Assembly (NCBI GenBank): GCA_007695175.1
Contig: REEH01000134.1
Coordinates: 1 to 51,142 of the forward strand
Direction of reading: 5' to 3'
DNA from: Spirochaetaceae bacterium
GTDB taxonomy: Bacteria; Spirochaetota; Spirochaetia; DSM-27196; Alkalispirochaetaceae
DNA length: 51,142 nt
Made by a program: the position numbers and the translations under genes
In this document: in pieces, positions 1 to 51,142 of the stretch
Numbering within the stretch: position 1 is the stretch's first letter
Layout of the letters: every line of letters starts with the position of its first letter
The notes under the pieces: model-generated
Databases searched by the model: none
Told to the model about the DNA's origin: nothing
What the model saw: only the letters and a program-made list of their open reading frames with translations

Positions 1-1
1 G

Positions 2-1042
2 GACAAACCCCTTTCCTTCACCGTCACGTACGATACCTTTCCCGAGGTCGCTCCCGGTACCACCGAGGGGCTCACCGTATCGGAGCCCAAGGTAAAGATC
101 ACGAAGAAGGACGAGGACAGGGAGATTGAGGACCTGCGACAGCAGAATGCTCTGGTGATCGAGAAGGAAGAGGGAACGGTCGTCAAGGACGACATCGTGA
201 CCATGACCTTCGAGGAGGTGGACGAAGCGGAGGAAGACGTGCCCGGGACAAGGCGCGAGGATTTCTCCTTCACCGTGGGCAGCGGTCAGAACGCATACCA
301 TCTCGATGCGGAGATCCTGGGTATGAAGAAGGATGAGACCCGCATAATCGAGAAGGAGTATCCTTCGGACTTTGAAGACCAGCAACTGGCCGGCCAGACA
401 AAGCGCCTGCGTGTAACGGTCACGCAGATCAAGCAGCGGGACGTTCCCGAGCTGGACGACGAATTCGCCCAGGACGTGAGTGACGAGTTTGAAACTCTGG
501 CGGACCTTCGCAAGGACGTGCGGCATCGCCTGGAAAAAAACGTAGAGAACCGCCTGCGAGTCATGAAGATAGACGCTCTTCTCAACGCTATACTTGAGAC
601 ATCCACCATCCCCGTGCCGGAATCGATGATCCGGATGGAACTGGAGTCAAGCTGGAAGGGTATGGCGGAGCAGTATCGCATGAATCCGGAACAACTTGAG
701 CAGATCATGGCCATGCAGGGAAAGACGAGGGACGAGCTTTTTGAGGAGTGGAAGCCCGCCGCGACCGAAAGGATCAGGAGAAATCTTCTGGTGCAGAAGC
801 TTATTGAATCACGAAATGTGGAGGTAAGCGACGAGGAGGTTGAAACCCGGATCCGTGCTGAGGCGGATGAACACAAGGCGGATCCGGAGCAGGTACTCCA
901 GTACTACCGGGGGAACAATATGATATCCTATGTGAAACGCGATCTGCAGGAGCGCAAACTCTTTGACGAACTGCTGGAAAAAGCTACAATCAAACCCGGG
1001 CCGAAGATGGAATATGTGGACGTGATGAAGGAGAATCGTTAG
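2..1042 (+). CDS. tig: Trigger factor, N-terminally truncated by window edge
   Basis: Ribosome-associated chaperone and peptidyl-prolyl isomerase that meets nascent chains at the exit tunnel. The open frame runs in from the window edge without a start, so 346 residues are visible against about 430 in the family. The ribosome-binding N-terminal domain is mostly outside. What remains is the FKBP-like PPIase segment (around [21 protein letters not shown]) followed by the acidic, helical C-terminal chaperone arms. The ATG at 155 is internal and not the start. It lies 10 nt upstream of clpP; the tig-clpP-clpX-lon order is a common bacterial arrangement and supports the call. Confidence 0.95.
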
Positions 1043-1052
1043 GTTTTCGCCT

Positions 1053-1670
1053 ATGAACGTACAGAACAACAGCCTGGTGCCGATCGTAGTCGAGCAAACG
1101 GGAATCGGTGAGCGGTCCTATGATATCTTCTCCCGGCTTCTCAAGGACCGGATCATCTTTCTGGATGGTCAGGTAAACGATGTCACTGCGGATCTTGTAG
1201 TGGCTCAGATGCTCTTTCTGGAGAGCCAGGATCCGGAGAAGGACATCAACCTCTATATAAACAGTCCCGGCGGTTCCGTAACGGCGGGGTTGGCAATCTA
1301 CGATACGATGCAGTATATCCGCTCCGACGTCCAGACGATCTGCATGGGTCAGGCAGCCTCGATGTCAGCCTTGTTGCTGGCCGCCGGTGCCCCCGGAAAA
1401 CGTCGCGCCCTCCCCTCTTCGCGCATCCTGGTCCATCAACCCTGGGGCGGTGTGCAGGGCCAGGCTACGGATATCGGGATTCAGGCCCGGGAGATCGTAC
1501 GCCTGAAGAAAATGCTGATAGACTATTTCGCGGCTCACACGGGAAAGACAGCTGAACAGATTGCACACGATCTGGAACGGGACTACTTCATGTCCGCTTC
1601 GGAGAGCGTCGATTACGGGATCGTGGACGAGATCCTCGTGAGAGGTACCAATGATAAAACAGAAAAATGA
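1053..1670 (+). CDS. clpP: ATP-dependent Clp protease proteolytic subunit
   Basis: Serine peptidase that forms the double heptameric barrel of ClpXP/ClpAP in the cytoplasm. The 205-residue length is typical. The catalytic triad is visible: Ser103 in GQAASMS, His128 in HQPWGG and Asp177 in ERDYF, each in the context of the E. coli enzyme. The start lies 10 nt after tig with only a weak ribosome site, so it is probably co-transcribed. The last 20 nt overlap the start of clpX, which suggests coupled translation of protease and unfoldase. Confidence 0.97.
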
Positions 1671-2892
1671 AACGGGTAAGTCCTGTTCCTTCTGCGGCAA
1701 GAAGGCGGAGCATGCCCGTCGTCTGATCGCCGGTCCGGGAGTCTATATCTGCGACGAATGCGTCAACGTCTGCAAGCGCATGATTGATGAGGAAGATGAC
1801 ATCCTCACATCCACGATCCTTGACACTGTGCCCAGCCCAAAGGAGATAAAGCAGTATCTCGACCATTACGTAATCGGCCAGGATCAGGCGAAAAAGATCC
1901 TCTCCGTGGCCGTCTACAACCACTACAAGCGGATCAGCCACAAGGTTGATCTCGAGGATGAGATAGAACTGGAAAAATCCAACGTTCTCCTCATCGGCCC
2001 CACCGGTACGGGAAAGACTCTTCTGGCGCGCACCCTGGCGCGAAAAATGAAAGTTCCCTTCGCGATTGCCGACGCGACAACCCTGACCGAAGCGGGATAC
2101 GTGGGTGAAGACGTGGAGAATATTCTTCTCAAGCTTTACCAGGCCGCGGGGGGCAACATATCCGCCACTGAACGGGGCATCATCTATATCGACGAGATCG
2201 ACAAAATAGCCCGAAAGGGAGAAAACGCATCCATCACGCGCGACGTGAGCGGCGAGGGCGTTCAGCAGGCGCTTCTGAAGATTATCGAGGGTACGATAGC
2301 CTCCGTTCCTCCCCAGGGAGGGCGAAAGCATCCGAGCCAGGAGATGATTCGGATAGATACCTCCAATATCCTCTTCGTGGTGGGGGGCGCATTCGTGGGC
2401 CTCGACAGGGTGATCGATTCACGGATATCCAAGCAGCCCATGGGGTTTGGAGCAGACGTGCAGACCTCCGCGGAAAAGGATCTGGTAAGTCTCTACAAAC
2501 AGATCCATCCCGACGACCTGATCAAGTTTGGCCTTATTCCCGAATTCGTAGGCCGCCTTCCCATCCATGTTACACTGGAAGACCTGGACATAGACGCCCT
2601 CACCCGAATCCTCAAGGAGCCACGCAACAGCGTGGTGAAACAGTATCAGCTGGCGATGAAACTTGACCACGTGGAACTGATCTTCGAGGAGGGGTCCCTG
2701 GAGGCAATAGCTGAGCAGGCCCTGACACGGAGGACCGGCGCCCGGGGACTGCGTGCCATCGTTGAGAAGATCATGACGGATATCATGTTCGAGATTCCCT
2801 CGATCGAGGGCGAGAAACGCGTATCAATCACCAGGGATAATATCAATTCCGGCGAGAAGCCGCAGATCGAACTGATTCAGAAATCCGCATGA
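1651..2892 (+). CDS. clpX: Clp protease ATP-binding subunit ClpX
   Basis: AAA+ unfoldase that feeds substrates to ClpP. Visible in 413 residues: the N-terminal C4 zinc-binding domain (Cys12, Cys15, Cys34, Cys37), Walker A GPTGTGKT at 116-123, the GYVG pore loop at 149-152, Walker B IIYIDEID at 177-184, and the sensor and C-terminal domain. A GAGAGG-type ribosome site lies in the end of clpP. The stop overlaps the lon start in an ATGA, so clpP, clpX and lon form one tightly coupled unit. Confidence 0.98.
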
Positions 2893-5267
2893 GGCTCTTT
2901 TCGGGGAAACTGAACAGGACGGAAATGCCCGTGCTCCCCCTGCGGGAGATGGTTTTCTTTCCCGGTCTGGTTCTCCCCGTCGTGGTGACCCGCAGCCAGG
3001 GGAAAAACGCCGTCCACTTCGCGATGGAATCGGACCGCCGGGTGATTGCGGTGACGCAAACGGACGCGTCGGAAAGGACCGTTCCCGGAAAGCTGCCCGA
3101 GACCGCCACCATCGCCCACGTTGTTCAACTCATGAAGATGCCCGATGGCTCGTTGCGCATAATGCTGGAGGGACAGGAACGCGTCCGTATCTCCAACGTG
3201 GAATCGGACGAGGACAGGCTGCGCGCGGTTCCCCGGGAGATCAGGCCCGATCGCTCCGATCCCCAGGGCAAACTGCCGCAGCTGGCGCGGCTGATCCAGG
3301 ATACGTTCAAGGAGTATGCCCTGCTCTCGGGCGTGGTCACCACGGACACTCAACGCAAGGTAGCCGGCGCGGAAAGCGCGGACCGCCTGGCGGATCTGGT
3401 GGGCGGACACGTGCCCTTTGACCTGGAGAGCAGACTGGAACTCCTGGGAGAACCGGAAACGACACGGCGCCTGGAGATGCTGGCGGAGCTGCTCAACGGT
3501 GAAGTGGAGCTTCTGAAACTGAAGCGTTCCGTCAAGGACCGCGTTCGGAAAAGGCTGGAGAAGAACCAGAGGGACTACTTCCTGCAGGAGCAGATACGGG
3601 AGCTCAACCGGGAGCTCGGGAACGAGTCGGGAGAAGACGATGCGGTATCGGAAATCCGGCAGCGCATGAAGGAGACGGCCCTTCCCGATCCCGTTGTACA
3701 GCGCATCACGAAAGAGCTCGATCGCCTGCAGAAGCTGCCCCCGGTTTCACCGGAGTCAGGGATTATCCGCACCTATCTGGACTGGCTCCTGGACCTGCCC
3801 TGGATGAAAGCCCCGGGTCGGCTCGTAAACCTGGTGGAAGCGGCGGCGATTCTTGATGAAGACCACTATGACATGTCCAAGCCCAAGGACAGGCTCCTCG
3901 AGTATATTGCCGTTCATACACTCAACCCGGAGATGAAAAGCCCCATCCTCTGCTTCGTCGGTCCTCCCGGGACAGGAAAGACCTCGCTCGGACGCTCCGT
4001 TGCACGGGCTCTGGGCCGCGAGTTCGTGCGCCTCTCCCTGGGGGGGGTGCGGGATGAGGCGGAGATCCGGGGACATAGAAGGACCTACGTCGGAGCCCTT
4101 CCGGGCCGCATCATTCAGTCCGTCAAACGGGCCGGCACGCACGATCCGGTAATTCTGCTGGACGAGATAGACAAAATCGGCAATGACTTTCGGGGAGACC
4201 CCTCCAGTGCGCTCCTGGAAGTGCTCGATCCGGAACAGAACAGCACCTTTTCCGACCACTATATCGAACTTCCCTTTGACCTCTCACAGGTTACCTTTCT
4301 GACCACGGCGAACACCCTGCACACCGTGCCGGCAGCGCTCCGGGACCGGCTGGAAATCATCGAGATCCCGGGATACACGGAACTGGAGAAACATCGGATC
4401 GCCCGGGACTTTCTCATTCCCGAACAACTGCAGGAAAACGGTCTGCACCAGGCCCGCATCTCCTTCCGTTCCGACGCGCTCAGCACGCTCATACGGGAAT
4501 ATACCGCGGAGAGCGGTGTCCGCAGTCTGAAACGGGAAATCGCCTCGGTGGCGCGCAAGCTCGCGCGGGACCTGCTGGAAAGCGCAACCGAGCCGGGGGA
4601 CTACGCCCGCAATGTCGGTTCCGCCATGGTACGACGACTTCTTGGACCGCCCCGGTTCCGCCACGACCAGGATCTGCAGGAAGACGCCCCGCCCGGCCTC
4701 GCCCGCGGACTCGCCTGGACGGAGAACGGGGGAGTGGTTCTCACGGTGGAAACGGCGGCATACGAGGGTTCCGAGGACCTGATCCTTACCGGCAGCCTGG
4801 GGGATGTTATGAAGGAGAGTGCCCGCACCGCACTGAGCCTGATTCTCGCCGAGCGGGATACCCTGGGCATACCTTTTGATCGGACGGGTCGCACGATCCA
4901 CATCCATGTTCCACAGGGTGCCATACCGAAGGATGGCCCCTCGGCGGGGATCACCCTCTACGCGGCTCTGATCTCGCTTCTCACGGACACCCCGGTACCG
5001 CCGGACGTGGCGATGACAGGCGAGCTCACCCTGACCGGGAGAATCCTGCCGGTGGGAGGAATCAAGGAAAAACTTCTGGCAGCGCAGCGCAAAAACCTGA
5101 CCAGGATCGTACTTCCCGAGGGAAACAGGACGGACGTGGACGTTCTGCCCCGGGAAGGCAAAAAAGGACTTGAGCTTCACTACGCTGAACAGACCCGGGA
5201 GATCCTGCCCCTTCTCTTTCCCGGACTTATCCCCGATTCACCGGTACGCATACAGGAGGCTACGTAA
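2889..5267 (+). CDS. lon: Lon ATP-dependent protease
   Basis: Cytoplasmic AAA+ protease for damaged and regulatory proteins. The 792-residue protein has the LON substrate-binding N-domain (from [14 protein letters not shown]), a coiled middle region, Walker A GPPGTGKT at 358-365, Walker [11 protein letters not shown], and the C-terminal peptidase domain with the Ser-Lys dyad Ser685 (KDGPSAG) and Lys728 (GGIKEK). The 43-residue Ser-Lys spacing equals that of E. coli Lon. The start overlaps the clpX stop (ATGA). The stop overlaps the argF start (TAATG), so argF may be co-translated. Confidence 0.98.
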
Positions 5268-6202
5268 TGGAATCACTCAAGGGACGTTCCCTGCTCGCCC
5301 TTATCGACTGCACACCGGAGGAAATCCGTTTTCTCCTGGACTTGTCCCATCAGGTCAAGAAGGAACAGCGCCAGGGCCTGCGGCAGCAGCGATTCCTGGG
5401 CCGCTCTCTGGCGATGCTCTTTGAGAAGCGATCCACTCGTACCCGGGCCGCTTTCGAAACGGCTTTCGGTGAGGAGGGAGGACACCCGGTCTTCCTCTCC
5501 AGCGCCGACATCCAGCTCGGTGCGAAGGAAACGGTGGAGGACACGGCCCGTGTCCTGGGAGGGATGTTCGACATCATCGAATTCCGGGGATTCAGACACG
5601 AAACAGTAGAGAAGCTGGCGGCCCACGCGGGAGTCCCCGTAATCAACGGCCTGACCGACCGGTGGCACCCGACACAGGCCCTGGCGGACCTGATGACGAT
5701 CGAGGAGCACGCCGGTACGCCGGCGGGCATTCGTTCAGTCTATATCGGGGACGGCCGCAACAATGTGAGCTCCAGTCTGCTCGTCGCCGGTGCGGCCCTG
5801 GGCCTTGATCATCACGTGATCTGCCCACAGGAGCTGAGCCCCTCGCCGGACCTGCTTGAGGTGGTTGCCCGGCGTTCCGATTATCCCGGAACGGTAACGG
5901 TGCACCATGATCCCCGGGCGATACCCCGGGATGCCTCGGTAGTCTATACGGACGTCTGGGTCTCCATGGGGGAGGAGGAAAACTCCGCCGAAAGAATTGA
6001 TATGCTTCGGCCTTATCAGGTGACGGAGGAGCTCATGGGGACCGCCCCGAAGGCGATCTTCATGCACTGCCTGCCCGCCGTCCGGGGCAACGAGATGACT
6101 GCCGGCGTCATCGATGGACCGACATCCCGCGTCTGGGACCAGGCGGAAAACAGAAAGCACACTATAAAAGCAGTCATGCTTGCCGGTTTGGGACTCGCGT
6201 AG
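5267..6202 (+). CDS. argF: Ornithine carbamoyltransferase
   Basis: Transfers a carbamoyl group from carbamoyl phosphate to ornithine to give citrulline (arginine synthesis, or the reverse in the deiminase pathway). The 311 residues carry the carbamoyl-phosphate loop STRTR at 56-60, the ornithine-side HCLP with Cys268, and the SMGEE loop typical of OTCase rather than aspartate carbamoyltransferase. An AGGAGG ribosome site lies in the end of lon, and the start codon overlaps the lon stop. No other arg gene is nearby, so an anabolic argF and a catabolic arcB cannot be separated; argF is the default. Confidence 0.93.
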   Translation: MESLKGRSLLALIDCTPEEIRFLLDLSHQVKKEQRQGLRQQRFLGRSLAMLFEKRSTRTRAAFETAFGEEGGHPVFLSSADIQLGAKETVEDTARVLGGMFDIIEFRGFRHETVEKLAAHAGVPVINGLTDRWHPTQALADLMTIEEHAGTPAGIRSVYIGDGRNNVSSSLLVAGAALGLDHHVICPQELSPSPDLLEVVARRSDYPGTVTVHHDPRAIPRDASVVYTDVWVSMGEEENSAERIDMLRPYQVTEELMGTAPKAIFMHCLPAVRGNEMTAGVIDGPTSRVWDQAENRKHTIKAVMLAGLGLA

Positions 6203-6214
6203 TAAGATTGGATC

Positions 6215-6628
6215 ATGAAAGCGATTCGCGCATTGCTGGTGGCCCTGTTGTTGCTGGTTCCCTCTACCGTTCTTCTCGCCCAGGACCAGGGGGGCGGGGG
6301 TGATCAATTGTACGCGATTACCGTCCAGGTGCAGCGGGTGTTCCCCCACAGTCTCGGGTACAAGGTGATCTACACCCGCAGCGATCTCTACCCCGGGGAG
6401 GTATACCTTCCGGGGCGGTGGTTTACCGGTGCCGCGGCGAAGGCGGAACTGCACTACAGCCGGCACCCGAGTGTTCCCTACATGACCGTCTTTTACCGAA
6501 ACGCCGAGGTTTCCCACATTCGTCTCTTTGTTCATGCGGAGCGGTCCCATCGCTCCTGGGGAGCTCTGCCAAGCGGACAGGATCTGCGGGAGGAGTTTTC
6601 CACGGAAGAGCTGGTAATACGGTACTGA
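6215..6628 (+). CDS. Small secreted protein of unknown function
   Basis: Not recognised. It encodes 137 residues beginning with a clear signal peptide (basic MKAIR, then a Leu/Val-rich core ending near LLAQ), followed by a Gly-rich stretch and a mature part rich in Tyr, His and Arg. The mature protein looks like a small beta-rich periplasmic or exported domain. It starts 12 nt after argF, so it may be read from the same transcript. The stop codon lies inside an 11-bp inverted repeat that extends towards the next gene. Confidence 0.75.
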   Translation: MKAIRALLVALLLLVPSTVLLAQDQGGGGDQLYAITVQVQRVFPHSLGYKVIYTRSDLYPGEVYLPGRWFTGAAAKAELHYSRHPSVPYMTVFYRNAEVSHIRLFVHAERSHRSWGALPSGQDLREEFSTEELVIRY

Positions 6629-6638
6629 CCGTATTACC
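6613..6638. promoter_or_regulatory. Perfect 11-bp inverted repeat at gene junction
   Basis: GGTAATACGGT (6613-6623) and its exact complement ACCGTATTACC (6628-6638) are separated by ACTG. The repeat spans the stop codon of the secreted-protein gene and ends 5 nt before the nrnA ATG at 6644. No T-run follows, so it is not a standard terminator. It could be a hairpin that limits nrnA translation or protects the upstream message, or a protein-binding palindrome. Confidence 0.6.
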
Positions 6639-6643
6639 GCTCC

Positions 6644-7618
6644 ATGCCTATGAATGAAAGCCTCCCGGTTCCGCGGCAACTGCTCGATTTTGTTGACGGG
6701 TATCATTCCTTCCTCGTAGTGGGGCACAAGGAGCCTGACGGGGATTGCCTGGGAAGCCAGCTCGCCCTGGGCAGTCTTCTCGAACGTTGCGGGAAGAAGG
6801 TCCTCCTTGCCAATCCCGGCCCCTTCGATCGCCAGGAAACGGCAGCCTGGGAGCAGCGCTTCATTTCCTCTCTCGATGAGAATGGTGCGGCCGGTCTGGA
6901 GGCGGTCATCGTGGTCGATTGCTCCAGCGCCGACCGGATCGGGGAAATCGCGGGGCCTATCTCCGGCCTCCCCCTGGCGGTAATCGATCATCACACCTCG
7001 GGCGAGCGGTTCGGGGATATCCACTACATTCTTCCGGAGATTCCCGCCACGACAATGTTGATCCACGCGCTTTTCAGGGCCCTGGAACTGGAACCGACGC
7101 CGGAGGAGGCGCAGCTGCTCTTTTTCGGTCTCGCCACGGATACGGGTTTCTTCCGGTTTCTGTCACCCGGGCAGCACCTGGCCTATACCGTGGCGGCGGA
7201 GCTCACCCGGGCGGGAGCATCTCCCCGGGAAGCAGACCGTCTCATTTCAACCGGGCGATCCCTGGAGAGCCGACTGCTCCTGGCTCGCCTGCTGCAACGA
7301 GTGGAACAGCTGCGGGATGGGGAGTTTCTTCTCACTTTTCAGACGCTCGCCGATGAGCGGGAGTTCGGCAAACGCCGGGACTCGGATGCGCTCTACCGTC
7401 TTCTGCTCGCCGTCGAGGGCGTCCGGGTGATCGCAGTGGTCAAGGAGAAGGAGAACGGCTGCGCCGTGAGCTTCCGGGCCCTGGACGATACGGACGTGGG
7501 ACAACTGGCAACACGCTTTGGCGGCGGCGGACACCGGAAAGCGGCCGGCGCGTTCCAGGGGGAAAAACTCCATCTCTTTTTGCCCCGCCTCCGATCGGCG
7601 CTCCTGGAGCTGGGATAG
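6644..7618 (+). CDS. nrnA: DHH/DHHA1 family phosphoesterase, NrnA-like
   Basis: Likely bifunctional nanoRNase and 3'-phosphoadenosine-5'-phosphate phosphatase, recycling 2-5 nt RNAs and pAp in the cytoplasm. The DHH domain shows HKEPDGD (His28, Asp32, Asp34), VVDCSSADRIG and VIDHHTSGERF as metal ligands, with ATDTGFFRF further on. The C-terminal DHHA1 domain ends in GGGGHRKAAGA, the substrate-binding glycine motif. The 324-residue length fits. A start at the ATG at 6650 is also possible; neither has a good ribosome site, and the 6613-6638 hairpin lies directly upstream. Confidence 0.88.
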   Translation: MPMNESLPVPRQLLDFVDGYHSFLVVGHKEPDGDCLGSQLALGSLLERCGKKVLLANPGPFDRQETAAWEQRFISSLDENGAAGLEAVIVVDCSSADRIGEIAGPISGLPLAVIDHHTSGERFGDIHYILPEIPATTMLIHALFRALELEPTPEEAQLLFFGLATDTGFFRFLSPGQHLAYTVAAELTRAGASPREADRLISTGRSLESRLLLARLLQRVEQLRDGEFLLTFQTLADEREFGKRRDSDALYRLLLAVEGVRVIAVVKEKENGCAVSFRALDDTDVGQLATRFGGGGHRKAAGAFQGEKLHLFLPRLRSALLELG

Positions 7619-7661
7619 TCCCCGAAAAACCGACGGAGCGAGCACCCTTCACTGCGATGTT

Positions 7662-7679
7662 TTGTAACAAATTGTAACA
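7662..7679. repeat. Direct repeat TTGTAACA x2 upstream of sigma-54 promoter
   Basis: TTGTAACA occurs at 7662-7669 and again at 7672-7679, on the same face of the helix and about 40 bp upstream of the -24/-12 element. It could be an activator (enhancer-binding protein) or repressor site, but sigma-54 activators usually bind further upstream. Only the repeat itself is certain. Confidence 0.4.
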
Positions 7680-7709
7680 GGCCGTGTGAAATGACGGCGC
7701 TCCTTTTTG

Positions 7710-7725
7710 TGGCACAAGTCTTGCA
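7710..7725 (+). promoter_or_regulatory. Sigma-54 (RpoN) promoter, perfect -24/-12 match
   Basis: TGGCAC at 7710-7715, AAGTC, then TTGCA at 7721-7725. This matches TGGCACR-N4-TTGCW at every fixed position with the required 12-bp GG-to-GC spacing. The start point would be near 7736, about 18 nt before the ATG at 7754. It lies in a non-coding gap and points at the sigma-like gene, which makes chance unlikely. Confidence 0.85.
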
Positions 7726-7753
7726 TACCCTCCCCCGCGGGGAGGAAAAGTCA

Positions 7754-8617
7754 ATGAAGAGTCTCAATCACGAGCTGCAGCTGTACGTGTCGGGATCCAT
7801 TACGTGGGACAAATTCGTATATCATGCAATCCAGTTCATCGATGCCCTTATGCTGGAGCGTCACCATCTGGGCCGGGAGGAGCGATCGGAATTGATCTCC
7901 GATTTCTATCCACGGCTCCAGCCTCTGGTAGACAATTACCACGACCGGGGGTCTTCCTTTGAGGGTTACCTGGCCAGCACCCTTTACCACTATTGTCGCG
8001 CTCACATCCGTCGGAAAATACGCTTGCGCCGGATCGAGGCGGGAATCGTCACGCTCGACGGGTGCACGGAAGAAAAAGAAACACCACCGGCCCTCATCGC
8101 CGAGGCACCGCTGGATCCTCTCTGGGGCCACTACGAGGAGGAACTGAAGAGCATCCAGGGTCCGGGGCACGTCGATACGCTTCGCCGACAGCTGCTCTTC
8201 GTTTTCTGCAAGAATGTTCCTCTCCTGAACGGGCGGGAGCTGGATCGTTACAGCAAGCTGCTGGACCTGCCGGTACGGTGGATTCAGGCGGTACTAGAAT
8301 ACGCCACGCGACACCATGCGGAGCGTTTACGGCGCCGGACTGTACTGCGGGAGCGACGGGATGCACACTATGCGGCGATGATAATGCTGGAGTGCACCCT
8401 GAAGAGAAGCTCCGTCAAATTCGGACGCCGGCGCCTCGCGCAGCGGTATGACTATCACCGTCGGTTGTGGCTGGAATACGTTCACCGCCTGCGCGTACAG
8501 AACGTCCACCTGAGCCATCGCGATCTGGCGGCGCTCTTTGGTATATCGAAGGGGTCCATAGACAGCGCCGTATTCGTCCTCACCCGGCGCCTTGTCAATG
8601 CCTCCGCGAGCAGTTAA
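7754..8617 (+). CDS. Sigma-factor-like DNA-binding protein
   Basis: Start chosen at 7754, where GGAGG (7741-7745) sits 8 nt upstream; an earlier ATG at 7691 would lie across the sigma-54 promoter. The 287 residues begin with a helical region (FYPRLQPLVDNYHDRGSSFE, then YLASTLYHYCRAHIRRKIRL) that resembles sigma-70 region 2, here very divergent. A basic middle follows, then a C-terminal helix-turn-helix (SHRDLAALFGISKGSIDSAV). It may be an alternative sigma factor or a transcription regulator derived from one. rdgB and pepF follow in the same direction. The family is not recognised with certainty. Confidence 0.65.
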   Translation: MKSLNHELQLYVSGSITWDKFVYHAIQFIDALMLERHHLGREERSELISDFYPRLQPLVDNYHDRGSSFEGYLASTLYHYCRAHIRRKIRLRRIEAGIVTLDGCTEEKETPPALIAEAPLDPLWGHYEEELKSIQGPGHVDTLRRQLLFVFCKNVPLLNGRELDRYSKLLDLPVRWIQAVLEYATRHHAERLRRRTVLRERRDAHYAAMIMLECTLKRSSVKFGRRRLAQRYDYHRRLWLEYVHRLRVQNVHLSHRDLAALFGISKGSIDSAVFVLTRRLVNASASS

Positions 8618-8626
8618 CCTCGGCGG

Positions 8627-9343
8627 ATGAAAATCCTTCTCGCTTCAAACAACGCGCACAAGCGCATGGAAATCGAGGGTGTCATCAGACAATGCAACGC
8701 CTCCGCAACGATAGTACAGCCGCGGGACGCGGGGTTCTCTTTCGACGTGGTGGAGGACGGCACGACATTCGCCGAAAACGCCTTTCTCAAGGCTAATTCC
8801 CTGGCGATGCTGCTCCGGGGAAAGAAGCTCCCGGGAGTCACCCTCGATTGCTCCCTGGAAGAACTGGCCCGGAGGATCGACGCCCTTTTCCCTGACCGGC
8901 TGCCGCCGGTTCTGGCGGATGACTCCGGTATCTGCGTCCACGCTCTGGAGAACCGCCCCGGCGTGTATTCCGCCCGGTATGGAAACGTCCCCGGCTCTCC
9001 GCCTCTGGACGACGAGGGACGCAACGCCCTCCTTCTGAGGGAGCTCGCGGAGAAACCCGATGCAGTCAGAACAGCCCATTATGTGTGCCACGCCGTGCTC
9101 TACCATGATCCGGACCGCTTCATCCAGGTGCAGGAAACGTGGCACGGGGAAATCGCGCGGGAGCCGGCATACGGCGAGACCGGATTCGGTTACGACCCCC
9201 TCTTTACCATACCGGGTTACGGTCGGACCGTCGCGCAGATATCGCAGGATGAGAAGGATCGCATCTCGCACCGGGCCAAAGCCGTGACCGCTCTCCTCCG
9301 GGCGGCGGACCGACTGCAGGAAACCGGTCTCACCGGCGCTTGA
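8627..9343 (+). CDS. rdgB: Non-canonical purine NTP pyrophosphatase (RdgB/HAM1)
   Basis: Hydrolyses dITP, dXTP and ITP to monophosphates, keeping deaminated purines out of nucleic acids. Family motifs are in order: N-terminal LLASNNAHK, TFAENAFLKA, LADDSGICV, GVYSARYG, then GYDPLF and the C-terminal SHRAKA. At 238 residues it is longer than the usual ~200, because of an insert before LADDSG (LDCSLEELARRIDALFPDR). It starts 9 nt after the sigma-like gene with a weak ribosome site, so it is probably co-transcribed from the sigma-54 promoter. Confidence 0.93.
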   Translation: MKILLASNNAHKRMEIEGVIRQCNASATIVQPRDAGFSFDVVEDGTTFAENAFLKANSLAMLLRGKKLPGVTLDCSLEELARRIDALFPDRLPPVLADDSGICVHALENRPGVYSARYGNVPGSPPLDDEGRNALLLRELAEKPDAVRTAHYVCHAVLYHDPDRFIQVQETWHGEIAREPAYGETGFGYDPLFTIPGYGRTVAQISQDEKDRISHRAKAVTALLRAADRLQETGLTGA

Positions 9344-9376
9344 CGGTACCCGCCTCCTGTTCGTAAGGTCTCCCCC

Positions 9377-11167
9377 ATGAGTACAGTACCAGAACGGAGC
9401 CAGGTTCAAGCCCGATACCAGTGGGACCTGAGTTCTCTCTACACGGATGAAGCAGCATGGGAAGCAGACCTGGTGAAGCTGGCGGACAAGGAAACCGCTC
9501 TCCACTCCTACCAGGGCCGCCTGGGCGAATCGGCGCAAACACTCCGGGAGTGGCTGGACCTCTCCGTGGAGACAGGTATGCTTGAGGAACGGCTCGGGTA
9601 CTACGCAATGCTCCGGCAATCGGAAGACGCCGGAGACAGCGAGAACCAGGGGCGATTCAGCCGGTACATGCAAGTGGCGGCTCGCATCTCCGCCGCGGAG
9701 AGTTTCTTCGCCCCCGAGCTTCAACAGATACCGGACGCCACGATGCGGGTGATGCAGGAAGATCCCCTTCTGAAGGATTTTCGCATTTCCCTGGACCGGG
9801 TCCTCCGGCACAAACCCCACACCCTTTCCCCCGCGGAAGAACGCCTCCTGGCGATGCAGCAGGAAGGAGACCAGACCGCCTCCCGCGCATTCGGCGCGCT
9901 CCTGGACGTGGACATGGATTTCGGGGAGGTGGATACCCCCGAGGGTCCGCGCCCGCTTACCCAGTCCAGCTTTGGAAGCCTTCTTGAGCATCCCCTGCGG
10001 GACGTCCGTCGTCGCGCCTTTACCCAGTTCTACGAGCGCTTCGAGGGGCACAAGAACACCCTGGCGGCGCTGTACGGAGGAAGCGTCCAGATAGATATCT
10101 ACCGTGCCCGGGTGCGGCGTTTTGACTCCGCTCTGGAGTCGCGCCTCTTTCCCGATAACGTGCCGGTCCGGGTGTACGACACCCTCGTTTCAGTTGTACG
10201 GGAGAACCTGCCCCTCCTCCACCGGTACTACCGGATCCGCAACCGCATCCTTGGCCTGGAGGACCCGGCGATCTGGGATACACGCGTTGCTCTCGTACCG
10301 GACATCACGGTGGACAACCCTTACGAGAAGGCTCTGGAGACGGTGCTGGACGCCCTGGCACCGCTGGGAGAGGAATACACCACGACGTTGAGAGAGGGGC
10401 TTCTGGGTGGATGGGTTGACCGCTACGAGAACAAGGGCAAGCGTTCGGGCGCCTTCTCCGCCGGCAGCTATCGGGGTGACCCCTATATCCTGCTCAACTA
10501 CAAGAGCGATACCATGCGTGACATGTTCACCCTGGCCCACGAGGCGGGGCACAGCATGCATTCCTGGTACTCCGTGCGCAGCAACCCCTTTCAGCACTAC
10601 AACTACACGATCTTCGAGGCGGAGGTAGCCAGCACCTTCAACGAGCAGCTTCTGGTACACCATCTTCTGAAGCAGGATCCGGAACCGCGCATGCGGACCT
10701 ACCTGGTAAGCAAGCACGTGGAAGACATAGTAGCGACCCTGTTCCGTCAGACCATGTTTGCGGAGTTTGAACGGGCGGTGCACGAGCACGTGGAGCAGGA
10801 CGGAGCCCTCACCGTTGACTGGTTCCGCTCCACCTACCGGGAGCTGCTTCAGGCGTACTTCGGCGATACCGTGCACCTGCCGGAACACCTTGATCTGGAA
10901 GGTCTTCGTATCCCCCATTTCTACCGTTCTTTTTACGTGTACAAGTACGCTACCGGCGTTTCCGCCGCCATTTCGCTCTCCCGGCGCGTGCTTGAGGGAG
11001 GCCCCCCCGAGCGGGAAGCCTATTTCGACTTCCTCCGGTCCGGCGGATCCCGCTTCCCCATCGAATCGCTTCGCCTGGCCGGAGTTGATATGGAGCAGCC
11101 CGATCCCCTGGCGGCAGCGATGGAGGTGCTCAGTACGCGGCTGGATCAGCTGGAGGAAGGATATTGA
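9377..11167 (+). CDS. pepF: Oligoendopeptidase F (M3 family)
   Basis: Cytoplasmic zinc endopeptidase that degrades oligopeptides of about 7-17 residues. The 596-residue protein has the N-terminal helical domain of the M3B family and the zinc motif HEAGH (His388, Glu389, His392), followed by the downstream Glu in YTIFEAEVAST. It stands just upstream of a dipeptide/oligopeptide importer, which suggests a shared role in peptide use. The stop codon overlaps the -35 of the tRNA-Leu promoter candidate. Confidence 0.93.
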   Translation: MSTVPERSQVQARYQWDLSSLYTDEAAWEADLVKLADKETALHSYQGRLGESAQTLREWLDLSVETGMLEERLGYYAMLRQSEDAGDSENQGRFSRYMQVAARISAAESFFAPELQQIPDATMRVMQEDPLLKDFRISLDRVLRHKPHTLSPAEERLLAMQQEGDQTASRAFGALLDVDMDFGEVDTPEGPRPLTQSSFGSLLEHPLRDVRRRAFTQFYERFEGHKNTLAALYGGSVQIDIYRARVRRFDSALESRLFPDNVPVRVYDTLVSVVRENLPLLHRYYRIRNRILGLEDPAIWDTRVALVPDITVDNPYEKALETVLDALAPLGEEYTTTLREGLLGGWVDRYENKGKRSGAFSAGSYRGDPYILLNYKSDTMRDMFTLAHEAGHSMHSWYSVRSNPFQHYNYTIFEAEVASTFNEQLLVHHLLKQDPEPRMRTYLVSKHVEDIVATLFRQTMFAEFERAVHEHVEQDGALTVDWFRSTYRELLQAYFGDTVHLPEHLDLEGLRIPHFYRSFYVYKYATGVSAAISLSRRVLEGGPPEREAYFDFLRSGGSRFPIESLRLAGVDMEQPDPLAAAMEVLSTRLDQLEEGY

Positions 11168-11190
11168 CACAAGCGCGGCACCATGATAAT
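11164..11190 (+). promoter_or_regulatory. Candidate promoter of tRNA-Leu
   Basis: TTGACA at 11164-11169 (overlapping the pepF stop) and GATAAT at 11185-11190, spacing 15; TAATTT at 11187-11192 with spacing 17 is the alternative. Either would start RNA a little before the tRNA 5' end at 11207. The -35 is perfect; the spacing is the weak point. Confidence 0.45.
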
Positions 11191-11206
11191 TTCCGTCCGT
11201 CCAGAC

Positions 11207-11290
11207 GCGGCAGTGGCGGAACTGGTAGACGCGCTAGCTTGAGGGGCTAGTACTCGCAAGGGTGTGGAGGTTCAAGTCCTCTCTGCCGCA
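11207..11290 (+). tRNA. tRNA-Leu (anticodon GAG)
   Basis: An 84-nt class II tRNA with a long variable arm. The acceptor stem GCGGCAG (11207-11213) pairs with CTGCCGC (11283-11289), and A is the discriminator. The anticodon stem CTAGC/GCTAG encloses the loop TTGAGGG with GAG at 11241-11243, reading CUC/CUU. The T arm is GGAGG-TTCAAGT-CCTCT. The 3' CCA is not encoded. A strong terminator follows 8 nt later. Confidence 0.96.
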
Positions 11291-11298
11291 TTTTTTGA

Positions 11299-11331
11299 CC
11301 CGGAAGGCTTTTTTGGCCTTTCGGGTTTTTT
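11299..11331 (+). terminator. Intrinsic terminator after tRNA-Leu
   Basis: CCCGGAAGGC (11299-11308) pairs with GCCTTTCGGG (11316-11325) through one G-U pair, followed directly by six T (11326-11331). It ends the tRNA-Leu transcript and isolates the peptide-transport operon. Confidence 0.9.
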
Positions 11332-11332
11332 C

Positions 11333-11361
11333 TTGACAGGAATAGGCTTGACGGGCAATAT
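11333..11361 (+). promoter_or_regulatory. Weak candidate promoter of peptide-transport operon
   Basis: A perfect -35 TTGACA (11333-11338) directly after the terminator, with CAATAT at 11356-11361 (spacing 17), a poor -10. A second TTGACG at 11349 could pair with a hexamer near 11371. A promoter must lie in this 60-bp gap because the terminator precedes it, but the exact elements are uncertain. Confidence 0.3.
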
Positions 11362-11393
11362 CGAGGCAACATAGAACCAAAAAAGGAGTCACC

Positions 11394-12944
11394 ATGAGAA
11401 ATGTCTCAAGAACAGCAGTCGTTGTGGCGCTGATCGCTCTTGCGGCTGTTATATTCCTCGCGGGCTGTGCCCGGGAAGAAGCAGTTGAGGAAGTGGGCAA
11501 GGCGCAGAATACGGGAACCCTCGTTGTGGGTATGCCGGGAGACCCCCGGTCGCTGGATCCGCAGCGGACAAACGACCAGCCCTCGGCACGGGTCATGAAG
11601 CAGATCTATGACACGCTCATGTACCAGACCGAAGATCTGGACGTAACCACCAACGGCCTCGTGGAGAGTTATGAAATCGTCAGTGAGAGGGAGTTTGCCT
11701 TCACCCTGAAGCAGGGAGTGAAGTTTCACAACGGTGAGGAACTCACCGCGAACGACGTCAGGTTCACCTTTGAGCGCATGCGGGAAGTAAACGCCCCGGC
11801 GGCGTTCCTTGTAGCGGCCCTGGATCGTGTGGAAGTGGTCAACGACTATGAGTTCATAATGCACCTGCAGTTTCCTTTTGGTCCCTTCATCACCCATCTG
11901 GCGCATCCCGCCACGGCGATCCTGAACGAGCGCGCCGTCCTGGCCGGCGGCGACGAGTACGACCGGAATCCCGTCGGTACCGGTCCCTTCAGCTTCGTGG
12001 AATGGCGCTCCGGCGACTCCCTCACGCTGCAGCGCTTTGATGATCACTTCCGTGGACCCGCCGCGAGCGAGCGCATCGTTTTCCGCATCATTACGGAAGA
12101 TACGCAGCGCACCATCGCCCTCGAGACGGCCGAGGTCGACCTGATCTACGACGTGGGACCAAATGATTTTGAGGCGGTAGCGGCCATGCCGGACGTGGTC
12201 AGCTTCCAGACACAGGGCCTCACCACCTTCTACATGGGCTTCAACGCCCGGAAAGAGCCCTTTGACGACGCGCGCGTGCGTCGCGCCATCAACCTCGCCC
12301 TGGACGTGGAGTCTGCCACCGACGTGGCTTTCCGCGGGTTCGCCACGGCCGCTCGTGGCCCCCTGGCTCCGACGGTGCAGTTTGCCAATACCAATCTGCC
12401 CGGCTACGGATACGATCCGGAGGAGGCGCGCCGGCTGCTCGGAGAAGCCGGTTACGGTGACGGCTTTTCCACCTCGATCTGGACCAACGACAACCCGATT
12501 CGCATCATGTATGCGGAGATTTTTCAGGAGCAGCTGCGGGCAGTGAATATCGATGCGAATATCGAAATCGTCGAATGGGCACCCTACCTCGATCGCACCG
12601 CCCGGGGTGAGCACGATATGTTCATGCTCGGCTGGGTCGCCGTGACCGGTGATGCGGACTACGGTCTTTACTCCCTCTTTCACTCCTCGGAGTTTGGTGA
12701 CGCGGGAAACCGCACATTCTGGGCCAACAGCGAGGTGGACCAGCTCCTGGATGAGGGCAAGACGAATCCGGAATCTGCCGCCCGGGAAGCGGCGTACATG
12801 CGCGCCCAGGAAATTATTTTCCAGGAAGCTCCCTGGGTATTCCTTGCTTTCCGCGACGATCTGGCGGCAACGCGGGATTACGTAGAGGGTTTCCGACCGC
12901 ACGCGGCGGGACACCACGTTCTCTATAACGTGTACAATCGCTGA
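11394..12944 (+). CDS. ABC peptide transporter substrate-binding lipoprotein
   Basis: Solute-binding protein of family 5 (DppA/OppA type), tethered to the outer face of the inner membrane. It has a lipoprotein signal with lipobox LAGC (Cys25). The mature part begins with GTLVVGMPGDPRSLDPQ, the usual opening of the family, and carries the typical VKFHNGEELTANDVRFTFER segment. The length of 516 fits. AAGGAG lies 7 nt before the ATG. It heads the importer operon, and a hairpin with a T-run follows it, as expected when the binding protein is made in excess. Dipeptide, oligopeptide or nickel specificity cannot be told. Confidence 0.93.
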   Translation: MRNVSRTAVVVALIALAAVIFLAGCAREEAVEEVGKAQNTGTLVVGMPGDPRSLDPQRTNDQPSARVMKQIYDTLMYQTEDLDVTTNGLVESYEIVSEREFAFTLKQGVKFHNGEELTANDVRFTFERMREVNAPAAFLVAALDRVEVVNDYEFIMHLQFPFGPFITHLAHPATAILNERAVLAGGDEYDRNPVGTGPFSFVEWRSGDSLTLQRFDDHFRGPAASERIVFRIITEDTQRTIALETAEVDLIYDVGPNDFEAVAAMPDVVSFQTQGLTTFYMGFNARKEPFDDARVRRAINLALDVESATDVAFRGFATAARGPLAPTVQFANTNLPGYGYDPEEARRLLGEAGYGDGFSTSIWTNDNPIRIMYAEIFQEQLRAVNIDANIEIVEWAPYLDRTARGEHDMFMLGWVAVTGDADYGLYSLFHSSEFGDAGNRTFWANSEVDQLLDEGKTNPESAAREAAYMRAQEIIFQEAPWVFLAFRDDLAATRDYVEGFRPHAAGHHVLYNVYNR

Positions 12945-12968
12945 GACACCGGTGCAGGAAATGTACCA

Positions 12969-13003
12969 CACCGCCGGGCTTCATGCCCGGCGGTGCCATT
13001 TTT
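12969..13003 (+). terminator. Hairpin with T-run between binding protein and permease
   Basis: An 11-bp perfect stem (12969-12979 with 12985-12995, loop TTCAT) is followed after 3 nt by TTTTT (12999-13003). It is probably a partial terminator or a 3' stabiliser that lowers downstream permease expression relative to the binding protein. Confidence 0.8.
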
Positions 13004-13044
13004 GGACCGCAACACCAATGATACCCGGAAGAGGGTAATGCTCC

Positions 13045-13971
13045 ATGCACAAGTACGTTTTGCGTCGCGTCCTCCTCCTGATTCCCGTGATGGTGGGGGT
13101 CTCCTTTGTCGTTTTTACGATCATGTTTTTCACACCGGGCGATCCCGCGAAGATTCTTCTGGGGGAGCGTGCGCCCGAGGCGGAGGTACAGGCTCTTCGC
13201 ACGCAGATGGGGCTGGACGATCCTTTCTTCGTCCAGTACGCACGCTTCGTCACCAACGCACTCAGAGGTGACCTGGGACGATCCCTAACGACGCGGAGAC
13301 CCGCGTCGCAGGAACTTTTCGCCCGTTTCCCCGCGACAATGCAGCTTGCCGCGGCGGGAGTTCTGGTAGCGGTTCTCATCGGCATTCCCATCGGCATCGT
13401 CTCCGCCACCCGCCAGTACTCGCTCTTTGACGGAGCGTCCATGGTAATTGCCCTGGTGGGCGTTTCCATGCCCAACTTCTGGCAGGGTATCATGATGGTG
13501 CTGCTCTTTTCGATCTACCTGCGCTGGTTTCCCTCCAGCGGGTACGGCACCTTCGCGCACCTCATAATGCCGGCCCTGACGATCGGTACGAGTTCCGCCG
13601 CTACGATCACCAGGATGACCCGTTCCAGCATGCTTGAAGTTGTCCGGCAGGATTATATCCGCACTGCCCGGGCCAAGGGGTTGAGCGAGCACCTGGTGAT
13701 AACACGCCACGCCTTGAAGAACGCTCTCATCCCGATCATCACCGTCGTGGGCCTGCAGTTCGGTTACCTCCTGGGGGGAGCAGTCCTGACGGAAACGATC
13801 TTCTCCTGGCCGGGAGTCGGGCGTCTCATGGTGGATGCCATCCGGCAACGGGACTATCCGGTGGTACAGGGGGGAGTACTTCTGCTGGCGTTGACGTTCA
13901 GCGTCGTCAATCTTCTGGTGGATGTACTGTACGCGTACATCGATCCCCGCATCAAAGCGCAGTACAAGTAA
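13045..13971 (+). CDS. ABC peptide transporter permease, DppB/OppB type
   Basis: Inner-membrane channel subunit of 308 residues with about six membrane segments. The N-terminus MHKYVLRRVLLLIPVMVGVS is typical of DppB-type permeases. The cytoplasmic EAA loop that contacts the ATPases is visible as DYIRTARAKGLSEHLVITRH. It pairs with the DppC-type gene immediately downstream. Confidence 0.93.
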   Translation: MHKYVLRRVLLLIPVMVGVSFVVFTIMFFTPGDPAKILLGERAPEAEVQALRTQMGLDDPFFVQYARFVTNALRGDLGRSLTTRRPASQELFARFPATMQLAAAGVLVAVLIGIPIGIVSATRQYSLFDGASMVIALVGVSMPNFWQGIMMVLLFSIYLRWFPSSGYGTFAHLIMPALTIGTSSAATITRMTRSSMLEVVRQDYIRTARAKGLSEHLVITRHALKNALIPIITVVGLQFGYLLGGAVLTETIFSWPGVGRLMVDAIRQRDYPVVQGGVLLLALTFSVVNLLVDVLYAYIDPRIKAQYK

Positions 13972-13984
13972 CGGGAGAGCGCAG

Positions 13985-14944
13985 ATGAAAACTGAAGCGG
14001 ATAATGTGGTTACTGCCGACGTGGACGAGCGGCAGCAGGGTTTACCGGAATCCGACGCGGGCCGGGACACGGCGATGCAGGTACTGACCGACACGCGTCG
14101 CGGTCGCTCCCAGTGGGCCGAGGTCTGGCGCCGCCTGCGCCGGAACTGGATGGCCATGTTTGGACTTGCGATTATCATCGTAATCTTTTTCACCGCCATC
14201 TTCGCGGAGGTGATAGCCCCCTACGACTACCGGACGCAGAATCTGCGGCGTATCGCCGATCCACCGAGTCGGGAACACCTGCTGGGAACGGACGATCTGG
14301 GTCGCGATATTCTCTCCCGGATCATCTATGGTGCCCGCGTCTCCCTGCAGGTCGGTTTCGTGGCGGTGAGCATCTCCCTGATCCTGGGAGGCACTCTCGG
14401 TGCGCTGGCGGGATACTACGGAGGCAGACTGGACAACGTGGTCATGCGCTTCATGGACGTTCTCCTGGCGATACCATCGATACTGCTGGCAATCGCGATT
14501 GTCTCCGCCTTTGGAGGGGGGCTGGTCAACGTCATGGTGGCTGTGGGGATAGCTACGATCCCCGTGTATGCCCGGATTGTCAAAGCCTCGGTAATCTCGA
14601 TCAAGGAACAGGAATATATCGAGGCTGCCCGGGCAATCGGAGCAACGGATCTGAGGATCATTCTGAAGCATATTCTTCCCAATTCGATGGCTCCGATTAT
14701 CGTTCAGGGCACGCTTGGCGTGGCCATCGCCATCCTCTCCGCGGCGGGCCTCAGCTTTATCGGACTGGGTATAGAACCCCCTACGCCGGAATGGGGGGCC
14801 ATGCTCTCCTCCGGGCGGCATCTTATCCGCCGCGCGCCGCACGTGGCAACGTTCCCCGGCGTGGCCATCATGATAACGATCTTTGCGCTCAACCTTCTCG
14901 GGGACGGCCTCCGGGACGCACTGGATCCACGCCTGAAACAATAA
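13985..14944 (+). CDS. ABC peptide transporter permease, DppC/OppC type
   Basis: Second channel subunit. The start was chosen at 13985, with GGGAGA about 8 nt upstream and 13 nt after the DppB-type stop; longer in-frame starts would overlap that gene. The 319 residues begin with a hydrophilic ~50-residue tail, longer than usual, before the RLRRNWMAMFGLAIIIVIF segment. The DppC hallmarks GTDDLGRDILSRIIYGARVS and the EAA loop EYIEAARAIGATDLRIILKH are present. Confidence 0.93.
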   Translation: MKTEADNVVTADVDERQQGLPESDAGRDTAMQVLTDTRRGRSQWAEVWRRLRRNWMAMFGLAIIIVIFFTAIFAEVIAPYDYRTQNLRRIADPPSREHLLGTDDLGRDILSRIIYGARVSLQVGFVAVSISLILGGTLGALAGYYGGRLDNVVMRFMDVLLAIPSILLAIAIVSAFGGGLVNVMVAVGIATIPVYARIVKASVISIKEQEYIEAARAIGATDLRIILKHILPNSMAPIIVQGTLGVAIAILSAAGLSFIGLGIEPPTPEWGAMLSSGRHLIRRAPHVATFPGVAIMITIFALNLLGDGLRDALDPRLKQ

Positions 14945-14959
14945 ACCCGGGAGACGACC

Positions 14960-15940
14960 ATGAACGATCTGTTGCTTGACATACAGGACCTGCGGGTCAC
15001 CTACACCACCGAGGAAGGACTCGTAGTGGCCGTGGACAACCTGGATCTGCAGCTGCAACGCGGAGAGACTCTCGGTCTGGTGGGCGAGACGGGAGCAGGC
15101 AAGACCACCACGGCCCTGGCGGTCATGCAGCTCGTCCCCGATCCCCCCGGGAAAATCGAAAAAGGGACAATACGTTTCGCCGGAGAGGATCTGCTCGGGA
15201 AAAGGCATGAGGAGATGCGCCGTGTCCGCGGCAACCGGATTTCCATGATCTTCCAGGATCCCATGACCTCCCTGAATCCCGTACTCACCGTGGGTTTCCA
15301 GATCGAGGAGGCCATCACGCTGCACCAGAAACTCACGCAGAAGCAGGCGTCCCGCAAGGCCAAAGATATGCTCAAGCTCGTGGGAATCCAGGAAGCACGC
15401 GCCGGCGATTACCCTCACGAGTTCTCCGGCGGCATGCGCCAGCGCGTCGGTATCGCCATGGCCCTTTCCTGCAACCCGGAGCTTCTGATCGCCGACGAGC
15501 CCACTACGGCCCTGGACGTCACCATTCAGGCGCAGGTGCTGGAACTGATGAGAAGGCTGCGGGACGAACTGGGCACCTCCATGATCCTCATCACCCACGA
15601 TCTGGGCGTCGTAGCGGAGGTCTGTGATTCCGTGGCCATAATGTACGCCGGTACGGTGGTGGAAACGGCCTCCACGGAGAACCTTTTCTCCCGGCCGCTT
15701 CATCCATATACCAGGGGCCTCTTCGGCTCCATTCCGAGCCTTGATGAGGAAGTGAAACGACTCAGTCCCATCAGAGGAATCATGCCGGATCCGACGGAAC
15801 TGCCTCCGGGATGTCGTTTCCACCCCCGCTGCCCGAGCGCGGCCCCAATCTGTTCACAGCGAAGCCCCGTGATGATCGAGAACGAACCCGGGCACAGAGT
15901 CAACTGCATGATCTACGAAGGTCTGGTACCGGAGGAATAG
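14960..15940 (+). CDS. ABC peptide transporter ATPase, DppD/OppD type
   Basis: Cytoplasmic ATPase of 326 residues. Walker A GETGAGKT is at 42-49, the signature SGGMR at 156-160, Walker B is [12 protein letters not shown], followed by the H-loop THDLG. The C-terminal oligopeptide-transporter extension ([15 protein letters not shown]) is present, with cysteines that bind an Fe-S cluster in some homologues. A GGGAG ribosome site lies upstream. Confidence 0.95.
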
Positions 15941-15946
15941 AATACG

Positions 15947-16939
15947 ATGCGTGAACAACAACAGGAACAGCCGCAGGCGGATCGCCCCCTTCTCGAGGTA
16001 CAGCACCTGCGGAAATACTTCAATACCAAGCAGGGTACGCTCAAAGCGGTAAACAACATCTCCTTTTCCATCGCCCGGGGAGAAACGCTGGGAATCGTCG
16101 GGGAAAGCGGCTGCGGCAAGTCCACCACGGGCCGCGCCGTCCTTCGTCTGGTGGAGCCTACGGCCGGGTCGGTGATCTTCGAGGGAGAAGACATTACCAC
16201 GTTCCGGTCCGATCGCCTTCGTTCTTTCCGGCGGGACGCGCAGATCATCTTTCAGGATCCCTTTGCCTCCCTGGACCCGCGCCTGAGCGTCGCGGAGATC
16301 ATCGGTGAGCCCTACGAGATCTTCAACCTGTACAGCAGGAAGGAGCGGCGGGAACGGGTGCAAAGCCTCATGTCCCTGGTGGGGCTGAGCACAAAACTGA
16401 CAAACAGTTTTCCCCACGAGCTGGACGGAGGGAGGCGTCAGCGCGTCGGAGTTGCCCGGGCGCTCGCCCTGGACCCGAAGTTCGTCGTCTGCGACGAACC
16501 GGTTTCCGCGCTGGACGTCTCGATCCAGGCCCAGATACTCAACCTCATACAGGACCTCCAGGACCGACTCCACCTGACCTATATGTTCATCTCCCACGAC
16601 CTGAGCGTAGTGCGCCATATCAGCGACCGGGTGGCCGTCATGTATCTCGGCAAGATCGTGGAGATCACCACGTACCACAACATTTTCACCCGTCCCCGAC
16701 ACCCATACACCCAGGCGCTGCTCTCGGCAATTCCGATCCCTAAAATCAGGGCGAGGCGGGAACGCATCATTCTTGAGGGTGACGTGCCCAGTCCGGTGGA
16801 CCCACCGGAAGGGTGTATTTTTGCGGGGCGCTGTCCCTTTGTAATGGACAAGTGCCGTGAAGCGGAGCCGGCGCTGATATCCACCGAAGGGGATCACCAC
16901 ACCGCGTGTTTTCTGGTGCACGATCGAACTGAAACGTAA
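15947..16939 (+). CDS. ABC peptide transporter ATPase, DppF/OppF type
   Basis: Partner ATPase of 330 residues, starting 6 nt after the DppD-type stop. Walker A GESGCGKST is at 52-60, Walker B is FVVCDEPVSALD, and the C-terminal CIFAGRCPFVMDKC extension is present. The ABC signature reads LDGGRRQR with Asp160 where Ser is usual. This substitution is familiar from some OppF-type proteins, so it is probably natural, but it makes an asymmetric ATPase pair with the canonical DppD-type site. It ends the importer operon; no clear terminator follows. Confidence 0.94.
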   Translation: MREQQQEQPQADRPLLEVQHLRKYFNTKQGTLKAVNNISFSIARGETLGIVGESGCGKSTTGRAVLRLVEPTAGSVIFEGEDITTFRSDRLRSFRRDAQIIFQDPFASLDPRLSVAEIIGEPYEIFNLYSRKERRERVQSLMSLVGLSTKLTNSFPHELDGGRRQRVGVARALALDPKFVVCDEPVSALDVSIQAQILNLIQDLQDRLHLTYMFISHDLSVVRHISDRVAVMYLGKIVEITTYHNIFTRPRHPYTQALLSAIPIPKIRARRERIILEGDVPSPVDPPEGCIFAGRCPFVMDKCREAEPALISTEGDHHTACFLVHDRTET

Positions 16940-16987
16940 TAGGCCGCGCCGTTTTACGTCCCCGCGCCGGCAGTACGTCCCCGCCCC

Positions 16988-17509
16988 CTACACTTCCAGG
17001 GGCACTCCCGTCGCGGCCGAAAGCTGCCGGGCAAGCGCCACCACATGTTCCCGGTTCCTGAGCGACTCCGTCTGGACGACCGGGCGCACCGGATCATCCC
17101 CGTCGGAACCGGGGGTAAACTCCAGAACCAGCTGTACGTAACCCCGCTGCGTCACCCGCAGTTGCATGCCCCGGGCAGGCCCGATCTCCGGCCGGTCCGG
17201 CGCGGAGGACCGAACCCTGATCCTCTGCAGGGAGGAGAGAGGGAAGACCCGGGACCGGACCAGGAAGAAGACCCCGGCACAGCCGCGCACTTCGTCGGTG
17301 CGCCGGTCAAAAACCCATTCCTCCTGGTAGATGGAAGCGAAAAGGGAGATCGCGCCGAGGACGGGCAGTATCCCCCGGGCACCCCCGTCGTGGACAATCA
17401 CCGCCAGGATTACCAGCGTCACAAGTATGAAGAAAATCCGCCACCCCAGGCCGAGACGGAGCCGCACCACCCCTTCCTGGTCGGCCTGGAGACGCAGGCG
17501 ATAAACCAT
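16988..17509 (-). CDS. Small membrane protein of unknown function
   Basis: Not recognised. The start was taken at the ATG at 17509, 7 nt after the hisB stop, giving 173 residues. Residues ~25-60 hold two closely spaced hydrophobic segments (FFILVTLVILAVIVH and ILPVLGAISLFASIY). The rest looks like a soluble beta-rich, possibly PH-like domain with many Arg. It is the last gene of the kinase-hisB-membrane protein unit. Confidence 0.65.
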   Translation of the reverse strand: MVYRLRLQADQEGVVRLRLGLGWRIFFILVTLVILAVIVHDGGARGILPVLGAISLFASIYQEEWVFDRRTDEVRGCAGVFFLVRSRVFPLSSLQRIRVRSSAPDRPEIGPARGMQLRVTQRGYVQLVLEFTPGSDGDDPVRPVVQTESLRNREHVVALARQLSAATGVPLEV

Positions 17510-17516
17510 CACCGGC

Positions 17517-18122
17517 CTAGAGCACGCCCTTGGTGGAGAGCACAGTACCCGCGGGGGTATAGGCCGCACCGAGAGCACGTCCCGCAGCCTTGAAGACCGA
17601 CTCCGCCAGGTGGTGTCCGTTGAGTCCGTACCTGCCGATAACGTGCACGTTCGCCCGGGCATTGGCGGAGAGACCCGTAAAGAACTCCCGCACCAGGGCA
17701 AGGTCAAAACGCCCCGCGTGGGTCTGGGGGTACTCCACCTGGTACACCAGGAAACTGCGTCCACAGGCGTCCACAACCACCTCGCCGAGGGAGTCGTCCA
17801 TCGGAACGAGAGCGTGTCCGAAACGGCGCACAGGGCCGTACTCATCGGTAACCCGGGCCAGAAGAGACCCGATCACGATTCCCACATCCTCCACCGTATG
17901 GTGATCGTCCACGTCCGTGTCACCCCGGGCCGTGATTTCCGCGGAGAATCCGCCATGAAAGAAGAATGCCTGCAGCATGTGGTCAAAGAAGGGTATGTGC
18001 GTCTCCACCCGCACGCTCTGGGCGGCGGAGGCGTCCGCCTCAAGGGGAAAGGTCTCGGGCAGCGTTATGGCCGCCCTGATGTCGGTCTCTCTGGTGGTAC
18101 GCGTCGTTTCCAGTCGTCGCAT
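17517..18122 (-). CDS. hisB: Imidazoleglycerol-phosphate dehydratase
   Basis: Sixth step of histidine synthesis: dehydrates imidazole-glycerol phosphate to imidazole-acetol phosphate. The start was chosen at the ATG at 18122, which has AAGGAGAG 8 nt upstream; this gives 201 residues, the normal monofunctional length. The metal-binding pattern is clear: FFDHML, DTDVDDHHTVEDVGI, then DDSLGE and GLNGHHLAE. No other his gene is in the window, so it is an orphan placed behind a sugar-kinase gene. Confidence 0.95.
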   Translation of the reverse strand: MRRLETTRTTRETDIRAAITLPETFPLEADASAAQSVRVETHIPFFDHMLQAFFFHGGFSAEITARGDTDVDDHHTVEDVGIVIGSLLARVTDEYGPVRRFGHALVPMDDSLGEVVVDACGRSFLVYQVEYPQTHAGRFDLALVREFFTGLSANARANVHVIGRYGLNGHHLAESVFKAAGRALGAAYTPAGTVLSTKGVL

Positions 18123-18136
18123 TATAACTCTCCTTT

Positions 18137-19080
18137 TTACCAGGAACGGAATCGGGTCTGAACCTCCGAGAGGCGCGGCGGATCCGCGCCGGCACGGCTG
18201 CACGTCTTGGCCGCCACAGCCCCGGCGAAGCGCAGCATCGCTTCCAGATCTTTCGTTTTCAGTTCCGCGATGCGGTCCCGCTGGAGCATGCCGGAGTGGT
18301 AACACCAGGCAAGGACCGCCGCATGGAAGGAATCGCCCGCGCCGACAGTGTCGCTGATGGAACTCTTTTCCGCCGCGGCGCGGCAAAAGGCCTCGTTGGT
18401 GTACGCTCTGGAGCCCTCGTCACCCTGCGTCACGACAACCAGCAGCGGACCCTGCTTGAGCAGATCCATCGCCGCCGCCTCCAGATCATCCGTTCCGCTC
18501 ATCCACGCAAGGTCCTCATCACTCACTTTGACGATCGTGCTTGCCGCAACGGCCCGTTCAACCCGTTTCCGGTACGCCCGGGAATCCACGATAAGGGATT
18601 CGCGTATGTTCGGGTCAAAGGAAATTACCAGGTTTTCCCTCTCCCGTTCCACCAGATTAACAATCGTGTCACCGGCGGGATCGCCTATCAGGGAGATCGA
18701 CCCGAAGAGGATCGCCTGCGTACCGGCGGGAAAGCGGGGGATATCGGCCGGTACGAAATTCCGGTCCGCCGCCCCCTTGGCGAAAAAGCGTACCGGACCG
18801 CTCCCGAATCCAGTTTTTTCACGAAGGCAAGGGTGGAAAGCGCATCATCCCGTGTAATCATGTCGGTGCCGACACCGTTCTCTTCCAGGTAGCTCACCAG
18901 CTGGTCACCGAAGAAATCGCGCGAAATGCGACCAAGGAATGCATTGGGAACCTCAAGCCGGGCCGCCGCCACGGACGTGTTGTAGGGCGACCCACCGGGC
19001 ACCGGTAGAAACGCCGTACGCCCGTTGGAATCACGGACGGGTAAAAAATCGATCAAAGCCTCGCCTGTATGCACTATCAT
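18137..19080 (-). pseudogene. PfkB-family sugar kinase (fructokinase-like), frameshifted
   Basis: Would phosphorylate fructose or a related sugar. Two frames together make one kinase: the first from the ATG at 19080 (GEALIDFLPV, PGGSPYNTSVAAARL) to about 18787, the second from there to 18137 (FDPNIRESL, and the anion-hole motif DTVGAGDSFHAA). They join exactly if the T5 run (plus-strand A5 at 18783-18787) had one more T, restoring an uninterrupted protein of about 314 residues. It may be a sequencing error, a real loss, a phase-variable tract, or bypassed by -1 slippage on UUU. The rest of the reading frame looks intact and unrelaxed. hisB follows 14 nt later. Confidence 0.85.
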
Positions 19081-19086
19081 GAACGC

Positions 19087-19116
19087 ATAATACGCAATTG
19101 ATCGGTGGTATCGCAA
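19087..19116 (-). promoter_or_regulatory. Candidate promoter of kinase-hisB unit, leaderless
   Basis: On the minus strand, TTGCGA (19116-19111), 18 bp, TATTAT (19092-19087). The expected +1 is at 19080, the A of the kinase ATG. No Shine-Dalgarno precedes that ATG, consistent with a leaderless message. Confidence 0.5.
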
Positions 19117-19144
19117 CGGTTATCACCCCGCTATAATAACCTTT

Positions 19145-19189
19145 ATGAGTATTCCGACACTCCGGGAAGCAGCGACGAGTAATGCCTAG
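19145..19189 (+). CDS. Possible 14-codon leader ORF before phospholipase-like gene
   Basis: A consensus TATAAT lies at 19132-19137. The predicted +1 falls at 19144-19145, where an ATG opens a 14-codon frame ending at 19189, overlapping the next gene's start at 19182 by 8 nt. The -35 is poor and the ORF is very short, so this is only a candidate coupled leader. Confidence 0.25.
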   Translation: MSIPTLREAATSNA

Positions 19190-20207
19190 CCACATATGCC
19201 ACGCTCTCCTCGTGGAAAAGCTGCTTGAATCACTTGATTCCGGGAGTCCCCAGGTTGCAGCGGTGGCTATCCTTGGATCCCAGGGTCCCGACATCTTTCT
19301 GCACAACCACCGACGCAAACCGCGGGCGTTCCGCTACGGGGCGCTGCTCCATCGCAAGGGAAACGCCCGGATCATCAGCAGCCTGGCGGAATCGGCCGCC
19401 CGCCTCGATGGTCTCCCCTTCGAGGAACTCGCCGCTTTCACCCTGGGGTATATCAGTCACGTCTGGCTGGATCGCATCGCCCATCCCTACGTCAACTATT
19501 TCGCCGGCTGGCGCGGCACGCCGGACCGCCATCCGGACCGCCCCGCCATGCACGCCTTTCTCGAGCGGATCATCGACGTTCAGCTTCTGCGCCACCTGCG
19601 GAACCAGAGCGTGCAGGAGTTCTGCTTCCTGGAGCGCCTGCCCACGTCAAGTCGTGATCTCGCCGAGTTGCGCACGCATATAGCTGGAGCGCTGCGGTCG
19701 ACTCTCCGAAGTGCGGGGGACGATACTCATCTGGAGACGCGGCTTGCCAACGCACTCTTTGACAGTCTCGCCTACTACCGGAACACGGAATCCCCCGGTT
19801 CCGAGTACTTTCTGGCCGCCCGCGGGAGGGAGAAGTCCGGCACTCTCAGTCCGCGGTGGCTATCGGTCATCCATCCCCCGGAAGAGCTTCTGATGGTGGA
19901 TGCTCTCAACATGAACCGGCGCCCCTGGCAGCATCCCTGCTCCCCCAGCCGGACGAGCAACGCATCCTTCTGCGACCTCTTCGATAAAGCCCTCGTACGC
20001 ACGATTGAGGTATTCCGGCTGTGGCTGGTGTGCGCAAGGGAAAAACCCCTCCCCTCTCCGGGAAGACTCCGGTCCCTGGAGGAGGCGGTGGGCGAGCAGA
20101 ACCTGAACGACGGAATCGTGGGTGACCCGCCCTGTCGGCGCACCGCCTGTGATCCGCTCCCCCTCCTGGAACTGTATCACCGGATAAAAACGGCCTTTGA
20201 CCGCTGA
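19182..20207 (+). CDS. Zinc-dependent phospholipase C-like protein
   Basis: Resembles the Zn-dependent PLC family of uncharacterised bacterial proteins. The N-terminus MPSHICHALLVEKLL, then LGSQGPDIFLHNH and GYISHVWLDRIAHPYVNYF, supply the His and Asp residues expected for a zinc site. There is no signal peptide, so it is probably cytoplasmic, unlike secreted clostridial PLC. It has 341 residues. The substrate is unknown. It faces metH tail-to-tail with a 24-bp gap. Confidence 0.75.
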   Translation: MPSHICHALLVEKLLESLDSGSPQVAAVAILGSQGPDIFLHNHRRKPRAFRYGALLHRKGNARIISSLAESAARLDGLPFEELAAFTLGYISHVWLDRIAHPYVNYFAGWRGTPDRHPDRPAMHAFLERIIDVQLLRHLRNQSVQEFCFLERLPTSSRDLAELRTHIAGALRSTLRSAGDDTHLETRLANALFDSLAYYRNTESPGSEYFLAARGREKSGTLSPRWLSVIHPPEELLMVDALNMNRRPWQHPCSPSRTSNASFCDLFDKALVRTIEVFRLWLVCAREKPLPSPGRLRSLEEAVGEQNLNDGIVGDPPCRRTACDPLPLLELYHRIKTAFDR

Positions 20208-20231
20208 AACGGTGCGGGCCGCCGGAGGCGC

Positions 20232-23200
20232 CTACCAGTCGGTCTCATAGGCCAGCACCGGCTGAAGCCACCGCTCCGCCTGCTCCATGCTGACGTTCTT
20301 GCGACGCGCCCAGTCCCGCACCTGGTCGCGCTGAAGTTTGCCCACGCCGAAATACTGGCTTTGCGGATGGGAGAAGTAGTACCCGCTCGTGGCCGCGGCG
20401 GGAATCATCATGAAACTTTCCGTCAGGGTCATACCCAGTTTGTCCGCTTCCAGAATACGAAAGAGCTCCCGCTTGTCCTGGTGATCGGGACAGGGAGGAT
20501 ACCCCGGCGCCGGGCGGATCCCCTGGTAGCGAAGGGCAAAAAGATCCGGTCCCGAGAGGGCCTCCCCCGGTGCGTACCCCCACCAGGTGGTACGCACCTC
20601 CTGGTGGAGACGTTCCGCAAAGGACTCCGCCAGGCGGTCCGCCAGGATCTTCGCCAGGATTTCCCGGTAATCGTCCCCGACACTGCGAAACTGCTGGATA
20701 TACTCTTCCAGCCCGAATCCGGCGTTGGTACAGAAACCACCGATGTAGTCCGGCACCTGCGAGTCCTTCTCCGCCACGAAATCGGAGAGGGAGAGATAGT
20801 AATCAACCTTCTCCTTCTTTTTCTGCTGACGCAGGGTGTGCCACCGGCTGATGATCGCCTTCCGGGATTCGTCGGCGTAAATCTCGATCGTATCGTCCTG
20901 CGTGCGTGCGGCGGGGTAGATGAAAATGCCGGCCCGGGCTTCCAGAGCTCGCCGGCTGATCATATCATCCAGCATCGCTCGAGCGTCATCGTAGAGTCGG
21001 CGCGCCTCCTCGCCCACGACGGGATCCTTGAAAATCTCCGGATACTTGCCGCGCATCTGCCACGCTACGAAGAAGAAGGTCCAGTCGATGTACTGCGCCA
21101 GCACCTCCAGAGGATACTCCCGGAAGTGTTTCACGCCGAGCATCTTCGGAACGGGCGGCGGGTCGGAAAAATCCGGGCGGAATCGTTTCTCCCGCGCCTG
21201 TTCAATGGTGAGAAACTCCCGGTCCTGCGTCTTTTCCGCCCGCTTGCGACGCGTTTCCTCGTGCTCCGCCGCCACCTTCCCGGCGTAGGCGCTGCGCGCT
21301 TCCCGGTCCAGGAGATTCTTTACGACTCCCACCGCCAGAGACGCGTCCTTCACGTGCACAACCGGCGCGTGGTAAGCGGGAGCGATTTTCACCGCCGTGT
21401 GGACTTTGCTCGTGGTCGCGCCCCCGACAAGAAGGGGCAGATCAAAATCCTGCCGTTCCATCTCGGAGGCAACGTAGACCATCTCGTCCAGGCTGGGCGT
21501 TATCAGGCCCGAAAGGCCTATGATGTCCGCTTTCTCCCGCCGGGCTGTTTCCAGGATCTCCTCCGCCGGTACCATCACCCCCAGATCAACCACGTCGTAG
21601 TTGTTGCTGGCCAGGACTACGCCCACGATGTTTTTTCCGATATCGTGCACGTCTCCCTTGACCGTCGCCATCAGTATCTTGCCCTTGGCGGAGGTGTCAC
21701 CGGCACTGGCTTTCTCCCGGTCGATGAAAGGCGTGAGGTACGCCACTGCCTGCTTCATCACACGGGCGCTCTTCACCACCTGGGGCAGAAACATCTTCCC
21801 CGAGCCGAACAGGTCTCCCACGATGTTCATCCCGTCCATGAGGGGTCCCTCGATCACGTGGAGCGCCGCCGGAAGCGCCCGGCGCGCCTCTTCTACATCC
21901 TCCTCGATCCAGCCGGTGATACCCTTGACCAGAGCGTGGGCCAGGCGCTTCTCCACCGGTGCGTCGCGCCAGCTCAGATCCTCCTCCCGGGCACCGGAAC
22001 GGCCGGCGTACCGGTCGGCAATCTCCAGAAGCACCTCCGTGGCGTTGGCGCTGCGGTTGAGCACCAGATCCTCCACCGCTTCCTTCAGCTCCCCCGGGAT
22101 CTCATCGTACACGACAAGCTGCCCCGCATTGACGATCCCCATGCTCATCCCGGCCTGTACCGCGTGGTAGAGGAAGACCGCGTGAATCGCTTCCCGCACC
22201 GCATCCATCCCGCGGAATGAAAAACTGACGTTGCTCACGCCCCCCGAGACCTTGGCATGGGGCAGATTCTCCCTGATCCAGCGCGTAGCCTCAAAGTAGT
22301 CAACCGCGTAGTTCCGGTGCTCCTCTATCCCCGTACCGATCGCGAAAACGTTCGGATCAAAGATGACATTCTCCGGCGGGAACCCGACCCGATTCACCAG
22401 AATCTCGTAGGAACGCCGGCAGATCTCCTTCTTTCGCTCCGCCGTATCCGCCTGGCCCTGCTCATCAAAAGCCATCACGATCGTGACCGCCCCGTAGTCA
22501 AGAACGGTGAGAGCCTGCTCGACAAAAGCCTCTTCCCCCTCCTTGAGGGAAATAGAGTTGACGATCGGGACGCCCTGGACACACTTGAGCCCCGCTTCAA
22601 TGACGGAAAACTTGCTGGAATCGATCATGATGGGGACCCGGGAGATATCCGGCTCCGTGGCGATGAGATTGAGAAAACGGGTCATTTCCTTCTCGCCCTC
22701 CAGCATCGCCTCGTCCATGTTTACGTCGATTACCTGGGCGCCGTTCTCCACCTGCTGCCGCGCAACGGCAAGCGCCTCCTCGTGTCTGCCCTCCCTGATG
22801 AGACGGGAAAACATTCGGGATCCCGTTATGTTGGTACGCTCACCTACGTTTACAAACCCGGTGTGTCCGGCGATCTCCAGGGGTTCCAGCCCGGCAAGGC
22901 GCATCGTATGCGGGTCCTCCCGGACCTGCCGCGGCGGATGGGGTGCACACTCCTCGATTATCCGGCGCAGGTGCTCCGGCGTGGTGCCGCAGCATCCTCC
23001 CACGATATTGAGCAGCCCCTCCGCGGCCATCGCGCCCAGGACACTCGCCATATGCTCCGGCGTATCATCGTACTCGCCAAACTCGTTGGGCAGTCCCGCG
23101 TTGGGGTGCACGCTCACGGGATACTCCGCCACCACCGCTATATCGTGCACGTGCCGGCGGAGCTGGTCGGCCCCGAGCGCGCAGTTGAGTCCCACCGAGA

Positions 23201-23936
23201 GCGGCCGGGCGTGGCGCACGGAATAGTAGAACGCCTCCGCGGTCTGGCCGGAAAGGGTACGCCCGCTCTGATCCGTAATCGTCCCGGAAATCATTACCGG
23301 AACGGGAACGCTTCTCTCCCGGTTGAAGCGCCGGACAGCGTAGATCGCCGCTTTGGCGTTGAGTGTGTCGAAGACCGTCTCGATCATGAGGAGGTCCGCT
23401 CCGCCCTCCAGGAGTCCCCGGAGTGCATTGTCATAATCCCGGGCAACCTCCTCGAACGTTACCGCCCGGTAGCCCGGGTCGTTCACGTCCGGAGAGAGGG
23501 AGAGCGTCTTGTTGGTCGGACCGAGAATACCCGCTACGAAGCGCGGTTTTTCCGGGTCCCGGGCAGTGTACTCATCAGCCACGAGTCGTGCCAGACGCGC
23601 ACCCTCGCGGTTGAGCTCCCGTACGAAATCGGGGTCCTGAAGAGCGTAGTCAGCCTGGGAGATCGACGTGGAGTTGAAGGTGTTGGTCTCCAGTATGTCC
23701 GCGCCGGCCTCAAGAAAACTGCGGTGAATATCCCCGATCACCTCGGGTCGTGTAAGGGTGAGCAGGTCGTTGTTACCCTTCAGTTGTCCCGGGTGGTCCG
23801 AAAAGCGCTCTCCCCGGTATTCCTCCTCGGTCAGGCGGTACTCCTGGATACTGGTCCCCATCGCTCCGTCCAGGAAGACGATCCTCTCCGCCAGGGCCTT
23901 TCTCAAACTTTCAATCCGTTCCTTTTGATACTGCAC
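20232..23936 (-). CDS. metH: Cobalamin-dependent methionine synthase
   Basis: Transfers methyl from methyltetrahydrofolate to homocysteine via cobalamin. All four modules are present in 1234 residues: homocysteine domain with zinc ligands Cys252, Cys315 and Cys316 ([10 protein letters not shown]), pterin domain ([14 protein letters not shown]), B12 domain with the cobalt ligand His764 in DVHDIGKN, and the C-terminal AdoMet reactivation domain. The start is GTG; the homocysteine domain begins soon after ([16 protein letters not shown]). There is no Shine-Dalgarno; a minus-strand CATAAT ends 7 nt before the GTG. Only 46 bp separate it from the divergent alaX, leaving no room for a cobalamin or SAM riboswitch. 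Confidence 0.97.
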
Positions 23937-23946
23937 GGTGGTAATT

Positions 23947-23976
23947 ATGACAAAAAGAAAAGGACAATGCTACACT
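23947..23976 (+). promoter_or_regulatory. Candidate promoter of alaX, leaderless
   Basis: ATGACA (23947-23952), 18 bp, TACACT (23971-23976). The predicted +1 is 23983, exactly the A of the alaX ATG, and no Shine-Dalgarno is present upstream of that ATG. Confidence 0.5.
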
Positions 23977-23982
23977 GCCCCC

Positions 23983-25203
23983 ATGACGGAACCTCTTTAT
24001 TACACCGATGCGATGATGCAAACCTGCAGTGCCCGCATCACAGCCCTGACGGACGTCTCAGGCAGCTCCGCCATCTGCCTGGACAGGACCTGTTTTTATC
24101 CGGAGGGGGGCGGCCAGCCGGGAGATCGCGGAACAATCGCGGACTGCGTCGTGGTTGATACGATCAAGGGGCGGGACGGATCGATTCTGCACAAGCTGAA
24201 GGAGCCGCCTCCCCACGACCTGGGCGTCGGATCGCCCGTGGACTGCGTTCTTGACTGGCGTCACCGTTACGAGTACATGCAGCAGCACACGGGCCAGCAC
24301 GTCCTCTCGGGGGCACTGTACCGGGTTGCCGCCGCCGATACGGTGAGCGTCCACCAGGGGACGGAGGTGGTAACGATCGAGATCGGTCTGGCCACGATCA
24401 CGGACAGTCTGCTCCGGGATGTCGAGGAGGAAGCGAACCGGGTAATCAGGGAGGATCTGGCGGTGAGAGCATTCCTGATCCAGGATCACGAGCTCTCCCG
24501 CTACGTCCTGCGGCGCCCCACCACCCGCAGCGGATCCATACGCCTGGTGGAGATAACGGGGTACGATCTGGTTGCCTGCGGCGGCGTTCACCTCCCCCGG
24601 ACGGGTCTGATCAACCTGGTCAAGGCGGTAGGGATCGAGACGATCCGGGGGCAACTGCGCCTGGCGTTCAAAATCGGTGATCGCGCCCTTCTGGACTATC
24701 ATGAAAAACACCGGGCCATCACGGAGAGCTCGGATCTCTTCTCCTGTCGTCCCGGCCAGGTACCTGACCGGATCCGCTCGGCTCAGGAGGAGATCCGGCA
24801 GCTCCATCGGACGGTACGGCTGCGGGCGGAGCGCCTGGCGGAGCATCTGATACCGGAGGAACTCGGTCGCGACGCGCCGGACTCGCTCATGCTGGAGGAA
24901 GAGGATGAGGACCTCTTCAAGGCCCTGACCGAGCGCGCTGCGATGGATCCGGATCGACGCGTCCTGCTCCTGAACCGCAAGAGCGATTCCCTTCAATGGG
25001 CACTGGTCGTGGGAACAGGACATCCCTTTCCACAGCAGGAGCTCCGTGAGCGGGTGCTCTCACCGGTCGGCGCAAAAGGTGGGGGCAAACCGCCCCTGTG
25101 GCGCGGGATCATCCCGGTGAGCCGGGTCGGTCAGGCGGAGAGTATTGAAAAATTCGTCTCCGCCTTCAGGAGCGTCTGGGAAGAGGACAGGATCAGACGG
25201 TAA
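23983..25203 (+). CDS. Alanyl-tRNA editing protein, AlaX-L type
   Basis: Free-standing trans-editing factor that removes mischarged Ser or Gly from tRNA-Ala. The start was chosen at 23983 (MTEPLYYTD is the usual family opening); longer frames would run across the promoter. The 406 residues include the AlaRS second-additional-domain zinc ligands QQHTGQHVLS (HxxxH) and CGGVHL (CxxxH), a coiled-coil stretch, and a DHHA1-like C-terminus with VGAKGGGKPP. The long form is AlaX-L. Its end overlaps the convergent mrpD stop by 11 bp. Confidence 0.92.
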   Translation: MTEPLYYTDAMMQTCSARITALTDVSGSSAICLDRTCFYPEGGGQPGDRGTIADCVVVDTIKGRDGSILHKLKEPPPHDLGVGSPVDCVLDWRHRYEYMQQHTGQHVLSGALYRVAAADTVSVHQGTEVVTIEIGLATITDSLLRDVEEEANRVIREDLAVRAFLIQDHELSRYVLRRPTTRSGSIRLVEITGYDLVACGGVHLPRTGLINLVKAVGIETIRGQLRLAFKIGDRALLDYHEKHRAITESSDLFSCRPGQVPDRIRSAQEEIRQLHRTVRLRAERLAEHLIPEELGRDAPDSLMLEEEDEDLFKALTERAAMDPDRRVLLLNRKSDSLQWALVVGTGHPFPQQELRERVLSPVGAKGGGKPPLWRGIIPVSRVGQAESIEKFVSAFRSVWEEDRIRR

Positions 25204-26818
25204 GGTAAGTGTAGGCCAGGAGAATCACGAAGAATGCCGTCATGAAGACCGTCACCTGGTTGAAGCTGAATTTGAACACCCGCACCGAGAGCAGCACATT
25301 GCCGATCCGCTGCACGATGAACTTGTACGCCAGGATACCCAGAGCGAGGGTAACCACGAACGTTATCAGTTTCTCCGCGCTCAGGGCTCCCCTTGCGGCG
25401 TACTGCGGTCCGTACACCAGGGCTACCGTGGGGCCTCCGAAAATGCCCCCGGCGAGAATGGCCAGCCCGAAGAGAAGGGAAACCCCGGCAACGTAGGGGT
25501 CCCGTACCGGTTTTCCCTCCACGGAAGGTCTCCCGAAGAGAATGGTGGAATACTTCACGAAGGACAGGATCGTGCCAAAATTTATGATGTAGAGACCGAT
25601 CTCCGCGAGATTGCCCTGAAGCCCCGCCTGGATGAAGTATTTGGAAATACTGCCGTTGAAGAGCGGTGCGCCGGTAATTCCAAGAACACCCGCCAGAGTG
25701 GCAAAACCCACCACGGGCATTCGCCGGAAAACACCGCGGATTTCATTGTAGGAGCGGGTGCCGTAATCCTCGATTATGATACCCGCCGTGAGGAAGAGCA
25801 GGCCCTTGAAGAGGGCGTGGTTGATGATGTGGTACATCCCGCCCCAGAAAGCCACCTCCGTCCCCATGTTGAGCCCCACCAGTATGAGGCCCACCTGACT
25901 GACCGTATGGTATGCGAGAATCAGCTTGATATCCTTCTGCGCGATCGCCAGGAGGAAGCCCACGATGGAGGTGAGGTACCCCAGAACAAGAAAGAAAAGC
26001 CGCGCCTCCACGACCGGTGCAAAGACAAGGCCCATCCGTATCAGGAGGTACACGCCCACCTTCACCTGAATGCCGGAAAGGACGGCCGAGACAATTGCCG
26101 GTGCACTGGCTGCACCGTGAGCGCGGGGAAGCCACCCGAAGAGGGGCAGAAGAGCCGCCTTGAGAGCCACGCCGGTCATGATCAGGGCGTAGGGTACGAT
26201 CACCGAACGGGGATCGTTCAGTTCCGCCAGGCGCTGACCCATAACCGCAAGATCCAGCACGCCCGTGACACGGTAGATATATCCGATGCCGAGCAGCATG
26301 AACGCCATGCCGATGAAGTTCATCATGAGATACAGCATGGCGTCGTACACCGCCTGTTTCTCGCGCTTGTACATGATCAGGATAGCCACGATGAGCATAC
26401 CCAGCTCGATCAGAACATAGATGTTGAATATGTCGCCGCTGAGAAAAATACCGATGATCGAGGACTCCAGCATCATGAAAAGGAAGATGAAGATCTTGTC
26501 CATGTAGATTGCCCGGGTGCTGAAGACAAACGTACCGGCCACGAAAAGGGTCGTCAGCAGAACCAGGGGCGCCGAGAAACTGTCCGCGACCAGACTGATG
26601 GCAACAACGACCGGCCACCCCGCCAGGAGCTGTACGATCCCGCCCTCCCACCGAACATGAACAAAGAGGCGGAGAGCCAGCGCTACCAGGACCACATTGA
26701 CCAGGAGCATCAGCAGCTGGTACGCACGGCGCGGAAGAGCAAACCCCACCGCGCCGGCCACGACGGGCATGAGAATGAGTATGTGCAATGGTATCAGGGG
26801 GATCGTGGTGAGGGTCAT
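25193..26818 (-). CDS. mrpD: Antiporter subunit MrpD/MbhH, proton-pumping type
   Basis: Large polytopic subunit homologous to NuoL/M/N that carries the ion channel of Mrp antiporters. The start at 26818 overlaps the mrpC stop (TGATG); the gene gives 541 residues with about 14 membrane segments. Conserved features include IELGMLIVAILI (channel Glu), GVALKAALLPLFGWLPRAHG (Lys and His line), HTVSQVGLILVGLN and HIINHALFKGLLF. It is the only large antiporter-like subunit of the operon; the N-terminal large part of MrpA is missing. Convergent overlap with alaX. Confidence 0.92.
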   Translation of the reverse strand: MTLTTIPLIPLHILILMPVVAGAVGFALPRRAYQLLMLLVNVVLVALALRLFVHVRWEGGIVQLLAGWPVVVAISLVADSFSAPLVLLTTLFVAGTFVFSTRAIYMDKIFIFLFMMLESSIIGIFLSGDIFNIYVLIELGMLIVAILIMYKREKQAVYDAMLYLMMNFIGMAFMLLGIGYIYRVTGVLDLAVMGQRLAELNDPRSVIVPYALIMTGVALKAALLPLFGWLPRAHGAASAPAIVSAVLSGIQVKVGVYLLIRMGLVFAPVVEARLFFLVLGYLTSIVGFLLAIAQKDIKLILAYHTVSQVGLILVGLNMGTEVAFWGGMYHIINHALFKGLLFLTAGIIIEDYGTRSYNEIRGVFRRMPVVGFATLAGVLGITGAPLFNGSISKYFIQAGLQGNLAEIGLYIINFGTILSFVKYSTILFGRPSVEGKPVRDPYVAGVSLLFGLAILAGGIFGGPTVALVYGPQYAARGALSAEKLITFVVTLALGILAYKFIVQRIGNVLLSVRVFKFSFNQVTVFMTAFFVILLAYTYLTV

Positions 26819-27171
26819 CACTTTTCCAGCCGCCGGATCAGAATCTTCCAGTCCGCCGTACCGTATCGGTAGGCAACCCGCATGTACATGGCCAGGCACA
26901 TGGCTATGACCGATACACCGATAACGATGGCCGTGATCATAAGGGCCTGCGGTACCGGATCAGCCATGTTCGTGACCGGTGTGCCGGAAATGGGAGGACG
27001 GTCACCGTGCTGATGATTGGCGATCATGAAAAAGGTGATCGCCCCCAGGTCCATGATACCCACGGACATGATCGTCTTGATGATATTCCGCTGCGTCATG
27101 GCCCCATAGAGGCCGATGAAAAAGATTCCAACCGCGAGATCCGAAATGGTGAGGATTTCTACAAGCGCCAT
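26818..27171 (-). CDS. mrpC: Antiporter subunit MrpC/MbhG (NuoK-like)
   Basis: 117 residues with three membrane helices in NuoK layout (SDLAVGIFFIGLYGAM; IKTIMSVGIMDLGAITFFMI; ALMITAIVIGVSVIAMCLAM). The conserved acidic residues in the membrane and the ALMITAIVIG motif are typical of MrpC. It overlaps mrpB by 13 nt and mrpD by 1 nt. It forms part of the ion path with MrpD. Confidence 0.92.
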   Translation of the reverse strand: MALVEILTISDLAVGIFFIGLYGAMTQRNIIKTIMSVGIMDLGAITFFMIANHQHGDRPPISGTPVTNMADPVPQALMITAIVIGVSVIAMCLAMYMRVAYRYGTADWKILIRRLEK

Positions 27172-27578
27172 GTCTTTCCCACTCCTTCAAAGAACGCGAA
27201 ACGGAGCACCGCTACTCCCAGGCCAAACCCGACCTGCACCCCGATGAGGATATCCATCAAGGTGAGGTAAAGGGAGCGATAATCGGGATAGCGGTTCACC
27301 ACACCGGTGAAGAGCAGCATCAGGGGTGCCACCACTATCGCGGCAAGAAAGACGCGCTGAAAGGCGTGCAGGGACTCGGGACTCGTATCGTCCACGGGGA
27401 AAACGACGTACCGGGCGATGAAGAGCGACGCCAGGACGCTTCCTCCCTGAAAACCACCGCCTGGAGTATAATGGCCGTTGAGAATCACGTAAAAACCCAG
27501 CAGCAGAATAAAGGGGTAGAGAAACCCGATAACCATCTGCAGAATCAGGGACTGTTCCGGTATGTCCTGATCACTCAT
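27159..27578 (-). CDS. mrpB: Antiporter subunit MrpB/MbhF
   Basis: 139 residues with four membrane helices and the MnhB signature YVILNGHYTPGGGFQGGSVL. This motif is diagnostic of the MrpB family. It overlaps the upstream MbhE-like gene by 4 nt and mrpC by 13 nt. Needed structurally for the antiporter complex in known systems. Confidence 0.94.
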   Translation of the reverse strand: MSDQDIPEQSLILQMVIGFLYPFILLLGFYVILNGHYTPGGGFQGGSVLASLFIARYVVFPVDDTSPESLHAFQRVFLAAIVVAPLMLLFTGVVNRYPDYRSLYLTLMDILIGVQVGFGLGVAVLRFAFFEGVGKTWRL

Positions 27579-27865
27579 GATTGCGACTCATCCTCTTTCT
27601 CGCTCTTCAGTTCCTGCGCCGCCGGGAGAAACTGCTTCATGCCGATGATAGCCGTGAGGAGGATGAGCGCCTCAAACATCGTATCGTACATGCGGTAATT
27701 AAGCAGAATGGCCGCAATGGCGTTGTGCGCCGCCGTATCCTCGTAAAAATTGGAGATCATATACTCGTACAGAATGGGCTGCTGCACCTCCTCGTGGCGG
27801 TGCGAGATTGCCAGGACCGCGACAAAGGCGCCGAAGACAAAGAGGATGGAGAGCAGTGTTTTCAC
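27575..27865 (-). CDS. MbhE-like antiporter subunit
   Basis: 96 residues, GTG start overlapping the previous stop (GTGA). It has two membrane segments: LLSILFVFGAFVAVLAIS and the C-terminal TMFEALILLTAIIGMKQFL. It corresponds to the tail of full-length MrpA, or the separate MbhE subunit of membrane-bound hydrogenase, which carries the MFEALILLTA-like motif. The family call rests on position and this motif. Confidence 0.8.
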   Translation of the reverse strand: MKTLLSILFVFGAFVAVLAISHRHEEVQQPILYEYMISNFYEDTAAHNAIAAILLNYRMYDTMFEALILLTAIIGMKQFLPAAQELKSEKEDESQS

Positions 27866-28419
27866 GAAATCACCTCCCCCTGCGAATACTGGCGGAAGCG
27901 GATTCCCGCTTCCGTTCCCTGAATCCGGAACATGAGCTCCAGCTCCTCCACCACGAAGCTCTCATCGGATCCATAGGCCACGATATCGTCCTTTTCCTCC
28001 AGGATGATCAGGTCGAACCGCGGTTCCAGGAGTGCCTCCTGGAGCGTCTTTTCCGAGTAGATGATCTGGGGCTCGTATTCCCGCAGCTCGAAAAAGCGCC
28101 GGATCTCACGCAGCGCCTTGCTCCGCTCCATGTAGTTGATATAGGCATCGCTGAGACGAAACCTGTACCCCTCGGCAAGAATTGCGATCGTATACACCTT
28201 GTTCCGCTTCAGGGCCGCCAGGTAGAGCAGAGTAACCAGGCCGCTGCCGATCACTGCCTCGGCAATCGCAAGCTCCGGGGCGGCGTACAGCAGGTAGAGA
28301 AAAGCCGCCAGGAGGGAGAAGATCGCCAGGTGGATCACCGCCAGGCGCAGCAACGTGCTGTGGATCGCCAGGAGAGCAAACACCGCCATAAGGAGAATCG
28401 TTCCAGCCTCAATCATCAT
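27862..28419 (-). CDS. MbhD-like antiporter subunit with extra soluble domain
   Basis: The first ~90 residues are the MbhD/MrpA-C domain with three helices (TILLMAVFALLAIHS; LAVIHLAIFSLLAAFLYLLY; APELAIAEAVIGSGLVTLLY). The APELAIAEAVIGSG motif is characteristic. The following ~95 residues are hydrophilic and charged (KALREIRRFFELREYEPQI; RFDLIILEEKDDI), giving 185 in total; MbhD subunits are usually near 90. The extra domain is not recognised and should face the cytoplasm or periplasm depending on topology. It overlaps mrpG by 11 nt and MbhE by 4 nt. Confidence 0.8.
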   Translation of the reverse strand: MMIEAGTILLMAVFALLAIHSTLLRLAVIHLAIFSLLAAFLYLLYAAPELAIAEAVIGSGLVTLLYLAALKRNKVYTIAILAEGYRFRLSDAYINYMERSKALREIRRFFELREYEPQIIYSEKTLQEALLEPRFDLIILEEKDDIVAYGSDESFVVEELELMFRIQGTEAGIRFRQYSQGEVIS

Positions 28420-28732
28420 GGCTCTCCACGACAGTGGCCGTGCGAATCCTGTACCCGCTTATCCAGGCGGAACGGGCGATCGCGTGGGCGCCCACCGAGA
28501 CAGTCAGAAGCTCAAAAAGAAGGATGATCGCGAGCTTTATGGAGACGGGAGAAAGCCCCGTTACCAGAATCGCCCCGATTACGATCGTGACGAACCCCAT
28601 GGCCTCCACCTTGGAGGTAACCACGATGCGGGTGTAGAACCCGTCCAGGCGCAGGACCGCGTACACGCCAAACCCGGTAATCAGAAGTCCCAGCACAATT
28701 ATCGCCTGTCCCAGCAGCACAATGATACCCAT
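28409..28732 (-). CDS. mrpG: Antiporter subunit MrpG/MbhC
   Basis: 107 residues with three membrane helices, MrpG pattern: GVYAVLRLDGFYTRIVVTSK followed by GFVTIVIGAIL and LAIILLFELLTVSVGAHAIA. The LRLDGFYTRIHA-like motif is typical, with the last residues changed to VVTSK. It abuts mrpF and overlaps the MbhD-like gene by 11 nt. Confidence 0.9.
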   Translation of the reverse strand: MGIIVLLGQAIIVLGLLITGFGVYAVLRLDGFYTRIVVTSKVEAMGFVTIVIGAILVTGLSPVSIKLAIILLFELLTVSVGAHAIARSAWISGYRIRTATVVESHDD

Positions 28733-28993
28733 TTACAGTATTCCTCGACGCTCCACGAATCGGGCCATCAGCACCGTTACCAGAAAACCAAGAACGGAAA
28801 ATAGCAGGGCCAGGTCCAGCAGGTAATTCTCCGGGATGGTTATCGCGAGCAGAATCACTCCCAGGGTGATCTTGCTCGCCCCCAGGCCGATCCCCAGAAG
28901 CCGATCCCAGATGGTGGGCCCGATGATCACCCGGATGAGGCTCCCCACGGTGGAAAGCCCGAGCAGCCCCAGGGCGATGGCCTGGAAGCTCAA
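28733..28993 (-). CDS. mrpF: Antiporter subunit MrpF/MbhB
   Basis: 86 residues with three membrane helices and the family motif RVIIGPTIWDRLLGIGLGASK. The start is TTG, overlapping the mrpE stop as TTGA with AGGGA upstream. MrpF is required for transport and linked to bile-acid or sodium efflux in some bacteria. Confidence 0.9.
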   Translation of the reverse strand: MSFQAIALGLLGLSTVGSLIRVIIGPTIWDRLLGIGLGASKITLGVILLAITIPENYLLDLALLFSVLGFLVTVLMARFVERRGIL

Positions 28994-29493
28994 GAATCCC
29001 TCCGCTGAAAGACGCGTTCAAAGCTGCCCTTGATCATCTCCGCCGCCTGGAGGGGATCATCCGTGGAGCAGTCGATCCAGACGACCTTGTATCGTTTCCG
29101 GTCGTAATCGATCGTTACAGTACCGGGGGTCAGGGTGATCGCGTTTGCCACGAGGACACCCACCAGGGGATCGCTCACCTCCGTGGGAAGATCCACGATG
29201 CCCACGTTGATCCGGTCCGTAACGGTGACGTAGATCGCGTGCACTCCGGAGCGAAAGATCTCCACGACCAGAACCCCCACGTACCTGAGCAGCGTCACCG
29301 GCGACACGGCGTACTGCCGGTGCCACGCCCCCCGCAGCAGGTAGCGGTTGGTAACGATGAGCACCAGATTACCCAGGACCACTCCCTCGATAATCGTCTT
29401 CGTGCTGTAGGATTCGTTCCAGACGGCCCATACAAACGTGAGAACAAGAACGGCAAGTGTATAGCTTCTGATGCTGCGATCGGATCCGCTCAT
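28990..29493 (-). CDS. mrpE: Antiporter subunit MrpE/MbhA
   Basis: First gene of the antiporter operon. The start was chosen at 29493 (MSGSDRSIRSY), after the promoter; the longer frame to 29544 would cross the -10. The 167 residues have N-terminal membrane helices and the MrpE signature around YVGVLVVEIFRSGVHAIYV and ANAITLTPGTVTIDYD. MrpE is a peripheral/membrane subunit needed for assembly. It overlaps mrpF by 4 nt. Confidence 0.92.
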   Translation of the reverse strand: MSGSDRSIRSYTLAVLVLTFVWAVWNESYSTKTIIEGVVLGNLVLIVTNRYLLRGAWHRQYAVSPVTLLRYVGVLVVEIFRSGVHAIYVTVTDRINVGIVDLPTEVSDPLVGVLVANAITLTPGTVTIDYDRKRYKVVWIDCSTDDPLQAAEMIKGSFERVFQRRDS

Positions 29494-29508
29494 GAAAAAA
29501 CCTGCGGA

Positions 29509-29537
29509 ATAATACCCAATTGAATTGTTCCACACAA
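29509..29537 (-). promoter_or_regulatory. Candidate promoter of antiporter operon
   Basis: On the minus strand, TTGTGT (29537-29532), 17 bp, TATTAT (29514-29509). The expected +1 is near 29502, leaving a 9-nt leader before the mrpE ATG with at most a CAGG ribosome site. It lies in the gap shared with the divergent recQ-like gene. Confidence 0.5.
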
Positions 29538-29569
29538 GCGCCAATGCTCCCGGACCCTGTAGTATCAGT

Positions 29570-31270
29570 ATGGAGGATACACTATTACAACTGGCCCGGG
29601 AGCGATTCGGTCTGGACTATCTCTTCCCGTATCAGCGCCTGGTGATCACCAACATTCTCGCCGCCTTCGAGGCCCGAAAAAGCGTCCCGGACGAGGGGGA
29701 TGCATCGGGGGATGCGCCGGGGGATACCTCCGAATACGGCAGACAGATCGTTATCCTGCCCACCGGTGCGGGCAAGAGTCTCTGCTTCCAGCTTCCCGCG
29801 GCTGCCCTCTCCGGCATCACCCTGGTGGTCTACCCTCTGCTCAGCCTCATGAACGATCAGGCGCGCAGAATGAGCGAGGGAGGATTCTCGGTAATACAAC
29901 TCAAGGGAGGACAGAGCAAAGCGGAACGTCGTGAAGCGCTGGATACCGTACGCAAGGGCGCGGTGGACTTTGTCATCACGAATCCGGAAACACTGCAGAG
30001 CAGGACGATTCGGGAATCCCTGCGTGCCGCCGGACCGGTACACGCCGTAATAGATGAAGCGCACTGCATCAGCGAATGGGGTGACACCTTCCGGCCCCTG
30101 TATCTTACCCTGGGGGATACACTCCGGGATCTGGCGGTACCGATCGTCACCGCCTTCACCGCTACGGCGGGAGACCACGTTCTGCGACGCATCCGGGAGG
30201 TACTCTTCCAGGGAGAAGGCGTGCAGGTTATTCGGGGCAACCCGGACCGGGAGAACATCTCCTACAGCGTCGTCCCCTGTCTCTCCCGCGTGCACGCGTT
30301 GCGGGCGATGTTCAACGCCGAAGTACCGCGAGGGCGGGAACAATCGCAAAAAGACGAACCCGCCGATACTCTCCCCGTCTGGAGGCCCGGCGACCCCGTC
30401 CCCCTGCCGGCGATCGTCTTCTGCGCCACCCGGGCGTATACGCAGATCCATGCGGCTCATCTGGAACGCGTACTGGGTCCCGGCCGCGCCCTCCACTACC
30501 ATGCGGGGCTCGATCGGGCACGAAAGAAAGCGGTGGAGGAGACGTTCTTTCACTCCCGTGATTCCGTCCTGTGCGCCACTTGCGCGTACGGTATGGGTGT
30601 GGACAAACCGGATATCCGCGCGGTAATCCACACCTACCTGCCGGAATCGGTGGAAGCCTTTCTCCAGGAGAGCGGACGGGGAGGACGGGACCGCAAGCCG
30701 GCGCTCTCCATAATTCTGATCGATCCGGCGGAGGAAAAACGCTACAGGGACGCGATCGGCATGGGGGTGTCCGACGGCGACGATGCGGCGATCCGGGCAC
30801 CCACCATCGTGCAGCGCATGGCCTTTGAAGCGGGGTGCAGACGGGAGATTCTCCTCAAGGCGATGGGTATGGAGCCGGAGGCGTGTTCCGGTTGCGATCG
30901 GTGTGAGGCGGGCCATCGCGATGGGCATACCGGCTCCGGTCTGCTCCCCCGGGAAACGCCGGCGTCCCGAATGGTTCGGAGCCTCGTCGCCGGCGCCCCC
31001 GGCCGGTATACCACCGGGGAGTGGATCCGGCTGTTGCGGGGTCTTGCGTCGTGGCAGGACTGGTGTCGCCTTATCCCCTACCGGCGGGGATTCGGACACT
31101 TTTCACACTGGGCCTCGGAGGAGCTGGAGGGAGCGTTTGAAGAGCTGATTGCGCTCGGAGTGCTGCGGAAGCGGCGGAACGGGCGTTTGTGGTCGCCCCC
31201 TAATCGAGCGGACGCAGGCAGAAGGGATCTCCCCCCACCATGCCGGACTCCTGAAACAGTGACTCGTTGA
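29570..31270 (+). CDS. RecQ-family ATP-dependent DNA helicase
   Basis: 3'-5' helicase for recombination and fork repair. The start was chosen at 29570 (MEDTLLQLARERFGL); 566 residues. The Q-motif-like region is FPYQRLVI, Walker A PTGAGKS at 64-70, DEAH at 162-165 followed by CISEWGDTFRP, motif VI QESGRGGRDR, and the RecQ zinc cysteines (GCRREIL and CSGCDRC). A hydrophilic insert (res ~38-58) splits the Q motif from Walker A. No HRDC domain. The 3' end overlaps the convergent lipoprotein gene by 71 bp. It differs enough from E. coli RecQ that a symbol is not given. Confidence 0.88.
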   Translation: MEDTLLQLARERFGLDYLFPYQRLVITNILAAFEARKSVPDEGDASGDAPGDTSEYGRQIVILPTGAGKSLCFQLPAAALSGITLVVYPLLSLMNDQARRMSEGGFSVIQLKGGQSKAERREALDTVRKGAVDFVITNPETLQSRTIRESLRAAGPVHAVIDEAHCISEWGDTFRPLYLTLGDTLRDLAVPIVTAFTATAGDHVLRRIREVLFQGEGVQVIRGNPDRENISYSVVPCLSRVHALRAMFNAEVPRGREQSQKDEPADTLPVWRPGDPVPLPAIVFCATRAYTQIHAAHLERVLGPGRALHYHAGLDRARKKAVEETFFHSRDSVLCATCAYGMGVDKPDIRAVIHTYLPESVEAFLQESGRGGRDRKPALSIILIDPAEEKRYRDAIGMGVSDGDDAAIRAPTIVQRMAFEAGCRREILLKAMGMEPEACSGCDRCEAGHRDGHTGSGLLPRETPASRMVRSLVAGAPGRYTTGEWIRLLRGLASWQDWCRLIPYRRGFGHFSHWASEELEGAFEELIALGVLRKRRNGRLWSPPNRADAGRRDLPPPCRTPETVTR

Positions 31271-32948
31271 GGGCGGCGGCGGCACGGATGAAGGTATCGG
31301 GGTAGTCCCGCAGCATGAGGTTGATCGACTCCGCCCGGTGCGGTTGCGCGGTCCGGAGGCGGTCGGCGGTGCGCGTCCCGAAATACCAGTTCGCGTTGGC
31401 TTCTCCCTGCTGCAGCAGATAGGCCTGGAACTCGTTCACCATGAGATACCGATCATCAGGGTCGTAGGTCATCCAGGAGAAGAAGAGCTGCCAGAACTCC
31501 CGCTCCCGCTGCGTCAGTACGTGATCCCAGTAGTCAAAGGCGGTACGGCGGAAGGCGGGCTCCTCGTAGAAGACACCGTGCATCGCCTCGTGCACGGTCA
31601 GGAGGCGACGCAGGGCGGGAAAACTGTCCTGGCTGATACTCAGGATTCCACCGCTGCCGGGCAGCCAGGGGGTGCCTGCCTCGTCGCCGACGTTTTCCAC
31701 CAGCAGCCCCCGGGCGACCACGATCTCCAGCAGCTCCCGCTCCTCCCTGTTGAGGGTGAAGCCGGTGGAATGGGCGGTGTTGAAAAACGCCGCCAGTCCC
31801 TCGGGCCGATAATTGTGGGCGTTCCAGCCGTGACGGTTCTCCAGCTGGGCATCCGTAAGGAGCCGCCCCTGGTATCCCCTCTTCTCGACGAAAAAGGCGA
31901 GGCGCGTGAACATGCGCGCCTGTGTACCGTAATCCCGGTGATCCATCCAGAGAATACCCGGGTACGCCGACCACGCAAAGAGTTCAAACTCCTCCCGCCG
32001 CCACAGTTCCCGGGACCAGCGCTGCAGTTCCTCCAGCTCGATCAGGACCGGTTCCAGGGGATCCGCCGGTATCGGTAGAGGCTTGATTCCTTTCAGGGAC
32101 AGTCCGTCCCGCCCCTCGATGGTCAGCGAGGAGGCGCCCGGAAGCCAGTACCCCGGACGCACGGGTAGCAGTCGCGACCCGGGACGGAGACGCATCTCGA
32201 GTTCCCGCGTAGCCCCCTCTTCGGTGCTGATCGTCACCGTTGTTACGGGCCGGTCCCTGCGATCCCGGAAAAGCTCCTCCCCGGCATGGTATTCAATGAG
32301 CAGAGCCTGCGCATGGTCCCGGATTACGCCACGCAAGGCCGGCAGCTCCAGGGAGGTATCGGTAAGTGTCACTGGAAGCAACGCATCGGCGTGCACGAAT
32401 CCGGGGGAATCCTCAATCTCCATTCGAACCCCGTCCCGCCCGAAGCGAATCTCCTCCACCCGGTACCCGGCGGAACCGGCGGCGGCGGAGAACTCGATCT
32501 CCCAGGGCGCCTCCCGGAGCCGGTCCAGTGGAAAGGAGAGGCGATACCGCTCCCCCCGGGTCTCACGGTGGTCCCTGATATTCCCGGAGAAGGGATACCG
32601 CTGCCCTGCATCGCCCGAGAAGAGAGTCAGTTCCCCCCCGGCGGTATCACCGGAGAGAGTAACCGTGAGACGGGCCTCGGGATGATCCAGGCGGACAGGA
32701 TGGTCACCGGCGGACTCCACCCGAAACCGGAAAGGACGGCTCCTGCTGCCGGGCAGAGGTACCACAAAGGATTCTTCATCCCTGGACCGCCGCCCCAGGT
32801 CACTCACCTTTACCGCATGGAGTGTCTCCGCGTCATCGGCCTCGACCCGGACCTGCACCGATTCGAGAGAGCGATTGCAGCCGGTCATGAGAAGCGCCGG
32901 CAGGAGTAATACCGGCACAAGCACCGCCAGGGGAACGAAGGATCGCAT
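31200..32948 (-). CDS. Lipoprotein with gluzincin-type metallopeptidase motif
   Basis: Not a family I can name. 582 residues with lipoprotein signal (LLMTGC, Cys24). The first half looks beta-rich and carbohydrate-binding-like. The second half has the zinc motif HEAMH (His453, Glu454, His457) and a downstream NEFQAY with Glu506 as a likely third ligand, the arrangement of gluzincin peptidases. It is probably anchored in a membrane facing the periplasm or surface. The start overlaps the stop of the upstream gene (TGATG), so the two are translationally linked. The 3' end overlaps the convergent helicase gene. Confidence 0.75.
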   Translation of the reverse strand: MRSFVPLAVLVPVLLLPALLMTGCNRSLESVQVRVEADDAETLHAVKVSDLGRRSRDEESFVVPLPGSRSRPFRFRVESAGDHPVRLDHPEARLTVTLSGDTAGGELTLFSGDAGQRYPFSGNIRDHRETRGERYRLSFPLDRLREAPWEIEFSAAAGSAGYRVEEIRFGRDGVRMEIEDSPGFVHADALLPVTLTDTSLELPALRGVIRDHAQALLIEYHAGEELFRDRRDRPVTTVTISTEEGATRELEMRLRPGSRLLPVRPGYWLPGASSLTIEGRDGLSLKGIKPLPIPADPLEPVLIELEELQRWSRELWRREEFELFAWSAYPGILWMDHRDYGTQARMFTRLAFFVEKRGYQGRLLTDAQLENRHGWNAHNYRPEGLAAFFNTAHSTGFTLNREERELLEIVVARGLLVENVGDEAGTPWLPGSGGILSISQDSFPALRRLLTVHEAMHGVFYEEPAFRRTAFDYWDHVLTQREREFWQLFFSWMTYDPDDRYLMVNEFQAYLLQQGEANANWYFGTRTADRLRTAQPHRAESINLMLRDYPDTFIRAAAALNESLFQESGMVGGDPFCLRPLD

Positions 32949-33715
32949 CAGACGAGCCGCAGGACACTGTACGTGACGAGCTCGGCAATCTCCCGCTTGC
33001 GCTTGTCCGTAATGGCGGAGTCATGCCCGAGCAGGTACTCGAGCCGCGTCGCGAACTCCTCCGGAAGGAGCGGCAACTGTTTCAACTGCTCGGTGAGCAG
33101 GCGACCGGCCGGTTCAAAGCGGCGGTTGATCGAAAAAAGCAGCGTACAGAGGGTGCTGAGAAAGGAGGCCAGCGAAAGCTGATAAAACAGCTCCTCCCCC
33201 GAAAAGACGGCGGTGGAGAGATCAGCCAGGACGTGATCCATGCGGGCGCTGAACGCGTCGATACGGCGTGTCCAGAACGCATCCGGTATCTCCCTCAGGG
33301 AAGCACGGGTGCGGGCGACCCAGGCGCTGCGTTCCAGCAGCACTTCCCCCCGTTCAAGACGGTAGAAACCGTAGGTATTAACCAGAGGATCGCCCTCGTC
33401 ACCCTCCCCGATCTCCCGAAGCATGGCGTCGAAAAGACTCGTCTCCTTGTATTCCAGCCGCACCGGTACATCATCCAGGAGGACCCGGTCCTTCTGACCG
33501 TCCAGCGTTGATTCAAATCCGGCGGCAAACGCGAAAGCCCTCTCCCGTGACTCTCTCTCCGGCAGCGATCCCCGGTAGTACACGTCGTAACTGATAAAGA
33601 AGCTCGGGTCGTAGCGGTCCGTTCCGAAGCGCAGCATGAGGACGGAGTCCACCGCTTCCCAATCCGCAAGAATAGGGAGTACCTTCTCGTTGGTAATACT
33701 CAGAATTGCGTCCAT
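32948..33715 (-). CDS. Conserved-type hypothetical, DUF4037-like
   Basis: 255 residues, no signal peptide, cytoplasmic. The N-terminus (AVDSVLMLRFG; YDPSFFISYDVYYRG) may be a degenerate nucleotidyltransferase core. The C-terminal helices (TLCTLLFSINRRFEPAGRLL followed by LPLLPEEF) recall the helical domain of DUF4037-type proteins. This is a weak resemblance, not an assignment. It is transcribed ahead of the lipoprotein peptidase with overlapping stop and start. Its ATG shares a CATG with an in-frame ATG on the plus strand. Confidence 0.65.
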   Translation of the reverse strand: MDAILSITNEKVLPILADWEAVDSVLMLRFGTDRYDPSFFISYDVYYRGSLPERESRERAFAFAAGFESTLDGQKDRVLLDDVPVRLEYKETSLFDAMLREIGEGDEGDPLVNTYGFYRLERGEVLLERSAWVARTRASLREIPDAFWTRRIDAFSARMDHVLADLSTAVFSGEELFYQLSLASFLSTLCTLLFSINRRFEPAGRLLTEQLKQLPLLPEEFATRLEYLLGHDSAITDKRKREIAELVTYSVLRLV

Positions 33716-33746
33716 GACGGATCTACTCTACCATACAGTCGAGCAT

Positions 33747-34274
33747 ATGCCTATGATTGCATTGATGGTCAAGCTGGCCCCCAACGTGGAGAGGGCATGG
33801 ATGGATCTGCAGGACGAGCTTTTTCTCCGGCACCATCTGGTATCGACCCGCCTCTTCCCTCCCCTTATTCCCATCGCTCGTATTCCCTCCCCCGGGCCGG
33901 AGGACCGCGAACTGATCCTCTCCCTGGAGCGGATTCGAAAAAGCCATCCTCTGGAACTGAGAGGAGTGAGAAACGGTGAAGGGCATACTGTCTCGGTACC
34001 GCTGGAAATCACCGGGTTCGCGGAACTGCTCCAGGCGGTGGGTACGGCATTTCCCGCGGCCCGTTTCGACGGGGACGCTCCCCGGATCGTTCTGGCCTGG
34101 GATCGGGAAGAGACCGTACCGGGACCGCTGCCGTACCTTCCGGCAACTCCTGTAACGCGTGCTTTCTGGCTCTGGGCGGTGGAACTCAACCCCGGTGGAG
34201 ACCGGGAAAAGTGGTGGATTTCCGCTCAGTGGCGGGAGATATTCCGTCGTCGCACCACCGTCAGACAGGAGTAG
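33747..34274 (+). CDS. Hypothetical protein, unrecognised
   Basis: The start was chosen at 33747 (MPMIALMVKLAPNVERA), where TACAGT at 33734-33739 would place +1 near the ATG; an ATG at 33714 is also in frame. The 175 residues are soluble and rich in Leu, Pro and Arg, with no motif I know. It runs divergently from the DUF4037-like gene with only 31 bp between, and converges on the GGDEF gene. Codon use and lack of stops support a real gene. Confidence 0.6.
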   Translation: MPMIALMVKLAPNVERAWMDLQDELFLRHHLVSTRLFPPLIPIARIPSPGPEDRELILSLERIRKSHPLELRGVRNGEGHTVSVPLEITGFAELLQAVGTAFPAARFDGDAPRIVLAWDREETVPGPLPYLPATPVTRAFWLWAVELNPGGDREKWWISAQWREIFRRRTTVRQE

Positions 34275-34300
34275 GCCTCCCTCAGACTCTATCGCCGAAT

Positions 34301-36001
34301 CTATCCCGGTGCGTCCCGGCCGGCCACCACTACCCGGTTCCTGCCGCTCTCCTTGGCCTTGTACAACGCCCCGTCCGCCGCTTCATTGATGGCGGATGCT
34401 GAATCATACCGGGGAAACTCCGCGACGCCGCAACTGAGCGTGACAAAAAACTCCTCATGCCCATCGGTCTGCCGGATGCGGGAGAAGCTTTCCCGAATCT
34501 CGTTCATGATCGTCTCGGCAAAGGAGGCGTCCGTATTGAAGAGAATCACCCCGAACTCCTCACCGCCGTATCTGCCGATCGTATCGCTCCGGCGCAACCG
34601 CTCCTGCAGCAGACGGGCGAGGCTCTTGATGACCCGGTCTCCCGTGAGGTGGCCGTAGGTATCGTTGACGGACTTGAAACGATCCAGGTCAATCATGCAG
34701 AAAACCATGGAGAGTCCGATCCGGCGGGCACGCTGCATCTCCTGATCGAGATGCTGCTTGAGGTTGGTGTGATTCAGCAGACCCGTCAGGGAATCGCGCT
34801 CCATGAAAAAGCGCATGGCCCGGGTACGGGCGGCCCGCATGCTCACGGTTGTTACCAGGTGCTCCGGATCCATCGGTTTGACGAGAAAACCGTCCCCTCC
34901 ACTGCGAATGGCGGCGAGCTGTTTTTCCTCATCTCTCTCCATGGAGAGATAGAGAATCGGCACCCCCACGTAATTCTCGTTCTGCCGGATAATTCTGGCC
35001 AGCTCCGCCCCGCTGCACTCGGGCATGTACATATCCAGGAGGATCAGTTCCGGCCGGTACTCCACCAGAACCTGAAATATCTTGGTTGGATCCGTTACGA
35101 CGGAAGTGATCATACCCGCTTCCTGCAGAACGAGTGCCGTATCCGATACCTGTTCCGGATCATCGTCCACTATCAGGACATGATAGGGTTGCCGGTCCGC
35201 CCCCTCCGTGAACTTATCGATACCGTCAAAGAACCGGGTTACATCGACTGGAGTGGAGAGAAACGCGTCCGCTCCAAACCGGACGGAACACAAACGCGTC
35301 TGGAAATCGTCCTCGTCCCCCAGAAAGATCAGAACGATCCTGTTCCGATACAGCTCCCGCAGCGCCTGAAGCGTTTTGAGGCGTCCCGGTTTTCCGGCGA
35401 AGTGGTCAACCGTCGTTACCAGAACGACGTAGCGGTACAGATCGTCCCCGTGATCGTCCTCCGTCTCCTCTTCTTCCCGCAGGTGGAGCTCACAGAACTC
35501 GGGAATTGCTGCTATATCCTCCGCGAAACTGAGAGCGAAACGGAATACCGAGACCTGTTCTCCGAAATCATCGGGAAGCCCCGGTACGTCCCCCAGGAGA
35601 ACGACTACGCGGTCGTGCCGAGTCGGGATTCCCACCTGCGTTCCCTCCTTTTGCGTGTTCCCTTCCGGACCGGATCGCTGCAGTTCCTCCATCTGACGCG
35701 TCAGAAGAGCAAACGCTTCCCGGGCCTCCTGCGAGGGTTTCCGCACTTCCGCGGTGAGATTCCGCTCGATCGTCAGTTCCAGATCGCGGGCGGTCTCACT
35801 CAGCACCTCGTATCCAAAAGTGGCGGCGCTCCCGGTAATACGATGGACCCTGAGGCGCAACTCCCGGAGACTCTCTCTCGTGCCCGAATCCGCCTGATCC
35901 ATGAGCGAGCGCATCTCGCGTAGACGCTCCGGGATCATGTCGACGAACTCGCGGGAGAGCTCGTTCAGCCGGTCCTGTACTTTCTTTGGCAATTCACCCA
36001 T
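34301..36001 (-). CDS. Hpt-REC-REC-GGDEF signalling protein
   Basis: 566-residue cytoplasmic protein. An N-terminal histidine phosphotransfer-like domain carries His53 in VHRITGSAATFG. Then a degenerate receiver (~125-255, no clear phospho-Asp), a good receiver (DDDPEQ, phospho-acceptor Asp323 in LLDMYMP, Lys near FLVKPMD), and a C-terminal diguanylate cyclase with GGEEF at 479-483 and inhibitory RxxD (Arg470-Asp473). It should make c-di-GMP in response to phosphorylation, with product feedback. Its start overlaps the queG stop by 8 nt, an unusual pairing. Confidence 0.92.
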   Translation of the reverse strand: MGELPKKVQDRLNELSREFVDMIPERLREMRSLMDQADSGTRESLRELRLRVHRITGSAATFGYEVLSETARDLELTIERNLTAEVRKPSQEAREAFALLTRQMEELQRSGPEGNTQKEGTQVGIPTRHDRVVVLLGDVPGLPDDFGEQVSVFRFALSFAEDIAAIPEFCELHLREEEETEDDHGDDLYRYVVLVTTVDHFAGKPGRLKTLQALRELYRNRIVLIFLGDEDDFQTRLCSVRFGADAFLSTPVDVTRFFDGIDKFTEGADRQPYHVLIVDDDPEQVSDTALVLQEAGMITSVVTDPTKIFQVLVEYRPELILLDMYMPECSGAELARIIRQNENYVGVPILYLSMERDEEKQLAAIRSGGDGFLVKPMDPEHLVTTVSMRAARTRAMRFFMERDSLTGLLNHTNLKQHLDQEMQRARRIGLSMVFCMIDLDRFKSVNDTYGHLTGDRVIKSLARLLQERLRRSDTIGRYGGEEFGVILFNTDASFAETIMNEIRESFSRIRQTDGHEEFFVTLSCGVAEFPRYDSASAINEAADGALYKAKESGRNRVVVAGRDAPG

Positions 36002-37073
36002 CGGCTGCCTCCAATTTCTCCAGCGCCCAGTGCCCGTGTATCGCGACTACCTCATCATCATCATCGGCACACCGGCGCAATTCCGGTAGAAGTTCTCTCG
36101 CTCCCCTGTTGGCGGCGGCGATGCAGGCGTTTCGGACCAGCCTGCTCCGCCGCGCCCTCATAAGGGGAGAGCCCGCGAAAACCGACCGGAACTCCTGGTC
36201 GTTTCGAATACTCAGGACTTCCTTAAGAAGCCTCCGATCACCTGCAATGGGTCTCAGGAATCCGGCCACATCGGTCACACGGGCCCGCACGTTGAGGGGG
36301 CACACTTCCTGGCAGAGATCACAGCCGAATATCCAGTTACCCATGAGGGGGCGAAGACGTTCCGGGATTATACCCTCATGCTCGATCGTAAGATAGGCGA
36401 TGCACCGCTTTGCGTCGAGTCTATACGGCTCCAGCAGCGCACCAGTGGGGCACACGTCCAGGCAGCGCTTGCACGAGGAGGGACAATTGCCGTGCCGGCC
36501 ACCGGCGGGTTCCGAAGGGTTCAGTGCAAGGGAGGTGAGGATCTCGCCCGCAACAAACCAGCTGCCGCAGCGGCCGCTGATAAGAAGGGTATTTCTGCCG
36601 GTAAAGCCGATTCCGGCTCGTTCCCCGTAATACCGCTCCGCCAGGGGAGTGGCGTCAGTCCAGGCGCGGAAACGTTCTCCGGGGAAACGCTCCTCCAGGC
36701 GTCGGGCGACGCGCTTGATGCGCTTGCCCAGTTCCTTGTGATAATCACGCCCCCAGGCGTAGCGAGCGATTCGACCATACTGTCCATGGGAAGGATCATC
36801 CGCGGCAGTCTCCGGTTTCTGGTGGTATTTCTGGTAGTAATTGAGAGCCACAAAGACTATCGATTGACACCCCGGAAGCAGTTCCGCCGGGTTGTAACGG
36901 AGCGTCTCGTACCGCTCAAGCCAGTGCATCGTGCCGTGGCGTCCCTCCCGCAGCCACTGGTGAACACGGCCGCGCTCCTCCTCGGGTACGGACTCCCCGG
37001 CGGAGGCGATACCCGCAAGTTCGAGCCCCTCCTGCATCAGTGCCTCCCGCACGGGAGAATCGAGATCGATCAT
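35994..37073 (-). CDS. queG: Epoxyqueuosine reductase
   Basis: Last step of queuosine synthesis in tRNA; reduces epoxyqueuosine using cobalamin and 4Fe-4S clusters. The start was chosen at 37073 because its ATG overlaps the nth stop (ATGA); 359 residues. Visible: TDATPLAERYYGERAGIGF (substrate/cobalamin region), first cluster CPSSCKRCLDVCP, second cluster CDLCQEVCP, and C-terminal HEAT-like repeat. Same operon as nth and the GGDEF protein. Cobalamin use links it to metH nearby. Confidence 0.94.
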   Translation of the reverse strand: MIDLDSPVREALMQEGLELAGIASAGESVPEEERGRVHQWLREGRHGTMHWLERYETLRYNPAELLPGCQSIVFVALNYYQKYHQKPETAADDPSHGQYGRIARYAWGRDYHKELGKRIKRVARRLEERFPGERFRAWTDATPLAERYYGERAGIGFTGRNTLLISGRCGSWFVAGEILTSLALNPSEPAGGRHGNCPSSCKRCLDVCPTGALLEPYRLDAKRCIAYLTIEHEGIIPERLRPLMGNWIFGCDLCQEVCPLNVRARVTDVAGFLRPIAGDRRLLKEVLSIRNDQEFRSVFAGSPLMRARRSRLVRNACIAAANRGARELLPELRRCADDDDEVVAIHGHWALEKLEAADG

Positions 37074-37717
37074 CCCGACGTCCCGGCCGACGGGCAGAGA
37101 GCGGCCACGGGACAATTGCCGCACGCCGGCTTTCGGGCAAAACAGTATCGCCGCCCGTGGTAGTTGAGTCGCATACTGGCGCTGTTCCACAACTCCGGAG
37201 GAAGGATCGCGGCCACGTCCCTTTCCAGCCGTACGGGGTCCCGGACATCGCTGTATCCGAGGCGCCGCACGACACGGCCGAAGTGAGTGTCCACTATGAT
37301 TGCCGGTTTGTCGTACACATGCAGCAGGATCACACCGGCCGATTTCCTGCCCACACCCGGGATCCGCACCAGCTCATCCATCGTGGCCGGGATCGTGCCG
37401 CCCTGTACGTCCCGCACGTGGGCGGCGGCGCCGATAATGTTCAGGGCTTTCCGCCGGAAGAAACCCACGGAGTGAATGATTTTCTCCACCTCGGCCGGAA
37501 CCGCCGCGGCCAGCTCCGGGGGGCCGGGATATCGGGAGAAGAGCGCCGGAAGCACCGCGTTCACCTGTTCATCGGTGGTCTGCGCCGAGAGAATCACCCC
37601 GATGAGCAACTCAAAGGGCGAGCGGTGGCTCAGGAGGCTGGGTGTTTCCGGATACTCCCGGGCGAGAACATCCAGCACAGCCCGAAAACGTGAGAGGGTT
37701 GGTGCACGTGGATCCAT
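37070..37717 (-). CDS. nth: Endonuclease III
   Basis: Bifunctional DNA glycosylase/AP lyase for oxidised pyrimidines. The start was taken at 37717 (MDPRAPTLSRF), giving 215 residues as in the family. Catalytic Lys125 in the helix-hairpin-helix LVRIPGVGRKSAG and Asp143 in VDTHFGRV are present, and the 4Fe-4S ligands C-x6-C-x2-C-x5-C end the protein (CFARKPACGNCPVAALC). No ribosome site is visible. First gene of the nth-queG-GGDEF unit. Confidence 0.95.
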   Translation of the reverse strand: MDPRAPTLSRFRAVLDVLAREYPETPSLLSHRSPFELLIGVILSAQTTDEQVNAVLPALFSRYPGPPELAAAVPAEVEKIIHSVGFFRRKALNIIGAAAHVRDVQGGTIPATMDELVRIPGVGRKSAGVILLHVYDKPAIIVDTHFGRVVRRLGYSDVRDPVRLERDVAAILPPELWNSASMRLNYHGRRYCFARKPACGNCPVAALCPSAGTSG

Positions 37718-37774
37718 ACAGGAGGGACGATAGCATGAGCTTCGTTCCAGCGGGAAGAGAGAACCGCCGTGGCC

Positions 37775-37800
37775 GGCGGCCTTGACCGGCGGCCTTGACC
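37775..37800. repeat. 13-bp tandem repeat containing -35 hexamer
   Basis: GGCGGCCTTGACC occurs twice without a gap (37775-37787, 37788-37800). Each copy holds TTGACC; the downstream copy is the -35 of the tRNA promoter. Confidence 0.85.
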
Positions 37801-37824
37801 GGCCGCGGCGAGCACTCATATACT
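37795..37824 (+). promoter_or_regulatory. Promoter of tRNA-Pro/tRNA-Arg/HAD unit
   Basis: TTGACC (37795-37800), 18 bp, TATACT (37819-37824). The expected start near 37831 is 5 nt before tRNA-Pro. It is well matched and well placed. Confidence 0.75.
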
Positions 37825-37835
37825 CACTGCGATTA

Positions 37836-37908
37836 CGGGATGTAGCCTAGTGGCTAAGGCGCCTGCTTTGGGAGCAGGAGATCGCCGGTTCGAGTCCGGC
37901 CATCCCGA
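37836..37908 (+). tRNA. tRNA-Pro (anticodon TGG)
   Basis: 73 nt. Acceptor CGGGATG (37836-37842) pairs with CATCCCG (37901-37907), discriminator A. The anticodon stem CCTGC/GCAGG encloses TTTGGGA with TGG at 37869-37871. The T arm is GCCGG-TTCGAGT-CCGGC. CCA is not encoded. tRNA-Arg follows after 21 nt. Confidence 0.96.
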
Positions 37909-37929
37909 GGACCGACTCCCGGTTCAACT

Positions 37930-38003
37930 GCGCCCATAGCTCAGCTGGATAGAGCATCGGCCTTCTAAGCCGAGGGTCGGAGGTTCGAGTCCTCTTGGGC
38001 GCG
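37930..38003 (+). tRNA. tRNA-Arg (anticodon TCT)
   Basis: 74 nt. Acceptor GCGCCCA (37930-37936) pairs with TGGGCGC (37996-38002), discriminator G. The anticodon stem TCGGC/GCCGA encloses CTTCTAA with TCT at 37964-37966, reading AGA/AGG. CCA is not encoded. The HAD gene starts 4 nt after the discriminator. Confidence 0.96.
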
Positions 38004-38007
38004 TGGT

Positions 38008-38817
38008 ATGTTCAAACTACTCGCATGCGACATCGATCACACGATCCTCCCCCCGGGGGGCAGCGTTTCCGACCGGGATATAGCGGCTCTCCACCGCCTG
38101 CACCAGGCTGGTGTAGTGGTGGTCCTCGCCAGTGGCCGGGCCAGAGCAAGTACACGGCGCATCCTGGAGGGCATCTTCCGGGAGGAACGTCCCGATTACC
38201 TCATCTCGTACAACGGGGCCAGGGTTGATTCCCTGGCCGAGGAAAGAACGCTCCTGGCAACCAATCTTGAACCGGTGATCATCGATGAGATAGCCCGGTG
38301 GTGCCGCCGGGAGGGCGCGTTCATTCAGGGCTACACCGATACGAACATCCTCGTGGAGGAGGACAATCCTTTTATCAAGCCCTACGTGGCGGCCGCCAGT
38401 ATCCCCTACCGGATCGTTCCCAGCATCGCCGCGGAGGTGACCGCCCAGGGAGGTTCGCCCAAACTGGTATGCCACGACAGGCAGGAGCGGTTGCCGCACC
38501 ATATCGAGACGCTTGGCGCTCTTGCCCGCGGACGATGGACGGTGGTCACCTCAATCCCCTATTTCCTGGAAATCCTGCCGCCCCACACCAACAAGGGTGT
38601 CGCCCTGCGCGCTCTGGCGGAGCACCTGGGAATCCCCATGGAGCAGACGATCGCCCTGGGGGACAACCTGAACGACATGGAAATGATCCGTGAAGCGGGG
38701 ATGGGCCTGGCCGTTGCCAACGCGGTGCCGCAGCTCAAGGAGATCGCGGACTGGGTCACCACCCGGGACGCGACGCAAAGCGCTCTCGCCGAGGTTGTGG
38801 AGCGATACTTCCCGTAA
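38008..38817 (+). CDS. Cof-type HAD-IIB phosphatase
   Basis: Cytoplasmic haloacid-dehalogenase phosphatase, probably of sugar phosphates or flavin-type nucleotides; the substrate is unknown. Motif I CDIDHT (Asp8, Asp10) at the very N-terminus fixes the start, motif II is ASGRA, and motif IV is GDNLNDMEM. The C2B cap lies between. 269 residues. The ATG follows tRNA-Arg by only 4 nt with no Shine-Dalgarno, so tRNA 3' processing would leave a nearly leaderless mRNA. Confidence 0.93.
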   Translation: MFKLLACDIDHTILPPGGSVSDRDIAALHRLHQAGVVVVLASGRARASTRRILEGIFREERPDYLISYNGARVDSLAEERTLLATNLEPVIIDEIARWCRREGAFIQGYTDTNILVEEDNPFIKPYVAAASIPYRIVPSIAAEVTAQGGSPKLVCHDRQERLPHHIETLGALARGRWTVVTSIPYFLEILPPHTNKGVALRALAEHLGIPMEQTIALGDNLNDMEMIREAGMGLAVANAVPQLKEIADWVTTRDATQSALAEVVERYFP

Positions 38818-38866
38818 CCGGGAAACGGTGCGTCGAACCCGGCCGCTCCGTGGCGGCATGCAGCGT

Positions 38867-39754
38867 TCAATCCGCCAGGAGGATGATCTCCGGCCTGTAC
38901 TCGAAGTGGATATTGTCAAAGGAAAGCCATTTACCGCCCCAGATGAAACCCTCCGCCTCAAAGGCATCTATCACCGGCTGGGGCACCTCCCACCGGCTGC
39001 TGACCGGCAGGTTCCACCATTCCTCCACGCCACCATCCACCGCCCAGCGCCAGTAGGCGTAACGCCGCCGGAAACTGCGGGGCATGAGGTCCAGGGCAAT
39101 ACCGTAACTGTGGTAACTGCGCCGAGGGGTGCCGGCGATGTTCCGCCAGTTGTACCCGTGGACCTGCACCAGGTCCCGTACGAACTCCCGGGTACGGCCA
39201 TCCACGAGGATCATCGCGCGCAGGCGCTCGTCCACGCGCTGCAGCGGGCCCACCAGCAGGGGATGGACGCGCGTGGTATGACCCAGAAACTCCACGGTGC
39301 GCATGATCCGCTCCGCGTCCTGCCGGGAATGTATTCCATAGAGCGTATCCAGAAAGTCATTGAAGCGCACCATTCCGTCGTTGGAGAAGGAGGCCATGCG
39401 GGAACGCAGCCGATCTTCCAGTTCCGGCGTTATCTCCCGCTCCCGGAGCGGTCCGGTCTGGTAATTATAAAACCGGATCGAAACGAAATCGCGCCACTCC
39501 CGACGATGCTCCCGGGGAAGCAGTCGTCCCTCGGACCAGTAAAACCAGCGGCCATCCATGAGAAGCGCCCACTCGCCGTCGCGGTACGCCGTCGCCTCGA
39601 TTCTACCGGGGTACGCCCTCGCCATGGCCTGTACCTCCCGCTCTCCCGGACGTGCTTCTCCTCCCGTCTCAAGAGCACGACTCTCCAGAGCGACAACTCC
39701 CGCCGAGACGGCCAGGACAAACACGGAACAAAGAAGAGGGCGAGAGGTCATCAT
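38867..39754 (-). CDS. Secreted M15-family D-Ala-D-Ala carboxypeptidase-like protein
   Basis: Periplasmic peptidoglycan peptidase of the VanY/M15 type. The 295 residues start with a signal peptide (PLLCSVFVLAVSAGVVAL). The zinc site is visible: SYHSYGIALD (His215, Asp222) and FDNIHFEYRPE (Asp280, His283). Two adjacent ATGs (39754, 39751) open the gene; the promoter would start RNA at the second. It diverges from the Kef-EIIA gene. Confidence 0.85.
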   Translation of the reverse strand: MMTSRPLLCSVFVLAVSAGVVALESRALETGGEARPGEREVQAMARAYPGRIEATAYRDGEWALLMDGRWFYWSEGRLLPREHRREWRDFVSIRFYNYQTGPLREREITPELEDRLRSRMASFSNDGMVRFNDFLDTLYGIHSRQDAERIMRTVEFLGHTTRVHPLLVGPLQRVDERLRAMILVDGRTREFVRDLVQVHGYNWRNIAGTPRRSYHSYGIALDLMPRSFRRRYAYWRWAVDGGVEEWWNLPVSSRWEVPQPVIDAFEAEGFIWGGKWLSFDNIHFEYRPEIILLAD

Positions 39755-39757
39755 GAA

Positions 39758-39809
39758 AATATACTGCGTCGCTCCTCGCTTGTCACATCGCGAGCTTATG
39801 TCCCATAGT
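39758..39809. promoter_or_regulatory. Back-to-back leaderless promoters sharing one -35
   Basis: Minus: GTGACA (39786-39781), 17 bp, TATATT (39763-39758), +1 near 39751, the second ATG of the M15 gene. Plus: TTGTCA (39780-39785), 18 bp, CATAGT (39804-39809), +1 near 39816, one base before the Kef ATG. The two -35 hexamers use the same five base pairs. Confidence 0.5.
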
Positions 39810-39816
39810 AGTAGCC

Positions 39817-42021
39817 ATGGCGGTGAATCGCGGGATCTTCCTGCTCCTCTTCTTACTTTTCATGACCGCAATCGTGGCAGCGCCGCTCGCAGCCGCTCCG
39901 GCGACCGGAGGTACCGGGGAAACGGGTTTTCACGTGGACCATCACGCGCTGGAACACCGGATGATGATCCTGGCCATGCAGATAGGGATAATTCTGTTTG
40001 CAGGGTACTTCGGGACACGTCTGGCCCGGCTGCTCCGGATCCCGGCCATTCTGGGAGAGATTCTCGCCGGTATCGTTATCGGACCCTACGTGCTTGGTTC
40101 GGTAGGCGTGCCCGGTTTCCGGCAGGGATTTTTCCCGCTGGCCGATACGGCTATTGCAATCTCCCCGGAGCTGTACGGTTTCGCCGTGATAGCCTCGATC
40201 GTACTGCTCTTCCTGACGGGCCTGCAAACCGATCTGCGCCTCTTTATCCGATTCGCCTTCAAGGGCAGCGTTGTGGGCCTCACGGGTGCGCTCATGTCCG
40301 TCCTGGCGGGAGTTACCGTGGGCGGACTGATGCTCCAGGGGCGGTTCCTTGATCCGAGAAGCGTCTTTCTCGGTGTCGTGGCCATAGCAACCTCCGTCGA
40401 TATTACCGCCCGCATTCTCAGCGGGCGTCACAAGATGGCCAGTCCCGAGGGTGTCACGATCCTCTCAGCCTCGGTAATCGAGGATGTGGTGGGGATCACG
40501 CTCCTGGCGGTCGTCCTAAGCGTGGACGCCCTGGGAGAAGGTTCGCTGGGTACCATCGGTGCGGGCATAACGATCCTCTCCGTCGGTGGGCGCGCCCTGG
40601 TGGTCTGGCTCGGTTTCACGACCCTGGGCATCCTCTTTGCCCGTCAGATCAGCCGGCTGCTCAAGAGCGTCCGCAAGCCGCCGCAGATAGCGGTACTGTC
40701 CCTCGGTCTCGCGCTGATTCTGGCGGGACTCTTCGAGACCGCCGGTCTTGCTATGATCATCGGTGCCTACGTGATGGGGCTCTCCCTGGCAAACACTGAC
40801 ATAGCCTACGTCGTTCAGGAGAAAATCGAGACGATCCACCAGTTTTTTGATCCCATTTTCTTCACCGTGATGGGTATGCTGATCAATATCTACGTTGTTA
40901 CATCCCTGGAAGTACTGCTTCTGGGTCTCCTCTTCGCGCTTCTCGCCTTCGCGGCCAAACTGATAGGCTGCGGCGTATCATCCTTGGCGCTGGGCTTCAA
41001 CCGGGCCGGCGCGCTGCGCGTCGGGATGGGTCTTGTCCCTCGCGGTGAAGTGGCTCTCATCATTCTCTCGATCGGAATCGGTACGGGCATCCTGGATGAC
41101 CGCCTCTTCGGTGTCGCCATCGTCATGACGCTCGTTACGACTCTGGTAGCACCGCCCTTTTTCAACCGCCTGCTTTCCCGGAATGAGCGCACAACCACCA
41201 GGGAGGTGGAGGACCACGAGACGGTGACAACGAGCTTCGATTTTGGTTCCGGGGAACTGACCAACTTTCTCCTCCCCGACGTGGTCCAGACCATGCGGGG
41301 CGAGGGATTCTTTGTAAACGCATCGGAGGGTGAACACAGGCTGTACCACATGAGAAAGGACTCGGTCTTCATCGCCATGATGGCTACCCGGGTCAGCCTC
41401 CACTTCACCAGCCGACGTGAAGACGTCACGCTGGTCAACAACATCGTGTACGAGTCGATCCTGAGCTTGCAGCAGCAAGTCAGTCATATAAAATTGAACT
41501 CCAAACCTCTGGAGTTGCGGAGGACCCTGGTGGAAAAGACAAATCGCGCAGTCGTGGACTGGCAGAAATACCTTCCCGTGGATTGCATACACCTCAAGAT
41601 GCGCGTTGAGGACAAGGAGGAGGCCATCCGGGAACTGGTGGAATCCCTGGCGCACGGTGGAAAACTGGAAGATCCGGAAGCGGTACTGGAGGCGATCCTG
41701 GAACGGGAGCGCACCATGAGCACCGGCATGCAGCACGGCGTGGCTATTCCCCACGGCCGATCCGACGGAGTCAAACAGCTCGCCATCGCCGTGGGAATCG
41801 TTCCCGAGGGCATCGATTTCCAGTCTCTGGACGAAGAACCGACGAGGATCATCTTCCTTGTTGCCTCGCCGAAGGAGAATCCGGGACCGCACCTGCAGAT
41901 CCTGGCCGGTATCGCCGGTATCGTGAACAGCGAGGAAGCACGGGAGGAGATGCTCAGAATCGGCTCCCGGGCCAAACTGATCGAATACATGATACACCAC
42001 TCCAACCCGCGCAACAGGTAA
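39817..42021 (+). CDS. Kef/CPA2-type cation:proton antiporter fused to PTS EIIA
   Basis: 734 residues. After a signal-like N-terminus, residues ~45-425 form a CPA2 antiporter with about 12 helices (LLRIPAILGEILAGIVIGPY; ATSVDITARIL; GLVPRGEVALI). A soluble linker (~425-575) follows. The last ~145 residues are a PTS EIIA domain of fructose/Ntr type with the phospho-acceptor His646 in GVAIPHGRSD. This suggests that monovalent-cation exchange is tuned by phosphotransferase state. A similar stand-alone EIIA lies at 47.5 kb. No ribosome site; probably leaderless. Confidence 0.93.
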   Translation: MAVNRGIFLLLFLLFMTAIVAAPLAAAPATGGTGETGFHVDHHALEHRMMILAMQIGIILFAGYFGTRLARLLRIPAILGEILAGIVIGPYVLGSVGVPGFRQGFFPLADTAIAISPELYGFAVIASIVLLFLTGLQTDLRLFIRFAFKGSVVGLTGALMSVLAGVTVGGLMLQGRFLDPRSVFLGVVAIATSVDITARILSGRHKMASPEGVTILSASVIEDVVGITLLAVVLSVDALGEGSLGTIGAGITILSVGGRALVVWLGFTTLGILFARQISRLLKSVRKPPQIAVLSLGLALILAGLFETAGLAMIIGAYVMGLSLANTDIAYVVQEKIETIHQFFDPIFFTVMGMLINIYVVTSLEVLLLGLLFALLAFAAKLIGCGVSSLALGFNRAGALRVGMGLVPRGEVALIILSIGIGTGILDDRLFGVAIVMTLVTTLVAPPFFNRLLSRNERTTTREVEDHETVTTSFDFGSGELTNFLLPDVVQTMRGEGFFVNASEGEHRLYHMRKDSVFIAMMATRVSLHFTSRREDVTLVNNIVYESILSLQQQVSHIKLNSKPLELRRTLVEKTNRAVVDWQKYLPVDCIHLKMRVEDKEEAIRELVESLAHGGKLEDPEAVLEAILERERTMSTGMQHGVAIPHGRSDGVKQLAIAVGIVPEGIDFQSLDEEPTRIIFLVASPKENPGPHLQILAGIAGIVNSEEAREEMLRIGSRAKLIEYMIHHSNPRNR

Positions 42022-42033
42022 AGGGGTACATCA

Positions 42034-42681
42034 ATGGATCGACGCACCCGCACCGCACTCCCGACGCCGGCCGGGACGCTCATGCCCCTGTGGCCGCTCC
42101 TGGTGGGCCTGCTTCTGGCGGGCCTTCTGCTGGCGGCGACGGGATGCCGATCCACACCGGAGGAGATCCCGCCGGAACCATCGCCCGCGCCGGAATCGCC
42201 CCCGCCGGATGAGCCGGCGCCACCGCCACCACCACCGCCGGATGACCCGCCGCCGCCCCCGGAACCCCTGCCGCAGGCGCCTCTGGAGGGCCCCCGATGG
42301 ATCCTGGATACGCTCTACGGAACATCCCGCATCGCCGCACCACCGGCGGGATCCGTCTGGGTGGAGTTTGATCCCGCCGGCGAGGATCCTCTCTTTCGTG
42401 CTTTCACCGGAATCGAGCAACTCACCGGAACGTACACCGCGGGCCCGCGGGATCAACTGACGATCCAGTCCGTTCGCTTCGAAGACCTCGCTCAGGAGAA
42501 TCGCCGCTTCGCACTTTACCGACAGCAACTCCTGGAGAATATCGGGCTCGTCAAAGGGTACTATATCCAGGGAGCGATTCGGGAGGAGAGCCGCCTCTTT
42601 CTCTATGGAGGTGTCGGGCGGGAGGAGATCGTTCTGGCGGAGTTCTCGGTAGCCGCGACGACGGAGGAAACCGAACAGTGA
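42034..42681 (+). CDS. META-domain lipoprotein with proline-rich linker
   Basis: 215 residues, lipobox ATGC (Cys38), then a ~45-residue Pro/Glu linker that can span peptidoglycan. The C-terminal part (WILDTLYG; FRAFTGIEQLTGTYT) is a META/HslJ-like fold, found in heat-shock and motility-associated lipoproteins. AAGGGG lies before the ATG, 12 nt after the antiporter stop. It overlaps the next gene as GTGA. Confidence 0.75.
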   Translation: MDRRTRTALPTPAGTLMPLWPLLVGLLLAGLLLAATGCRSTPEEIPPEPSPAPESPPPDEPAPPPPPPPDDPPPPPEPLPQAPLEGPRWILDTLYGTSRIAAPPAGSVWVEFDPAGEDPLFRAFTGIEQLTGTYTAGPRDQLTIQSVRFEDLAQENRRFALYRQQLLENIGLVKGYYIQGAIREESRLFLYGGVGREEIVLAEFSVAATTEETEQ

Positions 42682-43712
42682 GCGCCGGCCGCCGTTCCTC
42701 CGTTTTGCTTCTGCTCTTCTCCCTGGTTCTGCTCCTGGCAGCGGCGGGTACGATCGGCGGATACATACTGCGCGGCCGGGGTGAGAGAATGATCGGGGAG
42801 GCAATCCGCAATACCGCGCAGTTCTCCACACCCCACGTCCGGGTGCACGTCGCGCCCCTCCGAGGGATAGTACGGATTCGCCCCTTTGAGTGGACGCACC
42901 CGGAGAGGACCCTCACCATCAAGGCGGAATCTCTCACCCTCCGGGCCGGTCCCTGGGAAACTGCAGCGGCGCTGGCCGGTTTGCGCCCCCTCCTCTTCTC
43001 CCGCCTCCAGGGCACGCTTGAACGGGCTATTATCGGGACATCCCCCGGCGGGGCGGATCCGCTGTACGTAACGGAAGCGACTCTGGACCTGCGGGGAGCC
43101 TTTGCACCGCAACGGGCCGGAGGACAGCAGATCGATCTGGCCGGTATCACCAGCAACAGCGTCCACGGTACCATCACGCTGCCCCGCGGCCTCGGCCTGA
43201 TCGTCCTGGATCCCGCCCTTCTCGCGCCGGCCCCCTCGATGAGGGTGGAGCTGGCAACGGACGGCGCCGACGGGACGTACCATGTGCGGGCGGATCTTGA
43301 TTCTCTCCAGTACGTGGTCGGGCCGGGACTGCGGCAGGAGCTGGACTCGCGCCGCCAGGGAATCTCCGGAACGGTCCCGCCGGAGGGTATCCCCCTGGAG
43401 CGCCTGACCCTGGAGGCATACCGGGAGGACACAACCGTCACGCTGACCGGTCTGGAAGCGGAGGGGCCCGCACTGCACCTCACCGCCCGGGGCTCCGCCC
43501 TTCTGCCGGAGGGTTTGCGGATGGAGTCGCTATCGGGCCACCTCACCCTTCACCGCGTCGACGCACCATTGCGCGCTCCCCTGGTACCGCTGATCTACAC
43601 CGCTACCGGCGGCAGCCTGCCGCCCCGGCAAGGTCCTTTCACGCTCCGTTTTACCCCGGATCACGATCAGCCCGCCCCTCAGGGGTGGCGGACCAGGGTC
43701 ACCCTGGAATAG
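42678..43712 (+). CDS. Membrane-anchored periplasmic protein, AsmA-like features
   Basis: GTG start overlapping the previous stop, with GGAGG upstream. The 344 residues have one N-terminal membrane anchor (SVLLLLFSLVLLLAAAGTIG) and then a long beta-rich periplasmic part with repeated short strands, as in AsmA/DUF748-type lipid-transport proteins. That resemblance is general, not a family match. It is translationally coupled to the META lipoprotein. Convergent overlap of 14 bp with the methyltransferase gene. Confidence 0.65.
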   Translation: MSAGRRSSVLLLLFSLVLLLAAAGTIGGYILRGRGERMIGEAIRNTAQFSTPHVRVHVAPLRGIVRIRPFEWTHPERTLTIKAESLTLRAGPWETAAALAGLRPLLFSRLQGTLERAIIGTSPGGADPLYVTEATLDLRGAFAPQRAGGQQIDLAGITSNSVHGTITLPRGLGLIVLDPALLAPAPSMRVELATDGADGTYHVRADLDSLQYVVGPGLRQELDSRRQGISGTVPPEGIPLERLTLEAYREDTTVTLTGLEAEGPALHLTARGSALLPEGLRMESLSGHLTLHRVDAPLRAPLVPLIYTATGGSLPPRQGPFTLRFTPDHDQPAPQGWRTRVTLE

Positions 43713-44472
43713 CGCTGCACACCACCTTGCCGCTCGGTTCATCCCCTTCCGCTTCCTCATCATAAGCCTGGTCCAGATCCATGACATCAAAGGTATCCAG
43801 CACCCGGAAACCCGTTTCGCCCAGGAGCTCCTCGATCTCATCCACCTCCCGCGGACGCTGTCGGTGTACTTCCGTTCCGTCCGCGAAGATGAAGGTGGTG
43901 GTCACCAGCGGAGGCGGACCGGGCTCATAGGAAAGCGTCTCCCGAAACTGCCGCCCCCCGATAAGGTGGGGCTGCTCCATTCCGTCGCGCCGCTCGTACA
44001 TCAGGGCCGTATTAAAGTCGAGAAGGAACAATCCCTCCGGGAAGAGTCTCCCCCGGACGGCACGAAAGAACTCGCGGATCCGCTCCGTTTCCAGGAGGTA
44101 GTTCAGCGAGTCGTACACGCACGTCACCAGGTCAAAGGGGCCGGAGAAGGGGAAATGTCCGGCCAGATCACCCTCGGCGAGCAACGCTTCCGGCACGCGC
44201 TCCCGCGCCCGGGCGAGCATGGCCGCGGAGCAGTCAAACCCGGCCAGCCGGCGGCCCTCGGGAGAAGGCACGCTCTCCTCACCGCTGAGAAGTCGCAGGA
44301 GCAGGCCCGTGCCGCAGGCGGCATCGCAGACGCGCCGGAAGGGACGCTCCCGCTCTTCTTCCAGTTCCGCTACCAGGGAAGCGATGTATTCGCTGTATTC
44401 AAACCATCCGCCGTCGTAGACGGAAGCGAGCAGATCATAGGGCCTGGTCACGGGCCACCGCAATGAAGGCAT
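43699..44472 (-). CDS. Class I SAM-dependent methyltransferase
   Basis: 257 residues. The SAM motif [11 protein letters not shown], motif [12 protein letters not shown] and post-motif [11 protein letters not shown] are clear. The substrate is unknown; the YDLLASVYD opening is common in bacterial small-molecule methyltransferases. The ATG at 44472 lies inside kbl; a GTG at 44451 is an alternative start. It overlaps kbl by 38 bp and is probably the last gene of the tdh-kbl transcript. Confidence 0.85.
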
Positions 44473-45649
44473 CCGCCGCGCGATCCACCTGCTCCGTGGT
44501 ATGAGCCGCCGAGAGCTGCACCCTGATGCGGGCCTTTCCCCGGGGTACCACGGGGAAGGCGAACCCGATCACGTACACACCCCGTTCCAGGAGCCGTTCC
44601 GCCATCTCGAGCGCCTGCACCTCGTCGTACACCATGACCGGGACGATGGCCGTCTCGCCGGGCAGAAGATCCAGACCTTCCGCGGAGAGCCTTTCCCGGA
44701 AGCGGCGCGCCAGCTCCAGGGGACGGCGGCACCGTTCGGGCTCCTCCTCCACGATCTGCAGCGCCCGGAGCGTGCCACCCGCAACAGCCGGTGCCAGGGT
44801 GTTGGAAAAGAGGTACGGCCGTGACCGTTGCCGCAGCATTTCCACGATCTCCCTCCTCCCGCCGACGCAGCCGCCGGACGCTCCCCCCAGAGCCTTCCCG
44901 AAGGTGGTGGTGATGATGTCGATCTTTCCCTGCAGACCGAAGTGCTCCGCCGTACCGCGCCCGGTGGGTCCGAGATAACCCGTAGCGTGGCAATCGTCCA
45001 CCATCACCAGGGCGTCGTACTTCCGCGCGAGCTCGACTATGCCCGGGAGGGGTGCGATATCTCCATCCATGGAGAAGACACCGTCCGTGGCGATCAGGCG
45101 ATACCGGCTGCCGGCGTCCCGGGCGGCACGCAGTTGCGTCTCCAGGTCCGTCAGGTCCGCGTGAGCGTACCGGTAGCGCTGGGCCTTGCAGAGACGCACC
45201 CCGTCTATGATGGAAGCGTGGTTGAGAGCATCCGAGATGATGGCGTCCCGCTCGTCCAGAAGCGGCTCAAAGACGCCCCCGTTGGCGTCAAAGGCCGCGG
45301 CGTAGAGAATCGCCTCCTCCGTCCCCAGAAAAGCGCTCATGCGGGACTCCAGTTCCCTGTGCAGCTCACTGGTGCCGCAGATGAAACGCACCGAGGCATA
45401 CCCGAAGCCGAACCGCTCCATCGCCTGCGACGCCGCCCGGATAACTCCCGGGTGATTCGCCAGGCCAAGGTAGTTGTTGGCACAGAAGTTGACCACCTCC
45501 CGGATCGTTCCGTCCGCGAGACGGGTGTGGATCACCGCGTCCTGCGGACCGGTCAGAATCCGCTCCCTCTTGAAAAGCCCCCGGGAGCGCAGCTCCTCGA
45601 GAGTCCCGGCAAGATCCCCTGTAAGGTTACTGCTGGTCGTTCCATCCAT
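44435..45649 (-). CDS. kbl: Glycine C-acetyltransferase (2-amino-3-ketobutyrate CoA ligase)
   Basis: PLP enzyme that splits 2-amino-3-ketobutyrate with CoA into glycine and acetyl-CoA. The start was set at 45649, where GGAGG lies 9 nt upstream; an ATG at 45658 sits too close to it. The 404 residues carry the PLP lysine Lys252 in [24 protein letters not shown], and the NYLGLANHP opening. It overlaps tdh by 23 bp; the two enzymes form the threonine-to-glycine route. Confidence 0.94.
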
Positions 45650-46607
45650 ACCGTGCATCCTCCAGTCGCCGCGAGAGCACCCGCAGCATGTCACGGGTCA
45701 TCGTATCAAGATCGTGGGCCGGTTCCCACCCCCACTCTACCCGGGCGGCATAATCCTCAAGGTTGTTGGGCCAGGAGTTTGCGATAGCCTGACGAACGGG
45801 ATCCACGTGATAGTCGATCTCGAACTCCGGAATGTACTTGCGGATATACGCCGCCTGCTCCTCGGGACAGAAACTCATGGAGCTCACGTTGAAGGCATTG
45901 CGGTGACGCAACCGGGAGGGATCAGCCTCCATAAGATCAATCGCCGCCCGGACCGCGTCGGGCATGTACATCATGTCCAGATAGGTGTCGCCCTTGAGAA
46001 AGCATCGGTAGCGCCCCTGCCGCACCGCCTGATAATAGATATCCACCGCGTAGTCCGTCGTGCCGCCGCCCGGTGGTGTGAGGCTGGAGATGAGACCGGG
46101 ATACCGCACACCGCGCGTATCCACGCCAAACTTGTGATAGTAGTAATCACACAGGAGTTCCCCCGCCACCTTGGTGACGCCGTACATCGAGGTGGGGCGC
46201 TGCAGCGTATCCTGCGGAGTCCAGTCGCGGGGGGTGGTCGGTCCAAAAGCGCCGATCGAGCTCGGCGTGAAAACGCTGCACCCCTCCACCCGGGCAACCT
46301 CGAGCACCGTCGTAAGACCGTTCATGTTGAGATCCCAGGCGGCCTGCGGGTCCCGCTCCGCCGTTGCCGAAAGGAGAGCCGCCAGGTGGTACACCGTGTC
46401 GATCCGGTGTTTCCGGACGATCTCGGTAAGCCGGACACCGTCCCGTATATCAAACTGGTAGAAGGGACCCTCCGCGATCAGGTCTGCATTGACATCGCCG
46501 CGGATATCCGTGAGAACCACCTTCTCCGCACCGTGACGGCGTCGCAGTTCCGCCGCGATCTCGCTCCCCAGCTGACCCAACGCTCCGGTAATCAGTATCT
46601 GTCTCAT
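45627..46607 (-). CDS. tdh: SDR-type L-threonine 3-dehydrogenase
   Basis: NAD-dependent oxidation of L-threonine to 2-amino-3-ketobutyrate. This is the GalE-like short-chain form, not the zinc medium-chain Tdh of E. coli: 326 residues, TGALGQLG (Gly8, Gly11, Gly14) for NAD, and the catalytic Tyr142/Lys146 in MYGVTK. GAGGA precedes the ATG, and the ATG overlaps the stop of the 29-codon leader ORF (ATGA). kbl follows with overlap. Family assignment rests on the kbl partner as well as motifs. Confidence 0.88.
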
Positions 46608-46693
46608 TCCGTTCCGTCCTCAGCAATTCTAAATGTGAAAGTCGGAACGACTTCCGCATTTAGAATTGCACCCCAATCTTCCGTGGTATGCAT
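46604..46693 (-). CDS. 29-codon leader ORF coupled to tdh
   Basis: ATG at 46693 with GAGGAG 9 nt upstream, 29 codons, and TGA overlapping the tdh start as ATGA. The peptide begins MHTTEDWGAILN and ends IAEDGTE; 5 of 29 residues are Thr, matching the tdh substrate, but they are scattered rather than in a run. It holds the 22-bp hairpin described separately. The DNA is more A+T-rich than its neighbours, with AGA and CTA codons. It is either a regulatory leader peptide or a real small protein; the sequence alone cannot decide. Confidence 0.65.
   Translation of the reverse strand: MHTTEDWGAILNAEVVPTFTFRIAEDGTE
46623..46669 (-). promoter_or_regulatory. Long hairpin inside leader ORF before tdh
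   Basis: A perfect 13-bp outer stem (46623-46635 with 46657-46669) continues with a T-G and a G-C pair, one A-C mismatch, and a 6-bp inner stem (46639-46644 with 46648-46653), loop GAA. It ends 1 nt from the tdh Shine-Dalgarno (46617-46621) and lies fully within the 29-codon ORF. No T-run follows, so it is not a classic terminator. Confidence 0.8.
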
Positions 46694-46729
46694 GGCTTTG
46701 CTCCTCGATATGGCGTGTTCTCGTTTCCC

Positions 46730-46758
46730 TTGACATGCCCCGGGAATGACAATACAAT
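46730..46758 (+). promoter_or_regulatory. Promoter of XRE-cupin regulator gene
   Basis: TTGACA (46730-46735), 17 bp, TACAAT (46753-46758): 11 of 12 consensus bases with ideal spacing. The expected +1 near 46765 is inside the palindromic operator. Confidence 0.85.
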
Positions 46759-46781
46759 ATAATGAACTTTCGTTCAATATA
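46758..46781. promoter_or_regulatory. Palindromic operator between facing promoters
   Basis: TATAATGAAC (46758-46767), TTTC, GTTCAATATA (46772-46781): 9 of 10 positions symmetric. It lies directly downstream of the -10 of both promoters and covers both start points, the ideal site for a dimeric repressor such as the adjacent XRE-cupin protein. Confidence 0.75.
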
Positions 46782-46810
46782 GTGTACTTCACTGAGGGGA
46801 CGATTGTCAA
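46781..46810 (-). promoter_or_regulatory. Promoter of leader ORF-tdh-kbl
   Basis: On the minus strand, TTGACA (46810-46805), 18 bp, TACACT (46786-46781). The expected +1 near 46774 lies in the operator, giving an ~80-nt leader before the 29-codon ORF. A weaker alternative, TTGAAC-17-TATTGT (46777-46749), lies inside. Confidence 0.7.
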
Positions 46811-46837
46811 AAGAAACCGACGGGATCGAGGTTATCC

Positions 46838-47440
46838 ATGAGTGCAACACCCCATTCTCAGCCCCCATCTCAACCGCCGCTGATAGGCTCAAACATACGG
46901 GAGATCCGGAAGCAGGGCGGGCTCACCCTGGATGTCCTGGCGGAGCGGAGCGGTGTCTCCAAGGCGATGCTCTCCCAGATTGAAGCGGAAAAAGTGAATC
47001 CCACGGTTGCTACAGTCTGGAAGATCGCCCAGGGGCTCGGAGTGGAGATCAATCGCCTTCTCCAGGGGGGGAGCGATGCGGTCCGCAAGTTCCATGTCAC
47101 CACCCGGGACGATATCGTGGCCCTGGATACGGATGAAGAAGGCCTGCACATCAGCGTTCTCACACCGTTTCAGCTGGTGGAGGATCTGGAAATGTACCTT
47201 CTTACCTTCGCCGAGGGAGGCGCACTCCGCTCGAGAGCGCATTTTCCCCGGACCGAGGAGTTTCTGACGGTTATACGGGGGTCAATCCGCGTACGCGCCG
47301 GGGACCGGGACGCAACACTTGGCGAGGGCGACTTTATCCGCTACCAGTGCGACGTCGATCACGACATCGAGAACGTCGCACCGGGGGAATCGCTGGTGCA
47401 CATGGTGGTGCGCTTTCACAAGCGCTCGCTCGCGCAATAG
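46838..47440 (+). CDS. XRE-family regulator with C-terminal cupin
   Basis: 200 residues. The N-terminal helix-turn-helix (LTLDVLAERSGVSKAMLSQI, res ~29-48, then EKVNPTVATVWKIAQGLGV) binds DNA; the C-terminal cupin_2 barrel (~115-195, EEFLTVIRGSIRVRAGD and GDFIRYQCDVDH) senses a small ligand. GAGG lies before the ATG. Regulators of this type often control amino-acid or amine catabolism next door and their own gene; here the neighbour is tdh-kbl, so threonine, glycine or a product is a reasonable ligand guess. Confidence 0.9.
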   Translation: MSATPHSQPPSQPPLIGSNIREIRKQGGLTLDVLAERSGVSKAMLSQIEAEKVNPTVATVWKIAQGLGVEINRLLQGGSDAVRKFHVTTRDDIVALDTDEEGLHISVLTPFQLVEDLEMYLLTFAEGGALRSRAHFPRTEEFLTVIRGSIRVRAGDRDATLGEGDFIRYQCDVDHDIENVAPGESLVHMVVRFHKRSLAQ

Positions 47441-47484
47441 GATCGGACGCGGACGGCCGGCGGGCGGGCGCCCCTTCCCCCATA

Positions 47485-47513
47485 TTGACAGCAGTTTCAC
47501 AAGAGCCTACGCT
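47485..47513 (+). promoter_or_regulatory. Candidate promoter of EIIA gene, leaderless
   Basis: TTGACA (47485-47490), 17 bp, TACGCT (47508-47513). The predicted +1 is 47520, the A of the EIIA ATG; there is no Shine-Dalgarno. The -10 is weak (3 of 6) but the -35 and spacing are ideal. Confidence 0.5.
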
Positions 47514-47519
47514 TCAGAA

Positions 47520-47963
47520 ATGCTCAAAGAAACATTGACCACGGATCTGGTAACCACCGATCTTCCGGGAGCCGATAAGGACCAGATAATTCGTGCCCTG
47601 ATGGACCTGATCTGCAAGTCCGGTAAAGTCAAAGATCCCGAGCTGGCCCTGGATGATGTACTCGCCCATGAGACGGGGATGTCCACCGGTATGGAACACG
47701 GCATCGCGATACCCCACGCCAAGTCCGACGCCGTGGACGAGCTCGTTGCCTGCGTCGGAATCAGCAAGCGAAAGATAGATTTCGAGAGCCTCGACAGGAA
47801 GCCGGCCCAGATCTTCGTCATGACCCTCTCACCCCGGGACGGTACCGGCCCGCACGTACAGTTTCTCGCCGAGATCAGCCGCCTCCTGAAAGAGCCGAAG
47901 CTCCGCAGGAAGCTACTCAAAGCCAAGACGGAGGAGGAACTGCTCTCTCTCCTGACGAAATAG
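47520..47963 (+). CDS. Stand-alone PTS EIIA, PtsN (Ntr) type
   Basis: 147 residues. The phospho-acceptor His66 lies in GIAIPHAKSDAV, preceded by ETGMSTGMEHG, as in EIIA-Ntr/fructose-type domains. The start was chosen at 47520 because family members begin about 65 residues before this His; the longer frame upstream shows no conservation. It is probably a regulatory phosphocarrier, since no sugar permease is nearby. It is a paralogue of the EIIA domain on the Kef antiporter (TGMQHGVAIPHGR there). Confidence 0.88.
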   Translation: MLKETLTTDLVTTDLPGADKDQIIRALMDLICKSGKVKDPELALDDVLAHETGMSTGMEHGIAIPHAKSDAVDELVACVGISKRKIDFESLDRKPAQIFVMTLSPRDGTGPHVQFLAEISRLLKEPKLRRKLLKAKTEEELLSLLTK

Positions 47964-47976
47964 TCCGCCTGCCTCT

Positions 47977-49569
47977 CTAGAACCACAGCCCCCGGGAAAC
48001 CATGTAGTAGCGCCCCGAGAAGTTCCACAAGGTGAATCCGCTCGCCCCCGCATCAAGGCTGCCCCGGATCTGCCGTTTCAGGTACTCAGTGTAGACAGGC
48101 TCTTCAAAGCGCAGTTCTCCCCCGATGAGAAAAGCCTGGATATAGGGACGGATGAGAACAGTATCGCCGGTGATGCGCCGCCCCCGGGCTGTCCCCTCCC
48201 GATAGAGGTACTCCGCCCACTCCAGATAGGGCAGATCACCCCGGAATGCTCTGGGAAAGTGCGAGGGGTAAAGCATGGGGGAGATCACATCCACGTACTG
48301 CGCCAGCGCCGCGATATCCTGTCCCAGGTAGCTCATGCGATACCAGCCGTTGAATCCAAAGACGTCGATACTGATCGGGATATCGATCCTCTTCCGGGCG
48401 CGCCGCGCAAAGGCGGCAAGAGCCTGGACACGAGGATCATCGTAGCGCGGGCCCTCGTCAAAAGCGGGGCTCCCCTCCTGGAAGCGGTAGAGGATATCCT
48501 CTCTCCGGCCCTCGGCGGGTGTGCGGATGTAGTCAAACTGGATCTCGTCCACCCCCATCTCCTGCAGCTCCCGGGCAATCGCGATGTTGTAGTCCCAGAC
48601 GAACTCGGAAAAGGGGTCTACCCAGTACTCCACCTGCCGGTTGATCGTATCTCCGCTTTCGAGCGTTTCCTCCCGAAAGACCCCCCAGGGAGCGTTTCTC
48701 CGGGAATCCCACAGGGCGAACTGGTTGTCCCGGTACCTGAAGAGTCGCTCGTCCTTGAAGACGACAATGCGCGCAATAAGGTAGAGGCCGTTTTCGCGGA
48801 CCGTTTCTATAACCGTGGGTGCATCGAAGAGGCGCCGTACAGCACCCACCTGGTGCGGCAGCTCCAGGGCCGTATCGTAGACAATCCGTCCCAGGTCGTC
48901 CTTGAAGTCTATCACCACCGCGGTGAAATCGTGCTCCCGGGCAAACTCCATATGGCCGGGGAGGGATTCCGGACCCACATGCCAGGGAGCCAGGAAAAAT
49001 GAGATATGGTCCGCCGCAAGATCCATGCGCCGCTTCCGGGCATCATCAACGATTGCCCGGGGAGGCGGCGGAGCGGGAACAGCCTCCCTCAGGGCGGCCT
49101 CCCCCCGCTGTCGCGGCAGATCCGCCATAGCACCACTACCCCGCCGCAGCGCGTGAATCTCTCCCGTCTGGGCGCGCTGGACCCAAAGTATCTCCCGGTC
49201 GGACTCGTCGTACGCAACCAGGGCAATATCATCGTAGAAACCGTTCCCCTTGAAAATGGCCGCCTGCACGGCCCGGCCCAGGCTCCGCCAGGAGGCACCT
49301 CCGTCCAGACTCTCATAGAGTCCATGGAAGGTGGTGGAGACAAGGATGCGCCGTGTATCCCAGGGAGCCACGGCGGCGCTGGTCAGATATGTGTTGGGGC
49401 CGGTAGCTTCGCGCAGAGAGGCGGCGGGGCGCAGCTCGCCGGTACCGCTGTGACGTACCCGCAGCACAGCCGGCTCCACCTGAATTTTCTCCACCGGCAG
49501 GGCTCCGAGAAAGCCCGCCAATCCGATAAACAGCAGCACCACCGAGAAGACCAGCACTATTCTTTTCAC
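47977..49569 (-). CDS. Secreted putative glycoside hydrolase (DUF4015 type)
   Basis: 530 residues, GTG start, N-terminal signal or anchor (IVLVFSVVLLFIGLAGFLG). The first part contains an Asp-box-like repeat (LYESLDGGASWRSLG). The second part is a TIM-barrel of the uncharacterised bacterial glycosidase family with VVIDFKDDLGRIVYD, MGVDEIQFDYIRTPAEG and VDVISPMLYPSHF, typical of that group. A minus-strand GATAAT ends about 10 nt before the GTG. The substrate is unknown. Confidence 0.8.
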   Translation of the reverse strand: MKRIVLVFSVVLLFIGLAGFLGALPVEKIQVEPAVLRVRHSGTGELRPAASLREATGPNTYLTSAAVAPWDTRRILVSTTFHGLYESLDGGASWRSLGRAVQAAIFKGNGFYDDIALVAYDESDREILWVQRAQTGEIHALRRGSGAMADLPRQRGEAALREAVPAPPPPRAIVDDARKRRMDLAADHISFFLAPWHVGPESLPGHMEFAREHDFTAVVIDFKDDLGRIVYDTALELPHQVGAVRRLFDAPTVIETVRENGLYLIARIVVFKDERLFRYRDNQFALWDSRRNAPWGVFREETLESGDTINRQVEYWVDPFSEFVWDYNIAIARELQEMGVDEIQFDYIRTPAEGRREDILYRFQEGSPAFDEGPRYDDPRVQALAAFARRARKRIDIPISIDVFGFNGWYRMSYLGQDIAALAQYVDVISPMLYPSHFPRAFRGDLPYLEWAEYLYREGTARGRRITGDTVLIRPYIQAFLIGGELRFEEPVYTEYLKRQIRGSLDAGASGFTLWNFSGRYYMVSRGLWF

Positions 49570-49613
49570 GGCGCAGAGATTATCACGGGTGATGCCGGAA
49601 TCAACAGCCCTTT

Positions 49614-50912
49614 TCAGTGTATGCGAAGCAGAAAACCCTTCAGGTATTCCGCCTCGGGAAAATGGAGAGGCACCGGGTGGTCCGGCCCCTGGGAGAAGAG
49701 TTCCTCGATCCGTACGACGCGACCCGCGTCGGCCGCCGCCCAGGCGAGAGCCGTCCGGAAATCATCCCGGCTTACCGCCCCGGAGCAGGAAAACGTCGCC
49801 AGCCGGGCGCCCTGCCGCATCTTTCGCATGGCTGCCATGTTGAGATCCTTGTATGCCCGCAAACCCGCGTCCCGGTGGTGCCGGGCCGGCACCAGCTTGG
49901 GCGGATCAAGAATCACCAGATCATACCGTTCGAGAGAATCTGCGCCGACGGCGTTGTTCCGCAGCATTGAGAAGAGGTCTCCCCGGACGATCTCCAGGCG
50001 ATCGGCATCGGCCCCCTGCAGAGCGCGATTTCGTTCCACTATGGCCAGAGCATCGGCTGAACTGTCCGCGCAGGTGACGCGGGCTGCGCCCCGGCTCAGC
50101 GCCGTAAGCCCGAAACCACCCTGGTAGCAGAATCCGTCCAGGACCGAAAGCCCCCGGGAAAGCTCACCCAGGCGACGCCGGTTTACCTGCTGGTCGCAGT
50201 AGAACCCCGTCTTCTGTCCGCCCCCGGGCTCCGCATACCAGGAGATTCCGTTTTCCCGCACGATAAGAGCCTTGCCCGCCGCCGGTTCCGCCGCCGGTTC
50301 CGCCGCCGCTTCGCCCTCCCCCCGGTGCTCCTCGGAACTCAGGGGGCCCGGGACGCCATCGCGGTCCAGCATCTCCCGGTCCGGTTCGATCAGGATCCGC
50401 TGCGCCCCCGTCAGCCGGAGGAAGTCCTGTACGATCCAGCCACGGTTCTCCCAGGCGAAAGCCCCGGAAATCTCCATTACCAGGGCATCCCCCAGGCGGT
50501 CCACCGCCAGCCCGGGAAAACCATCCGCTTCACCGAAGAGCAGCCGGAACACGTCCGTATCGGGATCACGCCGCGGATCGTCGCGGCGGGAAATGGAGTC
50601 GCGGATCAGGGAGGTAAACGTTCCCCGGTGAATAGCCGATGAGGAATTCCGGGTGATCATGCGCAGAGCGAGGCGGGAGGCCTCGTTGTAGATCCCCCAT
50701 CCGATAGGGGTACCCGTGGGATCACACACGATAGCCGGTCCGGTCGTCTCCCACCGCAGCCCGTTACCGGTGACGGTGCGAACCACGTCCTCCGGCACGG
50801 AAGCGGGGACGGGGCGCCCCGCGAGGGCATTGCGAAAGACCCAGGGGTGACCATTACGCACCGGCTTGATACCCTTCGGGGAGAGGCGGATTTCCAGAAT
50901 CTGGTTACTCAC
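49614..50912 (-). CDS. RlmI-type class I rRNA methyltransferase
   Basis: Probably methylates cytosine-5 of 23S rRNA (RlmI/RlmO group). The 432 residues have an N-terminal PUA domain (NGHPWVFRNAL), an EEHRE-like middle, and the Rossmann methyltransferase with VLDGFCYQGGFGL and the catalytic-loop motif LDPPK. GTG start. An Ala-Pro-Glu insert (EPAAEPAA) encoded by a 12-bp tandem repeat lies between domains. The exact target base is not certain, so no symbol is given. Confidence 0.88.
   Translation of the reverse strand: MSNQILEIRLSPKGIKPVRNGHPWVFRNALAGRPVPASVPEDVVRTVTGNGLRWETTGPAIVCDPTGTPIGWGIYNEASRLALRMITRNSSSAIHRGTFTSLIRDSISRRDDPRRDPDTDVFRLLFGEADGFPGLAVDRLGDALVMEISGAFAWENRGWIVQDFLRLTGAQRILIEPDREMLDRDGVPGPLSSEEHRGEGEAAAEPAAEPAAGKALIVRENGISWYAEPGGGQKTGFYCDQQVNRRRLGELSRGLSVLDGFCYQGGFGLTALSRGAARVTCADSSADALAIVERNRALQGADADRLEIVRGDLFSMLRNNAVGADSLERYDLVILDPPKLVPARHHRDAGLRAYKDLNMAAMRKMRQGARLATFSCSGAVSRDDFRTALAWAAADAGRVVRIEELFSQGPDHPVPLHFPEAEYLKGFLLRIH
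50278..50301. repeat. 12-bp tandem repeat in RlmI-type gene
   Basis: GCCGCCGGTTCC occurs at 50278-50289 and 50290-50301, with a degenerate third copy to 50313. It encodes EPAA repeats in an interdomain linker and keeps the frame, so copy-number change would be harmless to reading. Confidence 0.8.
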
Positions 50913-50940
50913 GCCGTAAGCCTACTACAAGGAGCGGAGT

Positions 50941-51142
50941 ATGACGATAGCAGTACTGAGTGACATCCATGACAACATCTGGAATCTCGAGAAAGCCCTG
51001 GTGCAGGTAAAGGACCAGCGAGCTGAGGTTCTGCTCTTTCTCGGGGATTTCTGTGCGCCCTTCACCCTTGCCCAGATAGCGGAGGGATTCTCCGGCCCCG
51101 TCCATGCCATATTCGGCAACAATGACGGCGATACCTTTCTGC
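50941..51142 (+). CDS. YfcE/MJ0936-type metallophosphodiesterase, 3' end missing
   Basis: 67 codons visible before the window edge. The N-terminus MTIAVLSDIHDN (metal ligands Asp8, His10), LFLGDFCAP and IFGNNDG are the calcineurin-like phosphoesterase motifs of the small YfcE family. A strong AAGGAG/GGAG ribosome site precedes the ATG. It runs divergently from the RlmI-type gene with a 28-bp gap. Confidence 0.92.
   Translation, partial: MTIAVLSDIHDNIWNLEKALVQVKDQRAEVLLFLGDFCAPFTLAQIAEGFSGPVHAIFGNNDGDTFL

Follow-up and report, generated by a model that had tools for sequence, protein, structure and literature searches.

How would a regulator gene and the threonine-degradation operon beside it be controlled when their promoters point toward each other across the region that separates them? 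This question is raised by a locus in a 3.7-Mb draft genome of a Spirochaetaceae bacterium, which we analyzed within a 51,142-nucleotide stretch of contig REEH01000134.1 (hereafter, the window). This genome shares its genus with one that identical sequence at loci L010 and L061 assigns to Alkalispirochaeta alkalica (Spirochaetota, Spirochaetales). The initial annotation had read two facing sigma-70-like promoters and one shared palindromic operator there, and had proposed a bistable or tightly reciprocal switch. We therefore consider in turn the promoters and candidate operator sites of the window, their recurrence at related loci, the protein likely to use them, and the regulatory logic that they suggest.

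A regulator gene and tdh-kbl with facing promoters

The gene context given by the initial annotation, an XRE-cupin regulator next to a threonine-degradation operon, was correct (Table 1). The regulator combines an N-terminal XRE helix-turn-helix with a C-terminal cupin domain, and PDB 1y9q is nearest to it both by sequence and by fold, the structure model being of moderate confidence (pLDDT 76, pTM 0.51). An assignment to PuuR was rejected because the score against the NCBIfam PuuR model, 46.9 bits, lies far under the cut-off of 211. On the operon side, kbl is identified by TIGR01822, and its true start probably lies some codons inside the annotated frame. No curated model reaches its cut-off for the dehydrogenase encoded by tdh, and the name threonine 3-dehydrogenase therefore rests on linkage to kbl. 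Directly downstream of the regulator, at 47520-47963 in the window, lies a gene for a PTS IIA protein (fructose/PtsN-like), an arrangement found in some, not all, same-genus relatives.

Table 1 Coordinates of the features at the regulator/tdh-kbl locus, numbered from the first nucleotide of the window
Feature	Position	Strand	Details
XRE-cupin regulator	46838-47440	+	Pfam HTH_3 2.9e-15, Cupin_2 6.5e-8, both above cut-offs
tdh, SDR-family dehydrogenase, probable L-threonine 3-dehydrogenase	45627-46607	-	Name inferred from kbl linkage
kbl, glycine C-acetyltransferase (2-amino-3-ketobutyrate CoA ligase)	44435-45694	-	TIGR01822, 600 bits against a cut-off of 493
Regulator promoter	46730-46758	+	-35 TTGACA 46730-46735, 17-bp spacer, -10 TACAAT 46753-46758; 11/12 matches
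tdh-kbl promoter	46810-46781	-	-35 TTGACA 46810-46805, 18-bp spacer, -10 TACACT 46786-46781; 10/12 matches
Putative operator site 1, ATACAATATAATGAAC	46752-46767		2 mismatches to GTTCANTATANTGAAC; over -10 of regulator promoter
Putative operator site 2, GTTCAATATAGTGTAC	46772-46787		1 mismatch to GTTCANTATANTGAAC; over -10 of tdh promoter
24-bp palindrome of the initial annotation	46758-46781		Inner arms of both operator sites plus 4-bp spacer
Mobile two-hairpin repeat, truncated copy	46621-46722		102 bp, in tdh leader between promoters and tdh start codon

The two sigma-70-like promoters lie exactly where they had been reported, and shuffles of the region contained 0.4 such promoters on average, against the 2 observed. 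With each start placed 7 nt past the -10 element, transcription is predicted to begin at ~46765 from the regulator promoter and at ~46774 from the tdh promoter. These points are ~9 bp apart, in line with the ~10 bp proposed before, and fall within one polymerase footprint; the two divergent transcripts would overlap by ~10 nt. The overlap of the promoters supports the view, already put forward in the initial annotation, that RNA polymerase would be unable to use both at the same moment.

Putative operator sites over both -10 elements

The symmetry reported for this region proved unremarkable when taken at face value. In the 24-bp palindrome described as near-perfect, with its axis at 46769.5, 9 of 12 positions are paired, a score that 60 axes in the window reach or surpass; in the 81-bp block described as almost symmetric, 20 of 40 are paired, which about 150 axes in the window equal or exceed. 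Both descriptions were rejected, symmetry of this degree being common in the window. On this single sequence the palindrome is weak, and the case for its reality rests on comparison across loci.

The consensus drawn from that comparison, GTTCANTATANTGAAC, matches two putative 16-bp operator sites in the window, one over each -10 element, with 4 bp between them and their centres 20 bp apart. The earlier proposal that one operator would block both promoters thus holds in part: a conserved region does cover both promoters, but it would consist of two 16-bp sites and not of one 24-bp palindrome. Both sites carry at most 1 mismatch to a relaxed pattern, GTTCANTATANTGNAC. Elsewhere in the genome, a single match was found at this threshold, and a wider regulon was rejected because that match is intragenic. 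With up to 2 mismatches, the pattern gave 31 matches over both strands of the genome versus 7 for a reversed control. At the level of sequence motif, a palindromic site in the adjacent intergenic region, with few copies per genome, is what is seen with XRE-cupin repressors.

The tdh leader also holds a truncated copy of a mobile repeat. In its full form the element measures ~144 bp and contains two hairpins; the genome contains it at >20 sites, frequently at contig ends, and four longer copies have two hairpins and near-identical flanking duplications of 8-9 bp, as read by eye. The window copy ends 7 bp before the -35 element of the regulator promoter and sets a hairpin with a 22-bp stem ~15 bp upstream of the tdh start codon. 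The possibility that the leader forms a structured RNA was considered and rejected, as the strong hairpin belongs to the mobile repeat and an Rfam search of the leader returned nothing at E up to 1. The repeat was absent from the intergenic regions of relatives that we compared and is outside the conserved switch.

Recurrence of operator and facing layout across lineages

A search of 61 genomes yielded close orthologues of the regulator, and a collection scan returned 80 loci, which belong to Spirochaetota, Lentisphaerota, and a few other groups. Where regulator orthologues had enough flanking sequence, tdh was divergent in almost all cases, and in most loci examined the regulator adjoined its presumed metabolic target as a conserved pair. 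The relatives repeat one layout: TTGACA, 17 bases, a TATAAT-like element, GAAC/GTTC arms, a reversed TATAAT-like element, 17 bases, and TGTCAA. Of 61 distinct loci with a divergent regulator/tdh pair, 49 have face-to-face promoters, defined by a gap of 8-32 bp between the -10 elements, compared with 1 of 3050 dinucleotide shuffles of the intergenic regions; the other 12 loci failed the test, some of them through one weak or divergent promoter. The 16-bp operator, with up to 2 mismatches to GTTCANTATANTGAAC, was found in 53 of the same 61 loci versus 3 of the 3050 shuffles, and as the consensus was derived from the very loci in which it was counted, these numbers show consistency across lineages, not independent prediction.

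Alignment on the best site in 48 non-redundant loci gave an information content of 1.0-2.0 bits at fourteen operator positions and mostly below 0.4 bits in the flanks. In 52 of 65 loci, the best site is accompanied by a second, weaker one at a distance of 19-21 bp, compared with 9 of 260 for control offsets; the count is inflated by Sphaerochaeta, in which the second-site matches overlap the tdh -35 element and are therefore partly promoter sequence. The initial annotation had named a lack of palindrome conservation among relatives with this gene pair as one observation that would refute it; operator and geometry were both conserved. Promoters, operator sites, and spacing are thus repeated features of these sequences, in which regulator, operator, and tdh are also associated. 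Because distant spirochaetes share this layout, a repressor-controlled switch of the classical kind is very probably real.

The operator range extends to Lentisphaerota. At six loci of this phylum (L095, L099, L100, L103, L125, and L129), the regulator adjoins a kbl-like gene with operator-like sites between the two, and no tdh match was found in the stretch examined. One genome has two regulator copies that face away from each other, one of which immediately precedes tdh-kbl in the same orientation (L175); a regulator locus of this genome (L094) has the operator and face-to-face promoters. The same regulator/tdh layout also occurs on a contig labelled Gaiellales (Actinomycetota; L081), which points to a mislabelled bin or a transfer. 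In Sphaerochaeta halotolerans (G071), the operator-like sequence GTTCACTATCTTGAAC is located in an intergenic region upstream of a gene apparently encoding aspartate-semialdehyde dehydrogenase (L186; C28:152967-152982), and may represent an extension of the regulon to threonine biosynthesis, or chance.

The adjacent regulator as the probable user of the operator

Four lines of evidence suggest that the operator sites belong to the adjacent XRE-cupin regulator, the first being the near absence of further close matches to the motif in the genome of the window. In four genomes (G062, G063, G065, and G066), regulator and tdh are unlinked. There, operator-like sites (1 to 3 mismatches in the best site) remain at tdh together with a promoter directed toward it, and no facing promoter was seen in the former geometry; the unlinked regulators fall into two separate clades and have no operator at their own promoter. 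At three other loci (L130, L134, and L038), the recognition helix of the regulator, SKAMLSQIE, is replaced by TRAMLEQIE or TLNMLGQIE. No GTTCANTATANTGAAC operator was found at these three loci, and their promoters still face each other despite its loss. Since L130 groups with L134 in a single clade and L038 belongs to the same genus group, this covariation of helix and operator counts as about one event. Furthermore, among 27 genomes without a close regulator match, tdh is absent in 24 and stands beside a distant homologue of the regulator in the other 3, although many of the 27 are incomplete, so that single absences are weak evidence. In one of the 3 genomes with a distant homologue, the intergenic region contains three good operator copies.

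Binding of the sites by the adjacent regulator is itself inferred, and they could in principle serve another protein, with the XRE-cupin gene a mere neighbour. We hold this to be very improbable, given that the motif is almost confined to this locus in the genome, that it vanishes where the recognition helix has changed, and that regulator and tdh co-occur across genomes.

A predicted co-repression switch and its alternatives

We consider it likely that a locally acting, autoregulated XRE-cupin repressor controls threonine degradation through these sites. In the mechanism that we propose, regulator dimers would bind the two 16-bp palindromes, which lie about two helical turns apart, and the bound repressor, placed over both -10 elements, would exclude RNA polymerase from both promoters. 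The regulator would thereby limit its own synthesis and silence tdh-kbl at the same time, one repressor controlling both directions. A metabolite of the pathway, such as threonine, glycine, 2-amino-3-ketobutyrate, aminoacetone, or a similar compound, would probably release the repressor by occupying its cupin domain. After release, polymerases would be expected to compete because the promoters overlap: both could not be occupied at once, and the choice made by polymerase would determine how strongly the enzyme genes are transcribed relative to the regulator.

An operator placed over the -10 elements is consistent with repression. The same position, typical of repression at both sites, weighs against a scheme in which the XRE-cupin protein, together with its ligand, activates tdh-kbl while repressing itself, and the Pseudomonas members of the family that have been studied are all inhibitors (PMC7901475). 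Paired sites could let the ligand-bound protein take one site and so favour the other promoter, and site 2 is indeed closer to the consensus than site 1, but we judge activation to be improbable. The bistable or tightly reciprocal switch of the initial annotation, with promoters that exclude each other and hold alternative states, found no support and seems to us very unlikely, even though the overlapping promoters would not admit two polymerases at once and the facing geometry is conserved. A double-negative switch of the cI/cro type has mutually opposing regulators on both sides, whereas the tdh side here encodes two enzymes; with a regulator in just one of the two divergent units, the expected outcome is negative autoregulation and co-repression. 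Modelling of the scbA-scbR system showed that interference between convergent promoters is not bistable on its own and that full-length antisense RNA pairing is needed (PMC3134472), a poor match to the RNA overlap predicted here. Moreover, genomes with unlinked genes keep the tdh regulation sites without a facing promoter.

Co-repression by the XRE-cupin protein can be combined with either of two views of the facing layout itself. The layout could be a functionless consequence of fitting two repressor-covered -10 elements within a short operator region, a reading that is compatible with the repressor model and concerns solely whether polymerase competition matters. We give it nearly even chances. 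The facing promoter is absent once the genes are unlinked while operator-like sites stay with tdh, and the distance separating the -10 elements ranges from 10 to 31 bp across loci, so that no exact interference geometry is kept; on the other side, a genus without a recognisable operator (f8) keeps its face-to-face promoters. Alternatively, the overlap may have been selected as a ratio-setting device, with polymerase competition tying the regulator to the supply of enzyme, which we regard as doubtful. Under such selection, the overlap would have persisted throughout Spirochaetia and been lost once the genes separated, a history that we put forward tentatively.

Comparison with known regulatory systems

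In E. coli, argECBH and bioABFCD are divergent genes whose facing promoters lie across a shared operator region, with one repressor for both directions. The locus described here resembles them in having facing promoters of divergent genes across a shared operator region. It differs in that ArgR and BirA are encoded elsewhere, whereas the regulator here is one of the divergent genes, and in that two spaced 16-bp palindromes are found in place of the ARG boxes or the bio operator. Face-to-face promoters that are co-repressed by regulators also occur on plasmid RA3 (orf02p/orf02prev), but in the setting of plasmid stability and replication modules and under the global regulators KorC and KorB (PMC9455977). 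The scbA-scbR pair of Streptomyces coelicolor likewise joins a regulator to a divergent gene through convergent promoters repressed by the encoded regulator; its transcripts overlap by 53 bp and its bistability was modelled as antisense-driven, in contrast to the ~10 nt predicted at our locus (PMC3134472).

With regard to the type of regulator, XRE-cupin proteins of Pseudomonas (ErfA, PsdR, PauR, and others) are local repressors of neighbouring metabolic genes, their binding sites are palindromic where determined, and repression by polymerase exclusion has been proposed for them (PMC7901475). The predicted repressor shares with these proteins and with E. coli PuuR the XRE and cupin domains, the position beside a metabolic target, the palindromic site, and the restriction to one or few targets; autoregulation has been inferred in some of them. 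Its differences lie in the target, a threonine-degradation operon in Spirochaetota and kbl-type neighbours in Lentisphaerota, in the operator GTTCANTATANTGAAC, which is peculiar to this regulator, and in repression being a prediction here. Burkholderia xenovorans MgxR (Bxe_B3018), which was studied as linked to threonine/glycine degradation, is comparable in lying near tdh and kbl and in having a palindromic operator, but it belongs to the TetR family, has methylglyoxal as its effector, and uses another operator sequence, which is also present at its own promoter (PMC4349456).

Our literature search found no description of an XRE-cupin-type regulator of tdh-kbl. Architecture and regulator type are of known kinds, and the regulator and operator of the tdh-kbl operon appear to be undescribed. 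Of most interest are how deeply the layout is conserved and how it depends on linkage. Together, the comparisons predict a regulator of threonine degradation, with its operator and its target, for spirochaetes and some Lentisphaerota. They also provide a natural comparison set for the old question of whether face-to-face promoters are selected for, comprising many linked loci with the geometry preserved, unlinked loci without an opposing promoter, and one clade that has the geometry but no recognisable operator.
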